Under the pieces are notes generated by a model. It made no database searches and was not told the origin of the DNA. It saw only the letters and a program-made list of their open reading frames with translations. Shown here in pieces: positions 1 through 64,000 of a DNA stretch of 64,000 nt. Made by a program: the position numbers and the translations under genes. The stretch lies in the NCBI RefSeq assembly GCF_021233435.1, contig NZ_CP089468.1, positions 2,776,597 to 2,840,596 of the forward strand, read 5' to 3'. The DNA is from Halobacterium noricense. Its GTDB lineage: Archaea; Halobacteriota; Halobacteria; Halobacteriales; Halobacteriaceae. Each line of letters opens with the position of its first letter. Within the stretch, counting starts at the first letter, position 1.

Positions 1-900
1 CCCATCGCGGGGAGGAACACCAGCGAGATGAGACGGTTGCCGAGGCCGAACGCGCCCACGACGGCGGGCGCGAACGACGCCACCATCGCGGTGAGCGTAA
101 TCATCGCGAGCGCGCTCGTGGACTGCTCGGCGGCGCTGGGCGTGCCGACACGGACGATGCGGGAAATCATCGAGACATCCGGCGCGAACTGCGACAGCGA
201 GATGTCGGGGCCGGCGTCCGTGAAGAAGAGCACGTAGACGCCGACGGCGGCGGCGACGAGGCGCGCGAAGATGGTGGCGACGGCAGCGCCCGCGATGCCC
301 ATCTCGGGGAACACCCACCAGCCGAAGATGAGGAGCGGGTCGAGGACGACGTTGATGGCGACGCTGACGAACATCACGCGCATCGGCGTGCGGGTGTTGC
401 CGTAGCCGCGCATCAGCGCGGAGAACACGAAGAAGCCGAACAGCGCGGGCATCCCGAGGAAGAACACTTCCATGTAGTCGCCGGCCAGCGGCACGACGAC
501 CCTGGCAGTCTCGGCCTGCGCAGGGAGCAACGCGAGCATGTCCCGGGTGACGAAGTGGCCGACGACGCCGAGGACCGTCGAGATGGCGACGACGAAGCCC
601 ATCGTCTGGGCGGCGACCTTCCCCGCGGAGCCCTCGCTGTCGGCTCCCGTGTACTGCGCGACGAGAATCGAGCCGGCGGTCGTGAACCCGCCACCGACGG
701 AGATGAGGAAGAAGACGAGCGGGAACGCGAGGCTGATGGCGGCGACGGCGTTCCCGGACAGCCGGCCGAGCCAGAACGTGTCCGCGAGGTTGTACGTCAC
801 CTGGAGGAGCTGGATGACGACCATCGGCCACGCGAGCCGAATCATCGGGCCGACGAGGTCGCCCTCGGTGATGCTGCTCGTCGAGCGGGTTTCGGGCACT
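1..900 (-). CDS. MATE family efflux transporter (C-terminus outside window)
   Basis: Multidrug and toxin extrusion transporter, an ion-coupled exporter in the cytoplasmic membrane. 300 codons are visible from a GTG at 900; an in-frame TGA lies three codons before it, so no earlier start exists. The N-terminus carries the usual MATE opening (PMIRLAWPMVVIQLLQ, then YNLADTFWLGRLSG), followed by alternating hydrophobic helices and the mid-protein RGYGNTRTPM stretch. Families are about 450-500 residues, so roughly 150-200 residues lie beyond the left edge. The substrate cannot be told. It is transcribed away from the ferredoxin gene to its right. Confidence 0.88.
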
Positions 901-1008
901 ACGGGCCCTCACGCAGCGGCCCGTTTTGAAAACTCCGGCTCGAAGAAAGCCAGCAAACCGCACGAGTTGCCGGGAGACGCGGAAACGCGAGAAGAACGGG
1001 ACCGACAG

Positions 1009-1590
1009 TTACGGCGTCTCGTCGGTTTCGAGGGAGAATTCCGCGGTCGGGTAGGCGGTACACGTCAGCATGTATCCCTTCTCCATCTCGTCGTCGCTGA
1101 GCGTCTCGTTGTTCGTGTGCTGGACGAGGTCGTGGGAGTCCTCGCCGCTGGCGATACGGCCACCGCACGACAGGCACTGGCCCTGACGGCAGGCGTACGG
1201 CAGGTCCCAACCCTCCTCTTCGCCGGCGTCGAGGAGGCTCTCGTTGTTCCCGACCTCGATGGTCTCGCCTTCCTTGACGAACTCGATTTCGTAGTACTCG
1301 ACTTCGTCCTCCGGGATGGACTCGGGGTCGAAGCCTTCCTCCTCCTCGCCCTCCTCTTCGAGTTCGCCTTCCGCAGCGCCGCCCGCGACTGCGCCGGCAC
1401 CGCCGCCACCGCCGATGGAGCGGTTGTACGGCTCCGGGAAGTCGGTCTCCGGAACCGTCGAGGCGCGCTGTTCGAGGACCTCGCTGGCGATGTCCTCGGG
1501 GACGGGCTTCGGCGTGCCCTTCAGGAAGTGGAGCCCAACGAGCGTGAGCGCCATCCCGACACCGAGCAGCAGCCCCAGTGTGTTCACCAT
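1009..1590 (-). CDS. Membrane-anchored 2Fe-2S ferredoxin
   Basis: 193 residues. Residues 5-22 form one hydrophobic helix. A Gly/Glu-rich linker (about 60-90) leads to a plant-type 2Fe-2S domain with cluster ligands C134, C139, C142 (CRQGQCLSC) and C177 (MLTCTAYP). The domain therefore probably sits on the cytoplasmic face of the membrane and carries electrons to or from a membrane partner. The extreme acidity is typical of halophiles. The start is ATG at 1590; the intergenic gap on both sides suggests a single-gene transcript. The partner enzyme is unknown from context. Confidence 0.9.
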   Translation of the reverse strand: MVNTLGLLLGVGMALTLVGLHFLKGTPKPVPEDIASEVLEQRASTVPETDFPEPYNRSIGGGGGAGAVAGGAAEGELEEEGEEEEGFDPESIPEDEVEYYEIEFVKEGETIEVGNNESLLDAGEEEGWDLPYACRQGQCLSCGGRIASGEDSHDLVQHTNNETLSDDEMEKGYMLTCTAYPTAEFSLETDETP

Positions 1591-1683
1591 GTCCGGCGGT
1601 ACGGAGAGGGTGCTTAACAGTATTGTGATTGCTCACCGCCCCGCTCCGGGCGAGTTTTGAGGGGGTGGCGCGAACGCCGCCGC

Positions 1684-2265
1684 ATGGACGTCGAGATACT
1701 GCTGTACGAGGGGTTCGACGAGTTGGACGCGGTTGCACCCTACGAGGTGTTCCGGACGGCCGCCGACTTCGGCGCGGACGTCGACGCGAGCCTGCAGACG
1801 CTCGTGCCGAGCGATCGCGTGACCGCGAGCCACGGCCTCCGCGTCGAACCCGACGACGTGCTCATCGGCACGCCCGACCTCGTGCTCGTGCCGGGCGGCG
1901 GGTGGAACGACCGCGGCGAAAATGGCGCGTGGGCAGAGGTGCAGGACGGCACGCTCCCGGAACGCCTCGCCACGCTCCACGAGGGCGGCGCGACCATCGC
2001 CACGGTCTGCACGGGCACGCTCGTCGCCGCGGAGGGCGGCCTGCTGGAGGGACGACCAGCGACCACCCACGAATCGGCGAAGGACGACCTCGCGGACTAC
2101 GGCGTCGACGTCCGCGACGAGCGGTTCGTCGACGACGGCGACGTGCTCACTGCGGGTGGCGTTACTTCCGGCATCGATCTCGCACTCCACCTCGTCGAAC
2201 GCGAATTCAGCGCCGAAGTCGCACAGAAAGTCGCCGACGAAATCGAGTACGAGAACAACTACTGA
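1684..2265 (+). CDS. DJ-1/PfpI family protein (type 1 glutamine amidotransferase fold)
   Basis: 193 residues from ATG 1684; a TTG 27 bases upstream would add an arginine-rich tail and was not chosen. The fold is recognised by the opening DVEILLYEGFDELDAVAPYEVF and the nucleophile elbow ATVCTGTLVAA with C109, the usual DJ-1 cysteine. Members range from proteases and chaperones to glyoxalase-like deglycases and transcription factor domains; this one has no extra DNA-binding domain. Function inside the superfamily is not resolved. Confidence 0.85.
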   Translation: MDVEILLYEGFDELDAVAPYEVFRTAADFGADVDASLQTLVPSDRVTASHGLRVEPDDVLIGTPDLVLVPGGGWNDRGENGAWAEVQDGTLPERLATLHEGGATIATVCTGTLVAAEGGLLEGRPATTHESAKDDLADYGVDVRDERFVDDGDVLTAGGVTSGIDLALHLVEREFSAEVAQKVADEIEYENNY

Positions 2266-2505
2266 CCGAATCGGCTGTTAGTCGTCGCTCACAGTCTACT
2301 GCGCTCGCGGCTCACTCCGTTCACCGCTCGCGTTTCCGTGGTTCTCGGTCGCTCGCTACGCTCGGCTCGCGGCTCACTCCGTTCACCGCTCGCGTCTCCG
2401 AACCACGCTCTTCCTCCGAACCACGCTACTCCTTCCGAGCGACCTGCCTCACGGGTCGCTCCGCTCCCCGTTCGGCCAGTAGTTGCTCTCAGTCGCTCGC
2501 TCCGC
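2266..2505. repeat. Intergenic tail with repeated GC-rich words
   Basis: A 240-base gap between convergent genes. It holds a 31-base direct repeat at 2303-2333 and 2365-2395 (both begin GCTCGCGGCTCACTCC) plus further variants of CTCGCTCCGCTCACTCC and TCCGAACCACGCT. No ORF, TATA box or tRNA was seen. Confidence 0.7.
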
Positions 2506-3459
2506 TCACTCCTTCCGAGCAACCTCGTGTCTGCCAAACCCGTACCGCAGCCGGTTCGCCAGCCGCCGCGCGAACCGCCCCTCGCCGTCACCGCTGGCAC
2601 GAGAGTCGAAGCGCTCGGCGAGCGCCTGGTAGATAATCGGGAGCGGAACCTCCTGTTCGAGGCTCTCCTGAACCGTCCACGTGCCCGTGGAGCCGCCGGC
2701 GACGTGGTCGGCGACGTCACCGAGGTCGTTGCCCTCCTCGCGGAACGCTTCCTCGCAGAGTTCGAGCAGCCACGAGCGGATGACGGCACCGTTGTTCCAC
2801 GTGTTCGCGACGGCCTCGAGGTCGAGGTCGTAGCGACCCTCGTGGAGGAGTTCGAAGCCCTCGCCGTACGCCTGCATGAGCGCGTATTCGACGCCGTTGT
2901 GGACCATCTTCACGTAGTGGCCCGAGCCCGCAGGTCCCATGCGGTCGTGGCCGTCCGGGCCGGTCGCAACCGCGTCGAAGACGGGCACGAGCTCGTCGTA
3001 CGCCCACTCGGGGCCGCCGACCATCAGCGAGAAGCCAAGTTCCGCGCCAGCGGGGCCGCCGGAGGTGCCGCAGTCGAGGTACGCGAACTCGTATTCGCCG
3101 GCGCGCCGCGTGGAGTCCTCGAAGTGGCTGTTGCCGCCGTCCACGACCACGTCGCCTCGCGGGCGTTGCCCGCTCGCTGATTCGGTCGAGCGTGGCTCGA
3201 CCCCGTCGAGTTCGGGCGCGAGTTCGTCGAGCGCGGCGTCGACGGGGTCGCCCGCGGGGACCATCAGCCAGATGCGCTTCTCGTCGCCGAGTTCCGCCGC
3301 GAGGTCGGGAATCGATTCTGCGGGCGTCGCGCCGGCGTCCGCCGCACTCGTGCGGGCGTCCGCGTCGATGTCGAACGCGACCACGTCGTGGCCCGCGTCC
3401 AGACACCGGTCGACGACGATGCGTCCCATGCGGCCGAGACCGATAACGCCGAGTTCCAT
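2506..3459 (-). CDS. gndA: 6-phosphogluconate dehydrogenase, NAD(P)-dependent, decarboxylating
   Basis: Converts 6-phosphogluconate to ribulose 5-phosphate, the haloarchaeal route to pentoses. 317 residues from ATG 3459; an upstream start would add 23 basic residues. The N-terminal Rossmann fold has GLGRMG at 7-12; then come the DGGNSHFEDS and CGTSGG substrate-binding segments and the catalytic-lysine motif HYVKMVHNGVEY. This is the short single-chain form. Residues 86-101 (EPRSTESASGQRPRG) sit where the family normally runs straight from the helix after DELAPEL into DVVVDGGN. That segment is coded by two perfect three-base-loop palindromes (see findings). Confidence 0.93.
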   Translation of the reverse strand: MELGVIGLGRMGRIVVDRCLDAGHDVVAFDIDADARTSAADAGATPAESIPDLAAELGDEKRIWLMVPAGDPVDAALDELAPELDGVEPRSTESASGQRPRGDVVVDGGNSHFEDSTRRAGEYEFAYLDCGTSGGPAGAELGFSLMVGGPEWAYDELVPVFDAVATGPDGHDRMGPAGSGHYVKMVHNGVEYALMQAYGEGFELLHEGRYDLDLEAVANTWNNGAVIRSWLLELCEEAFREEGNDLGDVADHVAGGSTGTWTVQESLEQEVPLPIIYQALAERFDSRASGDGEGRFARRLANRLRYGFGRHEVARKE

Positions 3460-3562
3460 ACGACGAACTTCCGGGGCCGGAAGGTAGTGGTTGCGGTTGC
3501 CCCGTCGCGGTCGGAACGGCGCGACCACAAGGTTTCAGTCGGCTGGGCCGCGACTCGCGGAC

Positions 3563-3817
3563 ATGCGCACGCTCCCGGTGGTCCTCGCGGTCGTGCTCGT
3601 GAACGACGCCGTCCTCCTGCTGGCGCTGGACGTCGCGGTGCCGACGTGGCTGGTCGTGCTCGGCGCTGCGTTCGCGCTGACGGTACCGATACTGGTCGCC
3701 GTCAGCGCGACCGTCGAGCGCGAATCCGCGTCGAACGCGGAGTTACAGCACGAAATCGAGGGATTGCGGGAGCGCGTGGCGGCGCTGGAGGGCGGCGGTC
3801 GAAGGGAAAACGATTAA
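3563..3817 (+). CDS. Small membrane protein with C-terminal coiled coil, unknown function
   Basis: 84 residues from ATG 3563. Two hydrophobic segments (about 4-23 and 27-48) are followed by a charged helix rich in heptad-like Glu/Leu spacing (ELQHEIEGLRERVAALEGG), a probable coiled coil in the cytoplasm. Not assigned to a named family. It ends just before the iron-type operator of the importer ATPase, so it is likely transcribed separately. Confidence 0.7.
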   Translation: MRTLPVVLAVVLVNDAVLLLALDVAVPTWLVVLGAAFALTVPILVAVSATVERESASNAELQHEIEGLRERVAALEGGGRREND

Positions 3818-3819
3818 CC

Positions 3820-3833
3820 TTAGGCCCGCCTAA
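3820..3833. promoter_or_regulatory. DtxR-like iron operator TTAGG-N4-CCTAA (site 1)
   Basis: Perfect palindrome TTAGGCCCGCCTAA, 60 bases before the importer ATPase start and overlapping a TATA-like ATTAACCTTA. The arms equal the half-site of bacterial DtxR boxes, and haloarchaea regulate iron uptake with DtxR-family proteins. The same arms recur at 4799 and 8009. Confidence 0.7.
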
Positions 3834-3892
3834 ACCACGACCGTGTTACGAAGCGTCGGCGTCAACCGGACTGGCTCTCGGGGTGAGCGGTA

Positions 3893-4738
3893 GTGTCGCT
3901 CGAAGGAACCACCGCCGAGCGCGCGGAACGGGCGAGCGAGGCCGGCGAGGAGGCCCGTTCGGCGCTGTTCGGTGACGACCTCGAAGTGACCTACGCGACC
4001 GCCGAGGAGCCGGTCGTGACCTGCGACCGCGTCGACATCCCGGAAGGCGAGATTACCGCGTTCGTCGGGCCGAACGGCAGCGGGAAGTCGACGCTGCTGA
4101 AGGCGCTGTCGAACCACCTCGACCGCGACGCGGGCGCGGTCGTCCTCGACGGCAAGGACATCCAGGAGTACGGACAGAAGGAGCTCGCCCGCGAACTCGG
4201 CTTGCTCTCCCAGGAGAACACCTCGCCGGGCTCCATCACCGTCGAGGACCTCGTCTACCACGGGCGCTACCCGCACCGCGGGTTCTTCGACGCCGTGACC
4301 GACGAGGACCGCGAGGCGGTCGAGCGCGCCATCGACCTCGCGGGCGTCGACCACCTCCGCGAGCGCGAGGTCGGCGGGCTCAGCGGCGGACAGAAGCAGC
4401 TCGCGTGGATTGCGATGGTGCTCGCCCAGGAGCCGGACGTGTTGCTGCTCGACGAGCCGACGACGTACCTCGACCTCCACCACCAGTTGCGCGTGATGGA
4501 GACTATCGAGCGGCTCAACGAGGAGGACGGCGTCACGGTCGGCGTGATCCTCCACGACATCGCGCAGGCGGCGCGCCGCGCGGACTACCTCGTCGCGCTC
4601 GAAGACGGCGCGGTCTACGACTGGGGGCCGCCGGTCGAGGTGCTGACCGAGGAACTGCTCTCGGACGTGTTCGGCGTGGACGCGGCCATTTCGTACACGC
4701 CCGACCCCCAAATCATCCCGAAGGGGTCGCTGGACTGA
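3893..4738 (+). CDS. ABC importer ATP-binding protein, FecE/BtuD type (iron-siderophore, haem or cobalamin)
   Basis: 281 residues from GTG 3893. It energises the permease encoded next. Walker A is GPNGSGKST (59-67), the signature LSGGQ (163-167), Walker B LLLDEP (about 185-190), followed by the H-loop HDIAQAARRADY. It begins with about 40 extra residues compared with typical FecE proteins. The operator at 3820-3833 suggests repression when iron is replete. The cognate lipoprotein lies at 6851-8002 on the other strand under the same kind of operator. The substrate class cannot be separated from sequence alone; iron chelate is favoured by the operators. Confidence 0.9.
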   Translation: MSLEGTTAERAERASEAGEEARSALFGDDLEVTYATAEEPVVTCDRVDIPEGEITAFVGPNGSGKSTLLKALSNHLDRDAGAVVLDGKDIQEYGQKELARELGLLSQENTSPGSITVEDLVYHGRYPHRGFFDAVTDEDREAVERAIDLAGVDHLREREVGGLSGGQKQLAWIAMVLAQEPDVLLLDEPTTYLDLHHQLRVMETIERLNEEDGVTVGVILHDIAQAARRADYLVALEDGAVYDWGPPVEVLTEELLSDVFGVDAAISYTPDPQIIPKGSLD

Positions 4739-4798
4739 GCGTGCCCCCGGTCGCCGGGTCCACCCGCCGGAGCGCGGAACGAAATCCTTTTGCGTCGT

Positions 4799-4812
4799 TT
4801 AGGCAACCCTAA
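4799..4812. promoter_or_regulatory. DtxR-like iron operator (site 2)
   Basis: TTAGGCAACCCTAA, extended by one more matching base on each side. It lies 76 bases before the permease ATG, in the gap after the ATPase gene, so the permease probably has its own iron-controlled promoter. Confidence 0.65.
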
Positions 4813-4888
4813 AGTAGATGGACACGACTCGGCCCCGCCCAGCCCCCCACGACGAACGACCCACTCGACGACGCACGCGGAGGGACGC

Positions 4889-6010
4889 ATGTCAGTAGGC
4901 GACTCCGAGCGCCTCCGCGACGAGATCGACCGCTCGCTGCTCGCCGTTGTCGCCGCGAGCCTCGTCGTCGTCGCGGCCGGCGCGGTCGTGCAGGTCCGGT
5001 ACGGCTCGTACCCGATGACCCTCGAACAGGCGCTGGCCGCGCTGTTCGACACCGACGTGCTCTACGACCCGCGCTGGCTGCTGAAATTCGTCGTCGGCGA
5101 GTCGCTGATGCGGACGATTACGGGCTTCCAGGGCGAACTCCCGAGCCTCGCGACGGACACGGTCGTCGTCTGGACCATCCGGCTGCCGCGCGTGGTCGCA
5201 GCCGTCGTCGTCGGCGCGAGCCTCGCGGTCTCGGGCGCTATCTTCCAGGCGGTCACGCGCAACGAACTCGCCAGCCCCTACATCCTCGGCGTGTCCTCCG
5301 GGGCCGGCCTCGCCATCCTCCTCACGCTCGTCGTGTTCAGCGGGCTCAACGCCTACCTCCCAATCATCGCCGCGCTCGGCGGCGCGGCCGCGTTCGTGCT
5401 CGTGTACGCCATCGCGTGGCAGAACGGCACCAGTCCCGTCCGGCTCGTGCTCGCGGGCGTCATCGTCAGCACCGTCTTCACCTCCCTCCAGCAGGGGATG
5501 TTCTACTTCGCGGAGGACCTCGGCGTCGTCCAGAGCGCCATCGCGTGGACGACGGGGTCGCTGACCGGCGTCGAGTGGCGGCACATCCGGCCCGCGCTCC
5601 CGTGGGCGGTCGGCGCGGTCGGGCTGTCGATGGTGAGCGCCCGCCAACTGAACGTGCTCGCGCTCGGCGAGCAGACCGCGCGCTCGCTGGGCATGGCCGT
5701 CGAACGCACGCGCTTCCTCCTGGCGGGCGTCGCCGTGCTCGCCGCCGCCGCGAGCATCGCCATCGCGGGCATCGTCGGCTTCGTCGGCCTGCTCATCCCG
5801 CACGTCGTCCGGAACATCGTCGGCAGCGACTACAAGCAGTTGATGGCGGGCTGCCTGTTCGCCGGCCCCGCGCTGATGGTCGCCGCGGACGTCGTCGCGC
5901 GGCTCGCGCTCCCCGTCGGCCAGGTGCCCGTCGGCATCGTCACCGGCGTCATCGGCGGCCCGTACTTCCTCTACCTGATGCGCCGCCAGCAGGACGTCGG
6001 CGAACTGTAG
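4889..6010 (+). CDS. FecCD-family ABC permease
   Basis: 373 residues from ATG 4889; an upstream extension to 4790 would run through the operator and was rejected. About nine or ten membrane helices. Family marks: RLPRVVAAVVVGASLAVSGAIFQ near residue 90, the NELASPYILGVSSGAGL segment, and the coupling region GIVGFVGLLIPHVVRNIVG near the C-terminus. It forms the membrane channel (as a homodimer in this family) for the chelate importer with the ATPase just upstream. Confidence 0.92.
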   Translation: MSVGDSERLRDEIDRSLLAVVAASLVVVAAGAVVQVRYGSYPMTLEQALAALFDTDVLYDPRWLLKFVVGESLMRTITGFQGELPSLATDTVVVWTIRLPRVVAAVVVGASLAVSGAIFQAVTRNELASPYILGVSSGAGLAILLTLVVFSGLNAYLPIIAALGGAAAFVLVYAIAWQNGTSPVRLVLAGVIVSTVFTSLQQGMFYFAEDLGVVQSAIAWTTGSLTGVEWRHIRPALPWAVGAVGLSMVSARQLNVLALGEQTARSLGMAVERTRFLLAGVAVLAAAASIAIAGIVGFVGLLIPHVVRNIVGSDYKQLMAGCLFAGPALMVAADVVARLALPVGQVPVGIVTGVIGGPYFLYLMRRQQDVGEL

Positions 6011-6219
6011 CGGTCACTGCTCGGTCGCAGTGAAACGCGCGTCTTCGCCGCGCGTATTCTGATTCGTGGCTGGTGGTTGCTTCTCTCTGGGGTACGATGC
6101 GGACTTTTCGTTGCGACTGAGACTGTACTGAATTGTCTGCGAAGTTTGTGGGCGAATTGCGTTTCGGACACCAGCCCTATCGGAAAAGAATTTTCTACTA
6201 TTCGGCCATTCTACCGTCC
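6011..6219. other. AT-richer intergenic segment
   Basis: About 210 bases between the permease and the small membrane protein. Base composition drops visibly from about 6020 onward. No tRNA, inverted terminal repeat or clear TATA could be fixed. Confidence 0.4.
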
Positions 6220-6636
6220 ATGAAAGTGTCGAAGACAAATATCGTGGAATACTGCTTCGGTCAAGAGGTCAATAGAACTGCTGTAGCAACCCTCCTCTCA
6301 GTAGCAGTATTCTCAGCAGTTTACATTTCGTCCCTATATAACACAGATATTGTCCCTCTCCTCGTAAACACTACTCAAGGCGGAGTTGTAGTGTTACTCC
6401 TACTGGCGGCTGCATACTACTATCACGAGAATCGAGGGGTTCTGGTCGCCTTCCTCATCGTCCTCGCTCCCATCTACGCAGTTTTCATTCGGCTCGTTGA
6501 ACTTGGGAACATTGCACCCAGCCCCCTCAGGGAAGCAGTCGTCGAAGCGGTGCCGTTAACCCTGCTGTTCGCCGTTCCAATCACTATTCTCTCTATCGGC
6601 CTCGCACTCGTCTACGAAAGATTCTCCACGAACTAA
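6220..6636 (+). CDS. Hypothetical four-helix membrane protein in an AT-rich patch
   Basis: 138 residues from ATG 6220. Four hydrophobic helices are visible (about 20-40, 47-66, 72-92, 108-130). The protein is not acidic and its codons use far more A and T at third positions than the neighbours (for example AAT, ATA, TAT, AGA). No family recognised. It splits the importer permease from its binding protein and looks horizontally acquired. Confidence 0.65.
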   Translation: MKVSKTNIVEYCFGQEVNRTAVATLLSVAVFSAVYISSLYNTDIVPLLVNTTQGGVVVLLLLAAAYYYHENRGVLVAFLIVLAPIYAVFIRLVELGNIAPSPLREAVVEAVPLTLLFAVPITILSIGLALVYERFSTN

Positions 6637-6850
6637 CCGGACCACGAAACATCAACAATAGCCGTCAAACGTAACCAGAAGGCGGGGAAGAATAGCGCGA
6701 TTTTCGAGTTACCGTTGATACACTTCTATACTGCACCTAGCGATTTCCAATCCACGCTCTTCCTGCTTAGCTAGCCAGTATCCGGGTTACGTTACAGCGT
6801 GTTACTGCTGGCTTTCGCGCTCGTCTCGCGAAAAAGTAGCCGGGCCGCGC
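6637..6850. other. Intergenic region, AT-rich then normal
   Basis: Between convergent genes. The first about 150 bases keep the low-GC composition of the neighbouring gene. No ORF or structured RNA recognised. Confidence 0.4.
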
Positions 6851-8002
6851 TCAGAAGTCGCCGTTGACGATGTTCGCGACCTGCTCGCGGTCGAACAGCT
6901 CCTCGTCGACGTCGTAGACCTGCTGTGCCGCGCGTTCGGTGAGCACGAGGTTCGTGATCGGCCCCTGGTAGAGCGGGCCGCCGCGGTAGACGTCGCCGTT
7001 CTGGACGGCGGTGAGGTCGCTGGCGGTGGTATCGTCCTGGAGGAACGAGACGATCGTGTTCTGGAACTCCTCGGCGGTCTTGTGTTCCTGGCCGCGCAGC
7101 AGGAGAACGTCCGGGTCGATTTCGAGCAGCGTCTCGAAGTCGACTTCGGCGCGGGAGGCGTGGAAGTCGCGGACGTCGGTCTCGTCGAGGGCGTCCCGGA
7201 CCTGGAGGTCGCGCCACTGCTTGAAGCTCGTTCCGTCGCTGACGAGGTACGGGGAGAACGACGTGGGCTCGTCGCCGGACGCCCACATGATGGCGACGCG
7301 CGGGCGCTCGCCCTCGGCGGGCACGACGTTGCTGACCCGGGACTGGAAGTCCTCGTGGAGGCTGGCGAAGGCCTCGTAGCGGTCGGTGCGCTGGAACAGC
7401 TGCGCGAGCTTCTCGAAGGCCTCGTACAGCGTGTAGTACTGGTAGTCGCTGTGCCAGTCGTAGCCGGTCGAGAAGATGCTGTTGCCGAAGAACGGCGCGA
7501 CGCCCTCGCTAATCTCGTCGACGTCGGCCTGGTTCCAGCCGCTGAAGCGGTTCATCAGGAAGTTCGGGTCGATGACGTGGACGTCGGCGTCCAGCGAGTA
7601 GAACAGCTCCCTGTCGACGCCGCCCTGATAGAGGGAGGTCATGCCGCTGGCGTCGACGGAGACGCCGTCGATTTCGTCGTAGTACCGGGTGTGGTAGCGG
7701 TTGGCGAGCCAGACGGCTTCCGGCGGCTCGCGGCCGAGCGCGACGCCCATGTCCGCCCAACTCCCGTTGTTCGCAACCCACGTCTCGGGCACGGAGTCGA
7801 AGGTGACGTCGCCCATGGGGGCCATCGAGACGGTGTAGGAGCCGTCGTCGGTCTGGGTGGTCGTTCCCTCGTCGGTCGTCGTGCCGGCGGTCGTGCTCGA
7901 CTCTGTGGTCGTCTCTTCATTCCGCGAGTCGCCGGTACAGCCGGCGAGCAGGCCGGCGACGGTGGCTGCGGTCCCGGACTTGATGAACGTGCGTCGTCGC
8001 AT
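6851..8002 (-). CDS. ABC importer substrate-binding lipoprotein (iron-chelate/B12 class)
   Basis: 383 residues. A twin-arginine signal (RRRTFIKSG) leads to a lipobox LLAGC with C22, then a Thr/Ser/Glu-rich tether (about 26-55), then a helical-backbone binding protein of the FepB/BtuF class (PETWVANNGSWADMGVALG, later FETLLEIDPDVLLLRGQEH). It would hand its ligand to the permease and ATPase at 3.9-6.0 kb. Its promoter region carries a perfect TTAGG-N4-CCTAA box six bases from the start codon and a degenerate second box, so iron repression is likely. Confidence 0.9.
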   Translation of the reverse strand: MRRRTFIKSGTAATVAGLLAGCTGDSRNEETTTESSTTAGTTTDEGTTTQTDDGSYTVSMAPMGDVTFDSVPETWVANNGSWADMGVALGREPPEAVWLANRYHTRYYDEIDGVSVDASGMTSLYQGGVDRELFYSLDADVHVIDPNFLMNRFSGWNQADVDEISEGVAPFFGNSIFSTGYDWHSDYQYYTLYEAFEKLAQLFQRTDRYEAFASLHEDFQSRVSNVVPAEGERPRVAIMWASGDEPTSFSPYLVSDGTSFKQWRDLQVRDALDETDVRDFHASRAEVDFETLLEIDPDVLLLRGQEHKTAEEFQNTIVSFLQDDTTASDLTAVQNGDVYRGGPLYQGPITNLVLTERAAQQVYDVDEELFDREQVANIVNGDF

Positions 8003-8008
8003 ACTCGT

Positions 8009-8022
8009 TTAGGTTCGCCTAA
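8009..8022. promoter_or_regulatory. DtxR-like iron operator (site 3, with a degenerate partner)
   Basis: TTAGGTTCGCCTAA, extended to TTTAGG-N4-CCTAAA, directly before the binding-protein ATG. A one-mismatch copy, TTCGGCCCACCTAA, lies at 8044-8057, 35 bases away, so two dimers may bind. The near site would cover the transcription start. Confidence 0.7.
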
Positions 8023-8130
8023 AGAATAAAAGGCCGTCGGTTTTTCGGCCCACCTAAAGGAACGGCGTCGGCGCGTCGCGGTTCCGGCCGGAGCGGGCGT
8101 CGTGCCACGGCCCCACCCGGGACGGGAACC

Positions 8131-8137
8131 TTTATGG
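8131..8137 (+). promoter_or_regulatory. Predicted TATA box of the valS transcript
   Basis: TTTATGG centred about 27 bases before the A of the mini-ORF ATG at 8161. Haloarchaeal TATA boxes centre 26-28 bases before the start site, so transcription should begin on or within a base or two of that ATG. Confidence 0.55.
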
Positions 8138-8160
8138 CCGCGCCACCGCTCCGCTGACGT

Positions 8161-8193
8161 ATGCGCGTCGAGCTCGCGGTAGTACGTGTGTAA
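8161..8193 (+). CDS. Ten-residue valine-rich leader peptide before valS (candidate)
   Basis: ATG to TAA encodes MRVELAVVRV: four of ten codons are valine (GTC, GTA, GTA, GTG), including a tandem pair of GTA, an uncommon valine codon in this GC-rich DNA. The predicted start of transcription falls on the ATG, so the peptide would be translated leaderless, with valS 63 bases beyond its stop. CGCGGT (8175-8180) can pair with ACCGCG (8232-8237) and GTGTGT (8186-8191) with ACACAC (8217-8222), so a ribosome on the leader would change the folding of the mRNA before valS. Function is inferred; the reading frame and codon content are seen. Confidence 0.5.
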   Translation: MRVELAVVRV

Positions 8194-8256
8194 GCCCTCT
8201 TCTCGTCACGAACCGGACACACAGACACGCGACCGCGGCCGACGACCCACCCAGCT

Positions 8257-10896
8257 ATGACGAACATTCCGGACAGCTACGACCCCGACCGCATCGAGAC
8301 CGAGTGGCAAGACGACTGGCAGGACTCCGACGTCTACGAGTTCGACCCCGCCGAGTCGGACACCCAGTACGTCGTCGACACGCCGCCGCCGTACCCCACC
8401 GGGAACCTCCACCTCGGCCACGGCCTGCAGTGGTCGTACATCGACTTCGTCGCGCGCTTCCACCGCCTGCAGGGCGACGCCGTCCTCTTCCCGCAGGGCT
8501 GGGACTGCCACGGCCTCCCGACCGAAGTCAAAGTCGAGGAGAACCACGACATCCACCGCACGGACGTCTCCCGCGAGGAGTTCCGGGAGATGTGCGTCGA
8601 GCACACCGAGGCCCGCATCTCGGAGATGAAACAGACGATGCGGGAGCTGGGCTTCTCCCAGGACTGGTCGGCGGAGTTCCGCACGATGGACCCCGAGTAC
8701 TGGGGACAGACGCAGTCGTCGTTCGTCGAGATGGCCGACCAGGAGATGGTCTACCGCGACGAGCACCCCGTCAACTGGTGCCCGCGCTGCGAGACCGCCA
8801 TCGCGGACGCGGAAGTCGAGAACGTCGACCGCGAGGGCACGCTGTACTACGTCACGTTCGAGGGCGTCGGCAACGACGACATCGAAATCGCGACCACGCG
8901 CCCGGAACTGCTGGCGGCCTGCGTCGGAATGGCGGTCGACCCCGACGACGAGCGCTTCGAGGGCCGCGTCGGCGACACGTTCGAGGTCCCGCTGTTCGGC
9001 CAGGAGGTCGAACTGCTCGCGGACGACGACGTCGACCCCGACTTCGGGACCGGCGCCGTCATGATTTGTACGTTCGGGGACAAGCAGGACGTCGACTGGT
9101 GGGCCGAGTACGACCTCGACCTCCGGTCGGTGTTCACCGAGGACGGCCACCTCACCGAGGAGGCCGGCGACTTCGCGGGGCTGTCCATCGACGACGCGAA
9201 GGGCGAAATCGCGGACGCGCTCGACGACGAGGGCCACCTGAACGGCACCGAGCCCACCGAGCAGAGCGTCGGCGCGTGCTGGCGGTGTGACACGCCCATC
9301 GAGATTCTCTCCAAGGAGCAGTGGTTCGTCGAGGTCGACCAGGACCTCGTCCTGGAGAAGGCCGAGGAGGTCGAGTGGATTCCCGAGCACATGCACGACC
9401 GCCTCGTCGACTGGGCGGAGGGCATGGAGTGGGACTGGGTCATCTCCCGCCAGCGCGTCTTCGCGACGCCGATTCCCGCCTGGGAGTGCACCGATTGTGG
9501 CCACTGGCACATCGCGGACCGCGCCGAGACGCCGGTCGACCCCGACGAGGAAGACCCCGCTGTCGGCGCGTGTCCCGAGTGTGACAGCCACGACTGGCGC
9601 GGCGAGACCGACGTCATGGACACGTGGATGGACTCCTCGATTACGCCGCTGCACATCTCCGGGTGGCCCGAGGACATCGACCTCGACGAGTTCGAACCCG
9701 TCGGCCTGCGGCCGCAGGGCCACGACATCATCCGCACGTGGGCGTTCTACACGCTCCTGCGGACGGGCGCGCTCACCGACGAAGCGCCGTGGGACGACAT
9801 CCTCGTCAACGGCATGGTGTTCGGCCCGGACGGCAACAAGATGTCCAAGTCCCGCGGGAACGTGGTCGCGCCCGACGAGGCCATCGAGGAGTACTCCGCG
9901 GACGCCGTCCGCCAGGCACTCGCGCTCGGCGGCCAGCCCGGCAGCGACGTCCAGTTCCAGTGGAAGGAGGTCAAGTCCGCCTCCCGCTTCCTCACGAAGC
10001 TCTGGAACATCGTGAAGTTCGCGGGCGGGCACTTCGACGAGGACACGCCCGACGTCAGCGACCCGGCCTACCGGGACGCCGACCGCTGGCTGCTCTCGGA
10101 ACTGACGCGGGTCGCCGACGAGGTCGAAGCCGAGATGGAGGCGTACCGCTTCGACACCGCGCTGCGCACGCTCCGCGAGTTCGCGTGGGAGGACCTCGCC
10201 GACGACTACGTCGAGCTGGTCAAAGGCCGGCTGTACAACGGCCGGCCGGGCGAGCGCGCCGCTGCCGAGAAGACCCTCTACACCGCGGTTACGGCGGTCG
10301 TCCGGATGCTGTCGCCGTTCAGCCCGCACGTCACGGAGGAAATCTGGAACCACCTCCCGGGCACCGAGGGCAGCGTCCACAACGCCGCGTGGCCCGAGGT
10401 CGACATGCTCGACGAGGACGCGGAGGTCGCCGGCGAGTACATCGCCGAGACCGCCAGCGAGGTCCGCGCGTGGAAGTCCGAGAACCACATCCCGCTGAAC
10501 GAACCCCTCGACCGCATCGAGCTCTACTTCGAGCCCGGCCAGGAGGCGAGCCTCGACACGTACGACCTCAGCGAGACCGTCAACGCCCCCATCAAGCTCG
10601 TGGAGGGCCGCCCGGACATCGAACTCGTCCCGGTCGAGGTCGACGCCGACGAGTCCGAAATCGGCCCCGAGTTCCGCAGCGAGGCGGGCGCGGTGATGCA
10701 GGCCGTCGACGCCGCCGACCCCGCCGAGATTCAGGCGCAGATGCACTCCGGCGACGTCGTCACCGTCGAAGCCGCCGGCGAGACGTACGAACTCGACGCC
10801 GACTGGCTGACCGTCGAGACGGAGTACCACGCCCAGACCGGCGAGGAAGTCGCCGTCATCGAGACGTCGTTCGGCACCGTCCTCGTCTACGAGTAG
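8257..10896 (+). CDS. valS: Valyl-tRNA synthetase
   Basis: 879 residues, class I synthetase charging tRNA-Val. HIGH box is HLGH (52-55) in [20 protein letters not shown] is at 528-532. Assignment to valine rather than isoleucine rests on the archaeal ValRS pattern [45 protein letters not shown] and [18 protein letters not shown]. The CP1 editing domain lies between the two signature motifs, and an anticodon-binding domain follows KMSKS. It has no Shine-Dalgarno sequence before ATG 8257; the leader carries the mini-ORF at 8161. ATG start agrees with the conserved N-terminus [10 protein letters not shown]. Confidence 0.96.
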
Positions 10897-10939
10897 GGCG
10901 GCCACCACCTTCTACTGGCGCGCGAGCGACCTCGCGAGC

Positions 10940-11356
10940 ATGGTCGACCCAACAGCGCCACGAATCGAGGACGTCGTACGCCTCCCCGAGGACGCGTTCC
11001 TCGATCAGGTCGCGGAGACGATGCACGCAGAAGACGTCGGCAGTGTCGTCGTCACGAGCGACACGACCGACCTCACAGGCATCGTCACTGACCGGGACCT
11101 CGCGCTCGCACTCCGGGACGGCATCGACCCCGAACAGACGACCGTGGACGAGGTGATGACGCCCGATCCCGTCACGGCCGAGAAGAGCGCGGAGATATTC
11201 GAAGTCGTGGAGACGATGCGCGACGAGGGCGTCCGCCGGCTCCCGCTCGTGGACGACGCGGGCGACGTCGTCCGGCTGGTGAGCCTCGACGACGCGCTCG
11301 TGTTGCTCGGCGAGGAGATGGCCGACGTCGCGGGACTCGTCGAAGCACAGGTGTAG
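10940..11356 (+). CDS. CBS domain pair protein
   Basis: 138 residues made only of two CBS motifs (about 10-62 and 72-125), shown by VGSVVVTSDTTDLTGIVTDRDLALAL, the linker VDEVMTPDPVT and VRRLPLVDDAGDVVRLVSLDD. Such pairs bind adenosyl nucleotides and act as sensors, usually on a partner protein. Neighbours (valS before, aminopeptidase after) do not reveal the partner. Confidence 0.9.
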   Translation: MVDPTAPRIEDVVRLPEDAFLDQVAETMHAEDVGSVVVTSDTTDLTGIVTDRDLALALRDGIDPEQTTVDEVMTPDPVTAEKSAEIFEVVETMRDEGVRRLPLVDDAGDVVRLVSLDDALVLLGEEMADVAGLVEAQV

Positions 11357-11413
11357 CCCCCAGCACCGTCCGGAACCCGGCTGCTTTTTCGCCGCCGCCC
11401 GCGAGAGCAGGAT

Positions 11414-12517
11414 ATGGACCCCCGCATCGAGGACCACGCCGAAGTGCTGGTGGACTGGAGCGCGCGCGTCGACGCTGGTGACGACGTCGTGTTGCGCGTC
11501 GGCCCGGACGCCCACGAGCTCGCGGTTGCGGTCGCCGAGACGGTCGGCGAGCGCGGCGCGAATCTCGTCTCCGTCTACGACTCGAACGAACTCCAGCGCG
11601 CGTGGGCGCTCGCCCACGGCGACGACTTCGACGAGGACCCCGAGTACGAACTCGCGCTCTACGAGAACGCCGACGTCGTGCTCTCCATCGGCGGCGGCCG
11701 CAACACCAGCGAGGGCTCGGACATCCCCGCGGAGACACGGCGCGCGCAGTCGAAAGCCCGGCAAGGCATCCGGGAGGCCCGGATGGACACGGACTGGGTG
11801 TCGACGGTCCACCCGACGCGGTCGCTCGCCCAGCAGGCGAACATGTCCTTCGCGGAGTACCGGGAGTTCGCGTACGACGCCATCCTCCGCGACTGGGAGA
11901 GCCTCGCCGACCAGATGGCGAACATGAAAGAGATTCTCGACGCGGGCAGCGAGGTCCGGCTCGTCAAGGAGGACACCGACCTCACCATGAGCATCGAGAA
12001 CCGGACTGCCGTGAACTCCGCGGCGTCCGTCGAATACGACTCCCACAACCTCCCGTCCGGCGAGGTGTTCACCGCGCCCCACGCCACCGAGGGTGAGGTG
12101 TTCTTCGACGTCCCGATGACGATTCGCGGCGAGCGCGTGCAGGACGTCCACCTGACGTTCGAGGATGGCGAAGCCGTCGACTACAGCGCCGCCCAGAACG
12201 AGAGCGTTGTCGGCGAGGTGCTGGATACCGACGAGGGGTCGCGTCGTCTCGGGGAACTCGGTATCGGGATGAACCGCGGCATCGACCAATTCACCGACTC
12301 CATCCTCTTCGACGAAAAGATGGGCGATACCGTCCACCTCGCGGTCGGCCGCGCGTACGAATCCAACTACCCCGAGGGCCACGAGGACGAGGCCAACGAC
12401 TCCGCGGTCCACGTGGACATGATTACGGACGTCAGCGAGGACTCGTTCCTCGAAGTCGACGGGGAAGTCGTCCAGCGCGACGGGACGTTCCGGTGGGAAG
12501 ACGGGTTCGAAGCGTAA
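11414..12517 (+). CDS. Aminopeptidase, M29 (AmpS/thermophilic aminopeptidase) family
   Basis: 367 residues. Cytosolic metallo-aminopeptidase releasing N-terminal residues. Family marks: the N-terminal V-x-D-x-NELQR-like segment, EDTDLTMSIENR, SGEVFTAPHATEGEVFF (metal-binding Glu), and the C-terminal SILFDEKMGDTVHLAVGRAYE. Length fits the 370-410 typical of the family. ATG 11414 is preceded by only 57 bases after the CBS gene, so co-transcription is possible. Confidence 0.9.
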   Translation: MDPRIEDHAEVLVDWSARVDAGDDVVLRVGPDAHELAVAVAETVGERGANLVSVYDSNELQRAWALAHGDDFDEDPEYELALYENADVVLSIGGGRNTSEGSDIPAETRRAQSKARQGIREARMDTDWVSTVHPTRSLAQQANMSFAEYREFAYDAILRDWESLADQMANMKEILDAGSEVRLVKEDTDLTMSIENRTAVNSAASVEYDSHNLPSGEVFTAPHATEGEVFFDVPMTIRGERVQDVHLTFEDGEAVDYSAAQNESVVGEVLDTDEGSRRLGELGIGMNRGIDQFTDSILFDEKMGDTVHLAVGRAYESNYPEGHEDEANDSAVHVDMITDVSEDSFLEVDGEVVQRDGTFRWEDGFEA

Positions 12518-12611
12518 CGCGAGCGCGTACAGCCGATAGCGGTCGCTGTCTTTTAGCGTCCTGTCGAGCGACGCGAGACAGGGTTCGGGAGAGCAAGCTC
12601 TCGCGGCATAG

Positions 12612-12645
12612 ATTTTTGCGGGGTCGCGCATCGACTCCGCAAAAA
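12612..12645. terminator. Hairpin terminator between the aminopeptidase gene and rnpB
   Basis: TTTTTGCGG and CCGCAAAAA form the base of the stem, GTCG and CGAC the top, around a CGCAT loop. T-runs occur on both strands, so it can serve the aminopeptidase transcript and the RNase P RNA on the other strand. Confidence 0.55.
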
Positions 12646-12649
12646 GGTA

Positions 12650-13110
12650 CGAGCTCGAGGGGAGTAAGCCCCCTTCTGTTCGGCCTGGCATTCGGCTGAG
12701 CGTCCACACGGCCCCTTGCGGGCGTGTCGGGCTACCTTGCGCGCGTGGACTTGCACCGGCGGGGATTAGCCGTTCCATCGGTCCCCTTCCTTCAGCGAAC
12801 GGGGACGCCGTTCGCATCGGGGCTCGCGGTTACACCGCTCGCCCGTAACGTGGTCGGCTGACGCCGACCACGCCAGCTCACGGCTTGCGCCGTTCGCGTT
12901 TAACGCGGCGAAGCCGCGCTTCCCTCGGCGGGTTAGCTTCCTTCCCTCGCGGGTCGGGTCGCACGCCTCATCGGTGGGGGAGGGACGTGTCGTCTCTGTT
13001 CCAGTGCCGACGGTCTCCCGTCCCGGATTTGCATCCGGCCGCCTGCCCGAACGGGTGGGGGGACTTTCCTCATGCCTCTCGGCACGGGAGCCAGGCTCCC
13101 TCTGCTCGCT
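12650..13110 (-). ncRNA. rnpB: RNase P RNA
   Basis: Catalytic RNA that trims tRNA 5' ends. Read on the minus strand it contains the universal core GAGGAAAGTCC near the 5' end (about 13063-13073) and the partner core ACAGAAGGGGGCTTACT near the 3' end (about 12660-12680), 400 bases apart as in archaeal type A RNA. GCGAGC at the proposed 5' end can pair with GCTCGT at the 3' end as helix P1. A TATA-like CCCTTAAC at 13131-13138 sets the 5' end near 13108; a T5 run at 12641-12645 sets the 3' end. Ends are good to about ten bases. Confidence 0.92.
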
Positions 13111-13364
13111 GGTTCTAGGAGTGCCGCGGCGTTAAGGGGTTCGGTTGGGCGGGCCGTCGAAGCGCGTGTCGACGAACCACGTCGAGTATTCAACCTTGTG
13201 GCCGGCGGAATTATACAGAATCGTTGTCAACGTTCCAATCAGTACGCGCGAATCCGTCTCACGTTCCGCGATTCGGCCGTCCTACGCAGCCGAGGAGAAA
13301 TCCTTCACGGTTCTCGCCCGTGAGGGGAAGAGTTCAAGTTAATCCTTGCCATAAATAGAGTCGT
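13111..13364. promoter_or_regulatory. Divergent promoter region of rnpB and the AMMECR1 gene
   Basis: Minus-strand TATA (CCCTTAAC, 13131-13138) for rnpB. On the plus strand AAGTTAATCC at about 13335-13344 is 25-28 bases before ATG 13365, which fits a leaderless mRNA. No ORF between. Confidence 0.45.
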
Positions 13365-14000
13365 ATGGCCGAGGCCCAGTCAGTAGTACTTTCCTTCGAG
13401 GACGGCGCTCGGACGGTTGAACTAGCACGCGAATCCGTCGAGGCGTTCGTCCAGAACGGCCAGCGCGAGCAGCCCGGAAGCATGCGGGACGCCTTCTACA
13501 ACCGAACGAGCGCGTTCGTGCGATTGGAGTCGACCCACGGCCGCGGCCGACTCCGAGGCTGTGCGGGCGCCCAAGAGTCCGCCCGCGACCTCGGGAGCCG
13601 CGACCAGCAGCTCGGGCACGCCATCGTCGAGGCGTCCATCAAGGCCGCCTCGGAGGCGTCGTGTGGCTCCGAAGTCGAGGCCGCGGAGCTGCCGAACCTC
13701 CGCGTCTCCGTCTGCACCGTCTCGAATCTCGTTCTCACGGACGACCCCGTCGAGGACATCGAGCTCGGCGTGCACGGCGTCGCCATCGACGGCGACGGCA
13801 AGCACGGCTGGATGTATCCGACGCTGCCCGTCGAGAACGACTGGAGCGTCTTCGAGTACCTCGACCGGACGTGCCGGAAGGCGGGCCTCCCGAACGGCGC
13901 GTGGGAGGACGACGACGTGATGGTCACCCTCTTCGAGGGACAGGTGTTCCGGGAGACCGGCGAGGACGCCGAGGAACCCGTCGAAGAACTCACCGCGTAG
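13365..14000 (+). CDS. AMMECR1 domain protein
   Basis: 211 residues, single AMMECR1 domain. Seen: the near-invariant LRGC motif (here RLRGCAGAQES), the helix after it, and the C-terminal GVHGVAID-x-GKHGWMYPTLP and TCRKAGLP segments. The family is widespread in archaea and eukaryotes and its biochemical role is not settled; several members sit beside radical-SAM or MEMO-like genes, which is not the case here. Confidence 0.9.
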   Translation: MAEAQSVVLSFEDGARTVELARESVEAFVQNGQREQPGSMRDAFYNRTSAFVRLESTHGRGRLRGCAGAQESARDLGSRDQQLGHAIVEASIKAASEASCGSEVEAAELPNLRVSVCTVSNLVLTDDPVEDIELGVHGVAIDGDGKHGWMYPTLPVENDWSVFEYLDRTCRKAGLPNGAWEDDDVMVTLFEGQVFRETGEDAEEPVEELTA

Positions 14001-14015
14001 AAGCGCGCGCTACTG

Positions 14016-15170
14016 TTACTCCGCGCTATCCCTGAACCCGACACGCCCGGCGTCGTCGAGCGCGCGGTCGGCGGCGTTCTCGATGCTGAACGACCGGACG
14101 AGGTCGCCGTCCCGAATCAGCGGATCCAAAAGCGACGTGCCGTCCGTCGGGCCGGGGCGGGCGGCGAGGCCGACGTGGTGGCCGCCGTCGCGCGTGCGGT
14201 AGACGTCTTTCTTCCCGGAGAGCTTCCCGCGCTTGGCGGCGGGCTCGCCATCGACTTCCACGATGTCGAGCGCGAAGTCCACGGGGTCGGCGTTCGAGAC
14301 GTGGCTGCCGACGCCGAAGCCGTCCGCGACGTCCCTGAGCTCCCGGAGTTCCGTCGGGCCGAGACCGCCGCTGAGGAAGACGTCGACGTCGCGGCGGTCG
14401 CGGGCATCCAGCTCCCAGCGAATCTCGCGGACGATGTGCCGGAAGTCGCCGCGGCGCGAGCCCGTGGTGTCGAGGCGGACGCTGTCGAGGTCGTCGCCGA
14501 GTTCGTCGATGGCGCGCAGGACTTCGTCCTTCTCGTCGCTGTACGTGTCGCAGAGCGCAACCCGCGGGACCGACTCGTCGACGGCGTCGTCGAACGCGCG
14601 CCACGCCGCCTCCTGGTTGCCGCGCCCGAAGCAGATGAGGAGGGCGTGGGGCATCGTCCCGCCGGCTTCGCGCCCGATGACGTCGCCGGCGGCGAGGTGG
14701 GAGAATCCGTCGAGGCCGCCGACGAGCGCGGAGCGCTCGACCATCGCCGCAATCGAGGGGTGGACGTGGCGCGCGCCGAAGCTCAGCACCTGTGAGTCGG
14801 GCGCGGCGCGGCGGGCTTCGAGCGCGGCGGTCGCGACGCCGGAGGCATGCGAGAGGAAGCCCAGCAGCGAGGTTTCGTAGCGCGCGAAGTCGCGGTAGTC
14901 GCCCTCGATGCGGAGGACGGGGCCGCCGTCGAACAGCGTCCCCTCAGAGATAGCGTCCACGTCGACGGGGAGGCCTTCGAGGAGGTGGGCGGCGTCCTTG
15001 ACGCCCGCGAACAGTTCGAACTCCCCGGTCGGGAACTGGTCGGCGGTCACCTCCGTGACCACGCGGGGGTTCTTCCCGGCGAACTCCAGCGTCGTCTCGG
15101 TGCGCTCGAAGTACGCGTCGGTCGCGCGGCCGCTCTCGATGGCCTCCGGCGGCACGACGTCGAAGGTCAC
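14016..15170 (-). CDS. pncB: Nicotinate phosphoribosyltransferase
   Basis: 384 residues. Joins nicotinate to PRPP to give nicotinate mononucleotide, the committed step of NAD salvage. The archaeal short form is shown by FGARHVHPSIAAMVERSALVG, VRLDTTGSRRGDF, the barrel strand DVFLSGGLG and GVGSHVSNADPVDFALDIVEVDG. Its likely partner, nicotinamidase, lies 1.8 kb to the right; the two could feed one salvage route although transcribed separately. Confidence 0.93.
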   Translation of the reverse strand: MTFDVVPPEAIESGRATDAYFERTETTLEFAGKNPRVVTEVTADQFPTGEFELFAGVKDAAHLLEGLPVDVDAISEGTLFDGGPVLRIEGDYRDFARYETSLLGFLSHASGVATAALEARRAAPDSQVLSFGARHVHPSIAAMVERSALVGGLDGFSHLAAGDVIGREAGGTMPHALLICFGRGNQEAAWRAFDDAVDESVPRVALCDTYSDEKDEVLRAIDELGDDLDSVRLDTTGSRRGDFRHIVREIRWELDARDRRDVDVFLSGGLGPTELRELRDVADGFGVGSHVSNADPVDFALDIVEVDGEPAAKRGKLSGKKDVYRTRDGGHHVGLAARPGPTDGTSLLDPLIRDGDLVRSFSIENAADRALDDAGRVGFRDSAE

Positions 15171-15237
15171 GCAACCACCCGGCGAGTAGCCTGCATGCCT
15201 GCGGGTAGACCCGCCCCAGCGAAAAAGCCTCGCCTCC

Positions 15238-16677
15238 CTACTTCGAGTGGACGTCGTCGAGGTCGTCGGTTGTCGGCGCGTTCACGATAGTGACTTCGTT
15301 CCCGGAGCGCGTGACGCGGAACGCGTCCGCGAACTCGCTCTCGTTCTCGGGGATGCGCCAGCGCGCGGTCTGGGCATCGACGCGCTCGCCACCCCAGTAC
15401 TGGAGGAGTTGGCGGTACGTCCGCGCGAACTCGCGGGCCTCGCCGTCGGAGTCGAAGGCGAGCCGCCACGTGTACGCGGTCTCGGTGCCGTTCTCGTACA
15501 CCCAGAGCTGCTCGCCGTCCCAGCCCGCGACGGGCTGGGTGGCGTAGTCGAACGGCGAATCCTGGTCGATGTTGCCGTTCGCGCCGTAGTTCAGCGGGTT
15601 CAACACGGCGTCCTGCGGGTGGCGGTCCTGCTCGTAGGCGGGGTAGCCGAACATCGCGGTGAGCCCGCCGACGCCGACTTCGCCGTGGGGCGCGCGGCCG
15701 CCCGGCGTGACGCGCTCCCAGTCGTCGCTAGAGCGGTCGGGAAGCGTGACGTCGCGGGGCTGGTCGCTGCCGTACTTCTCGGGCTGGGCAACCTGCTCGG
15801 AGGACGCCGGCGGCTCGTCGTAGACGCCCGCGACCGCGTCCCAGCCGCCGTCACTGTGGACGTGCTCGACGAACGCCGACCCCGCGCTGTACGGGAAGTA
15901 CTTCATCATGTAGACGCCGAGGTGGATGCTCCCGCCGCCCCCGCCACCACCGCCCGCGGCTTCGGGCGTGGCGCACTCCCACTCGGCACCGCAACGGTCG
16001 CCGTACTGGCTGTCGAGGAAGCTCGCTTCGCCCTCGATGAGGCCGTTGTGGGCGTTGGCCTTGTCCCGGGTGGGCGAGGAGAAGTTCGCCTGGAAGTTCC
16101 GGAACTGCAGCGCGTGCATCAGCTCGTGACCGAGCGTGTTCTCGTCGATGGTCGGTGTCTCGGACTCGGCGATGACGACGATGCGGTCGTCCCGTGGCGT
16201 GTAGAATCCGAGCACGTTCGACCCGCGGTTGGAGTTCTGGACGGACAGCGAGTCGTTGCGCTCGCCGACGAGGAACAGCGCCTCGAATTTCACGTTGTCG
16301 AACGTCGCCATCGCGTCGCTGGAGTTCCCGGAGCCGGTGTACTCGTCGCGGTACGTCGACCGCGAAATGACGTCCACGGGGACCGGCTCCTCGAATTCGA
16401 GGCTGCGGAGCTGTTCGACCCGCGCCATCGACCGATTGATGACCTGGTCGCGTTCGGTTTCGTTGAGGCCGTCGTCGACGGTCACGGGGAGGGACTCGTT
16501 GTGCCAGTAGCCGCCCTCCCAGCCGAGCGTGTCGCCGGCGGGGTCGGCGTAGTCGAAGTCGCTCGTCGCGGGCGCAGTCGTGGTCTCGACGGCCCCGCCA
16601 CCAGTCCCAGCGGGGGACTGACAGCCGGCGAGCACGACCAGCGCGACGAACGCCACGGCCAGAGTACGGCGTGTCAT
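15238..16677 (-). CDS. Surface lipoprotein with HExxH motif (Hvo_1808-like family)
   Basis: 479 residues from ATG 16677. The signal peptide ends in VLAGC (C19), a lipobox. The exported domain has an HELMH zinc-protease-like motif (184-188) and downstream glutamates in GLIEGEASFLDSQYG (about 213-227) that could complete a gluzincin metal site. An octaglycine turn follows EAAG. It matches a haloarchaeal cell-surface family known by the Haloferax name Hvo_1808; protease activity is inferred, not shown. A half-copy of the pncA palindrome (GTGTTCAGATAAG, 16741-16753) lies 64 bases before its start. Confidence 0.82.
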   Translation of the reverse strand: MTRRTLAVAFVALVVLAGCQSPAGTGGGAVETTTAPATSDFDYADPAGDTLGWEGGYWHNESLPVTVDDGLNETERDQVINRSMARVEQLRSLEFEEPVPVDVISRSTYRDEYTGSGNSSDAMATFDNVKFEALFLVGERNDSLSVQNSNRGSNVLGFYTPRDDRIVVIAESETPTIDENTLGHELMHALQFRNFQANFSSPTRDKANAHNGLIEGEASFLDSQYGDRCGAEWECATPEAAGGGGGGGGSIHLGVYMMKYFPYSAGSAFVEHVHSDGGWDAVAGVYDEPPASSEQVAQPEKYGSDQPRDVTLPDRSSDDWERVTPGGRAPHGEVGVGGLTAMFGYPAYEQDRHPQDAVLNPLNYGANGNIDQDSPFDYATQPVAGWDGEQLWVYENGTETAYTWRLAFDSDGEAREFARTYRQLLQYWGGERVDAQTARWRIPENESEFADAFRVTRSGNEVTIVNAPTTDDLDDVHSK

Positions 16678-16786
16678 TACACGCGGTTCGGTCTCGACGG
16701 GGTAAAACGCTACGCACAGGCACACCGCGCGTGGGCGGCAGTGTTCAGATAAGCAGACGAAAGTAGCGGAGATGCCGTTGCGTTTT

Positions 16787-16902
16787 GAAAGCCCTCGGTG
16801 GTCTCGACTCCCGCGGCTCGCTGCGCGCGTTCGCTCCCGTTGGTCGCTCACGTGCTTACGTCGCCGGGGTTCGTCGAGACCGCCTCGCCCTTTCAATCCA
16901 CC
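16787..16902 (-). repeat. Dispersed element, copy A
   Basis: Read on the minus strand it starts GGTGGATTGAAAGGGCGAGG and ends CCGAGGGCTTTC, exactly the ends of copy B at 19267-19390, with a different middle. The end bases GAAAG and CTTTC can pair. No protein coding. It resembles a small non-autonomous repeat or a structured RNA. Confidence 0.6.
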
Positions 16903-16932
16903 AGGAAATCGGCTGGTTCGCCGGCTGAAGCT

Positions 16933-16960
16933 GTGTTCAGATGAATCCTTATCTGAACAC
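16933..16960. promoter_or_regulatory. Perfect palindrome upstream of pncA
   Basis: GTGTTCAGAT, eight-base spacer, ATCTGAACAC. It ends 53 bases before the pncA ATG, just upstream of the TATA region, where archaeal activators often bind. The same word with three more bases occurs at 16741-16753 near the divergent gene. Confidence 0.55.
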
Positions 16961-17013
16961 TACCCGCGTGGGCTGGCCCAACGGCTTAGTGGCTCGCCGG
17001 CGAGCACTCGCGC

Positions 17014-17586
17014 ATGGAGTTCGACCCCGACAGCACCGCGGTCGTCGTCGTGGACGTCCAGAACGGCTTCTGCCACCCCGAAGGGAGTCTGTACGCACCC
17101 GCCAGCGAGGAGGTCGTCGACCCCGTGACGGCCCTCGTCTCCCGAGCGCGGGAAGCGGACGCGAGCGTCGTCTGCACGCGGGACGTCCACCCGCCCGAAC
17201 AGTTCGAGGACAATCGCTACTACGACGAGTTCGAGCGCTGGGGCGAACACGTCGTCGAGGGGACGTGGGATGCCCAGCTCCACGACCGCCTCGACGTGCG
17301 CGACGAGGACTACGTCGTGGAGAAACACACCTACGACGCGTTCTACCAGACCGGCCTCGAAGGCCACCTCGACACGCACGGCGTCGACGACCTGCTGGTC
17401 TGTGGGACGCTGGCGAACGTCTGCGTGCTCCACACCGCGGGGAGCGCGGGCCTGCGGGACTACCGGCCGGTGCTCGTCGAGGACGCAATCGGCTACATCG
17501 AGGAAGAACACCGCGAGTACGCCCTCGACCACGCCGACTGGCTGTTCGGCGAGGTCCTCGACCGCGAAGAGGTCGCGTTCCGATAG
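17014..17586 (+). CDS. pncA: Nicotinamidase, isochorismatase-like hydrolase
   Basis: 190 residues. Hydrolyses nicotinamide to nicotinate for pncB. The Cys-Asp-Lys catalytic triad is intact: D14 in VVVDVQNGF, K104 in VEKHTYDAF and C137 in GTLANVCVLHTA. CTRDVHPPEQF (54-64) supplies the metal-site Asp and His typical of nicotinamidases rather than plain isochorismatases. ATG 17014 follows the palindrome region; no second gene is linked on this strand. Confidence 0.88.
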   Translation: MEFDPDSTAVVVVDVQNGFCHPEGSLYAPASEEVVDPVTALVSRAREADASVVCTRDVHPPEQFEDNRYYDEFERWGEHVVEGTWDAQLHDRLDVRDEDYVVEKHTYDAFYQTGLEGHLDTHGVDDLLVCGTLANVCVLHTAGSAGLRDYRPVLVEDAIGYIEEEHREYALDHADWLFGEVLDREEVAFR

Positions 17587-17682
17587 GAGCGCTGCGCCGG
17601 CGGCGAACAGCAACACGAGCACGTACGCGGCGACGATTAAGAGCGTGGGCGGGTCTCGACGCGACGCGGCCCCAGGGAACCG

Positions 17683-18501
17683 CTACTCGACGCCGACCGT
17701 GACGCTGTCGCCGACCGCGAGGTCGTGTTCGGGCGCGACGAGTTTGACGCCGAGCCGGTCGATGCCGAGCCACAGCGAGAGCCCGCGAACCGGTTCGCCG
17801 TTCGCCGTCACGGTGACGTCCCGCCACGCGACGGTGCGGCCGTCCGCGACGTCGCCGGCGTGCGTGCCGAGGAACGAAACCGAATCGTCGGTCTCACCCT
17901 GCCCGAAGACGCCACCGCCCTCGTAGTGCGGGACCCCGCCGTCAAGCACGCGGCCGTCGTCGATGGCGATACCGGCGAAACACTCACCCGGTGCGTGGTG
18001 TTCGGGCGCGTCGAGCAGCGCGTACGTCCCCCCGGTTTCGACGACCTCGCCGGTGCCGTCCCACGATACTGGTTCGACGGGCGCGTCGAGGTCGAGCGGG
18101 AGGGACCCCGACGCTCGCACGGCGTCGCCGTCGCGCTCGCGGAAGCCGAGGTGGACGTGGTTGTCGACCCACGGCGCGAAGAAGCCCGAGCGCACCATCC
18201 GCCCGAGGTCGTCGCCGACTACGACGGTGTCGCCGGCTTCGACGGCGGGCGCGACGTGGAGGATGCGCGCGAGGAAGTCGCCCGTGTCCACGACGATGAG
18301 GTGGTCGTGGTCGACGGCGTACGGCTTCGACGGGCAGCGGACGGTCCGCGTCTCCACGACGTCGCCTGCGACCGGGCTAGGTGCGCGAGCGGTCTGGGGG
18401 TACAAGTCGACCGCACAGCCGGTGTCGTGGGCGGGGTACGGCGAGTTGTAGAGGGACACCCGCGGGTAGCGCGCGAGCACGTCGCCGTCCAGCGTGACCA
18501 T
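17683..18501 (-). CDS. Haloarchaeal protein with M23/LytM-like fold, unknown function
   Basis: 272 residues. The N-terminal half resembles the duplicated-hybrid fold of M23 metalloproteins: HDTGCAVDLYP gives H-x5-D and NHVHLGF gives HxH, the ligands of the zinc site, with SPVAGDVVE and ILHVAPAVEAGDTVVVGDDLG between. No signal peptide is visible and haloarchaea lack murein, so it is more likely an intracellular or biotinyl-lipoyl-like binding fold. The C-terminal half (about 165-272) is not assignable. It starts back to back with the lipoate-ligase-like gene. Confidence 0.7.
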   Translation of the reverse strand: MVTLDGDVLARYPRVSLYNSPYPAHDTGCAVDLYPQTARAPSPVAGDVVETRTVRCPSKPYAVDHDHLIVVDTGDFLARILHVAPAVEAGDTVVVGDDLGRMVRSGFFAPWVDNHVHLGFRERDGDAVRASGSLPLDLDAPVEPVSWDGTGEVVETGGTYALLDAPEHHAPGECFAGIAIDDGRVLDGGVPHYEGGGVFGQGETDDSVSFLGTHAGDVADGRTVAWRDVTVTANGEPVRGLSLWLGIDRLGVKLVAPEHDLAVGDSVTVGVE

Positions 18502-18551
18502 ACCCGCGAATCGGACCGTGAGGATTTACCGCCGTCGGTCGAAGGACCGGT

Positions 18552-19223
18552 ATGCGCGTGCTCCGCGGGCGAGCCGACAGCCCCGACGCCGACCGCGCGG
18601 CGACCCGTGACCTCTTCGATTCCGTCGGGGAGACTGGCGAGCCGGCGGTCCGCGTGTGGGCTCCGGGCCACCAACTCGCGTTCGGCCGCAGAGATACCAA
18701 CAGCGACGGCTACGAGGCGGCCCGCGAGGCTGCACGAGAGCACGGTTTCCCACCAATCGAGCGCAGCGTCGGCGGGCGCGCGGTCGCGTACACGGAGACG
18801 ACGCGCGCGTTCGCCAGAGTCACGCCAGTCGAGGGCGTCCGCACGGGCCTCCAGGAGCGCTACGACGCGATGGTCGCGGACGTCGTCGACGCGCTCGCGG
18901 CGGTCGGCGTGGACGCCCACGAGGGCGAACCACCCGAGTCGTTCTGCCCGGGCGACCACTCCGTCTCCGCGGACGGCAAACTCGCGGGCATCGCCCAGCG
19001 CGTGACGAAGGACGCCGCACTCACGTCGGGCGTGCTCGTTGTCGACGACCGCGACGAGATTGCCGACGTGCTCTCTGCTGTCTACCCGAAACTGGGGGTG
19101 CCGTTCGACCCGAAGTCAGTGGGAAGCGTCGCAACCGCTGGCGGCGACACGGAACGCGTCAGGGACGAATTGGAGAGCGCGCTCGTCGGCGATGCAGAGG
19201 TCGACGTGGAACGGCTTTCGTGA
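18552..19223 (+). CDS. Lipoate-protein ligase A-like protein
   Basis: 223 residues, biotin/lipoate A/B ligase fold. Seen: QLAFGRRDTNSDGYEAA, the RSVGGRAVAYTE segment equivalent to the lipoyl-binding RRxGGGAV-H loop, and KLAGIAQRV with the catalytic-type lysine. Could attach lipoate to 2-oxoacid dehydrogenase or glycine cleavage proteins, or be an octanoyl transferase. No acceptor gene is nearby. Confidence 0.82.
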   Translation: MRVLRGRADSPDADRAATRDLFDSVGETGEPAVRVWAPGHQLAFGRRDTNSDGYEAAREAAREHGFPPIERSVGGRAVAYTETTRAFARVTPVEGVRTGLQERYDAMVADVVDALAAVGVDAHEGEPPESFCPGDHSVSADGKLAGIAQRVTKDAALTSGVLVVDDRDEIADVLSAVYPKLGVPFDPKSVGSVATAGGDTERVRDELESALVGDAEVDVERLS

Positions 19224-19266
19224 CCGACGACCAGACGCTCAGCAATTGAAACAGCCGGTAGGCCTG

Positions 19267-19390
19267 GCGGATTGAAAGGGCGAGGCGCGCTCGCGGCCGG
19301 AGGCCGTGTGCGATCCGCGACCACTATCCGCGAAGCGTAGCGAGCGGATATGTCGCGGAGCGTGCGCGAGCGTGCCGAGGGCTTTCTAGG
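19267..19390 (+). repeat. Dispersed element, copy B
   Basis: Begins GGCGGATTGAAAGGGCGAGG and ends CCGAGGGCTTTC like copy A. Its middle can form a hairpin (TATCCGC near 19325 with GCGGATA near 19344). It lies between the lipoate-ligase-like gene and pyrC in a 238-base gap. Confidence 0.6.
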
Positions 19391-19461
19391 AGGCGGCACC
19401 GAGTAGCGAGCGGTGAGTACGTCTCCGCAGTACTTAGGCCGGTGCCTGAAGACGACCACGT

Positions 19462-20775
19462 ATGCGAGTAATCCGGAACGCGACGCTGGCGGACGGGCGG
19501 GAGCGCGACATCCGAATCGAGGACGGCCGCATCGACGCGGTGGGCGAGGACCTCGACGGGGAGACGCTCGTCGACGCTACAGGGAAGCGCCTGCTGCCAG
19601 GGATGATAGACGCGCACGTGCACTTCCGCCAGCCCGGCTACGGGCACAAGGAGACGTGGGCGACGGGGTCGCGGAGCGCGGCGGCGGGCGGCGTCACCAC
19701 CGTCGTCGACCAGCCGAACACGGAGCCGCCGACGGTGACGGGCGCGGCGTTCGACGAGAAGGCCGAGTACGCCGCCGACTCGCTCGTGGATTGGGGTATC
19801 AACGGCGGCATCACGGCGGACTGGGACCCCGAAACGCTGTTCGACCGGCCGCTGTTCGCGCTCGGGGAGGTGTTCCTCGCGGACTCGACCGGAGACATGG
19901 GTATCGACGCGGACCTGTTCGCGGACGCGTGTCGGCGCGCGGCCGAGGAGGACGTGGTTGTCACCGTGCACGCCGAGGACGCCGACCTGTTCTCCGAGAG
20001 CGTGCTGCCAAGCAGCACGGACACAGCGAGCGGCGACGAGCCGCGAGCGGACGCGCACGACCGCGACGACGCGGACGCGTGGAGCGCGTACCGGACCGCC
20101 GAGGCCGAGGAGGCGGCCGTCGAGCGCGCGGTCGGTGTCGGCGGGAACGTCGGCGCGACGGTTCACGTCGCGCACACGTCGACGCCCGAGGGCGTTGACG
20201 CGGCGCGGGCGGGCGGCGCGACCTGCGAGGTGACGCCCCACCATCTCTTCCTCTCGCGCGAGGACCTCGACGAGTTGGGGACGTTCGGGCGGATGAACCC
20301 GCCGCTGCGCAGCGAGGAGCGCCGCGAGGCGCTGTTCGAGCGACTCGCGGACGGCGAGGTGGACGTCGTGGCGACCGACCACGCGCCCCACACGCGCGAC
20401 GAGAAGGACGCGAGCATCTGGGACGCGCCCTCCGGCGTGCCGGGCGTCGAGACCGCGCTCCCGCTGCTGCTCCAGACCGCCAGCGAGGGGCGACTGAGCT
20501 ACGAGCGCGTGCGGGACGTCACCGCCGCGAACCCCGCGGACATCTTCGACCTGCCCGACAAGGGGCGCATCGAAGCCGGACGGGATGCCGACCTCGTGCT
20601 CGTCGACCCGGACGCCTCCCAAGAAATTCGCGGCGACGACCTCCACTCGAAGTGCGGGTGGACGCCGTTCGAGGGAATGAGCGGCGTGTTCCCTGAGTTG
20701 ACGATGGTGCGCGGGACGGTCGTCTGGGACGGCGAGGGCTTCGGCGACCACGACGGCGAGAACGTCCGCGCCTGA
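19462..20775 (+). CDS. pyrC: Dihydroorotase
   Basis: 437 residues. Ring closure of carbamoyl-aspartate in pyrimidine synthesis. Amidohydrolase metal ligands are visible: DAHVHFRQPG, the mid-barrel VTVHAED and VHVAHTST histidines, and VATDHAPH. The class I type is indicated by GVTTVVDQPNTEPP. Residues about 180-205 (SSTDTASGDEPRADAHDRDD) form an acidic loop longer than I would expect. The carbamate kinase gene follows 47 bases later in the same direction. Confidence 0.93.
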   Translation: MRVIRNATLADGRERDIRIEDGRIDAVGEDLDGETLVDATGKRLLPGMIDAHVHFRQPGYGHKETWATGSRSAAAGGVTTVVDQPNTEPPTVTGAAFDEKAEYAADSLVDWGINGGITADWDPETLFDRPLFALGEVFLADSTGDMGIDADLFADACRRAAEEDVVVTVHAEDADLFSESVLPSSTDTASGDEPRADAHDRDDADAWSAYRTAEAEEAAVERAVGVGGNVGATVHVAHTSTPEGVDAARAGGATCEVTPHHLFLSREDLDELGTFGRMNPPLRSEERREALFERLADGEVDVVATDHAPHTRDEKDASIWDAPSGVPGVETALPLLLQTASEGRLSYERVRDVTAANPADIFDLPDKGRIEAGRDADLVLVDPDASQEIRGDDLHSKCGWTPFEGMSGVFPELTMVRGTVVWDGEGFGDHDGENVRA

Positions 20776-20822
20776 GCAGAGCTGCCGGCAGGGCTTAGTG
20801 GCGCGGTGGCGACCGTCCACGT

Positions 20823-21734
20823 ATGCGAACGGTCGTCGCGCTCGGCGGGAACGCGCTCGCGCCGGGCGGCGAAGCCACGATAGCCGCCCAGCGCGAGCGA
20901 ATCGAGGCGACCGCCGACGAACTCCGAGCACTCCACGACGAGGGCCACGGCCTCGTGTTGACCCACGGGAACGGCCCGCAGGTCGGCGCGCTGCTCCGCC
21001 AACAGGAGACCTCGGACGCGCCCGAGCGCCCCCTCGACGTGCTCGTCGCGGAGACGCAGGCCCAAATCGGCTACCTCCTCCAGCAGGCCCTCCACGAGCG
21101 CGTCGACGCCAGCGTCGCGTCGGTCGTCACCCAAGTAGCGGTCGACCCCGAGGACCCGGCGTTCGGCGATTCGTCGAAGCCAATCGGCCCGTACCTGAGC
21201 GCTGAGCAGGCCCGCGAGCGCGAGTTCGAGACGGCAGAAGTGACGACGCCCGAGGGCGAGACGGCGTACCGGCGGGTCGTCCCGTCCCCCGAGCCGACGC
21301 GAGTGCTGGAGGGCGAGCGCATCGAGAGCCTCGGCGCGGACGGCGCACCCGTCGTCTGCGGCGGCGGTGGCGGCGTCCCGGTGGCCGTCGCGGACGGCGA
21401 CATCGAGGGAGTAGCGGCGGTCGTCGACAAGGACCACACGACGCGGCTCGTCGCCGAGCGCGTGGCTGCCGACGTACTGGTGATGGCGACGGACGTCCCC
21501 TGTGTCTACACGGACTTCGGGACGCCCGAGCAGTCGCGTATCGAGGACGCGACCGCCACGGAGCTGCGCGAACACCTCGCCGGCGGCGAGTTCGGCGAGG
21601 GGAGCATGCAGCCGAAAGTGCGGGCGTGTCTGCGGTTTCTCGACGCGGGCGGCGAGCGCGCGGCCGTCGCGGAAACCGAGGATATTGCTGCGGCGGTCGC
21701 GGGCGACGCCGGCACGCAGATTCGCCCCGGTTAG
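20823..21734 (+). CDS. arcC: Carbamate kinase
   Basis: 303 residues, amino-acid kinase fold. Marks: VVALGGNALAPGG, LTHGNGPQVGALL, ETQAQIGYLLQQAL, VVCGGGGGVPV, AAVVDKDHTTRLVAE and GSMQPKV. In Halobacterium salinarum the enzyme ends arginine fermentation, making ATP from carbamoyl phosphate, and is coded with arcA and arcB; here it stands alone beside pyrC. It might therefore run in either direction, including supply of carbamoyl phosphate. Confidence 0.92.
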   Translation: MRTVVALGGNALAPGGEATIAAQRERIEATADELRALHDEGHGLVLTHGNGPQVGALLRQQETSDAPERPLDVLVAETQAQIGYLLQQALHERVDASVASVVTQVAVDPEDPAFGDSSKPIGPYLSAEQAREREFETAEVTTPEGETAYRRVVPSPEPTRVLEGERIESLGADGAPVVCGGGGGVPVAVADGDIEGVAAVVDKDHTTRLVAERVAADVLVMATDVPCVYTDFGTPEQSRIEDATATELREHLAGGEFGEGSMQPKVRACLRFLDAGGERAAVAETEDIAAAVAGDAGTQIRPG

Positions 21735-22114
21735 ACGCCGAGTGCGACCGACACGAGCGCGGCGGCGAACGCCCAGCCCGCGCCCGCCCACGACAACACG
21801 AAAAACGCCTCGCGAGCGCCGGCTTCCGTCCACGCGGAGCCGACGTCGACGTACTGCTGGACGCCGCGGAGCGTCTCGCCGAGGCCGACGGCGGTCGCCC
21901 ACGCGAACACGCCGAACCCGAGCACGAGCGCGCCGAGCGCGAACGCCGTGTCGGTCGCGCCCTTCGGGGACGTGACCGCGAGTAGCACCAGCGAGAGGGT
22001 GACGCCGACTGCGGCGCCGCGGAGCGTCCAGCGGCCCGCGCGGGCGGCGAGGTCGCGCAGGCTGGGGGGAGAATCAGTCAATCGCTTCCCGCATCCGCGG
22101 GTCGAGCGCGTCAC
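21731..22114 (-). CDS. Small membrane protein at the end of the peptide-importer operon
   Basis: Up to 127 residues with three or four hydrophobic helices (SLVLLAVT, AFALGALVLGFGVFAWATAVG, AFFVLSWAGAGWAFAAALVSVALGV). The GTG at 22114 overlaps the permease gene by 41 bases; a TTG at 22081, overlapping its stop codon by eight bases, is the other choice and would give 116 residues. No family recognised. It also overlaps the last four bases of arcC on the other strand. Confidence 0.65.
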   Translation of the reverse strand: MTRSTRGCGKRLTDSPPSLRDLAARAGRWTLRGAAVGVTLSLVLLAVTSPKGATDTAFALGALVLGFGVFAWATAVGLGETLRGVQQYVDVGSAWTEAGAREAFFVLSWAGAGWAFAAALVSVALGV

Positions 22115-22991
22115 GCATGCCGTCCCCGAGGAGGTTGAACCCGAGAACGGTCAGCGCGAGCAGCAGGCCGGGGAAGAACGACCACCACCACGCCCCCGAG
22201 AAGAGGCCGTACTCGACGCCGTTCGAGAGCATCATCCCCCACGTCGGTTCGCCGGGGCTGGCACCGAACCCGAGGAAGGACAGCGCGGCGATGTCGATGA
22301 TGGCGAGCCCGAAGTTCAGCGTCGACTGGACGGTGATAGGGGCCAGACAGTTCGGGAGCACGTGGCGCACGAGCAGCCGGGGGTCGGTCGCGCCGAGCGC
22401 GCGCGTCGCCTCGATGTACTCGTCCTCCAGAACTTTCAGCGCGGCACCGCGGACGACGCGGGCGAACCGCGGCGTGTACACGAGCGTCAGCGCCGCGACC
22501 GCGCGCCACAGCCCGAGGTCGTCCGGGAAGATGGTGACGAGCGCGAGCGCCAACAGTAGCGACGGGAACGACAACAGCACGTCCATCGTGCGCATGATGA
22601 CGTTGTCCGTGAGGTCGCCGTAGTACGCCGCGATGATGCCGAGGCCGACGCCGAGTACGGTCGAGGCGGCGACCGTGACGGTGCCGTACAGCATCGCGTA
22701 CCACGCGCCGTACAGCACGCGCGGGAAGATGTCGCGGGCCTGGCCGTCGGTGCCGAACCAGTACTGCGCGCTCGGCGCGGCCTCGGTCGGGTTCGTGCCG
22801 AACTGCGTCGACGTGATCGCGCCGAGGTCGTAGGTGAACCGGGCGTAGATGGCGACCGCGAACACGCCACCGATGAGCGTGAGGCCGAGGACGGCCAGCC
22901 GGTTCGACAGCAGTTCGGAGAGAAACGGGCTCGCGCGGAGCCGCTCGACGATGCCACGCTCGACGTCGGGAGTTTGGGTTTCGGTGCTCAT
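22074..22991 (-). CDS. dppC: Dipeptide/oligopeptide ABC permease, DppC type
   Basis: 305 residues. About six helices after an N-terminal cytoplasmic stretch. The EAA coupling loop is present (EYIEATRALGATDPRLLVRHVLPN), as is the C-terminal GDGMRDALDPRMRE tail typical of DppC. It overlaps the DppB gene by four bases (ATGA), so the two are translationally coupled. Confidence 0.93.
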   Translation of the reverse strand: MSTETQTPDVERGIVERLRASPFLSELLSNRLAVLGLTLIGGVFAVAIYARFTYDLGAITSTQFGTNPTEAAPSAQYWFGTDGQARDIFPRVLYGAWYAMLYGTVTVAASTVLGVGLGIIAAYYGDLTDNVIMRTMDVLLSFPSLLLALALVTIFPDDLGLWRAVAALTLVYTPRFARVVRGAALKVLEDEYIEATRALGATDPRLLVRHVLPNCLAPITVQSTLNFGLAIIDIAALSFLGFGASPGEPTWGMMLSNGVEYGLFSGAWWWSFFPGLLLALTVLGFNLLGDGMRDALDPRMREAID

Positions 22992-24001
22992 TGTTCGATG
23001 CGGGGGTCGAGGACGGAGTACGTCACGTCGACGAGGAGGTTCACCAGCGTGTACATCACCGCGAACACGAGCACGGTGGCTTGCACGACCGGGTAGTCAC
23101 TCTGGTTGATGGCACTGACCAGCAGCGTGCCGATGCCGTTGATTTCGAAGACGGTCTCGGTAAGCACGGCACCGCCGAGCAGCGCCCCGAACTGGATGCC
23201 GATGATGGTGATGACGGGGATGAAGGCGTTCCGGAGGCCGTGTTTCATCGTCGTAATCTTCTCGCCCTGGCCCTTCGCGCGGGCAGTCCGCATGTAGTCC
23301 TGGCGGATGACCTCGATCATCGACGAGCGCATCATCCGCGAGATGAGCGCCATCTGGTAGATGCCCAGCACCACGACGGGCAACAGGAGGTGCCGGAACG
23401 CCGACCGGAACGCGGGGAGGTCGCCCTCCAGGAGCGTGTCCACGAGGATGAAGCCGGTGACGGAGTCGATGAAGTGCGCGGAGCCGATGCGGCCGCTGGT
23501 CGGCAGGACGCCGAGGAACTGCGCGAACAGCAGGATGAGCAGCGGCCCGCTCCAGTAGATGGGGATGCTGATACCGCTGAGCGCGCCGATGCGCGTGAGG
23601 TGGTCGGTGAGGGTGTCCTGCTTGACCGCGCTCAGGATGCCCAGCGGCAGGCCGAACAACAGGCCCGCGAGCTGGCCGAGCACCGCGAGTTCGATGGTGA
23701 TGGGGAGGCGGTCGGCGAGAATCTGGCTGACCGGCGTGCCGCGCTGGATCTGGTAGGACTGGCCGAGGTCGAAGGTGGCGACGTCGCCGAGGAAGCGGAG
23801 GTACTGCTGCCAGAGCGGGTCGTTCAGGCCGAGGTCCGCCCGGACTTGCTCGATGAACGCCCGGCTGGCCCGGTTCCCGGCGATGGCGACCGCTGGGTCG
23901 CCCGGCGAGAGGTGGAGGATTGCGAACACGACGGTCGCCACCCCGAACAGCACGGGGACGAGGAGCAGCAACCGTTTTGCGACGAACCGCTTTGAGACCA
24001 T
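22988..24001 (-). CDS. dppB: Dipeptide/oligopeptide ABC permease, DppB type
   Basis: 337 residues with six helices. Marks: FGVATVVFAILHLSPGDPA after the first helix, DPLWQQYLRFLGDVATFDLG, the coupling loop EVIRQDYMRTARAKGQGEK, and the C-terminal YSVLDPRI. Forms the channel with DppC. Lies 49 bases after the binding-protein gene in the operon. Confidence 0.93.
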   Translation of the reverse strand: MVSKRFVAKRLLLLVPVLFGVATVVFAILHLSPGDPAVAIAGNRASRAFIEQVRADLGLNDPLWQQYLRFLGDVATFDLGQSYQIQRGTPVSQILADRLPITIELAVLGQLAGLLFGLPLGILSAVKQDTLTDHLTRIGALSGISIPIYWSGPLLILLFAQFLGVLPTSGRIGSAHFIDSVTGFILVDTLLEGDLPAFRSAFRHLLLPVVVLGIYQMALISRMMRSSMIEVIRQDYMRTARAKGQGEKITTMKHGLRNAFIPVITIIGIQFGALLGGAVLTETVFEINGIGTLLVSAINQSDYPVVQATVLVFAVMYTLVNLLVDVTYSVLDPRIEQ

Positions 24002-24050
24002 TACGCGAAGGGGGGAGTGCGAGAATTAAAAAGGTCCCGTCGTGGGGCCG

Positions 24051-25688
24051 TTATTCCAGTTCGACGAGGTCGAGGTGCGGGCCACCGATGGCCGAGATGG
24101 TGTAGTTGCTCACGCGGTTGCTGACCCCGCGCACCTCCTCGGCGTAGTCGATGTACACCCACGGTGCCTCGTCGTGGGCAATCTGGGACGCCTCCCGGTA
24201 GAGCTGTGCGCGCTCGCTCTGCTCGGTGGACGTCTGCGCTTCCTCGACGCGGTTCATGAAGTCGGTGTTCGCCCACGCCGACCGGTTCGACGTGTTGAAC
24301 CCCTCGGTGTCCCACGACACCCAGTCCTGGCCCTGTGGCACCTCGCACTGCGGGTGGAGGAGGACGTAACAGAAGTTGTCGGGGTCGGCGTTGTCAGTGT
24401 ACCAGCCCGCGAGGCTGGCGTCGTGGCGACCCTCGGAGGTGTACGTGAGGTAGTCCGAGAACTGCCGGTCGTCGATGGTGACGCTGACGCCGACCTCGTC
24501 GAGATTCGACCGGATTGTCTCGGCGGTCGGGAGCGGCGCGGGGTTGTAGCCGCGGGGGTTCTGGAACGTCGTCAGCTCGAAGGAGAAGCCGTCGCCGTAG
24601 CCGGCTTCTTCGAGCAGCGACTGCGCCTGCTCGGGGTCGTGGGGGTACGGGCTGAGGTCGTCGCTGTGACCGAACAGCGCGGGCGGAATCGGCTGGTCGG
24701 CCTGCTCGGCGATGCCCGAGTAGATGTTCTCGACGATGGACTGCGTGTCGATGGCGTAACTGATTGCCTTCCGGACGCGGCGGTCGCGGAACGCCTCCAC
24801 GCGGGACATGTTGAAGCTCATGTAGCCGATGTTGATACCCTGCGTCGTCTCCGCGGAGGCGGTGTCGGAGTCCTCGATGGTCTGGATGGTGTCGGGGTCG
24901 AGCCCGTCGATGATCTCCATTTCATCCTCGATGAGTGCCTGCGCCCGCGTGGAGTTCTGGCTGCGCGTGAGGAACAGCAGTTCGTCGACGTTCGCGCCGT
25001 CGCCCCAGTAGTCGTCGAAGGCGGTGAGCTGGATGCGCTTGTTCGCGTTGTCGAGTTCGGAGAGCTCGAAGGGCCCGGTGCCGACCATCTCCTCGTCGAG
25101 GTTGGTGTCGCCCTCGATGGCGTCCTGGGAGATGACCACGGAGACGAACATCGCGAGGTTCCGGAGGAACGGCGCGTACGTCTGCGTGAGCGTGATGTTC
25201 AGCGTGTAGTCGCCGTCCTTGGAGACGCTGTCGATCCAGTTACCGAGCGTGAACGGCCCGTACGCGGACGCGTCCTCGAAGTAGTGCTCGTAGTCCTCGT
25301 CGACGAAGCGCCGGTAGCTGGCGATGAAGTCGTCAGCGGTGAACTCCGTGCCGTCGTGGAAGGTCACGTCCTCGCGGAGCTGGAGCGTGACGTTCGAGCC
25401 GTCCATCGTCCAGTCGGTCGCGAGGTTCTCCGTGAGCGACGCTTCGCCGGGCGTGAACCCGATGAGCGTCTCGTAGGCCTGGTTGGTGACCTTCGCGACT
25501 TCCCCGCTGGTGGTGTTGTGCGGGTCGAGCGTCGAGGAGTGCGAACCCCGGCCGTACCGGAGCGTGCCGCCGCCACCGCCGCCACCGAGACAGCCGGCAA
25601 CGGAACTCGTCGCGGTCGCGGCGACGGTCGCGGTGCCGGCGGCCTTCAGGAAACTGCGCCGTGAGACCTGACTGTCATTACCTGCCAT
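24051..25688 (-). CDS. Peptide/solute-binding lipoprotein, family 5 (DppA/OppA type)
   Basis: 545 residues from ATG 25688. Twin-arginine signal SRRSFLKAAG, then lipobox SVAGC followed by a glycine tether. Family 5 marks: NQAYETLIGFTPGEASLTENLATDW, LREDVTFHDGTEFTADDFI and VRKAISYAIDTQSIVENIYSG. The ligand may be a peptide or another solute. An AT-rich CTATTATTT about 20-30 bases before the start suggests a strong promoter of its own besides read-through from the ATPase gene. Confidence 0.92.
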   Translation of the reverse strand: MAGNDSQVSRRSFLKAAGTATVAATATSSVAGCLGGGGGGGTLRYGRGSHSSTLDPHNTTSGEVAKVTNQAYETLIGFTPGEASLTENLATDWTMDGSNVTLQLREDVTFHDGTEFTADDFIASYRRFVDEDYEHYFEDASAYGPFTLGNWIDSVSKDGDYTLNITLTQTYAPFLRNLAMFVSVVISQDAIEGDTNLDEEMVGTGPFELSELDNANKRIQLTAFDDYWGDGANVDELLFLTRSQNSTRAQALIEDEMEIIDGLDPDTIQTIEDSDTASAETTQGINIGYMSFNMSRVEAFRDRRVRKAISYAIDTQSIVENIYSGIAEQADQPIPPALFGHSDDLSPYPHDPEQAQSLLEEAGYGDGFSFELTTFQNPRGYNPAPLPTAETIRSNLDEVGVSVTIDDRQFSDYLTYTSEGRHDASLAGWYTDNADPDNFCYVLLHPQCEVPQGQDWVSWDTEGFNTSNRSAWANTDFMNRVEEAQTSTEQSERAQLYREASQIAHDEAPWVYIDYAEEVRGVSNRVSNYTISAIGGPHLDLVELE

Positions 25689-25838
25689 AAGAGGACACCC
25701 GAGAGCGACCCAAATAATAGTATCGGATAGTCGTGGTGTAATCGGCACACGCCGCCGGGGCCGCCCGCCGACGAACTTCGGCCGGGGACAAAATTGCCGC
25801 AAACTCCGGGATGGCGACGGGGCAGCCGCGGCCCCGAG

Positions 25839-28568
25839 TCACTCAGCATCGGAGAACAGGTGACACGCTGCCGGGTGGGCCTCGTCGCCGAGGTGGGGGT
25901 CCGTCCGCTCGCAGACGCTCTCGAAGGTCTCGCTGAGGACCGCTTCCGCGCCGTCCCAGTCGCCCTCGGCGAGGTGGTCGAAGGACTCATCGACGGCGTT
26001 CCGAGCCTCACCGGAGAGCGGCTCCTCGAAGAACTGGTCGTGGAGGACGGCGTAGAGGTCGCTGCCGCTGTCCGCGACCGCCCGGTCCGCGGGAGCCTCG
26101 CCGGCCGCCTGCTCGCGCGCGGCGTCGAGGTCGATGTCGCGGGACTCCACGCGCTGCCGGTAGAACATCACTTCGCGGTAGCGCTCCTGCTCGATGTCGA
26201 GGTCCTCGGGCGGAATCACGGACGGACACCGCGTGCGGAAGTGACAGCCCGACGGCGGGTCGATAGGCGACGGCACGTCCCCCTTCAGGATGGTGCGGTC
26301 GCCGGTCTCGGCCAGCGGGTCGGGCTCGGGAATCGCCGACAGCAACGCGTTCGTGTAGGGGTGTTTGGGGTCGCCGAACAGCTCGTCCGTCCCCGCGACC
26401 TCCACGATTTCCCCGAGGTACATCACCGCGACCCGGTCGGAGATGTGGCGCACCACGGAGAGGTCGTGGGCGATGAACAGGTACGTGAGCCCGTACTCCT
26501 CCTGGAGGTCCTCCATGAGGTTGATAATCTGGGCCTGCACGGAGACGTCGAGCGCGCTCACGGGCTCGTCGGCGACGATGAAGTCGGGGTCGACCGCGAG
26601 CGCCCGCGCGATGCCGACGCGCTGGCGCTGCCCGCCCGAGAGCTCGTGCGGGTAGCGGTCGTACTGGCTCGGGTCCAGCCCGACCTCTTCGAGGAGTTCG
26701 ACGACGCGTTGGCGGCGATGGCCCTCCGCGAGGCCGTGAATCTTCAACGGCTCCATGACCGTCTGCCCGACCGTCATCCGCGGGTCGAGACTCGACATCG
26801 GGTCCTGGAACACCATCTGCATGTCCTTGCGCTTCTCCCGGAGTTCGGTCTTCGAGAGGGTCCCGAGGTCGTCGCCCGCGAACACGACCGTGCCGTCGGT
26901 CGGCGGGTCGAGGTGGAGGAGCGCGCGCCCGGCCGTCGACTTCCCGCAGCCGGACTCGCCGACCAGCCCGAGCGTCTCGCCCTCGTGGACGTCGAGGCTG
27001 ATGCCGTCGACGGCCTTCACGCTGGGCTCCTCGCCCGGCAAGAACCGGTCGAGCCAGCCCGACTCCTGCGCGTAGTACTTGCGCATCTCCTGGAGTTCCA
27101 CGAGCGGCTCGCCGATTTCGTGTTCGGCCGCCGTGGAGACGCCCTCCGCCCCGTACTCGCTCTCGTCGAACTCCGGGAGGATGCACTTCGAACGGTGGTC
27201 GATGTCCTCGGCGCCGTGCTGGAGGAACGGAATCTCGCCCTCGCGGCACTCGGGTTGCGCCCACGGGCAGCGGTCCGCGAAGTGGCAGCCGTCGGGCATG
27301 TCGATGAGGTCCGGGACGTTGCCCTCGATGGGCGTCAACCGCTCTTTGTCCTCGGTCGGAATCGACTCCAGCAGCGTGTACGTGTACGGGTGGCTGGGGT
27401 TGTGGAAGATTTCCTCGACGGGACCCTCCTCGACGATTTCGCCCGCGTACATCACCGCCACCCGGTCGCAGGTCTCGGCGACGACGCCGAGGTCGTGGGT
27501 GATCATCAGCACGGACATCCCGAACTCCTCTTGGAGGTCGTCGATGAGGTCCAGAATCTGGGCCTGGATGGTCACGTCCAGCGCCGTCGTCGGTTCGTCG
27601 GCGACCAGCAGCCGCGGCTGGCACGCCAACGCGATGGCGATGAGCACGCGCTGGCGCATCCCCCCGGAGAACTCGTGGGGGTACTCCTCCAGCCGCGAGG
27701 TTGCCTCCGGAATCCCGACCTCGGTGAGGATGTCGACGACGTCCTCGAACACCTCTTCGTCGTGTTCGCGGCCGCCGACTTTCGGGAGAATCTCCCGAAT
27801 CGCGTTCAGCCACGTGTCGGGCTTGCGGTCGCCGTACCGGTGGAGGCGCAGCGACTCGGCGACCTGCTCGCCGACGGTCACCGCTGGGTTCAGCGATGTC
27901 ATCGGGTCCTGGAAGATCATCCCCATCTCGCCGCCGCGCACCTTCCGCATCGCCTCCTCGGGGGCGTCCGTGAGGTCGAGGACGCCGTCGGTCACATCCA
28001 CGTCGGCCGCGTCCGCCCCGCGCAATAGTTCGGCGCGTGCATCGTCGTCCACGTAGACGAAACCGTCGTCGGCGTCGTCGATGGCGGTTTCGAGGGCGTC
28101 CGCGACGACGGACTCGGTCGCGCCGGAGTCGAGCCGGTCGGCGGCTTCGCGGACGTCGTCCGCGAGGTCGGCGGGGTCGTCGGCACCGGTGAGGTCGGCG
28201 GACATCCCGCGGAGTTCCGCGGGTGCCGACTCGACGCCTTCGCCGACGCGGAGGTCGCCGACGACTTCCCAGACGGCGTCGACGAGTTCGAACGGGTACG
28301 GGACGACGCTGCCCTCGAAGTCGCCAGCGAGGTCGGCGGCGAGGTCGGCCGCACGGAACGTCACGCGACCGTCCACGACCTCGCCCGGGTCGTCGACGAG
28401 GTCCATCGCCGACAGCGCCGTGACGCTCTTCCCGGAGCCGGATTCGCCGACGAGCCCGACGGTCTCACCCTCCTCGATGGTGAGGTCGATGCCGTCCACG
28501 GCCTTCACCGCGCCGCGTTCGGTCTCGAACTGCGTCCGCAGGCCGGAGAGCGACAGGAGGTCAGTCAC
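25839..28568 (-). CDS. Fused DppD-DppF ATPase with large insertion in the first domain
   Basis: 909 residues from GTG 28568. Two complete ATPases in one chain. The first has GESGSGKS (41-48), signature FSGGMRQR and Walker [13 protein letters not shown], and ends with the cysteine-rich [14 protein letters not shown]. The second has [29 protein letters not shown] and CHFRTRCP. In the first domain about 130 residues (roughly 76-205, from AADLAADL to DAPEEAM) separate the strand after Walker A from the Q-loop segment [14 protein letters not shown]. Opp ATPases are usually separate proteins of 320-400 residues. It is the first gene of the importer operon. Confidence 0.9.
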
Positions 28569-28650
28569 TGGGCAAAATTCGCAGTCCACCCAAGAAATAC
28601 CTTGCGGGACTTGGGCAACGCTTATCCCCGGCGCTGCCCGCGACACAGAC

Positions 28651-29148
28651 ATGAACGACAACCTCGCCACCGACGGCCCGACGAACCAGCCGACGGAGCA
28701 GGGCTGGCAGGCCGTCGTCGAGGACATGGCGGCGACCGCCGAGGCGTACCGGGACCGCGGCTGGACGACGCTGGAACTCCACCCCGGCGACTCGGTGCTC
28801 GTCGACTCGGAGTTCCGCACCGGCCTCGACGTGGTGCTGCCCGGCGACGAGTACGAAGACCTCGAAGCGGTCGCCGAGGACACGACGTTCACCGACGTGG
28901 ACGTCTTTCAGGCGGCCGCTAACAGCACGACGTACCTGCTCGTCGTGGAGAAAGACCCCGACAGCGAGACCGCGGTGTTCGTGCCCGCGTACTACGACAC
29001 CGCATCCTCTGCGGAGAAGCTCGACACGATTCGCGCGAACGACGAACTCCGGCTGTTCTGCCGCCGGCTGAACGACGACTACGTTGAGTTCGTCCACGCG
29101 GACGTCGACCCGTTCCTCCCCGACGACGCGCGGCCGGACCGCGTCTAG
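28651..29148 (+). CDS. Haloarchaeal conserved protein, unknown function
   Basis: 165 residues from ATG 28651, no signal or membrane segment, strongly acidic. Conserved-looking blocks are [44 protein letters not shown], and TYLLVVEKD followed by VFVPAYY. I do not recognise a described function. It ends in a four-base overlap with the convergent gene. Confidence 0.75.
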
Positions 29149-29768
29149 TCGTCGGCGCTCGCGTCCGCGTCGATGGTGTGCCCGCAGTTCGGGCACTCCG
29201 TGCCGTCGTGGCGCAGTTCGTCGCTCGCCGACCGCACGTCCCGCATCACCGACGAGATGCGCTCCTCGGCCTCTAGCTCCTCCTCGACGGCGAGGTCGAC
29301 GCCCTCCACTTCGAGGAGGAACTTCGCGACCTCCGTCACCTCGTACATCAGGTCGTCGAGCTCGTCGGCCGTGAAGAACCCGGACATCGCGCCGTAGAGG
29401 AACGTCGCGCCCGCCATCCGGACTTTGTCCTCGAACGCCGACCGCGCCTGATTGACCGCCTGTGGGCTGTACGTGTCGGTCATGAACGGCACCAGCTCCG
29501 GGAGATTCTCGCCGATTTTCGTCATCTCCACGCCGGTCTCCGTGCGGAAGTCCGCGCAGAGCCGGGCTATCGCCCACTCGCGGGCCGTGATGTAGGTTCG
29601 GTCCCGGAGGAACTCGTTGACGCGGTCGTACTGCGCGCCGTCCATCTTCGAGAACCGCGCGTACTCGCGGACGTCCTCGGGCACGTCGTCGGTGTCGTCG
29701 GTCGGGGCCTCCGTCGGCTCGACGGCCGGCGTGAGGTCCCAGTCTGCGGGAGAAGCGCGTTCGGGCAT
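29145..29768 (-). CDS. Haloarchaeal conserved protein with C-terminal zinc-knuckle half-motif
   Basis: 207 residues from ATG 29768. A disordered acidic N-terminus (1-30) leads to a helical domain (MDGAQYDRVNEFLRDRTYITAREWAIARLCADF, in two pieces here) and ends with ECPNCGHTID, one CxxC. The body resembles a haloarchaeal DUF family (possibly DUF5806); function unknown. Confidence 0.75.
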   Translation of the reverse strand: MPERASPADWDLTPAVEPTEAPTDDTDDVPEDVREYARFSKMDGAQYDRVNEFLRDRTYITAREWAIARLCADFRTETGVEMTKIGENLPELVPFMTDTYSPQAVNQARSAFEDKVRMAGATFLYGAMSGFFTADELDDLMYEVTEVAKFLLEVEGVDLAVEEELEAEERISSVMRDVRSASDELRHDGTECPNCGHTIDADASADD

Positions 29769-30302
29769 GGCGTAGGGTTGCCGTGTTGAGCGCAAAAGCG
29801 TGTCGCCGGGAACTTCGAACGAAGTTCCCGAACGGACGAGCGGGGAACGTAGTGACCCGCGAGTCCCGGCGAGACCTCGAACGAAGTGAGAGGTCTCGGA
29901 AACGTGAACGGCGAGCGCGTGCTCGACCGGAGGGAGAGCACGTTATGGCGAACGGCGAGCAACGCGAGCCGTGAGCCGTGAGCGAAGCGACCCGTGAGCG
30001 GCGTGGGGAAGTCAGCCCAGCGAGAAGTTCCCGAAGGGAGAGCACGAAACGGCGAACAGTGAACGGAGCGTGAGTCGCGTTGCTCAGAATCCCGCAGTTC
30101 GGAGGCGACTCGCGTTGCTCAGAACCCCGCAGTTCGCGGGTCGCTTCGCTCCCCGCTCACATATTCGGAGGCGACTCGCGTTGCTCGTCGCCTCCCGGTT
30201 CACGGCTCCCTGCGGTCGCCGTTCACGTATTCGGAGACGGTTCCCTGTCGGTCACCGTCTCCCAGCCGAATCCTTTTACTCGGCGGCGCTGACAGTCCGA
30301 CT
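29769..30302. repeat. 530-base non-coding region of repeated GC-rich words
   Basis: Left part: CGAGACCTC and GAGGTCTCG arms at about 29870-29897, and many copies of GAACGGCGAGC, GTGAGCGAAGCGAC and GGGAGAGCACG. Right part: three tandem copies of a 34-base unit containing CGCGTTGCTC (near 30077, 30111 and 30175), two of them followed by AGAA-CCCGCAGTTCG words. A TATA-like CCTTTTACT lies 20-25 bases before the stress protein start. No ORF is convincing. Confidence 0.6.
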
Positions 30303-30671
30303 ATGAAAGTGCTGCTCGGCATCGGCGGCGCAGACGACTCCCTCGACGCGCTCCACGAGACTGTCGAGCGGGCGGTCGAGACCGGCGACGAGGTGACGGT
30401 GGCTGTCGTGGAGAACCCCGACAGCGACCGGTCGCCCGAGGACCTCGTGGAGGTCGCTCGGGAGACGCTAACCGAGGCCGGCCTGGCGACGGACGTACGG
30501 CAGTTGTCCGGCGACCCGGGGAGTAGTATCGTACAGTTGGCCGAGACCGAGGAGTTCGACCAGATCGTGCTCGGGGGCGGCCAGCGAAGCCCGATGGGAA
30601 AGATTCGCCTCGGCAACATCGCGGAGTTCGTGCTGTTGAACGCGCGCGTATCCGTGAAGTTGGTGCGTTAG
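30303..30671 (+). CDS. Universal stress protein (UspA) family, short form
   Basis: 122 residues. Starts MKVLLGIGGADDSLDAL, followed by a Rossmann-like fold and the C-terminal VLGGGQRSPMGKIRLGNIAEFVLLNA, which keeps the G-x2-G-type nucleotide loop in modified form. It is shorter than most Usp proteins because the helix between strands 2 and 3 is reduced. The GNAT gene starts one base after its stop codon region, so they form an operon. Confidence 0.88.
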   Translation: MKVLLGIGGADDSLDALHETVERAVETGDEVTVAVVENPDSDRSPEDLVEVARETLTEAGLATDVRQLSGDPGSSIVQLAETEEFDQIVLGGGQRSPMGKIRLGNIAEFVLLNARVSVKLVR

Positions 30672-30672
30672 C

Positions 30673-31221
30673 ATGGCCGACGAACGAGCGTACCCCGACG
30701 AGGTCGCGGACGAGTTCCCGCGGCCGCCGCGGGAGTTCGAGGACGGCGAAGGCCGACCCATCGAAGTGCGGGCGTGGGAGGGCGAGCACGGCCCGGGCGA
30801 CGACGCCTTCGAGGCGGTCGTGGAGATGTACGTGGAGTTCGACCCGGCGGACCGCGCGCAGGGCGTGCCGCCGGTCGGCGAGCAGCGCATCCGGGAGTGG
30901 CTGGAGAACCTCTTCGAGCAGGACGGCTACGACGTGCTGGCGTGGGACGACGACGAGGTGGCGGGGCACGCGACGCTCGTGCCGGACAACGAGTCGACGT
31001 ACGAGCTCGCCATCTTCGTCCACCAGGACTACCAGGGCGCGGGCATCGGCACGAAACTCATCGAGGCGCTGCTCGGCCACGGCCAGGAGCACGGCGCGGA
31101 GTACGTCTGGCTGACCGTCGAGCGCTGGAACCGGCCGGCGGTCGCGCTCTACGAGAAGGTCGGCTTCGAGACGGCGGCCGCCGAGAGCTTCGAGATGGAG
31201 ATGGCGATTCGACTGAACTGA
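30673..31221 (+). CDS. GNAT family N-acetyltransferase
   Basis: 182 residues. The acetyl-CoA loop is YQGAGIGTKLIEALL, preceded by strand ELAIFVHQD and followed by WLTVERWNRPAVALYEKVGFE, the usual motif A/B pair. A 30-residue N-terminal addition is rich in Pro and Glu. Follows the Usp gene by a single base, so both are probably made together. Acceptor unknown. Confidence 0.9.
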   Translation: MADERAYPDEVADEFPRPPREFEDGEGRPIEVRAWEGEHGPGDDAFEAVVEMYVEFDPADRAQGVPPVGEQRIREWLENLFEQDGYDVLAWDDDEVAGHATLVPDNESTYELAIFVHQDYQGAGIGTKLIEALLGHGQEHGAEYVWLTVERWNRPAVALYEKVGFETAAAESFEMEMAIRLN

Positions 31222-31266
31222 CACGGTTCGGGTAGTGTTTTCACGGGCGCGGCGGAACTTCCGGAC

Positions 31267-31560
31267 ATGGCTTCCCCCGATTGGTCCGACGAGCACATTT
31301 CTCTCGCGAACCGGTTCACCGCGCAGGTCGTGTTCGCGTGGCTCACGTTGGTCGGGATGAGTTCGGTGCTCACTCGAATGGGGATGTTCGGCGTCCTGCT
31401 CGTGGTGGTCCTGACAATCGGCGCGACGTGGCTGCTCGTCCACGCGCTGTTCACGCACGTCGACAGTCTCGTGCAGACGCGCCTCGAAGAAGCAGGGATG
31501 ACGGGAACGCCGACGAACCCGGGAGGAGACGACGTTAGCGCCGATTCGTCGTCAGACTGA
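31267..31560 (+). CDS. Small two-helix membrane protein, unknown function
   Basis: 97 residues from ATG 31267. Hydrophobic helices at about 17-37 and 40-61, then a polar tail rich in Ser, Asp and Gly. No family recognised. Its last nine bases overlap the end of the convergent stress protein gene. Confidence 0.65.
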   Translation: MASPDWSDEHISLANRFTAQVVFAWLTLVGMSSVLTRMGMFGVLLVVVLTIGATWLLVHALFTHVDSLVQTRLEEAGMTGTPTNPGGDDVSADSSSD

Positions 31561-31995
31561 GAGGACCGGCTGGCTGGCGTACAGCAGCACGTACTCGGCG
31601 GCTTTTTCGAGGACGTCGCCAGTCTCGTCGCGCAGCCCCTCGCGGGGGATGGTGAGGAAGTCGGCGTCGACGTCCGCCGCACAGTCGAGGATGACGCTGC
31701 CGGGGTGCTGAAGTTTGCGCGTCGTGGAGAACCCGTACGCGATGGTGGCGTCGACGTGGACGTCCTCGGGCGCGAGTTCCTCGACGTCGTTGAGGAACGT
31801 CCGGGTCTCGTCGGCGAGTTCCGGTTCGTCGACTTCGCCGGCGTGGATGCCGCGGCTGACCGTCTCGCCGAGGACGTACAGCGCGTGGGCGTCGGCGTCG
31901 TACCGGTCCGCGACCGCGAACGCGTACTCGGCGGCCGTGACCGAGGCGTCGGTCCCGTCCACGGGCACGAGCACGGTGTCCACTTCGAGGCTCAT
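31552..31995 (-). CDS. Universal stress protein (UspA) family
   Basis: 147 residues: VLVPVDGTDASVTAAEYAFAVAD at the start and VDADFLTIPREGLRDETGDVLEKAAEYVLLYASQPVLSV at the end (quoted in parts of the Usp core). The ATP-loop Gly-x2-Gly-x9-Gly is weak, which suggests the non-ATP-binding subgroup. Divergent from the next Usp gene with a 94-base shared promoter gap. Confidence 0.88.
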   Translation of the reverse strand: MSLEVDTVLVPVDGTDASVTAAEYAFAVADRYDADAHALYVLGETVSRGIHAGEVDEPELADETRTFLNDVEELAPEDVHVDATIAYGFSTTRKLQHPGSVILDCAADVDADFLTIPREGLRDETGDVLEKAAEYVLLYASQPVLSV

Positions 31996-32089
31996 GGCTG
32001 CGTCTGCGCGGGCGGGCTACTAAAGCGCTCCGCGTGTGCGGGCACCACTGCCGCGTGGGTTTAAGGGGCGCGGGCGCGCAGCGTCGAGT

Positions 32090-32521
32090 ATGATAGAGAC
32101 GGTGGTCATCGCGACCGACGGGTCCGAGAGCGTCGGGCGCGCCGTCGCGGTCGCGCTCGACTTCGCGGAGCGCTTCGACGCGGACGTTCACGCGCTGTAC
32201 GTCTTAGAGGAGAGTGAGGTCGAGAGCGCGCCCGCGGAGGTCCGTGAAGAGATGCACGACGCTCTCGAAGCACGCGGGGAGGAAGCCGTCGCAAGCATCG
32301 CCGAGGACGCCGACCAGCGGGTGACGACGGCGGTCCGCGAGGGGCGGCCGGCGGCGGAAATCAGCCAGTACGCCCGCGACGTGAACGCCGACGTGGTCGC
32401 GACCGGGACCCGGGGCCGCCACGGCGAGAACCGCTTTCTCATCGGGAGCGTCGCCGAGCGCGTCGTCCGGACGTGCCCGGTGCCCGTGTTGACGGTGCGC
32501 CAGCTCGACGAGAACGAGTAG
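32090..32521 (+). CDS. Universal stress protein (UspA) family, ATP-binding type
   Basis: 143 residues from ATG 32090; the upstream extension is not supported. VVIATDGSESVGRAV at the start and GTRGRHGENRFLIGSVAE with a full G-x2-G-x9-G-S nucleotide loop near the end. Third Usp gene within 2.2 kb, next to a lipoprotein gene on the same strand. Confidence 0.92.
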   Translation: MIETVVIATDGSESVGRAVAVALDFAERFDADVHALYVLEESEVESAPAEVREEMHDALEARGEEAVASIAEDADQRVTTAVREGRPAAEISQYARDVNADVVATGTRGRHGENRFLIGSVAERVVRTCPVPVLTVRQLDENE

Positions 32522-32587
32522 CGGGAGTACAGCGAGCGTCTGACCCAACGCGGGCTTTTTTCCTTCGGGAGCCTGGTCGTGTAGTCG

Positions 32588-33616
32588 ATGCCCTCCACGC
32601 GCCGCCGGTTCCTCGCGGCAGTCGGGACGACTGGTATCGCCGGCTTCGCCGGGTGTAGCGCGTTCGACGGCGGCCGTCCGGACGTGAACACCGGGAGCGG
32701 CCTGCACGCGGACACGAGTCGCGCGCTCGACGACGAAGCCGTGTACCTCGCCGGCGACACCAGTGACCTCCCCGACCCGCCGAAGACCGCGGAGGCGGTC
32801 GCGGGGGCCGACGTCGTGCTCGCGACGCCGAGCGCGGATCGCGCGGACCTCACCCGAGCGCTGCGGGCGGACAAGCCCGTGGCGTTCGCGGGCGGCGGCG
32901 CGCAGGCCGCGCTCCGCGACCTGCTGGAAGCCGCCCGCGGGGAGTACACGTTCGGCGTCGAGGCAGTTCGCGCGAGGCCCGTCGAGACGGTCGTGGCGGT
33001 TCCGGGCGGGAGTGGGACCGTCGAGACGTACACGTGCGTCGCCGAGGGCGGGTGGGCAGACCCCGTACTCGACCCGCTCGGGTGGGCGCTCGCGGGCCGC
33101 GTCCCCGAGTGTGACACGTTCGTCCCGGAGGCGTCGACGGACGATAGTTTCGAGTACGTGGGCGCGGCGAACGTCGTCGGCTGCCTCGAAACCGGGGAGG
33201 CGTACGCCTCTCGAACGGCCGCATCCGCGGCCGAAACCGACGTCGGTCGGTTCGTGCGCTTGCAGACCGCGGTACACGCGTCGGCAGGCGACGGCTACGC
33301 CGTCGAGGAAGCCGTTCGGGAAATGGACCTCCCCGACGACCAGAACATCGACGACCTGTACCCGAACGGATACGCCGAGGATGACGTGGGAGTGGTGAAC
33401 AGCTCCGACAATCTCCGGAGCCAGTTCGAAATCGTGGTGACGCCCGCGTCCGACCGCGCCCGGAGCGCGCTCACCGGCTGTGGCGGCTTCCGGACCGAGG
33501 GCGCGGTCGGCTACGACTACCGCAGTAGTTTCCAGTGGAAACGCGACCGGCTGCTCGGGAGCAACCGCCACTATGCGAGCGCGACGGGCCGCGGCGAGTG
33601 GCACCTCGGCGGCTGA
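32588..33616 (+). CDS. Tat lipoprotein, unknown function
   Basis: 342 residues. Twin-arginine signal STRRRFLAAVG and lipobox GFAGC near residue 22 indicate export and anchoring. The rest lacks a known domain: a Rossmann-like GADVVLATPSADRADLTRAL segment, four cysteines outside the lipobox, and an Asn/Asp-rich DQNIDDLYPNGYAEDD block. Related proteins occur only in haloarchaea as far as I can tell. Confidence 0.7.
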   Translation: MPSTRRRFLAAVGTTGIAGFAGCSAFDGGRPDVNTGSGLHADTSRALDDEAVYLAGDTSDLPDPPKTAEAVAGADVVLATPSADRADLTRALRADKPVAFAGGGAQAALRDLLEAARGEYTFGVEAVRARPVETVVAVPGGSGTVETYTCVAEGGWADPVLDPLGWALAGRVPECDTFVPEASTDDSFEYVGAANVVGCLETGEAYASRTAASAAETDVGRFVRLQTAVHASAGDGYAVEEAVREMDLPDDQNIDDLYPNGYAEDDVGVVNSSDNLRSQFEIVVTPASDRARSALTGCGGFRTEGAVGYDYRSSFQWKRDRLLGSNRHYASATGRGEWHLGG

Positions 33617-33669
33617 CCGCCTACCCACCGAACCACTGGGTTCTTTGCGCGGCCGCGCCTCCGGCCGGT

Positions 33670-34749
33670 ATGGAAGATTGGGTCATCGAGGACGAGGACA
33701 TGCCGCCGGAGCGGAAGTCGTTGCTCCCCGGCAAGGGCTTCTTCATCCCGGACAGCATCCACGAGGAGCGCAAGGACCGAGAGATTCGAGAGGAAGCGGC
33801 GGGCGCGGACGTGCTCGTCGTCGCGGACCCGGACGCCGACGGGATGGCCTGTGCGGCCATCGTCCGCGAGGTGTACGGCGACGCGGCGCTCGTGCCCGCG
33901 GGCCCGCACGAACTCGAAGACGGCCTGCGGCGCGCCGCGGAGTTCGGCGAACTCGACTGCACGGTGTACGTCTGTGACCTCTGCCCGGACAAGTACGCGT
34001 ACGTCGAGGACGAACTCGCGTACCTCGTCGAGCACGCCAGCGACGTGCACTGGTACGACCACCACCAGTGGACCGAGGACACCGAGGCCGCCGTCCGCGA
34101 GGCGGGCGTCGACCTCGTCGTCGGCGACTCCGAGGAGGAGTGCACGGCCGACGTCGCGGTGCGCTCCATCGACGCGGACCTGCCGCGGTACCTCAAGGAG
34201 CTGGCGGCGGTCACCCGCGACCACGACCTCTGGCTGAAGGAGGACCCGCGCAGCGACGACCTCGCGGACTACTCCTACTGGGTGGACACCGACGAGTACA
34301 TGGAGACGATTCAGGAGCACGGCCCGGACCTCCCGGAGGACGTCATGGAGTTCCTCGAAGAGCGCCGCGTCGAGAAGAACGACTTCATCGACCGCGCGGT
34401 GTCGCGGGCGTCGCTGCGCGAGGTCAACGGCTGGACCGTCGGCGTCACCTACGGCCGCTGCTCGCAGAACGAGGTCGCCGAAGCGCTCCGCGAACAGGGA
34501 GCCGACGCGGCAGTCGTCGTCAAGCCCTCCGGGAGCGCGAGCATCCGCGGCACCGAGGAGTTCCAGCGCGCCCACGAGGTCGCTCGCCAAGTGAACGGCG
34601 GCGGCCACCCGAAGGCGGCGGGCTGCAAGCCCGACATCTACGAGGACATGCTGGACTACGCGAACCACTGGACGTCGCAGGGCGCGACCGCGAAACAGGT
34701 CATCCTCGACGGGTTCCGCAATCTCGACCCGGAGGACGACGACGAATGA
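33670..34749 (+). CDS. DHH family phosphoesterase (RecJ-like)
   Basis: 359 residues from ATG 33670. The DHH domain has VADPDADGMACAA and WYDHHQWTED (the DHH triplet), then TRDHDLW; the DHHA1 domain ends with GGGHPKAAG, the substrate-binding glycine loop. Such proteins cleave nanoRNA, oligonucleotides or cyclic dinucleotides, or degrade ssDNA. The stop overlaps the start of the BtpA gene (ATGA), so the pair is translationally coupled. Confidence 0.9.
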   Translation: MEDWVIEDEDMPPERKSLLPGKGFFIPDSIHEERKDREIREEAAGADVLVVADPDADGMACAAIVREVYGDAALVPAGPHELEDGLRRAAEFGELDCTVYVCDLCPDKYAYVEDELAYLVEHASDVHWYDHHQWTEDTEAAVREAGVDLVVGDSEEECTADVAVRSIDADLPRYLKELAAVTRDHDLWLKEDPRSDDLADYSYWVDTDEYMETIQEHGPDLPEDVMEFLEERRVEKNDFIDRAVSRASLREVNGWTVGVTYGRCSQNEVAEALREQGADAAVVVKPSGSASIRGTEEFQRAHEVARQVNGGGHPKAAGCKPDIYEDMLDYANHWTSQGATAKQVILDGFRNLDPEDDDE

Positions 34750-35543
34750 GTTTGGGGTTCGCACGCGAACGACCCATCGTCGGCATGGTCCACCTCGACG
34801 CGCTGCCGGGCGCACCGGGCTTCGACGGCGACCGTGCGGGCATCCGCGAAGCCGCGCTCCGTGACGCCCGGAGGCTCGAAGCGGGCGGCGTCGACGCGAT
34901 TCTCGTGGAGAACTTCGGCGACGCGCCGTTCTACGCCGACGACGTGCCGAAGCACGTGGTAGCGTCGATGGCGGCGCTCGGCCGCGACCTGCGCCGCGAG
35001 ACCGACCTGCCGCTCGGCGTGAACGTCCTGCGCAACGACGCCGAAGCGGCGATTGCGGTCGCCGCGGCGGCGGACGCTGACTTCGTGCGCGTGAACGTCC
35101 ACACGAGCGCGCGCCTCACCGACCAAGGTGTCGTCGAGGGCCGGGCAGCCGAGACGCTCCGGTTGCGCGACCGACTGGACGCAGACGTCTCGATCCTCGC
35201 AGACGTCGACGTGAAACACTCCGCGTCGCTCGCGGAGCGGCCGCTCGGCGAGGAAGTCGCGGAGCTCGTCGAGCGCGGGCTCGCGGACGGGCTCGTCGCC
35301 AGTGGCTCGGGCACCGGCGAGGAAGCCAGCCTCGACCACGTCAGTGACGTCGCCCGCGCTCGTGACGAACTCGACGCCGACGCGCCGCTGTTCGTCGGCA
35401 GCGGCGTCACCCGCAAGACGGTCGCTGAGACGCTGGGCGTCGCGGACGGCGCCATCGTCGGCACCGCGCTGAAGGAGGGCGACGAGACGACCGCGCCCGT
35501 GGACGAATCCCGGGTTCGGTCGCTCGTCGACGCGAAGGAGTAG
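34746..35543 (+). CDS. BtpA family protein (TIM-barrel)
   Basis: 265 residues. Marks: PIVGMVHLDALPGAPGF at the start, GGVDAILVENFGDAPF, LGVNVLRNDAEAAIAVA, FVRVNVHTSARLTDQG, and GTALKEGDETTAPVD near the end. In cyanobacteria BtpA aids photosystem I assembly; in archaea the role is unknown and probably enzymatic. Coupled to the DHH gene before it, which suggests a shared nucleotide-related task, but that is inference. Confidence 0.88.
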   Translation: MSLGFARERPIVGMVHLDALPGAPGFDGDRAGIREAALRDARRLEAGGVDAILVENFGDAPFYADDVPKHVVASMAALGRDLRRETDLPLGVNVLRNDAEAAIAVAAAADADFVRVNVHTSARLTDQGVVEGRAAETLRLRDRLDADVSILADVDVKHSASLAERPLGEEVAELVERGLADGLVASGSGTGEEASLDHVSDVARARDELDADAPLFVGSGVTRKTVAETLGVADGAIVGTALKEGDETTAPVDESRVRSLVDAKE

Positions 35544-35554
35544 GACGGGAACGG

Positions 35555-36472
35555 CTATTCTACGCTTGGCAGGTCCTCACGCGTTGCGAGCGCGCCGCGT
35601 GCGCCCTCGCTCGTGCAGTTCCGGGCAGCAGCGGCGGCAGCGACGCGGCCCGCTCGCGTCGCGGTGGCGTCGCCGAGCAGCCACGCGTGGACGAGCGCGG
35701 CAGTGAAGGCGTCGCCCGCGCCGGTCGTATCCACGACGTCGGCGTCCACCGCAGGGATGTGCTCGACGCCGCTCCCATCGGCGAGATAGGCGCCGTCGCT
35801 GCCGACTGTGACCGCGACGCGGCCGGCGCCGGCATCCTGAACGTTCCGCGCGGCGATGTCCGGTGCTACGCCGAGATACGAGCGCGCCGCGACTTCGTTC
35901 GTGACGAAGAGGTCGGCGGTCGCGGCCGCCTCGTCGATGGCTTCGGGTGTGGCGCCGCGACCGTCGAGTTCGGACAGTGAGCCCGCGAGGTCGAACGCGA
36001 GCGCCGCAATCTCGCCGGCCTCACGCATCGCGACGAGGTCGCGGACCACTTCGTCGGGCGCGTACGCGCTCGTAAATACGCAGTCCGCATCGCGGAGGCG
36101 TTGGCGGTCGGCGTCCGCGAGGCGGAGGCCCGGGACGCTGTCGCCGCCCGCGACGATCATGCGATCGCCGTCCGGCCCGCGGAGGACGAGACAGTACGAG
36201 GTCGGGTCGTCGCCGCGACGCACGCCCGCCGCGTCGACGCCCCGGTTACCGAGGGACGCGAGCACGCGGTCGCCAGCGTCGTCGCGGCCGATGCGGGAGA
36301 CGACGCCCGTGTCGTGGTCGAGTGCGGCGAGCGCGCACGCGACGTTCGCGGCGACGCCGCCGGCGCGCTCCTCGTACTCGCGGACGAACGCGCCACCGTC
36401 GGTCTCGGGGAGATTCGACAGGCCGTAGACGCGGTCGAGGACCGCGCTCCCGACCGCGACGACCGTCGTCAT
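35555..36472 (-). CDS. PfkB family carbohydrate kinase
   Basis: 305 residues from ATG 36472. The ribokinase fold is shown by the N-terminal GG motif (ERAGGVAANVACALAAL), the GSLSELDGRG segment, TNEVAARSYLG and the catalytic anion hole DTTGAGDAFTAALVHAWL. Substrate (ribose, fructose, KDG, nucleoside) cannot be fixed. It begins one base after the stop of the preceding small-protein gene, so they share a transcript. Confidence 0.9.
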   Translation of the reverse strand: MTTVVAVGSAVLDRVYGLSNLPETDGGAFVREYEERAGGVAANVACALAALDHDTGVVSRIGRDDAGDRVLASLGNRGVDAAGVRRGDDPTSYCLVLRGPDGDRMIVAGGDSVPGLRLADADRQRLRDADCVFTSAYAPDEVVRDLVAMREAGEIAALAFDLAGSLSELDGRGATPEAIDEAAATADLFVTNEVAARSYLGVAPDIAARNVQDAGAGRVAVTVGSDGAYLADGSGVEHIPAVDADVVDTTGAGDAFTAALVHAWLLGDATATRAGRVAAAAAARNCTSEGARGALATREDLPSVE

Positions 36473-36473
36473 C

Positions 36474-36911
36474 TCAGCGCTCGCCCGCCAGCCACTTGTC
36501 GGAGTACGACTCGCCGCAGGAACAGTAGACGTAGGCGTGAATGACGTCGCCCTCCGCGTAGAGGCCGCCGACCTCCTCGTTCTGGGGTTCCGCGAACGAG
36601 AACGCGAACTGCGGGCTGTGGTCGGCGGGGCCGCCGCTGGCGTGCGGGCAGTCGCCGCCCGCGAGGTCGCTGTCCACGTGCCCGGGGTTGTCCATCGCGG
36701 CGGACCCGAAGTCCATCGCGCCCATCCCCGTGATTTTCTTGAAGACGCTGCGGCCGCGCTCGCCCTCGACGACGAGCACGACCCCATCGTCGACCCGTTC
36801 GGCGTCGTCGCGGTCGGCTAGCTTGTCCACGTCGGAGACGTACGACTCGGAGAGGTAGAGTGCGACGTCGTCGGTCCTGTCGCCGGCGAGATACGCGTCG
36901 TAGTCGCTCAC
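36474..36911 (-). CDS. Haloarchaeal conserved protein with CxC motif
   Basis: 145 residues, no signal peptide. Blocks: LYLSESYVSDVDKLADRDDAE, VFKKITGMGAMDFGSAAMDNPGHVD, and near the C-terminus YVYCSCGESYSDKW; with the internal C in GGDCPHASGG it could bind a metal. Possibly DUF5807; function unknown. First gene of a two-gene unit with the PfkB kinase. Confidence 0.75.
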   Translation of the reverse strand: MSDYDAYLAGDRTDDVALYLSESYVSDVDKLADRDDAERVDDGVVLVVEGERGRSVFKKITGMGAMDFGSAAMDNPGHVDSDLAGGDCPHASGGPADHSPQFAFSFAEPQNEEVGGLYAEGDVIHAYVYCSCGESYSDKWLAGER

Positions 36912-36953
36912 GGCGACGAATACGCGACGAACGCGAAAAAGCGTGGCGTTCCG

Positions 36954-37379
36954 TTAGGCTTCGGCTTCTTCGGCGTCCGCTTCCTCGGCCTCGGCGTCGC
37001 CCTCACCGTAGAGGGACTCGACGGACTCTTCGCCGCGCTCGGCGATGGAGACGTTGAGCTGAGCGACGGCCTCGGAGACTTCCTTCCCGCGGACGGTGAC
37101 GCGCTTGCGCTCGCCGTCGTCCTCGGGGTTGAAGCCGGGGCCGCCCGTGAGCAGCACGTCCTGCAGGGCGGCACCGTCGACGTCGCTGCGCATCGGTCGG
37201 CCGGCGGCGTCGCTGCCGCCCGTGATTTCGACCGTGTAGCCGTCGAGGCCGACGGCTTCGCCGTCGACTTCGTCGCCGATTGCGAGGCCGAGGAACCGGT
37301 TCGCGTCCTGTCCGTCTACCTCCTGCTGGTAGCTTCGCCCCGACTCGGGGTCGGCGACGACAACTTGGAACGTAGCCAT
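36954..37379 (-). CDS. rps6e: Ribosomal protein S6e
   Basis: 141 residues from ATG 37379. Component of the small ribosomal subunit shared by archaea and eukaryotes. Family marks: [37 protein letters not shown], the [13 protein letters not shown] turn and [19 protein letters not shown]. The last 25 residues are an acidic Ala/Glu tail typical of halophilic ribosomal proteins. Confidence 0.95.
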
Positions 37380-37516
37380 GCGTGGAACCAGTCGGGCGCA
37401 GTTCAAAAACCCGTCGAAGCCGCTCCCGCCGGCAGGACGCTCCTCACGGGGGAATTGTGGGTGCTGGGGCGTGGCCGACATCCGAGCGTTGAAGGCGCGG
37501 CCCACACAACCACGCG

Positions 37517-37804
37517 GTGACCGACATGGATCGCGAACTCCTGATGGACCGCCTCGAAGCCGAGTTCGGCGGGACGCCCGCGGAGCGCCGCGTGGTCGCG
37601 CGGATGGCCGGCGACCTCGCCGACGCCGAGGCGCTCGCCGACGACCTCGACGTCGAGGTGACGCCCGAGGCCGTTCTCGACAACTTGCGCGACGCGCCGG
37701 GCGGGTCGCCCGCGGAGCGCTGGAATTGGTGGATTGGCGCGCTGGAAGCGTCCCACGGCGGCTACCGGCGGTTCCGCGTGACGGCGTGGCAGCAGGACTC
37801 CTAG
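37517..37804 (+). CDS. Small acidic protein, unknown function
   Basis: 95 residues from GTG 37517; ATG 37526 would give 92. Helical, with [35 protein letters not shown] and the repeated word GGTPAER/GGSPAER, then [20 protein letters not shown]. No family recognised. It is convergent with, and overlaps by four bases, the end of nosY. Confidence 0.6.
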
Positions 37805-38742
37805 ACGGAGCGCCGGCCGAGCGCGGCGACCGCGGCAGTTACGGGCACCAGTATCCACGCCGCGAGCGATGCGAGCAGCACGCCCTGGCTCAACCCCGTC
37901 CCGGTGAGGACGCCCGCGATGCCGCCCGCCGTCGTGGAGACGGTGCGGAGCACGAGCACGCGGAAGAGGTCCGCGGGGTTGGCGAGCACCGCAACGGAGA
38001 CCGCCCACTGCGGGAGGTCGAAGGTGGCGATGGCACCGAGCGCGACGAGGTCGTGGACGAGCACGAACCACACCCACGCTGCGAGCGCGCCGCCCAGCGC
38101 CCGCGTCTCCTCGGTGGCGAGCGCGGACGCGAGCACGCCGATGCCGAGGAACGCCAGCGCCGCGGCGATGGCCGTCAGCGCCACCCACGCGTACGCGCCG
38201 ACGACACCCGCGCCGGCGTACCGGACGAGGAGCGCGCCGCCGACTGCGAACCCGAGCAGCATGCCGCCGCCGACCGCGGCCGCGCGCCCCGCGTACTTCC
38301 CGACGACCACCGAGGCGTTCGACAGCGGGAGCGCGAGCAGCATTTCGAGGCTACCGGACTCGTCGGCACCGACGATGGCGTCGTAGCCCGCGGCGAGCGC
38401 GACCAGCGGGACGACGTAGACGCCGACCTGCGCGAAGCTCGCGAGCACGGCACCGACGCGCGTCGGCCCGACCGCGGAGCCGCCGAGGACGACCAGCGCC
38501 ACCGAGAACAGCGCGAACACGACCGCGGCACCGACCGCCCAGCGCCGGCGGACCGCGAGCCGGTACTCGCGGGCAGCGACCTCGACGGTGCCGCGGACGG
38601 TGTCGCGGATGCCGCCGCGCTCCACGAGGTCCGTAGACGTGGCGCCGTCGGCCGCGAACTCCGGCGGTTCGTCGACGACCGCAGTCGCGCCGCCGTCGGT
38701 CGCGGGCTGCTCGTCCGCGGCGTCGGCGCTACCGGCCGTCAC
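37801..38742 (-). CDS. nosY: ABC-2 type permease of the nos operon (NosY)
   Basis: 313 residues. Six hydrophobic helices after an acidic N-terminus of about 55 residues. Seen: [24 protein letters not shown], the periplasmic-side [27 protein letters not shown] segment typical of NosY-class permeases, and [22 protein letters not shown]. With NosF and NosD it is thought to supply sulfur or mature the copper sites of N2O reductase. Overlaps nosF by four bases. Confidence 0.88.
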
Positions 38743-39698
38743 GCCCGCTCACCCCCTGTTTCGACTGCAACGTCGCCGCCGGCCGCGACCTCCTCGCGGA
38801 ACACCGCGTCGAGACCGGGCTCGGTGACCTCGACCGATTCGACGTCGGCAGCTTCGCGGAGCGCGTCGAGCGCGTCGAAGACGCCGTCGCGCTCGCAGGT
38901 CAGGTGGAGCCGGGAGCCGTCGCGGTCCACGCCCGAGACGGCCGCGTGGTCGAGGAAGTCGGCGGCGGCCGCGTCGGGGTCACTGGCGACGGTCGCGTCC
39001 ACGGAGACGGTGTCCGCGGCCGCCCGCCGGAGGTCCTCGACGCTGCCCGAGACGGAGACGTCGCCGTCTTCGAGGACGGCGACGCGGTCGCAGAGGCGCT
39101 CGATTTCCGGGAGGACGTGGGAGGTGACGAGCACCGTCACGTCCGTCTCGGTGGCGAGCGCGTCCACGATGGCGTGGAAGTCCGCGACGCCCGCCGGGTC
39201 GAGGCCGGCGGTCGGCTCGTCGAGGAGGAGGACGTCCGGGTCGCCGACGAGCGCGGTCGCGAGCCCGAGTCGGCGGTTCATGCCGTTCGAGTAACCGCCG
39301 ACGCGGCGGTCCGCGGCGTCGCCGAGGCCGACCGTGTGGAGCACGCGCTCGACGCGGCGGTTCCGCGCGTCGGCAGGGACGCCGCGCACGCGAGCGTGGA
39401 ACGAGAGGACTTCGCGGCCCGTCAGCGACGGCGGGAAGCCGGCATGTTCGGGGAGGTAGCCGACGCGCTCGCGGAGCGCGGTACCCGCCGACGGCGCGAG
39501 GCCCGCAACCGTGACGCTGCCCGCGTCCGGGGTCTCGTGGCCGACGAGGAGTTTGAACAGCGTCGTCTTGCCGGCGCCGTTGCGGCCGACGAGCCCGAGC
39601 GTCTCCCCGCGGTCGACGGACAGGCTGGCGCCGTCGAGCGCGGTGACTGTGCCGTAGGACTTCTGCACGTCGCGGATGTCGATGGTTGGGTCAGGCAT
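38739..39698 (-). CDS. nosF: ABC ATPase of the nos operon (NosF)
   Basis: 319 residues from ATG 39698. Walker A GRNGAGKTT, then a degenerate signature YSNGMNRRLG in place of LSGGQ, which is common in NosF and related ABC-2 ATPases, and Walker B DVLLLDEPTAGLD. The C-terminal 100 residues form an added domain. Overlaps nosD by eight bases, showing tight coupling. Confidence 0.92.
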   Translation of the reverse strand: MPDPTIDIRDVQKSYGTVTALDGASLSVDRGETLGLVGRNGAGKTTLFKLLVGHETPDAGSVTVAGLAPSAGTALRERVGYLPEHAGFPPSLTGREVLSFHARVRGVPADARNRRVERVLHTVGLGDAADRRVGGYSNGMNRRLGLATALVGDPDVLLLDEPTAGLDPAGVADFHAIVDALATETDVTVLVTSHVLPEIERLCDRVAVLEDGDVSVSGSVEDLRRAAADTVSVDATVASDPDAAAADFLDHAAVSGVDRDGSRLHLTCERDGVFDALDALREAADVESVEVTEPGLDAVFREEVAAGGDVAVETGGERA

Positions 39699-41082
39699 AG
39701 TATCGCCTCCAGTCGTCGTGTGCGGGGGTCGCGAGGGGATGGTGGTCGACGACGCCGGGCGCGTCCACGAGCGGCACCGACCGGCCCGCCAGCCGGACCG
39801 CGTCGAACGCCGGGCTGGACGCGAACACGCGGGTCTCGGGATGGTCGCGCGCGAGGTTCTCGACGGTGCCGTCGGGCTGGAAGCGGACCTCGCTGACGCC
39901 ATCGTGGTCGACGTCGACGGGGCTGGCGTCGCTCCAGTAGTTGCCGCGGTCGCTGGCGTTCCACGCGACCTGCTCGCCGACCACGGCGTACATCGCGTCC
40001 GCGTTGTCGACGAACGAGTTCCCGGCCGCGCGGACGTCGACGCTGCCGGCGGTGAGGTGGACGCCGACGTCGTTGGCGAGCACGAGGTTGTCCCGGAACG
40101 CGTTGTCCAGGGAGTTGTAGACGAAGATGCCGTTGTCGTTGCCGACGAGGTCGTTGCCGGCGATAGTGGAGTGGTCGACCTCCTTGACGAGGACGCCGTG
40201 GCCGCTCGTGCCGGTGTTGTTGACGGCGACGTTGTCCACGATTTCGAGGTCGTCCGAAACCATCAGCGCGTAGCCGGCGTCGTTATCGAAGGCGGTGTTG
40301 TTCGCGAGCCGGTTCCGGTCGGAGTACATGTAGTGGACGCCGTAGCGGAGGTCCCACAGCGTGTTGTTCGACGCGACCACGCCCGAGCTCCACGAGAAGT
40401 AGACGCCGTCGCGGACGTCCGTGATGCGGTTGTCCGCGACTTCGGCGTCGTTGGCGCGCCACAGTTGGATGCCGTTCCCGCGGTCGGAGCGCCGCTCGAC
40501 GCTCGTGCGCCCGACGATGGTAGTGTTCGCGACGCGGGCGTCCGGCACGCCGTTCACCCAGACGCCGAACGTGGTGTTCGTGATGCGCACGTTCGCGACG
40601 GTTGCGCTGGGGGCGTCCACCCAGACGGCGGCGTCGTTGTCCGCGGTGCTGTAGCCGGCGTTGCGCACCCAAACGTCCCGAATCGTCACGCCGCTGGCGT
40701 TCACGGTGACGACGTCGCCCTCGGCTTCCCCGGAGACGACGGACTGCGAGGAGGACTGCCCGGCGATGGTGACGTTCGGCGTGTCGACGCTGACGGGGCC
40801 GGCGACGTGGCCGTGGACGTCGACAGTATCTCCGGGTGCCGCGGCGTCGACGGCAGCGGCGAGGGAGTCGTAGCGTTCGCCGCTGATGGCCGCGTAGCCG
40901 TCGCCGCGCTCGCCCACCGACGAGAGTCCGAAGTCGTACTCCGCGGGGACCGGCGCGTCGAACGCGACCTCGGGGCTGCCGGCCGCGTCGTCGCTGGGGG
41001 CGGCGACGACGGCACCGACGCTCACTACGAGGACGGCGACGACCGCGACGGCGAACCCGCGTTCGATGCCGCGGTCAGTCAC
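39691..41082 (-). CDS. nosD: Nitrous oxide reductase maturation protein NosD
   Basis: 463 residues. A signal-like hydrophobic helix (about 10-28) starts an exported right-handed beta-helix made of repeated turns (for example TNTTFGVWVNG, NNTLWDLRYGVHYMYSDRN, NTAFDNDAGYALMVSDD, DNVAVNNTGTSGHGVLVKE). The C-terminal SDRGNYWSDASPVDVDHDGVSE and DHHPLATP segments are NosD-specific. It works with NosF and NosY on the CuZ centre outside the membrane. Confidence 0.93.
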   Translation of the reverse strand: MTDRGIERGFAVAVVAVLVVSVGAVVAAPSDDAAGSPEVAFDAPVPAEYDFGLSSVGERGDGYAAISGERYDSLAAAVDAAAPGDTVDVHGHVAGPVSVDTPNVTIAGQSSSQSVVSGEAEGDVVTVNASGVTIRDVWVRNAGYSTADNDAAVWVDAPSATVANVRITNTTFGVWVNGVPDARVANTTIVGRTSVERRSDRGNGIQLWRANDAEVADNRITDVRDGVYFSWSSGVVASNNTLWDLRYGVHYMYSDRNRLANNTAFDNDAGYALMVSDDLEIVDNVAVNNTGTSGHGVLVKEVDHSTIAGNDLVGNDNGIFVYNSLDNAFRDNLVLANDVGVHLTAGSVDVRAAGNSFVDNADAMYAVVGEQVAWNASDRGNYWSDASPVDVDHDGVSEVRFQPDGTVENLARDHPETRVFASSPAFDAVRLAGRSVPLVDAPGVVDHHPLATPAHDDWRRYYA

Positions 41083-41088
41083 GGGCGG

Positions 41089-41799
41089 TCACCTCGCGGC
41101 CTCCGCGTCCTCGGTGGCGGTTCGGTCCGTGACGCGCGCGGCGAGGTCGCCGAACGTCGCGTCGCTGTCCCGGAAGTAGAACGCCACGACGAGCAACGCG
41201 ACGGCGACGATGGCCATGTACGCGCCCACCCCGAAGCGGCTGTAACTGGTGATGTTCGCGACCTGGTACTGGCCCCACAGCGGCGGCGTGAACCCCTCGA
41301 CGCCCATCACGGGCGCGTCCGGGTCGAGGGTGTGGCCGGCCTGGTAGAGCCGGTACTGGATGTCCGCGAGCATCACGCCGAACACGACGACGGTGCCGAC
41401 CAACTGGGCGGTCAAGCCGCGCTTCAGCCGGCGGGCGTCGGGTGCCAGCGAGACGAACAGGGTGGCCGCCGACACCGCGACGAACGCCAGCGGCCCGAAC
41501 GACCACTCGGGCACGTCGACCGCGTACGGGTGCGGCTCGTAGTTCGGCTGCCAGTAGACGGGGTCGGGGTAGTAGAAGCCGATGTACTTGTTGAGGTTCG
41601 CCATCTCCGCGTAGTCGCCCGCGATGCGGGGGTAGGCGTACAGTTCGAGGTGCAACGTCGTCGACGGGTACTGCACGGCGTCCACGGCGATGCGCCACAT
41701 CGGGAAGCACAACGCCGCGACGAACAGCGCCGCCGCTGCCAGCGGGAGCGCGCGCCGCAGTTCGCGGAACGCCGACGGGTCGGGAATCTCGTAGTCCAT
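41089..41799 (-). CDS. Nos-cluster integral membrane protein
   Basis: 236 residues from ATG 41799. Four or five helices. The first loop reads CFPMWRIAVDAVQYPSTTLHL, then AEMANLNKYIGFYYPDP; this FP-x-WRI...A-x-QYP...LN-x-YIG pattern marks a membrane protein coded in many clade II (atypical) nos clusters of bacteria. Its role is unknown, possibly electron delivery or copper-site maturation. Lies between nosZ and nosD in the operon. Confidence 0.75.
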   Translation of the reverse strand: MDYEIPDPSAFRELRRALPLAAAALFVAALCFPMWRIAVDAVQYPSTTLHLELYAYPRIAGDYAEMANLNKYIGFYYPDPVYWQPNYEPHPYAVDVPEWSFGPLAFVAVSAATLFVSLAPDARRLKRGLTAQLVGTVVVFGVMLADIQYRLYQAGHTLDPDAPVMGVEGFTPPLWGQYQVANITSYSRFGVGAYMAIVAVALLVVAFYFRDSDATFGDLAARVTDRTATEDAEAAR

Positions 41800-41931
41800 G
41801 GTGTCACCTGCCCGGGGTTCGCGCGACGAACCACCGGTTGCGACCCCCGCGGGCCGCGCCGACACCGCGAGCGTGCCGGCGCCCCGGGGAGGCCGCCGAT
41901 GGCCGTCGAGTGAATGACAGACAGCAGAGGG

Positions 41932-43920
41932 TTAGCTGTCGCGCGGTTCCACGAGCATCCGCGAGCGCATCTCCAGGTGGAGCGCACTGCAGAAGTACGT
42001 GCAGTAGATCCAGTAGACGCCGGGCTCGTCCGCCGTGAACGTCGCCTCTCGGGTGTCCTGGGGCGCGATGGCGAGGTGGACGTCGTGCTCGGGGATGGCG
42101 ACCCCGTGGATGACGTCGCGCACGCCCTCGATGTTCGTCACCGTGAGCGTCACCTCGTCGCCCTCCTTGACGGTGAAGTCCTTGAGGCCGTACTCCGAGC
42201 GCATCGAGGACGTCTTCACGTCGACGGCGCGCTCGCCCGTACGCTCGACCCGGGAGTTCTCCTTCGTGACGAACTCCTTGTCGCCCTCGTAGTCGGCTTT
42301 GTCCCACGTCGTCGCGGGGTCGAGTTTGTCCTTGTGCGCGAACACGCAGTCGTGGGGCTCGGGGTAGGCGGGGTGGTCGGCGACCAGCTCCATCTCCTTC
42401 TCGCCCTGCCCGATGTGGATGAGCTGGTCGTTGTCCGGGTGGATGGGGCCGACCGGCAGGAAGCGGTCCTTCGAGAGCTTGTTCAGGCTCACCAGCCACT
42501 CGCCGTCGGGGTCCGTCGTCATCGCCTCGACGGCCTGGATGTGGCCGGGGTTGTAGTGGACGTCCTGCTTCTCGATGACGGGGTCCGAGGAGCCCTCCTC
42601 GGCCTCCACGGCCGCCTGGATGTCCCACTTCACGGCCTGCGAGTCGATGAACAGCGACGTGTACGCGTGGCCGTTCCCGTCGAAGGTGGTGTGTAGCGGG
42701 CCGAGGCCGACGTTCGGCCGGCCGGCGACGACGTCCTCGGGGTCGCTGGAGGAGTCGAGGGCGGCGATGTCGAGGATGGTGACCGTCGGGGAGAGCTTCC
42801 CGGCGACGAACGCGTAGTCGCCGTTCGGCCCGACCTCCACGCAGTGCGGGCTCTTCGGCGTCGGGACGTACCGGACGAGGGGGCTGTCCCCCTGGTTCAG
42901 CGAGCTGTCCTGCGTGCCGTCGACGACGGGCACGCCGTTGACCTCCTCGTACTCGCCCGCCTGCACGGCGTCCTCGATGGCGGGCACGTCGAACGCCTTC
43001 ACGTAGTCGCGGTCGTCGCGGGTCATCTCCGTGACCGTGACACCGCCCTCGTCGTTGTACGCCGAGGAGATTGCCCAGCGGCCGTCCTTGTCGGTGTCGA
43101 CGATGTCGAGGTTACCGTCGACTTTCACCTGCCACTGGGTCTCCATCGACTCGGGGTCGATGGCGGAGAACAGCGACACGTACTCGTCCGGGTTGTTCAG
43201 GTCGCGGCCGTCGTTGGGCAGCGGGGTACGGAACTCGCCGTTGCCGAAGATGTACTCCGTGTCCGGGCTCTGCACGGAACACCCGTGGATGGCCTGCACG
43301 TTCGGGACGTCCGTGATGGCGTCCGTCTCGAAGTACTTCAGGTTCACCCGGGCGATGCGGCCGTTGGCCTTGTCGTTCACCCAGAGATACTCGCCGTCGT
43401 AGTCGCCGCCCGTCTCCGACAGCACGGGGTGGTGGTTGTCCCCCCACGTGAGGTCGCCGGCGTCCTCCAGCATCTCGGCGGTCCGGTCGTCGTAGCCGTA
43501 GCCGCGGCCGGCCTCCGTGTTGAACACGGGGATGCGCATCAGCTCGCGCATCGACGGGATACCGATGATGCGAATCTCGCCGGACTGGCCGCCCGACCAG
43601 AAGCCGTAGTACTCGTCGTGCTCGCCGGGCGCGACCGTGTGGTCGGGTGTCGACCCGCCCGAACTGGTGGTGTTTGAGCTACCGCCGCCGATGTTGCCCG
43701 AGCAGCCCGCCAGCCCCGCCATCGCGCCGGTTGCGACGCCGGCCTTCACGAAGTCACGCCGGGAGAGTTCGAGGCCGGCCAGTTCCAGCGTCGTCGAGTC
43801 CTCCTCGGGGGTCGGTTCGTCGACCTCCGCGAGCAGGTCGTCGAGTTGGTTCTCGTGGCGCTCGACGACCGCCTCGGGGTCGAGCGTCTCGTCTGCGTCG
43901 TCGGGAGTGTGTTTGGACAT
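41932..43920 (-). CDS. nosZ: Nitrous oxide reductase
   Basis: 662 residues from ATG 43920. Reduces N2O to N2 outside the membrane. The C-terminal cupredoxin domain has the CuA ligands C640, C644, H648 and M651 (CTYFCSALHLEM). The N-terminal seven-bladed propeller contributes the CuZ histidines (DNHHPVLSETG and others) and the LWVNDKANGRIARVNL strand. The Tat motif RR at 54-55 and lipobox LAGC (C73) follow an unusually long acidic N-terminus of about 50 residues. Preceded by the halocyanin gene with a one-base gap. Confidence 0.95.
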   Translation of the reverse strand: MSKHTPDDADETLDPEAVVERHENQLDDLLAEVDEPTPEEDSTTLELAGLELSRRDFVKAGVATGAMAGLAGCSGNIGGGSSNTTSSGGSTPDHTVAPGEHDEYYGFWSGGQSGEIRIIGIPSMRELMRIPVFNTEAGRGYGYDDRTAEMLEDAGDLTWGDNHHPVLSETGGDYDGEYLWVNDKANGRIARVNLKYFETDAITDVPNVQAIHGCSVQSPDTEYIFGNGEFRTPLPNDGRDLNNPDEYVSLFSAIDPESMETQWQVKVDGNLDIVDTDKDGRWAISSAYNDEGGVTVTEMTRDDRDYVKAFDVPAIEDAVQAGEYEEVNGVPVVDGTQDSSLNQGDSPLVRYVPTPKSPHCVEVGPNGDYAFVAGKLSPTVTILDIAALDSSSDPEDVVAGRPNVGLGPLHTTFDGNGHAYTSLFIDSQAVKWDIQAAVEAEEGSSDPVIEKQDVHYNPGHIQAVEAMTTDPDGEWLVSLNKLSKDRFLPVGPIHPDNDQLIHIGQGEKEMELVADHPAYPEPHDCVFAHKDKLDPATTWDKADYEGDKEFVTKENSRVERTGERAVDVKTSSMRSEYGLKDFTVKEGDEVTLTVTNIEGVRDVIHGVAIPEHDVHLAIAPQDTREATFTADEPGVYWIYCTYFCSALHLEMRSRMLVEPRDS

Positions 43921-43921
43921 C

Positions 43922-44425
43922 TTAGACAACCCGGACGTAGCCGACCATCCCGCTCATCTCGTGCGGGATGCAGTAGTACTCGTAGGTGCCGGTCGTCTCG
44001 AACGTGTGTTCGTACGTCTCGCCCTGCGGCACGTTGCCCTCCTGACCGCTGTTGTAGCCGTCGATGGCGGCCTGCTCGGAGTTGAACCCGCCCGACGCGA
44101 AGTACGACGCGCCGTCCGGAATGTTGTCCTCGTAGGCCGTCACTGTGTGGCCGACCGCGCCGGTCGTCTCCCAGGTCACCGTAGTGCCCGCTTCGACCTC
44201 GATGCGTTCGGGCTCGTAGACCAGTTCGTCGGTCATCTCGACGGTGCTCGTCTGGGTCCACTCTTCGCCGGAGCCGCCGCTCTCGGTCTCGGTCGGCTCG
44301 GCCGTCGTCTCGCCACCGCCGCCACCACCGCCGCTGTCGCCACCGCCGGAACAGCCGGCGAGCGCCGCGACACCGACGACACCAGTGCTTGCGAGGAACC
44401 GTCTGCGCGAGTAGTGCTCGTCCAT
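43922..44425 (-). CDS. Halocyanin-type blue copper lipoprotein
   Basis: 167 residues from ATG 44425. Signal SRRRFLASTG and lipobox LAGC (C25), then a Gly/Glu/Thr tether and one cupredoxin domain. Copper ligands: H93 in VGHTVTAY, C152, H155 and M160 in CIPHEMSGM. As first gene of the nos operon it is the probable electron donor to NosZ on the outer face. A NarO-type box lies 76 bases before its start. Confidence 0.92.
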   Translation of the reverse strand: MDEHYSRRRFLASTGVVGVAALAGCSGGGDSGGGGGGGETTAEPTETESGGSGEEWTQTSTVEMTDELVYEPERIEVEAGTTVTWETTGAVGHTVTAYEDNIPDGASYFASGGFNSEQAAIDGYNSGQEGNVPQGETYEHTFETTGTYEYYCIPHEMSGMVGYVRVV

Positions 44426-44500
44426 GATTGCCTCACGTCGTCGGTCAGGGGCACACACACGTAAACCGGAAACCACAGTACAAGGTCTCGGGAACGCAAC

Positions 44501-44512
44501 CGAACACGTTCG
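44501..44512. promoter_or_regulatory. NarO-type box before the nos operon
   Basis: CGAACACGTTCG, matching the CGAA-N4-TTCG element described for NarO control of denitrification genes in Haloferax volcanii. It is 76 bases before the halocyanin start and about 35-40 bases upstream of a TATA-like GGTTTACG (minus strand, about 44461-44468). Confidence 0.55.
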
Positions 44513-44644
44513 GGAACGGGGTTACGGGCGTCGGCCCTGATGTGGTTGGTAACAATCCACACAGCAGCTGTGACGGCCGGATTCTGGGGTCGCTGAAACT
44601 GGCCGGATCGACGGAGCCAAACAGCGCGCGCCCCTACGACGCGT

Positions 44645-45895
44645 ATGGACTTGCGGTTTCTCGGCGGCGCGCGCGAGGTCGGGCGCAGCGCGATTCTCGT
44701 CGACGACTCGCTGCTGCTCGACTACGGGATGAAGCCCGGGACGCCCCCGGGCTACCCCGAGGACGTCGACCCGGACGCGGTCGTCGTCAGCCACGGCCAC
44801 CTCGACCACGCTGGCGCGGTCCCCGCACTCGTCGCCGGCACGCGCCGCCCGCCGATTCACTGGACGCCGCCCACGCGCGACCTCACGCGCCTGCTCGCGC
44901 AGGACACGCTCAAACTACAGGGCGGCGGCGAGCGCGGCGGCCGCTACGACTGTCCGTTCACGCGTGCGGAAGTCGCGGCGCTCGGCGAGGTCTCGGAGAC
45001 GCACGGCTACCGGGAGACGTTCGAGGCCGCCGGCTACGAAATTACGCTCTACGACGCCGGCCACATCCCCGGGAGCGCGCACGTCCTGGTGGACGATGGC
45101 GAGACGCGACTCCTCTACACGGCGGACTTCAACACGGAGGACCAGCGCCTGCTCGCCGGCACGACCGCCCGACCAGATGCCGACACCGTGATTACGGAAT
45201 CCACGTACGCGGACGTGACGCGGGACGACCGCGCGAGCATCGAGGACGCGTTCGCCACCTCCGTAACGGAGACGATTCACGGCGGCGGCACCGCCGTCGT
45301 CCCCGCGTTCGCGGTCGGGCGCACGCAGGAACTGTTCATGGTGTGTGCCGCCCACGACATCCCCTGTTACGTCGACGGGATGGGCGTCGCCGTCACGGAG
45401 CGGTTCAAACAGACCAGCGAATTCCTCCGGGACGCCGACGCGTTCCAAGCAGCGCGTGGCCACGCGCGCCTCCTCGACAAATCCACGCGAAACGGCCAGC
45501 GCAAGCGCATCGCCGACAAACCGACGGCCATCGTCACCACCGCGGGGATGCTCTCGGGCGGCCCCGCGATGACGTACGTCCCCGAAATCTCGGGGAACCC
45601 CCAGCACGAACTCGCGCTCACGGGGTACCAAGTCGAGGGGACGCCCGGCCGCGAACTCCTCGACACGGGTAGCGCAGAAATCGACGGCCGCCACCTCCGG
45701 GTCGCCGCGCGCGTCAACAGTTACGACTTCTCCGCGCACGCCGACCGCGAGGGGCTGCGCGAGTTCCTCGACGACTACCGCGGCAGCGAGGTACTCGTCA
45801 ACCACGGCGACCGCTGCGAGTGGTTCGCCGACGAACTGCGCGCGGACGGCTTCGACGCGAGCGCGCCCGACCGCGGCCCCACGATTACGGTGTAG
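44645..45895 (+). CDS. Beta-CASP metallo-beta-lactamase nuclease (RNase J/CPSF-like)
   Basis: 416 residues. Metal motifs: SHGHLDHAGAVP (HxHxDH), the aspartate of LLYTADFNTED, beta-CASP motifs A (TESTYADVTRDD), B (FSAHADREGL) and C (EVLVNHGD), plus PAFAVGRTQEL and TTAGMLSGGP. The opening FLGGAREVGRSAILV is that of archaeal RNA-processing enzymes. No KH domain, so it is the small archaeal type, either a 5' exonuclease or an endonuclease. Confidence 0.9.
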   Translation: MDLRFLGGAREVGRSAILVDDSLLLDYGMKPGTPPGYPEDVDPDAVVVSHGHLDHAGAVPALVAGTRRPPIHWTPPTRDLTRLLAQDTLKLQGGGERGGRYDCPFTRAEVAALGEVSETHGYRETFEAAGYEITLYDAGHIPGSAHVLVDDGETRLLYTADFNTEDQRLLAGTTARPDADTVITESTYADVTRDDRASIEDAFATSVTETIHGGGTAVVPAFAVGRTQELFMVCAAHDIPCYVDGMGVAVTERFKQTSEFLRDADAFQAARGHARLLDKSTRNGQRKRIADKPTAIVTTAGMLSGGPAMTYVPEISGNPQHELALTGYQVEGTPGRELLDTGSAEIDGRHLRVAARVNSYDFSAHADREGLREFLDDYRGSEVLVNHGDRCEWFADELRADGFDASAPDRGPTITV

Positions 45896-46165
45896 TTACT
45901 CGTCGCTCTCGGCGCGGTCGGCGTAGGACTCGAGTTCGCCCGCGAGTTCGCGGGCTTCGTCCGGGGAGAGGGTCGCTCGCTCGGCGTGAGCCGGCACGTG
46001 CTCGGTGTCCGTGTTGTCCAGTTCGAGTTCGAGGCGGACGTCGCCGTCGTCGGTCGTGACGTTGAGCACGGCGAGCGCGTCCTCGGTCCAGCCGTGGCCC
46101 TCCGCCTCGCCGTCGAGGAGGGTGAACGTCGTGTACGCGTTGACCTTGATGATGCGGTCGGCCAT
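45896..46165 (-). CDS. Small haloarchaeal conserved protein
   Basis: 89 residues from ATG 46165. Starts ADRIIKVNAYTTFTLLDGEAEGHGW, with VLNVTTDDGDVRLELELDN and a helical C-terminus. Conserved in haloarchaea (possibly DUF6360); function unknown. Its stop codon is adjacent to the nuclease stop on the other strand. Confidence 0.75.
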   Translation of the reverse strand: MADRIIKVNAYTTFTLLDGEAEGHGWTEDALAVLNVTTDDGDVRLELELDNTDTEHVPAHAERATLSPDEARELAGELESYADRAESDE

Positions 46166-46245
46166 GGGGAGCGCACGCGCTCCGCGTGGGTGGGTGTTTC
46201 GACAGCGGCAGCAGAACGCCGAGAGAGGAGAAGCGCGCGGTCGCG

Positions 46246-48006
46246 TCAGTCGTCCACGGAGATAGGGTCGCCCTCGCCGTCGGTCGGCGCGGGGCTGGCG
46301 TCCATGTCGTCGTCGTCCGCGTACGGATACCACGTCATCTTCGTGTTGTGCATGTACGGGTCGTCGTAGTCCGTCTCCTCGGGGTCCGCGAGCTCCTGGA
46401 GCGCGTCCTCCTCCTGGCGCTGGATGAAGTCACGGAACGTCTCGTCGTCCTGGCGCTCGTCCTCGTAGGTCGCCAGCAGGTTCTGGATGTACCCCGGCAC
46501 CTCGTCGGCGGGCACGCGCATCTCCACCCACTCCGCGAAGTGGGGGTTCTCGCCGAGGCCGCCGCCCAGGCCGACGTCGAGCGCTTCGACGGGGTCGCCG
46601 TCCTTGCGCGTCTTCATCCCGCGGAGGCTGATGTCCGCAATCTGGGGCTGCGCGCACGACGCCGTGCAGCCCGAGAGGTGGATGTGGAAGTCCGTCACGC
46701 CCTCGGGAATGTCGACGTTCTCCTTGAGCCAGCGCGCGTACCGCACCTGGCGGTTCTTCGTCTCCACGATGGACAGCGAGCAGAACTCGGTGCCCGTACA
46801 CGCGATGGAGCCCCGCATGAACGAGTGGGGGTCCGGCGAGTAGTCGTCGAGCAGGTCCGCCGCGAGGAAGTCGTCGAGGTCCGCCTCGGGGATGTCCGTC
46901 ACGATGACGTTCTGGCGCTGCGTCAGGCGGACCTCGCCGCTGCCGTACTCGTCGGCGAGGTCGGCGAGCTCGTAGACGTCCTCGACGCCCTGCCGGCCGA
47001 CCAGCACGTTCAGGCCGACGTAGTAGTTGCCGTCGGGCTGCTCGTGGACGCCGACGTGGTCGCCGTGTTCGTGGCCGCCCGCGTTGTACGTGTACTGGTC
47101 GCGGAGGTCGTCGCCCGCGGATTCGAGGTCCCAGTCGGTGTAGTCCTCCTGGAGGACGCGCCGAACCTTGTCGGCTCCCCACTCGTCGACGAGGAACTTG
47201 ATGCGCGCGTTGTAGCGGTTGTCGCGGTCGCCGTGGTCGTTGAACAGCTCCGTCACGGCCGCTGCGATGTCCGTGGCCTTCTCCTCGGGCACCCAGATGT
47301 CGACGTCGCGAGCGAGGCGCGGCTCCTTGCGGGAGAGCCCACCGCCGACGCGGACGTTGAAGCCGAGTTCGCCGTGCTTCTCGGCGGGCTCGAAGGCGAG
47401 GTCGTTGATGTCGCCCTGGCCGCAGCCCTGGTCGCAGCCCGTGACGGAGACCTTCCACTTGCGCGGAAGATTCGAGTAGGCGTCGTTGCCCTTGAACGTC
47501 TCGTGGAGCTCTTCGGCGACCGGCCACGCGTCGATGTGCTCGTGGGTGTCCTTCCCGGCGACCGGGCAGCCGACGATGTTGCGCCACGAGTCACCACACG
47601 CCTGCTGGGTCGTGAGGTCGTTCGCCTCGAGCTTCTCGAAGACGTCCGTCACGTCTTCGAGCTTGATCCAGTGCAGCTGGATGGACTGGCGGGTCGTCCA
47701 GTCGCAGTACGCCGCGCCGAACTCCGGATTGTCGACCGGGCCGCGGGCGTACTCGTCGGCGACCTCCGCGACCGTGCGGAGCTGGCCGGGCTCGAGGACG
47801 CCGTTCGGCGTCCCGATGCGCATCATGAAGTAGCTCTCCTGGCCCTTCCGCTGGTGGTACAGCCCCCACCACTTGAAGCGCTCGAACCACGCGTCCTCCT
47901 CCTCTTCGGGGATGGCGTCCCACCCCTCCTCGGCGAACCGGAAGAGGTCCTCCCGGATCTCGTTACCGTAGACCTCGTCTTTCCATCGCTCGACGTCCGT
48001 GGGCAT
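46246..48006 (-). CDS. nirA: Ferredoxin-dependent nitrite reductase (NirA type)
   Basis: 586 residues. Assimilatory reduction of nitrite to ammonium. Two nitrite/sulfite reductase half-domains. The first contains CDWTTRQSIQLHWIKLED and the second the 4Fe-4S/siroheme ligands C403-x5-C409 (ACTGTEFC) and C447-x3-C451 (GCTASC). The extra N-terminal half-site VTGCDQGCGQGDINDL is the decayed counterpart. Nitrite is preferred to sulfite because of the family and the CTGTEFC motif. An imperfect palindrome at 48034-48050 may be its operator. Confidence 0.88.
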   Translation of the reverse strand: MPTDVERWKDEVYGNEIREDLFRFAEEGWDAIPEEEEDAWFERFKWWGLYHQRKGQESYFMMRIGTPNGVLEPGQLRTVAEVADEYARGPVDNPEFGAAYCDWTTRQSIQLHWIKLEDVTDVFEKLEANDLTTQQACGDSWRNIVGCPVAGKDTHEHIDAWPVAEELHETFKGNDAYSNLPRKWKVSVTGCDQGCGQGDINDLAFEPAEKHGELGFNVRVGGGLSRKEPRLARDVDIWVPEEKATDIAAAVTELFNDHGDRDNRYNARIKFLVDEWGADKVRRVLQEDYTDWDLESAGDDLRDQYTYNAGGHEHGDHVGVHEQPDGNYYVGLNVLVGRQGVEDVYELADLADEYGSGEVRLTQRQNVIVTDIPEADLDDFLAADLLDDYSPDPHSFMRGSIACTGTEFCSLSIVETKNRQVRYARWLKENVDIPEGVTDFHIHLSGCTASCAQPQIADISLRGMKTRKDGDPVEALDVGLGGGLGENPHFAEWVEMRVPADEVPGYIQNLLATYEDERQDDETFRDFIQRQEEDALQELADPEETDYDDPYMHNTKMTWYPYADDDDMDASPAPTDGEGDPISVDD

Positions 48007-48093
48007 ATAGAAGCATACTCGGCGTCCTCCCTTACCAAAGCGTGCTTGGTGTCAAGGTTCCCCGCGGCCGTCCGGTAGCGGATACTTTTACCG

Positions 48094-48381
48094 CTATCGC
48101 CGAACGCCTTCGACTAGCTCGAAGCCGTCGTCGGTCACTTTCCCGACCGGCAGCCACGGTGTCGTTCCGGATTCCCCGCAGTTCAGGCAGTGGCCGTGCG
48201 GCCGCGCCTCCACGCGCCGCCCGTCCGCCCCCACGTCGACAAACGCTTCGACGACGAGCCACGCGAGCGCGCACGAACAGAAGCTCTCCGCGACCGGCCA
48301 CACCTCGCTGGTCCCCACCGCGCGCTCGTCGTTCACGCTCACCCACGCGGCGTCGTCGAGCAGCCGCAGTCGCGTCGCCAT
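48094..48381 (-). CDS. Small protein with CxC and CxxC motifs, unknown function
   Basis: 95 residues from ATG 48381. ESFCSCALAWLVVEAFVDVG and HGHCLNCGESG supply four cysteines able to bind one zinc. No known family. Divergent from the leaderless mini-gene pair across a 154-base gap; convergent with nothing, and downstream lies the nirA promoter. Confidence 0.65.
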   Translation of the reverse strand: MATRLRLLDDAAWVSVNDERAVGTSEVWPVAESFCSCALAWLVVEAFVDVGADGRRVEARPHGHCLNCGESGTTPWLPVGKVTDDGFELVEGVRR

Positions 48382-48535
48382 ACTCCCGCGAGGAGGTCCA
48401 GTCAGGTCCTCCCGTCGGCGCTGGCAACGCCTGCCTGTCGTCCCCACTACCGTCAAGACTCTCTGGTACCAGCCAGTGCTGGCGGGCGTTGCGCGCGAAG
48501 CGACAGTTATCCGTGTGTGTGCCGTACCGTGGAGT

Positions 48536-48622
48536 ATGCATACCCGCACGCGCGGCCACCGCCAACACGCGTCCGCCGACGCCGCACCCGAGCTGTTCAC
48601 AGCGGAGGTGGACGGCGAGTGA
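48536..48622 (+). CDS. 28-residue mini-gene, coupled to the next ORF
   Basis: ATG 48536 to TGA 48620-48622. Begins MHTRTRGHRQHASADAA and ends ELFTAEVDGE. The word GTTATC at about 48505-48510 lies 28 bases before the ATG, which fits a leaderless mRNA. Its stop overlaps the GTG start of the next ORF (GTGA). Too short for a family call. Confidence 0.5.
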   Translation: MHTRTRGHRQHASADAAPELFTAEVDGE

Positions 48623-48768
48623 ACCAACACGCCGAACACGACGCCGACCGCGAGGAGACGCAGGACCGCGACGACGACCACCTCGCCGACGTCGAACCCG
48701 GAGCCGGCTGCACGGAGATCTGGGAGCACCTCTCGGAGCGCCGGGAGAACCGCGACGACGAGGAGTAG
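48619..48768 (+). CDS. 49-residue acidic protein of the mini-gene pair
   Basis: GTG 48619 to TAG 48766-48768. Sequence is Asp/Glu-rich with a compact block DVEPGAGCTEIWEHLSERRE containing one cysteine and one tryptophan. I recall similar small proteins in haloarchaea; function unknown. Start is set by the four-base overlap with the 28-residue ORF. Confidence 0.6.
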   Translation: MNQHAEHDADREETQDRDDDHLADVEPGAGCTEIWEHLSERRENRDDEE

Positions 48769-48800
48769 GTGTTTTACGCGCAACGCCGTTACTGGACGCC

Positions 48801-49457
48801 ATGACTGACGAGGAGCGGCTCCCGCCGACGGACCGCGAATCACCCGTCGGCGAGCCGGTCGTCCGTGGCGACGAACGCCTCACCGGCGAGCACGCCCGCG
48901 AAGCCGTCTCGTTCGACCCCGACGACCCCGACAGCGTCGCCGAAGCCGCCGACACCGTCGGCGCGTTCGCGCGCAACGAACTCGGCGACAGCCACCTCTA
49001 CATGCTCCGCGGGGCCGCTGCCTGCGCCGCGCTCGTCCGCGCGGAGAACTCCTACAAGGCCGCCGCCGAGCGCGCGGACGGCGACGTCGGCGTCTCGTTC
49101 ATCCGGAAGTGGGCGCGCGTCCACGACCTCCCGCGGGCGGTCCGCGAGCACGTCGCCGCCGGCCACATCCCGCCGACCGCCGCGAAACACATCGCGCGCG
49201 TCGGCGGCGACGACCGCTATCTCCTCGCGTGGGCCGTCGTCGACAACGACCTCACCGTCCGGGACGTCCGGCAGGCCGCCAGCGCGGTCAACGACGGCGA
49301 ATCCCTCGACGACGTGCTCGAAGAACTCGGCGTCACCCCTGGCGAGCTCACGGTCACGCTCCCGTCGCCGGTCTACCGCGACCTCCGCCGACACGCGACT
49401 GTTTCGGACCGCGACGCCGACGACGTCGTCGCCGACGCGCTCCGCGACTACCTCTAA
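48801..49457 (+). CDS. Haloarchaeal protein with ParB/KorB-like HTH region
   Basis: 218 residues from ATG 48801. A disordered acidic N-terminus (1-45) is followed by helices. The stretch SFIRKWARVHDLPRAVREHVAAGHIPPTAAKHIARVG, then LLAWAVVDNDLTVRDVRQAASAV, resembles the helix-turn-helix and linker of ParB-type proteins (LP-x2-V-x3-V-x2-G-I-x3-A). The C-terminus (VYRDLRRHATVSDRDADDVVADALRDYL) looks like a ribbon-helix-helix-type tail. No Walker ATPase partner is adjacent. A DNA-binding role is inferred. Confidence 0.7.
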   Translation: MTDEERLPPTDRESPVGEPVVRGDERLTGEHAREAVSFDPDDPDSVAEAADTVGAFARNELGDSHLYMLRGAAACAALVRAENSYKAAAERADGDVGVSFIRKWARVHDLPRAVREHVAAGHIPPTAAKHIARVGGDDRYLLAWAVVDNDLTVRDVRQAASAVNDGESLDDVLEELGVTPGELTVTLPSPVYRDLRRHATVSDRDADDVVADALRDYL

Positions 49458-50683
49458 TTCTCCGCGAGGAACGCCTCACCAGCGTCCGCGAGCACGTCCA
49501 CCGCGGTCTCGACCTCTCGAAAGTCGATGGTCTCGTCCGGGAAGTGCGCCTGCTCGATGCTCCCCGGGCCGAACATCACCGTCGGAATCCCGGCCTCGAT
49601 GTAGTGGCGCGCGTCCGCGCCGTAGGTCACGCCCCGCGGCGCGGTCTCGGCGAGGTCGTTTGCGCGCATCCCCGACTGGACTGCTCGCACCACGGGCTCG
49701 TCGGGCGAGATTTCCGACGCCTCGAACTGGACGGAGAACCGCTCGAACTCGGGCGGATGCTCGGCGAGCCACTCGTCGTCCGCGACGACCGCCGCGAGTC
49801 GCTCGTCGAACGCCGCCTCGACCTCGGCGACGGTCTCGCCCGGTGCGACACCGATGCGCCACTCCGCGGTGAGCGACGCGGGGACCGTCGACGCCCACTC
49901 GCCCGCTTCGACCGTGCCACAGACGACCGGCCACTTCGTCGGGAACTCCTCGTACAGCGGGTGGGTGACAGCCTGCTCGCGCTCTTCGGCGAGGTCCGCG
50001 AACGCCTCCCGGCTGCTGTCGAAGTACGGGAGGATGGATTCACCACGCCACGGCGTCGCCGCGTGCGAGGACCGCCCGGTCAATCGCAGGCGCTTCATCA
50101 GGCTCCCCTCCGAGGCGATCACGGGGGTGAGTGCGGTGGGCTCCGCGATAATCGCGGCGTCCCGGTCGAACGGGTAGGGGTTGTCCAGCGCCGCGGTCGC
50201 CGCGCCGACGCCACCAGCCTCCTCGCCGACCACGCCCTCGACGACGACTCGCCCGTCCAGGTCGCGCTCCGCGAGTGCGAGCGCCGCGAACACGCACGCC
50301 GCGAGCCCGGACTTCATGTCCGCTGCGCCGCGCGCGGTCAGCTCGTCCCCGCGCCACCGCGCTTCGAACGGCTGCGACGACCACACCGCCTCGTCGGCGG
50401 GCACGACGTCGAGGTGACCGTTCAACACGAGCGTCGGGCCCGCGTCGGGGTCGCCGAGGTCGAGGACGCCGCCGACGCTACGCCGGTCGGGTGCCCGAAT
50501 CGCGTCCGGGTCGTCCGGGAACGACCGGTGCTGGGCGAGCAGCGCCGCGTCCACGCCCCACTCGTGGGTCTCGAACCCGAGTTCCTCCAGGCGCGCCGCG
50601 AACCACGCCGACACCGGTGCCTCCCCACCGTCCGTCGACGCGAACGAGACGAGTTCGGACGCGAACTCGCGCACTCCATTCAT
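49454..50683 (-). CDS. M20 family peptidase/deacylase (ArgE/DapE type)
   Basis: 409 residues. Di-zinc amidohydrolase. Ligands visible: LNGHLDVVP (His, catalytic Asp), ARGAADMKSG (bridging Asp), GVVGEEAGG (catalytic Glu-Glu), AIIAEPT and the C-terminal IEQAHFPDE (His). The lid domain lies between. Substrate could be an N-acyl amino acid, succinyl-diaminopimelate or peptide; context gives no hint. Confidence 0.9.
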   Translation of the reverse strand: MNGVREFASELVSFASTDGGEAPVSAWFAARLEELGFETHEWGVDAALLAQHRSFPDDPDAIRAPDRRSVGGVLDLGDPDAGPTLVLNGHLDVVPADEAVWSSQPFEARWRGDELTARGAADMKSGLAACVFAALALAERDLDGRVVVEGVVGEEAGGVGAATAALDNPYPFDRDAAIIAEPTALTPVIASEGSLMKRLRLTGRSSHAATPWRGESILPYFDSSREAFADLAEEREQAVTHPLYEEFPTKWPVVCGTVEAGEWASTVPASLTAEWRIGVAPGETVAEVEAAFDERLAAVVADDEWLAEHPPEFERFSVQFEASEISPDEPVVRAVQSGMRANDLAETAPRGVTYGADARHYIEAGIPTVMFGPGSIEQAHFPDETIDFREVETAVDVLADAGEAFLAEN

Positions 50684-50764
50684 ACGAATCGATTCGCCGA
50701 CGGCCGCCTAAGGGTTTCGCTGGATGGTAAACGTTTAACGTCGCGCCGCCCGACGTGGAATCGA

Positions 50765-50838
<74 letters not shown>

Positions 50839-51228
50839 TGCAGCGGATTTTCGAACGGAGTGAGAAAACGCGCGAACCGGTACGAAGGGTTTGACCCTAC
50901 GAGACGAGCGTAGCGAGACGCTACGCGTCTCGAGTGAAGCGAGCGGCGAAGCCGTGAGCGTAGCGGGTCTCGTATCGGTTCAAATCCCGGTGCGGCGTAG
51001 ACGGGTTAGAGTGCCGCGAGCGGTACGCTCTCGGCCCGCTTCTGCTGCGAACGCACGCGAGCAGCGATGCGTGTCGGAAGTTCGGTCCGGAGGCACCGTG
51101 TATCGTCGAGCCCCGATGAACGGCGTCGAACCCGGGACTCCCGACCGTAGAACGGGTGGAACCGGGGCTCGATTGAGCGTGGCTGTCGTTGCCACTATCG
51201 GTATCGACGGCCGAACGAGAATGAGTTA
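50839..51228. repeat. Non-coding region after tRNA-Lys with palindromes and tRNA-like remnants
   Basis: 390 bases. Contains a perfect three-base-loop palindrome CGAGACGC-TAC-GCGTCTCG (about 50917-50935), the tRNA T-loop word GGTTCAAATCCC again at 50977-50988, and a 10-base inverted repeat TCGAGCCCCG (51106-51115) with CGGGGCTCGA (51163-51172). No ORF. Confidence 0.6.
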
Positions 51229-51432
51229 CTACGCCTGCGTGTGTGCGAGCCAGGCGAGGCCGACGCCGAGGCCGACGGCACCGAGTGCGCCGAGCGCCTG
51301 AAGGACGGTGACGACGCCGCTGTTGGTGTACTGCCACGGCATCCCGACGAGCGTCCCGAGGCCGACGAGCGCGACGAACACGCCAACGAGGACGCCGTAG
51401 ACGTCGAGCGTGTCAGCGAATAGCTGTTGCAT
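51229..51432 (-). CDS. Small two-helix membrane protein
   Basis: 67 residues from ATG 51432. Two hydrophobic helices: VYGVLVGVFVALVGLGTLVGM and VTVLQALGALGAVGLGVGLAWLA. No family recognised, no linked gene. An upstream start at 51456 would add eight residues. Confidence 0.65.
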   Translation of the reverse strand: MQQLFADTLDVYGVLVGVFVALVGLGTLVGMPWQYTNSGVVTVLQALGALGAVGLGVGLAWLAHTQA

Positions 51433-51486
51433 GCACGACGCCTCGCCGCGGAACACGTTAACGGTGACGGAACGCCGTAGGTGGCG

Positions 51487-52287
51487 TCAGTACCGCGACG
51501 GCATGAACGCCAGCATCGAGAGCAGCGCCGCCGCGAGCGTGCTCAGGATGACGATGCCCCAGAGCCCGTTCGTGCGCTCGTGGAACTCCTGCTGGGCGTC
51601 CACGTCCGATTGGTAGTCCTCGTAGTCGGTCGTCAACTGGAGGACTGTCGAGCCGTCCTGCTGCTCGAAGTGTGCGAGGTACGCCGTGTCACCGAGCGTG
51701 GTGTTCTCGCCCTGGCCGAAGCTGACCTCGTTGGTCCGCGGCGCGAACCACTCGACTGTCACCGACGAGTTCGTGACTGCCGCCACGCGCGTCTCGTTGT
51801 CGTTGTTCGGGCGCTCGATTACGTCGCCCTCTGCGAACTCGTGGACGACCGGGTCGTCGAGATACTCGTCGCGCTCGACGAGCCGCCGCTCGCCGTCCTC
51901 CTCGACGATGACGTACGTCGTGCCGTTCTGCTCGACGGTCGGGCGGTCGACCGTCTGGACCTCACGTAGCTCGAACGCCGTCGGCTCGGTCTGGTTCGGG
52001 ATGACGACCGAGTAGTTGTCACCCTGGTAGACTACGGTGTCGTTGGCCGACCACGACTCCGTGTACCGCGCGGACTCGTTGGTCCACTCCGCAGTCGCGG
52101 AGCCGTCCGAGACCTCCGTGAAGCTGTACGACGTCCCCGCCACCGTCAACGTCTCGTCAGCGGAGACCGTGTAATCCGGGTCCTCGAGTGTCACGTCGGG
52201 CTGCTGAGCGGCGCCGATGAACGTGTACGCGCCGGCCGCCAGCAGAAGGAAGACCACGACGGACACCGCCGCAGCACGTCGTTGCAT
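51487..52287 (-). CDS. Exported, membrane-anchored haloarchaeal protein
   Basis: 266 residues. N-terminal hydrophobic helix (about 5-24) and C-terminal helix (WGIVILSTLAAALLSMLAFM) bracket an outside domain rich in Thr, Asp and N-x-T/S sites (NESARYTES, NQTEP, NGTTY, NETR, NSSV, NTT), so it is likely N-glycosylated. Beta-rich by appearance. Conserved in haloarchaea but not characterised. Confidence 0.75.
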   Translation of the reverse strand: MQRRAAAVSVVVFLLLAAGAYTFIGAAQQPDVTLEDPDYTVSADETLTVAGTSYSFTEVSDGSATAEWTNESARYTESWSANDTVVYQGDNYSVVIPNQTEPTAFELREVQTVDRPTVEQNGTTYVIVEEDGERRLVERDEYLDDPVVHEFAEGDVIERPNNDNETRVAAVTNSSVTVEWFAPRTNEVSFGQGENTTLGDTAYLAHFEQQDGSTVLQLTTDYEDYQSDVDAQQEFHERTNGLWGIVILSTLAAALLSMLAFMPSRY

Positions 52288-52393
52288 ACTCGAAGCGTAG
52301 AGAGGGCATCGTATAATCGTTACTTTCCCGCCGCGTTACCCACGACGGCGACGCCCCGCGACTGCTGACTCGGCGATCGCCAGCACGCCAAAA

Positions 52394-52469
52394 AGCCAAG
52401 GGCCGGATTTGAACCGGCGATGAGCGGCTCTGCAGGCCGCCGCGTTAGGCCGAACTCTGCCACCTTGGC
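52394..52469 (-). tRNA. tRNA-Cys (anticodon GCA)
   Basis: GCCAAGG pairs with CCTTGGC, discriminator U as expected for Cys. Anticodon loop CTGCAGA gives GCA; the variable region is a little long. A run of five Ts follows directly (52390-52394). It is the usual last gene after the haloarchaeal rRNA operon. Confidence 0.96.
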
Positions 52470-52542
52470 ACTGTCTCGTCGTACTGCGCTCGCTCGCTTA
52501 AACGTAGCGGTACGGAGCGTCGCCACTCCGCGCTACAAATAC

Positions 52543-52578
52543 AAAAAGCCCCGAACAGCAGCAGTGCTGTTCGAGGCT
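52543..52578 (-). terminator. rRNA operon terminator after 5S
   Basis: On the minus strand AGCCTCGAACAGCA and TGCTGTTCGGGGCT form a 14-base stem (one mismatch) around CTGC, followed by TTTTT. It separates 5S from tRNA-Cys, which may therefore depend on read-through or its own promoter. Confidence 0.7.
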
Positions 52579-52594
52579 TGATGAAGTATGAATG

Positions 52595-52716
52595 GCAGGC
52601 GGCAAACCGGATTTCCCAGAGGCTCGCGCACTCCAGTACTGACCGGAACGCAGGCGGGCTTATCTTCCGTGTTCGGGATGGGTACGGGAGTTGCCCCGCC
52701 GCTATGGCCGCCTTAA
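52595..52716 (-). rRNA. rrf: 5S rRNA
   Basis: 122 bases. Starts TTAAGGCGGCC and ends GGTTTGCCGCC, the pairing ends of the 5S molecule. Contains the conserved CCCATCCCGAACACGGAAG loop. Ends by comparison with Halobacterium 5S, good to about two bases. Confidence 0.93.
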
Positions 52717-52783
52717 TACCGACCAACGGAATCGAACCGTTGTTCCCGGACAGAAGTCCGGGACGCCAGTATCGGCGAACGTC

Positions 52784-52824
52784 CGTGTGTAAGTGCAATC
52801 CAGTTAACGCCTGGACTCGACCAC
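52784..52824 (-). other. 3' strand of the 23S processing stem
   Basis: Pairs with 55941-55981. Helices of 20 and 14 base pairs enclose a canonical bulge-helix-bulge: four base pairs (GCGC with GCGT) with three-base bulges TCA and TAA. This is the archaeal splicing-endonuclease site that frees 23S. Confidence 0.8.
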
Positions 52825-52856
52825 GTAATGTGGTGAGTGCATGAGTGTGTGGCATT

Positions 52857-55760
<2,904 letters not shown>

Positions 55761-55940
55761 GTTGGATGTCAGCTGCAGAGCAGCTGACGATGGTACTCAA
55801 CCACACGAAGTGGTCGAGGGTTGTTGGCGGTGAAGCCAACGACGATGAATGTCGACTGTAGAACAGTCGACGATGCTCAACACGTAATGGTTGAGCGCTG
55901 TTGAGTCACGGATGTGACCAACAGTCGGTACTCGACCACG

Positions 55941-55981
55941 GTGGTCGAGTCCAGTGAGCGCCTGGATTGCACTTACACACG
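55941..55981 (-). other. 5' strand of the 23S processing stem
   Basis: Starts CGTGTGTAAGTGCAATCCAG on the minus strand. Partner of 52784-52824, forming the bulge-helix-bulge processing site about 180 bases before mature 23S. Between it and 23S lie short hairpins with related loops, for example CGACTGTTCTACAGTCG. Confidence 0.8.
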
Positions 55982-56133
55982 GTCGTCATCGTACGTCCTC
56001 GTGGTGAACGAAGAGCGTACATAGACCCTTCCCACCCGCACTTTCGCGGGGTGGTGCATCAGTCTTGCTTGGGACTCATCGTATCTCCGTCTCCCACTTA
56101 AGGGACACGGTTCAAGATGACTCCCGAGCGGGA

Positions 56134-56205
56134 TGGACCCACTGGGATTCGAACCCAGGGCATCCTCCTTGCAAAGGAGGCACTCTACCACTGAGCTATG
56201 GGCCC
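56134..56205 (-). tRNA. tRNA-Ala (anticodon TGC) in the 16S-23S spacer
   Basis: GGGCCCA pairs with TGGGTCC, discriminator A. Anticodon stem CCTCC/GGAGG encloses TTTGCAA, giving TGC. Position between 16S and 23S is the standard haloarchaeal arrangement. Confidence 0.97.
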
Positions 56206-56230
56206 ACCTCCCGATTGGGAGGAGGTTACG

Positions 56231-56263
56231 TTAGCCTTGATGGTTTGTAGGTGTCCAACTGGT
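56231..56263 (-). other. 3' strand of the 16S processing stem
   Basis: Pairs with 57881-57913 and forms a perfect bulge-helix-bulge: the four-base helix GGTG/CACC lies between bulges ACA and TAC, flanked by TCCAACTGG/CCAGTTGGA and a 17-base helix. Confidence 0.82.
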
Positions 56264-56313
56264 CACGGCGTCGTCGAAAGGTGGGCCAGGGCAACGCCCT
56301 GGTCCCGATCGTT

Positions 56314-57786
<1,473 letters not shown>

Positions 57787-57880
57787 GTTTGCTGGGGTTA
57801 AACCCCAGCGACCAGAACTAAAAGTCCTGGTTTGGCGGGAACACAAAAGTGTTCCTCATAGCCACGACAAAGCGCCGTGG

Positions 57881-57913
57881 CCAGTTGGATGTCACCAAAC
57901 CATCAAGGCTAAC
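57881..57913 (-). other. 5' strand of the 16S processing stem
   Basis: Minus-strand GTTAGCCTTGATGGTTTGG through TCCAACTGG; partner of 56231-56263. Lies 95 bases before mature 16S in the leader. Confidence 0.82.
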
Positions 57914-58050
57914 ATCAGATTCCATCTGTACGGCGGACCGCAGGGGTGGAATCCTCATTCCTTCGGACCTGAACGTAGTCCGCGGTGGGTCATAAACCCA
58001 TCGGACTTCGCTCGGCCCGAGACGACGTTCGCATTTCCTCCAACGCCCCG

Positions 58051-58467
58051 TTATTACTTAAGGGCATCGAACCACGCTCGTAAGAGCGAAGGTCGAAGCC
58101 CGGAACGGGTCGGAGGTAATGCATCAGTCGGCCGGATAAGCCCGGACAACCTCATCTTCGGACGCATTACCTCGTATTGCCCGTTATTACTTAAGGGCAT
58201 CGAACCACGCTCGTAAGAGCGAAGGTCGAAGCCCGGAAGCGGGCGTCGGAAGCATACGTCAGTCACCCGGGAAACCCGAGTGACCTCATCGTCGTTCGCA
58301 TTCTTCCGGAGTGCCCGGTATCACTTAAGGGCGTCGAACCAGACTCGCCGAAGGCGAGGGGTTCGACGCGGGGGCGTCGAGGCGTCAATCAGTGGCGTCG
58401 GGTACACCGAGCCACCTCACGTCGTTCGCATCTCATCCGAGTGCCGGGTTACGTAAAACCCCATCGA
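58051..58467 (-). promoter_or_regulatory. Four tandem rRNA promoters
   Basis: Minus-strand promoter words TCGATGCCCTTAAGTAATAA at 58051-58070 and 58184-58203 are identical; variants TTCGACGCCCTTAAGTGATA (58319-58338) and TCGATGGGGTTTTACGTAAC (58448-58467) follow. Spacing is 129-135 bases. Each has a TTCGA element just before a CTTAAGT TATA box, the known Halobacterium rRNA promoter form. The first two repeats also share a 45-base segment with GCTCTTACGAGC. Confidence 0.82.
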
Positions 58468-58683
58468 ACCGGAGGCACATCGACACGCCACCGCATACCA
58501 GAAAACCACGTGATGGCGTACCGGGGGCTACGCGTGAAAGTACCGCGTGGGTGGAGGTCGGACGGTCGTCCCGCGCGAGTGCGTGCGGTCGGGCCGAGTG
58601 CTGCCCACGCAGCTGTCCCTAGTCGTGGGAGCGACTAAGCCGTTACGCGTCGCACACGCGGGCAAAAGATACAGCGAGCGGCG

Positions 58684-58992
58684 TCAGTCTTCGATGTGTT
58701 TGATGCCTTCCTTGGAGACGTTCGCCTTCGTAATCTCGCCGGGCATCCAGTCTGGTTTGTCGCCGGGGGCTTCCTCCTCCCAGGCCCACGCTTCGTAGAT
58801 GTGGACTTTGTCGGTGCCCTTCTCGCGGAGCCGGAGCTCCTTGCGGTCGGCGTCCTGTTCACTGTCGGCGACGTCCTCGATGCGGCGAGCCGCTTTGAGC
58901 GCGGCCTGCCGTGGGGTGTTCCCGCTGAAGACGCTCGTCTCGTCGTTAGATTCTCGGAGCGCGAAGTTGCGCTTGCCGTCCTCACGTACCAT
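58684..58992 (-). CDS. MC1-type chromosomal architectural protein
   Basis: 102 residues from ATG 58992. Non-histone DNA-bending protein. MC1 marks in order: RNFALRESN, SVFSGNTPRQAALKAARR, LRLREKGTDKVHIYEAW, DKPDWMPGEITKANVSKEGIKHIE. A strong TATA (GGTATATTTATC, minus strand, 59029-59040) predicts a short 5' leader. It is more acidic than methanogen MC1. Confidence 0.92.
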   Translation of the reverse strand: MVREDGKRNFALRESNDETSVFSGNTPRQAALKAARRIEDVADSEQDADRKELRLREKGTDKVHIYEAWAWEEEAPGDKPDWMPGEITKANVSKEGIKHIED

Positions 58993-59217
58993 GGTTTTGC
59001 TCCATGCTATGCGAACACAAGGGCGGGTGATAAATATACCGCCGATTTTGCCGGTAGATTTATGTATTGAGTCGGCTGGTTCGGGGAAAGCGCCGACTTC
59101 TCGGGCTGACAGTCATCTGGACGGACTCGCTGTCAGCCGGCGACGGCGCGCGTCAACTCAGACGGTCGGAAGAACTTAAGTACGGTGTGCGGCGAAAGGC
59201 AACGTAGACACTTCGCG

Positions 59218-59415
59218 ATGGTTCGCAAGAAGACGCTCAGCCCGAGTGGCGCGAAAGGCGACGACGGGGAGTACCACAACGCCCACGTCAACCTCCACGA
59301 GGACGAACTGTCGGTCGCCGGCCTCGACATCGGCGACGAAGTCTTCGTCAGGGTTCGCGAGGACAAGATCATCATCCAGAGAGCCGACCAGGACGACGTC
59401 GAGCACGACTTCTGA
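59218..59415 (+). CDS. Small AbrB-like protein, co-transcribed with pyrD
   Basis: 65 residues from ATG 59218. NLHEDELSVAGLDIGDEVFVRVREDKIIIQRAD looks like a swapped-hairpin AbrB/SpoVT fold, a DNA-binding class. A TATA-like ACTTAAGTA lies at 59174-59182. pyrD starts six bases after its stop codon. Confidence 0.65.
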   Translation: MVRKKTLSPSGAKGDDGEYHNAHVNLHEDELSVAGLDIGDEVFVRVREDKIIIQRADQDDVEHDF

Positions 59416-59420
59416 CCGGA

Positions 59421-60470
59421 ATGTACCGGCTGGCCAAACCGCTGTTGTTCCGGCTGCCCCCGGAGACCGCCCACGAGGCGATTACGGGGCTGCTCCGAGT
59501 CGCACAGCGCACACGTCTCGAACGCGCGTACGCGGGCCACTACACGGTCGACGACCACCGGCTGTCCGTCGAGGCGTTCGACCAGTCGTTCCCGAACCCC
59601 GTCGGAGTGGCCGCTGGGTTCGACAAGAACGCCGAGATACCGCGGGCGCTGGCTGCGCTCGGGTTCGGACACGTCGAGGTCGGCGCAGTCACCGCGGAGG
59701 GCCAGCCCGGCAACCCGAAACCCCGGATGTTCCGACTCCGGGAGGACGACGCGCTCGTCAACCGGATGGGGTTCAACAACGCGGGCGCGGACGTCGTGGG
59801 CGAGCGCCTCGCCGAACAGCGCCTCCCGGACGTGCCCGTGGGCGTGAACATCGGGAAGTCGAAGTCCACGCCGCTGGAGGACGCCCCCGCGGACTACCGC
59901 TACACGTACGAGCAAGTGGCGGAGAACGGCGACTACTTCGTGGTGAACGTCTCCAGCCCGAACACACCGGGGCTGCGCGAGCTCCAGAACCGCGAGCAGC
60001 TGGCGGCGATTCTGGAGACGCTCCAGGACGCGGGCGCGGCACCCTTGCTCGTGAAGCTCTCCCCGGACCTCCACCGTGACGCCGTGGTGGACGCCGTCGA
60101 GCTTGCGAACGAACTCGGGCTGGACGGCGTCGTCGCGACGAACACGACGACCGACCGGCCGGACGACCTCCGGAGCCCGAACGCCGCGGAGACGGGCGGG
60201 CTCTCCGGGCGGCCGATTCGGGAGCGCGCGACCGACCAGGTGCGGTTCGTCGCCGAGCGCACGGACCTCCCGGTGGTCGGCGTGGGTGGCGTGTTCACGG
60301 CGGCGGACGCCTATGAGAAGATTCGTGCGGGCGCGTCCATCGTCCAACTGTACACGGGCCTCGTCTACCGCGGACCCGGCATCGCCCGCGACATCAACGA
60401 AGGGGTGCTCGAACTGCTCGACCGCGACGGCTTCGATTCGGTCGAAGAAGCGGTCGGCGCGGACCTGTAG
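59421..60470 (+). CDS. pyrD: Dihydroorotate dehydrogenase (class 2, quinone-dependent)
   Basis: 349 residues. Oxidises dihydroorotate to orotate with FMN, passing electrons to quinone. Class 2 marks: the N-terminal helical membrane-contact region (YRLAKPLLFRLPPETAHEAITG), GVAAGFDKNAEIPRAL, the catalytic-serine loop NVSSPNTPGLRELQ, VKLSPDLHRD, GLSGRPIRERATDQVRF and VGVGGVFTAADAYEKIRAGASIVQLYTGLVY. Follows the AbrB-like gene in an operon. Confidence 0.94.
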   Translation: MYRLAKPLLFRLPPETAHEAITGLLRVAQRTRLERAYAGHYTVDDHRLSVEAFDQSFPNPVGVAAGFDKNAEIPRALAALGFGHVEVGAVTAEGQPGNPKPRMFRLREDDALVNRMGFNNAGADVVGERLAEQRLPDVPVGVNIGKSKSTPLEDAPADYRYTYEQVAENGDYFVVNVSSPNTPGLRELQNREQLAAILETLQDAGAAPLLVKLSPDLHRDAVVDAVELANELGLDGVVATNTTTDRPDDLRSPNAAETGGLSGRPIRERATDQVRFVAERTDLPVVGVGGVFTAADAYEKIRAGASIVQLYTGLVYRGPGIARDINEGVLELLDRDGFDSVEEAVGADL

Positions 60471-60497
60471 GCGCGACGGCAGGGAGCGGCGCTGTTT

Positions 60498-62312
60498 CTA
60501 CCGGAGCGCGTCGAGTGCGAACTCGAAGCCGGCGACCGGCACTTCGACGTCGTGGTCGACGACGACCGCAGGGTGAAGTTCCCCGATGACGCCCACGTCC
60601 TCGCCGTCGATGACGACGCTCGCGGCGCGGCCGTCGATGAACGAGGGGTGGTCGGTGGCGGGCGTTTCGAGGTCGACGTGGAACTCCTCGCAGAGCGCCG
60701 CGAGTCGCGCCTTGGCGTCCTCGTAGGAGGCGTCGTGGCGCGCGAGCACGGCGGCAACCGTCCGCCGTTCGGCCACACCCGTCTCCGTGGCGTCGTCGAC
60801 GTGTGCAGCGAACCCGATTTCCGCGAGGTCCTGGGGATACGACCGGTGCGTGTTGTTCTCCAGGACGGAGACCAGCGACGGCAGCGCCCACGTGCGGAGG
60901 ATAGTGAAGTCCTCGCTGTACGGCTCGTCGATGGTGGCGGGTTCGGCAGCACCCACCACGTCGTCCTCCGGCGCGATGCGCATGCGCTCGAAGTTGTCGG
61001 CCTCGTTGGTCATGTTGAAGTTCAGGAGGTCCTCGAAGCCGAGGCCGACGAGCGTCTCCCGGGCGGCAGCCTCCAGCCGCGAGGTCTCCGTGCGGCCGCC
61101 GATGGTGCCGACGTCGGGGTAGCGCGGCACGAGGTTGTTGAACCCGTACGCGCGCCCGATGTCGTCGACGACATCCACGGGGTGGAGCACGTCGACGCGG
61201 TACGGCGGAATCTCCACCTCGTAGGTGAGTTCGTCCCCGCCCTCCGGTTCGGCATCGAGACCCGCACGTTCGGCGAGGTCGACGACCTCGTCGGGTTCGA
61301 AGTCGATGCCGAGTAGCGTCTCGACGTGCTCGTGGGGGACCTGTTTGGTCTGGACCTCGAAGTCCGGGCGCACGAGCTCGGTGTCGGCGTACTCGACGGT
61401 AACGTCCTCGACGGTGGCACCACGGGCGTCGAGCGCGTAACAGATGATGGCGCACATCCGGTCGATGGTCCACTGGTCGGTGCCGGTGAGTTCGACGAAC
61501 AGTTCCCGGGAGTCCGTCGAGACCTCGGTGCGGCGACCGTTGATGACCGGCGGGAAACTGAACATCCCGATGTCGTCGTAGATGGCGGGGTAGCGGTCGT
61601 AGTTCTCGAGCAGGTCGGCGTACTGCTCGCCGGTCGGGTGTTCGGTGAGCACGTCCGCGGGCGTGCGTTCGGCGTCGTCGTCGAGCGGCACGAACGTGTC
61701 GCCGTCGGGCTCGATGCCGGTGTACGTGATGGAGCGCTCGCCCTGGCCGTCCTCGCCGCTGATGGACTCGCTCGCGGTTTCATCGGAAGAGCGAAGCTCT
61801 TCCGAGCCTCCGGTCGCTTCACTCCCGGAGACATCGCTCGCACGTTCGGTGGCGCTGCGCGCCACCTGCCCCTTCAGCATCGCGAGGTCGTGGATGCCGA
61901 TTGCGCCCTTCGCGCGCTTGCGTCCCATCGTCGCGTGGAGTTTCTCCTGCAGTTGGATGAGCGAGTCGAGGGCGTCCTCGTCGAGGTCGACGCCGCGAAC
62001 CACGGCACCCGTGACGCAGGGCCGCTCGTCGGGGACGTCCTCGACGTGGATGGTCCACTCGGCGCTGTTCGTGTCGGGGACGTAGACGCCCCGGGTGTCG
62101 CCGTAGTGGTAGCGCAGCGAGCGCGCGATGCCCTCCACGGAGAGGCGGTCGAGGCGGTCGGCCTCGAACTCGAGTTTGAACTCGCCCTCGTCGGTTTCGC
62201 CTTCGTACTCGATGCCGAGCCCGAAGAGGTCGTCTTTGAGGTCGTCGTCGCTCTTCTCGGTGTGGCCGGTGAGCGTGCGGAGTTCGTCGGGGTCGATGTC
62301 GACGACGGGCAT
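60498..62312 (-). CDS. pheT: Phenylalanyl-tRNA synthetase, beta subunit
   Basis: 604 residues, archaeal short beta chain. B3/4 editing region (PCVTGAVVRGVDLDEDALDSLIQLQEKLHATMGRKRAKGAIGIHDL in outline), B5 and the catalytic-like module (AYGFNNLVPRYPD, FEDLLNFNMTNEADNF, LRTWALPSLV). Residues 149-192 interrupt the block between HDLAMLKG and RSITYTGIEPDGDTFVPL with a Ser/Glu-rich segment coded by consecutive perfect palindromes. ATG overlaps the pheS stop by one base. Confidence 0.95.
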   Translation of the reverse strand: MPVVDIDPDELRTLTGHTEKSDDDLKDDLFGLGIEYEGETDEGEFKLEFEADRLDRLSVEGIARSLRYHYGDTRGVYVPDTNSAEWTIHVEDVPDERPCVTGAVVRGVDLDEDALDSLIQLQEKLHATMGRKRAKGAIGIHDLAMLKGQVARSATERASDVSGSEATGGSEELRSSDETASESISGEDGQGERSITYTGIEPDGDTFVPLDDDAERTPADVLTEHPTGEQYADLLENYDRYPAIYDDIGMFSFPPVINGRRTEVSTDSRELFVELTGTDQWTIDRMCAIICYALDARGATVEDVTVEYADTELVRPDFEVQTKQVPHEHVETLLGIDFEPDEVVDLAERAGLDAEPEGGDELTYEVEIPPYRVDVLHPVDVVDDIGRAYGFNNLVPRYPDVGTIGGRTETSRLEAAARETLVGLGFEDLLNFNMTNEADNFERMRIAPEDDVVGAAEPATIDEPYSEDFTILRTWALPSLVSVLENNTHRSYPQDLAEIGFAAHVDDATETGVAERRTVAAVLARHDASYEDAKARLAALCEEFHVDLETPATDHPSFIDGRAASVVIDGEDVGVIGELHPAVVVDHDVEVPVAGFEFALDALR

Positions 62313-63865
62313 CAGTACACCACCTCCGCGTCCCGCAGGAAGTCTAGGTCACACAGCGTCCCGTGGACGTCGCGGATGTCCTCGAAGCCGGTGACCAACA
62401 TCAGCAGGCGTTCGAGTGCGAGCCCCCACGCCATCACGTCGGCTTCGACGCCGAGCGGTTCGAGCATCTCGGGGCGGAAAATCCCGGAGTTCCCGATTTC
62501 GATGAGTTCCCCGGTCTCGGGGTGGCGACCGAACAGCTCGAACGACGGCTCCGTGTAGGGGTTGTACGTGGGCTTGAACTCGATGTCCGTGATGCCGAAC
62601 TGGCTGTAGAACTCCCGGAACGTCCCCATGAGGTCGCGGACGGAGAGGTCCTCGGCCATCACCCAGCCCTCGATTTGGAAGAACTCCAGGAGGTGGGTGG
62701 CGTCGAGGGTGTCGTTGCGGTAGGCCTTCTCGACACTGAAGTACCGCGCGGGCGCTTCCACGTCGCCGGCTCCGCCGGCTGCTCGGGGCGTCTTCGACGA
62801 CCCGGTATCCTCGCCGGCGACGCCGGAGAGGTAGCGGGCGGTGAGACTCGTCGTGTGCCCGCGAAGTGCGAGCGCACGCGCGAAGTCCTCGTCCCACGGC
62901 GAGTGGTAGCCGTCGCCGTCCGGTCCGACGCCCTCGCGGTGGGCGCGTTCGACGCGCTCGACGAGGTCCTCCGGTAACTCGTCGATTTTCTCGGGCTGCT
63001 CCAGCGCGAACCGGTCCCAGTGGTTGCGCGCGGGGTGGTCCTGGGGCATGAACAGGCAGTCGTTGATATAGAAGTCCGCGTCGACGTGCGGCCCCTCCAT
63101 CTCCTGGAAGCCCATCCCAACGAGCACGTCCTTGACGCGCTCGGCGGCCTGCCGGAGCACGTGGGTCTTCCCGGGCGTGTACTCCCCGGCGTCGGCCTCG
63201 ACGTTGTAGGCGGCGAACTCGGCGTCGCGCCACTCGCCGGACGCGAGCATGTCGGGGGTGAGTTGGCCGACTTCCTCGGCAGCTTCGACGCCCGTCATGA
63301 GTTCGGTGACGCCGGCCTCCGTCAGCAGCATCGACCGGACGGTGCGCTCGCGGACGGCGACGAGGTCGCGGCGCGCCAACTGGTCGAGCGCGTCGTCGTC
63401 CTCGACAGTCCCGCCCTCGGCCAGCGTTTCGAGTGCGGCGGCCTCCGCGTCCGCGCTGGGGTCGGCGTCGGGGTCCGCGGAGAGGTCGCCGCCGTCGATG
63501 CTCCCGTACCCCTTCCGAGCGTAGTTCGAGAGCGCGATGTCGACCTGTGGACCCTCCAGTCCGGATGCGCCGATAGCCTCGCCCATCGAGACAGGCTTGT
63601 CGTCGGCACCCGCGTCGAGGGCGGCCTCGTAGAGCCGGACTTCCGGCAGACCCTCCTCGGCGTACTCGCGGCCCTCCTCGGTGAGTTCGACATCCTCCTC
63701 GGTTTCTTCGATAACGTCCACGAGGCCGGCGTCCTCCAGTTCGAACGCCGCGCCAGTGACCGTCTCCGGCGGCCGCTCGATGTCGGCCGCGAGGTCGGCG
63801 ATGCGTCTCGGTTCGTCGGCGCTCGCCGCTTCGAGCACCGCGACCTGCTGTGGTGGCAGTTTCAT
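62312..63865 (-). CDS. pheS: Phenylalanyl-tRNA synthetase, alpha subunit
   Basis: 517 residues. N-terminal winged-helix DNA/tRNA-binding region (LPPQQVAVLEAASADEPRRIADLAAD), then the class II core: HPARNHWDRFAL, RGHTTSLTARYLSG, motif 2 ARYFSVEKAYRNDTLDATHL, GNSGIFRPEMLEPLGV and motif 3 AWGLALERLLMLVTGFEDIRD. A 20-residue insert (about 346-366, GEDTGSSKTPRAAGGAGD) lies directly before motif 2 and is coded by three-base-loop palindromes. A TATA-like GGATAAC about 24 bases upstream suggests a leaderless mRNA. Confidence 0.95.
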   Translation of the reverse strand: MKLPPQQVAVLEAASADEPRRIADLAADIERPPETVTGAAFELEDAGLVDVIEETEEDVELTEEGREYAEEGLPEVRLYEAALDAGADDKPVSMGEAIGASGLEGPQVDIALSNYARKGYGSIDGGDLSADPDADPSADAEAAALETLAEGGTVEDDDALDQLARRDLVAVRERTVRSMLLTEAGVTELMTGVEAAEEVGQLTPDMLASGEWRDAEFAAYNVEADAGEYTPGKTHVLRQAAERVKDVLVGMGFQEMEGPHVDADFYINDCLFMPQDHPARNHWDRFALEQPEKIDELPEDLVERVERAHREGVGPDGDGYHSPWDEDFARALALRGHTTSLTARYLSGVAGEDTGSSKTPRAAGGAGDVEAPARYFSVEKAYRNDTLDATHLLEFFQIEGWVMAEDLSVRDLMGTFREFYSQFGITDIEFKPTYNPYTEPSFELFGRHPETGELIEIGNSGIFRPEMLEPLGVEADVMAWGLALERLLMLVTGFEDIRDVHGTLCDLDFLRDAEVVY

Positions 63866-64000
63866 TATGCGTAGGGGTGTGTGGCAGTCAGTTATCCGTT
63901 CCGCTCCCAGCCCGAACGAGCGGGTTCGGCCCGCGACGGCTCCCGCCGCCGTTGGGCGTCCACCGGCTCGCTCAGGCGAAGAAGAAACCGAACCCCGGAG
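63866..64000. other. Promoter region of pheS, window edge
   Basis: Holds the pheS TATA and a GC-rich stretch with the inverted words CGAACGAG and CTCGTTCG. At the right edge a minus-strand frame ends PGFGFFFA before TGA (63972-63974); it could be the C-terminus of a gene beyond the window, but only nine codons are visible. Confidence 0.35.

Follow-up and report, generated by a model that had tools for sequence, protein, structure and literature searches.

A double-hairpin insertion in the gnd gene of Halobacterium noricense, very likely a copy of a dispersed coding repeat of Halobacteriales

Introduction

Rickettsia palindromic elements (RPE; Ogata et al. 2000, 2002; Wolbachia 2005; reviewed in PMC2229807 and PMC10969869) are palindromic repeats that lie in frame within unrelated housekeeping genes, are absent as insertions from the orthologues, and keep the same strand and reading frame across copies. 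The haloarchaeal elements described here show each of these properties. They differ from RPE in build and host: RPE are long stem-loops of about 105 to 150 bp from Alphaproteobacteria, a size and shape not met here, whereas the haloarchaeal units measure 45 to 60 bp, comprise two separate hairpins with mostly 3-nt loops, are GC-rich, extend across an order and have freely varying arms.

In the mitochondria of Allomyces, double-hairpin elements are reported (Paquin, Laforest and Lang 2000, as cited by PMC5910586) to be short units of two adjacent hairpins with evidence of mobility. The haloarchaeal elements likewise have two adjacent hairpins whose variable stems keep their pairing; the Allomyces elements, however, are organellar, and they are not known to be fixed-frame coding elements. 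A further archaeal case is Methanocaldococcus jannaschii, in whose proteins palindromic repeats with coding potential are reported as fused segments (Suyama, Lathe and Bork 2005, as cited by PMC2229807 and PMC2996958). This likeness rests on no sequence comparison; the covariance models R1 and R2 presented below matched nothing outside Halobacteriales in the sampled genomes. Lastly, the REP/REPIN and RAYT system involves small genome-dispersed hairpins, some of them intragenic (PMC3733652), but REP are mostly extragenic and tagged with GTAG or CGTC, the GTAG type being tied to a transposase, and no such link was found for the haloarchaeal elements.

By analogy, we regard the haloarchaeal elements as resembling RPE in behavior and the fungal mitochondrial double-hairpin elements in shape, yet as a separate family. 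Because their size, two-hairpin build and host differ from those of RPE and no RAYT link was found, we claim no membership; no RPE sequences were compared. As to common descent with the mitochondrial elements, units of 45 to 60 bp with free arms leave no usable signal at this distance.

Results

Two palindromes in gnd are halves of one element

We analyzed a stretch of 64,000 nucleotides from H. noricense (the window; contig NZ_CP089468.1, positions 2,776,597 to 2,840,596 of the forward strand). An earlier note, made from the sequence alone, had reported two palindromes with three-base loops inside gnd, GCGGGC-GTT-GCCCGC (3159 to 3173) and GGTCGAGC-GTG-GCTCGACC (3184 to 3202), eleven bases apart and encoding residues 86 to 101. 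Their sequences and positions proved exact and their location within gnd at these residues held, but the spacing did not: 10 bases separate them. The note had also missed that the first palindrome is the core of a longer outer pairing (3155 to 3177) with tandem G.A mismatches, that the two palindromes are halves of one repeat, and that this repeat belongs to a family found throughout the order, whose stems covary and whose reading frame is fixed. The features of the locus are as follows.

2506 to 3459, minus strand: gnd, decarboxylating 6-phosphogluconate dehydrogenase, 317 amino acids, host gene of the insert.
3155 to 3203, minus strand: the gnd copy of the double hairpin (family C), 45 bp net, its exact ends uncertain by a few bases.
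3184 to 3202, minus strand: hairpin 1, a 3-nt loop (CAC on the gene strand) closed by perfect arms of 8 bp.
3178 to 3183, minus strand: inter-hairpin spacer GAATCA, aligned with GAACGA and variants in other copies.
3155 to 3177, minus strand: hairpin 2, GCGAG-CGGGC-AAC-GCCCG-CGAGG, inner stem perfect, plus tandem G.A mismatches.

The gnd product matches Pfam NAD_binding_2 (PF03446) and 6PGD (PF00393), and the products of 25 other copies of the gene in the family are 296 to 302 amino acids long. The element encodes D-GVEPRSTESASGQRPRG-D in frame, in phase 1, and scores 69.9 bits (E 3.1e-12) against model R2, of which it is itself one of four seeds; the GCGAG...CGAG frame of hairpin 2 is conserved in that model. 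Each palindrome alone is only moderately unusual. Palindromes with 6-base arms and 3-base loops are singly ordinary in this GC-rich window (37 observed versus 32 expected), while those with 8-base arms are enriched (11 versus 3.05). The pair stands above chance because both members lie within one derived 45-bp insertion and match a covariance model that has 62 matches in the genome.

Around gnd, the intergenic region adjoining its 3' end (2269 to 2502) is rich in haloarchaeal palindromic repeats and cannot be aligned with several close relatives. Two transporter genes (3893 to 6010) are collinear with G008 and G014 at about 88 to 90% and inverted at 72 to 79% in G017, G016, G015 and G010, as if replaced or flipped.

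The gnd insertion is derived

An orthologue search in 26 genomes of the family returned gnd genes of 888 to 906 bp, compared with 951 bp here. All 25 aligned orthologues lack the 45 bp, with a single clean gap exactly at the palindromes, reading for example ...DELAPELDADDVVVDGGN... where this genome reads ...DELAPELDGVEPRSTESASGQRPRGDVVVDGGN...; this lineage therefore gained the segment by an in-frame insertion, which is a derived state. The earlier note's reading of an added loop, and its prediction of a gapped alignment exactly at these bases, thus held in 25 orthologues, and the outcome that would have refuted it, an ancestral and invariable segment, was not met. Its placement of the segment in a surface loop is supported by a predicted structure: in the AlphaFold model, residues 86 to 101 form a low-confidence coil between a helix (71 to 83) and a strand (104 to 107), with a mean pLDDT of 54 over residues 91 to 100 and values below 50 at 92 to 95.

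An apparent extra 90 bp in gnd of Halococcus morrhuae was rejected as a poly-C assembly artifact at another position; the sequence there (L061, 10811 to 10890) contains a poly-C run and duplicated sequence.

Comparable insertions lie in three other genes of the window

We aligned the window with six syntenic relatives. Relative to these, gnd, a dihydroorotase-like gene, pheT and pheS carry insertions that all contain perfect 3-nt-loop hairpins. In one relative, G008, gene order was not conserved in the region first compared for synteny.

19994 to 20048, plus strand: family C element in the dihydroorotase-like gene (19462 to 20775), net 51 bp.
20001 to 20019 and 20026 to 20048, plus strand: hairpins of the dihydroorotase-like element.
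61770 to 61868, minus strand: 99-bp pheT insertion, a 48-bp outer element with a 51-bp element nested inside.
62763 to 62809, minus strand: 45-bp pheS double hairpin with the family A framework (hp1-GAGCA-hp2-GACG).

The three products match Pfam Amidohydro_1 (dihydroorotase-like), tRNA_synthFbeta and B5 (PheT), and tRNA-synt_2d (PheS). The pheT site is empty in G008, G017 and G014 and holds the 48-bp outer element alone in G016, so that one insertion is nested within another. The cleanest insertion site of the window is that in pheS, which reads GAGGAC|GTG when empty (G008, G017 and G016) and GAGGAT...GAC|GTG here, with 45 bp added. The claim that pheT and pheS share the architecture seen in gnd was borne out, both having insertions missing from relatives, and comparison between related species showed presence/absence polymorphism for all four genes. 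The dihydroorotase-like element is present in G000 and G015 and not in G017, which trees place as the sister genome, and the pheT outer element is present in G000 and G016 and not in G017. Scattered presence, nested insertion and a dispersed framework together show that the elements have moved over evolutionary time.

Many clean indels against relatives have a similar size and fold

We compared about 460 kb of this genome with four relatives (209 to 360 kb aligned in each, 87 to 93% mean identity). The commonest clean indel lengths were 54, 45, 48, 60, 51 and 57, and 37.5% of the indels folded better than their shuffles at z < -2, compared with 5% of random segments; many of the best-folding indels are two hairpins with 3-nt loops. 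Where the flanks are clearly coding, 35 of 36 clean indels have a length divisible by three (p about 5e-16 under random lengths). Looking for double hairpins in the sequence only was uninformative in this 67% GC genome (88 versus 60 expected), and since the background was too high, we relied on comparative indels and covariance models.

Stems covary within a common framework

Elements of family A follow the framework hp1-RGGCA-hp2-GACG, and those of family C, which include the gnd and dihydroorotase-like copies, follow hp1-GAACGA-GCGAGCGGC..GCCGCGAGC. In both, two stems with mostly 3-nt loops are set in a conserved short framework, and the arms vary between copies yet stay complementary. Covariance models built from five copies (R1) and four copies (R2) gave 39 and 62 matches, respectively, in this genome at permissive thresholds, and all 13 genomes of the genus Halobacterium had matches, H. 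salinarum being the poorest. The H. salinarum genome (G012) is nearly without R2 elements, with one weak match compared with 12 to 62 in the others.

In R1, 97.6% of the stem pairs were formed compared with 76.0% after shuffling, with covariation of 0.478 versus 0.144; the values for R2 were 98.8% versus 80.9% and 0.417 versus 0.089. Helix 1 of R2 was 100% paired in 29 distinct copies, and sliding the partner by 1 to 3 columns destroyed the covariation signal. Covariation was counted on alignments fitted to the models; as most of the high-scoring copies are ungapped, fitting can contribute little to it.

At the dihydroorotase-like site, hairpin 1 has the arms CGTGCTGC/GCAGCACG in G000 and CGTGCCGC/GCGGCACG in G015, a paired change; single unpaired changes after insertion also occur (L293 versus L261). 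The paired change, together with arms that differ between copies and are nevertheless near-perfect, as fold-back copying would produce, speaks for local mutation alone, in which template switching during replication builds palindromes in place without any mobile repeat. Against it, framework, spacer, ends, strand and frame are common to unrelated genes, which largely refutes this account, and two-hairpin units arrive whole at clean empty sites. We consider it very unlikely.

Many hairpins (L147, L149, L185, L208 and L225) are built as stem-GA-2 bp-NNN-2 bp-GA-stem, GAGCGTAGCGA being one of them. These are tandem G.A mismatches beneath a 3-nt loop, possibly a motif of DNA-hairpin stability.

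The family spans Halobacteriales

Model R2 at E<=1e-3 matched 119 of 146 Halobacteriales genomes (42 of 56 genera), and R1 at E<=1e-4 matched 115 of 146 (47 of 56 genera). In a phylum sample of 148 genomes all matches fell within the order and none outside it, and ten non-haloarchaeal genomes gave no match at E<=1e-3 (best 0.006). A search of 12 loci against Rfam gave no match above the gathering score, the sole match (E 0.052) being under the cut-off. We found no description of these haloarchaeal elements in the open-access literature searched; most subscription journals lie outside it, and a report may exist. The double-hairpin repeats constitute a large and apparently undescribed family.

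Intergenic arrays of several hairpins, about 190 to 300 nt long, were also seen in G066, G029 and G099 (L336 to L339, L341 to L344 and L345 to L349). They recur in the same genome with links that stay constant and stems that vary, they include family A or C units, and several end just before a TTTATAA-like box. Copies of equal score in G066, G029, G132 and G099 were rejected as a guide to the exact ends of the element, as they lie within longer intergenic hairpin arrays.

One strand and frame are kept in unrelated housekeeping genes

The frame of each copy was assigned from codon-position GC in the flanks, not from annotation or proteomics. Strand and phase relative to the host gene were the same in 20 of 22 family A copies and in 38 of about 40 family C copies with coding flanks. 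Order-wide, all 17 clearly coding copies had the same strand and frame, as did most of the remainder. The encoded peptide is acidic (for example DSEARSASESASGDEPRAD) and alike across families (for example DREGRSPSGNRTQSDD in A and DSEARSASESASGEA in C). The kept frame is nearly free of stops, acidic and strongly hydrophilic, with a mean charge of about -1.2, whereas the other frames average +1.6 to +5, except for one family A reverse frame (-0.7, much less hydrophilic). Stops alone cannot account for the choice of frame, since few or none occur in the other frames either; the simplest explanation, which we infer, is selection on the peptide in an acidic proteome.

The coding copies sit in mutually unrelated housekeeping enzymes, namely, homologues of beta-CASP nuclease, aconitase, tryptophanase, HisC, Kae1-Bud32, ValRS, enolase, dihydroxy-acid dehydratase (IlvD), GatE, threonine synthase, TrpA, PurH, HutH and CarB. 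Several of these genes are normally essential, and the inserts are therefore tolerated. The ValRS host has two copies side by side: in G011, two different family A elements lie 12 bp apart in the valyl-tRNA synthetase gene (L260, 1501 to 1608).

These results bear on two further explanations. The hairpins might be functional mRNA structures, regulatory or processing signals under positive selection in their host genes; stem covariation usually points to RNA structure, and intergenic regions hold multi-hairpin arrays. However, the host genes have unrelated functions, the element occurs patchily among close relatives, no match to an Rfam family reaches the cut-off, and reading frame and peptide are conserved, so that we rate this explanation very unlikely as well. 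Alternatively, the element might be spliced from the mRNA or bypassed by the ribosome and never appear in protein, as with mitochondrial byps. Compact hairpin inserts in conserved genes do resemble byp elements, but lengths in multiples of three, a fixed frame and an acidic peptide nearly without stops are features that bypassed inserts do not need, and we rate this possibility extremely unlikely.

The mobilizing enzyme is not identified

No mobilizing enzyme was found for the double-hairpin elements. They could be REP/REPIN-like, with an IS200/IS605 or RAYT (Y1 HUH) transposase as the mobilizer; single-stranded hairpins are the type of substrate such enzymes use, and G000 has 6 Y1_Tnp matches. 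Against this, G007, G009, G010, G011, G015 and G016 have no Y1_Tnp match despite 12 to 38 R2 matches, and G012 has 2 Y1 matches but one R2 match. With Y1_Tnp absent from 6 of 13 element-carrying genomes, an IS200/RAYT mobilizer is not supported, and we think this explanation unlikely. In comparison with MITEs, which have terminal inverted repeats and a clear target-site duplication, each hairpin here pairs internally and not end to end, and a duplication of 2 to 3 nt would fit several sites only, with no consistent duplication proven. At most sites the boundaries can be placed only to within a few bases.

Discussion

We conclude that the gnd segment is very likely one copy of a double-hairpin repeat that is short, dispersed and protein-coding and that moves both within haloarchaeal genomes and between them. 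The data show a framework common to dozens of copies in this genome and to copies across Halobacteriales, as well as covarying stems, a single strand and frame, coding lengths in multiples of three, and nested and scattered presence and absence. That the element is a non-autonomous selfish element is inferred; no transposition was observed. Two copies are shared with a non-sister species (the dihydroorotase-like one with G015 and the pheT outer one with G016), so that insertion must have recurred, or copies been lost precisely, or short tracts recombined, alternatives that we cannot tell apart.

As to mechanism, the mobile repeat would probably pass through a single-stranded DNA form folded into two hairpins, 3-nt loops being suited to hairpins of DNA, and be inserted by an unidentified host or mobile-element enzyme. 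The tolerance of copies in housekeeping genes may rest on the kept frame, which would encode a short, hydrophilic, acidic and probably disordered loop that suits a halophilic protein, and insertions in other frames or strands, mostly encoding Arg-rich or less hydrophilic peptides, would be removed by selection. That the arms stay complementary while diverging may reflect fold-back copying (quasipalindrome correction), to which the paired change at the dihydroorotase-like site would point, or, alternatively, a requirement for hairpins during mobility. The intergenic multi-hairpin arrays (about 190 to 300 nt) are perhaps a reservoir of coding copies, which is a guess.

A bolder reading can be put forward, which we hold only tentatively and, taken jointly in all its parts, as less likely than not. 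These would be order-wide selfish coding elements that inherit a two-hairpin fold and a short framework rather than a sequence; their arms would be rewritten by fold-back copying, and they would move as single-stranded DNA by an undescribed, IS200-independent route; and they would continually supply housekeeping proteins with acidic disordered loops, with precise loss possible.

Most descriptions of protein-coding palindromes come from Rickettsia and Wolbachia, with a single report from a methanogen; here they occur throughout an archaeal order, with many copies to a genome, and in housekeeping genes that include those for both subunits of one tRNA synthetase. The scarcity of elements in H. 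salinarum may explain why the family went unnoticed in the model species. For annotators and phylogeneticists there is a warning, in that such inserts of 15 to 20 residues are poor shared characters. With the genetics available for Haloferax and Halobacterium, the elements offer a tractable system in which to ask how selfish DNA creates protein segments and why one frame is kept, how diverging arms stay complementary, and which enzyme moves the hairpins.
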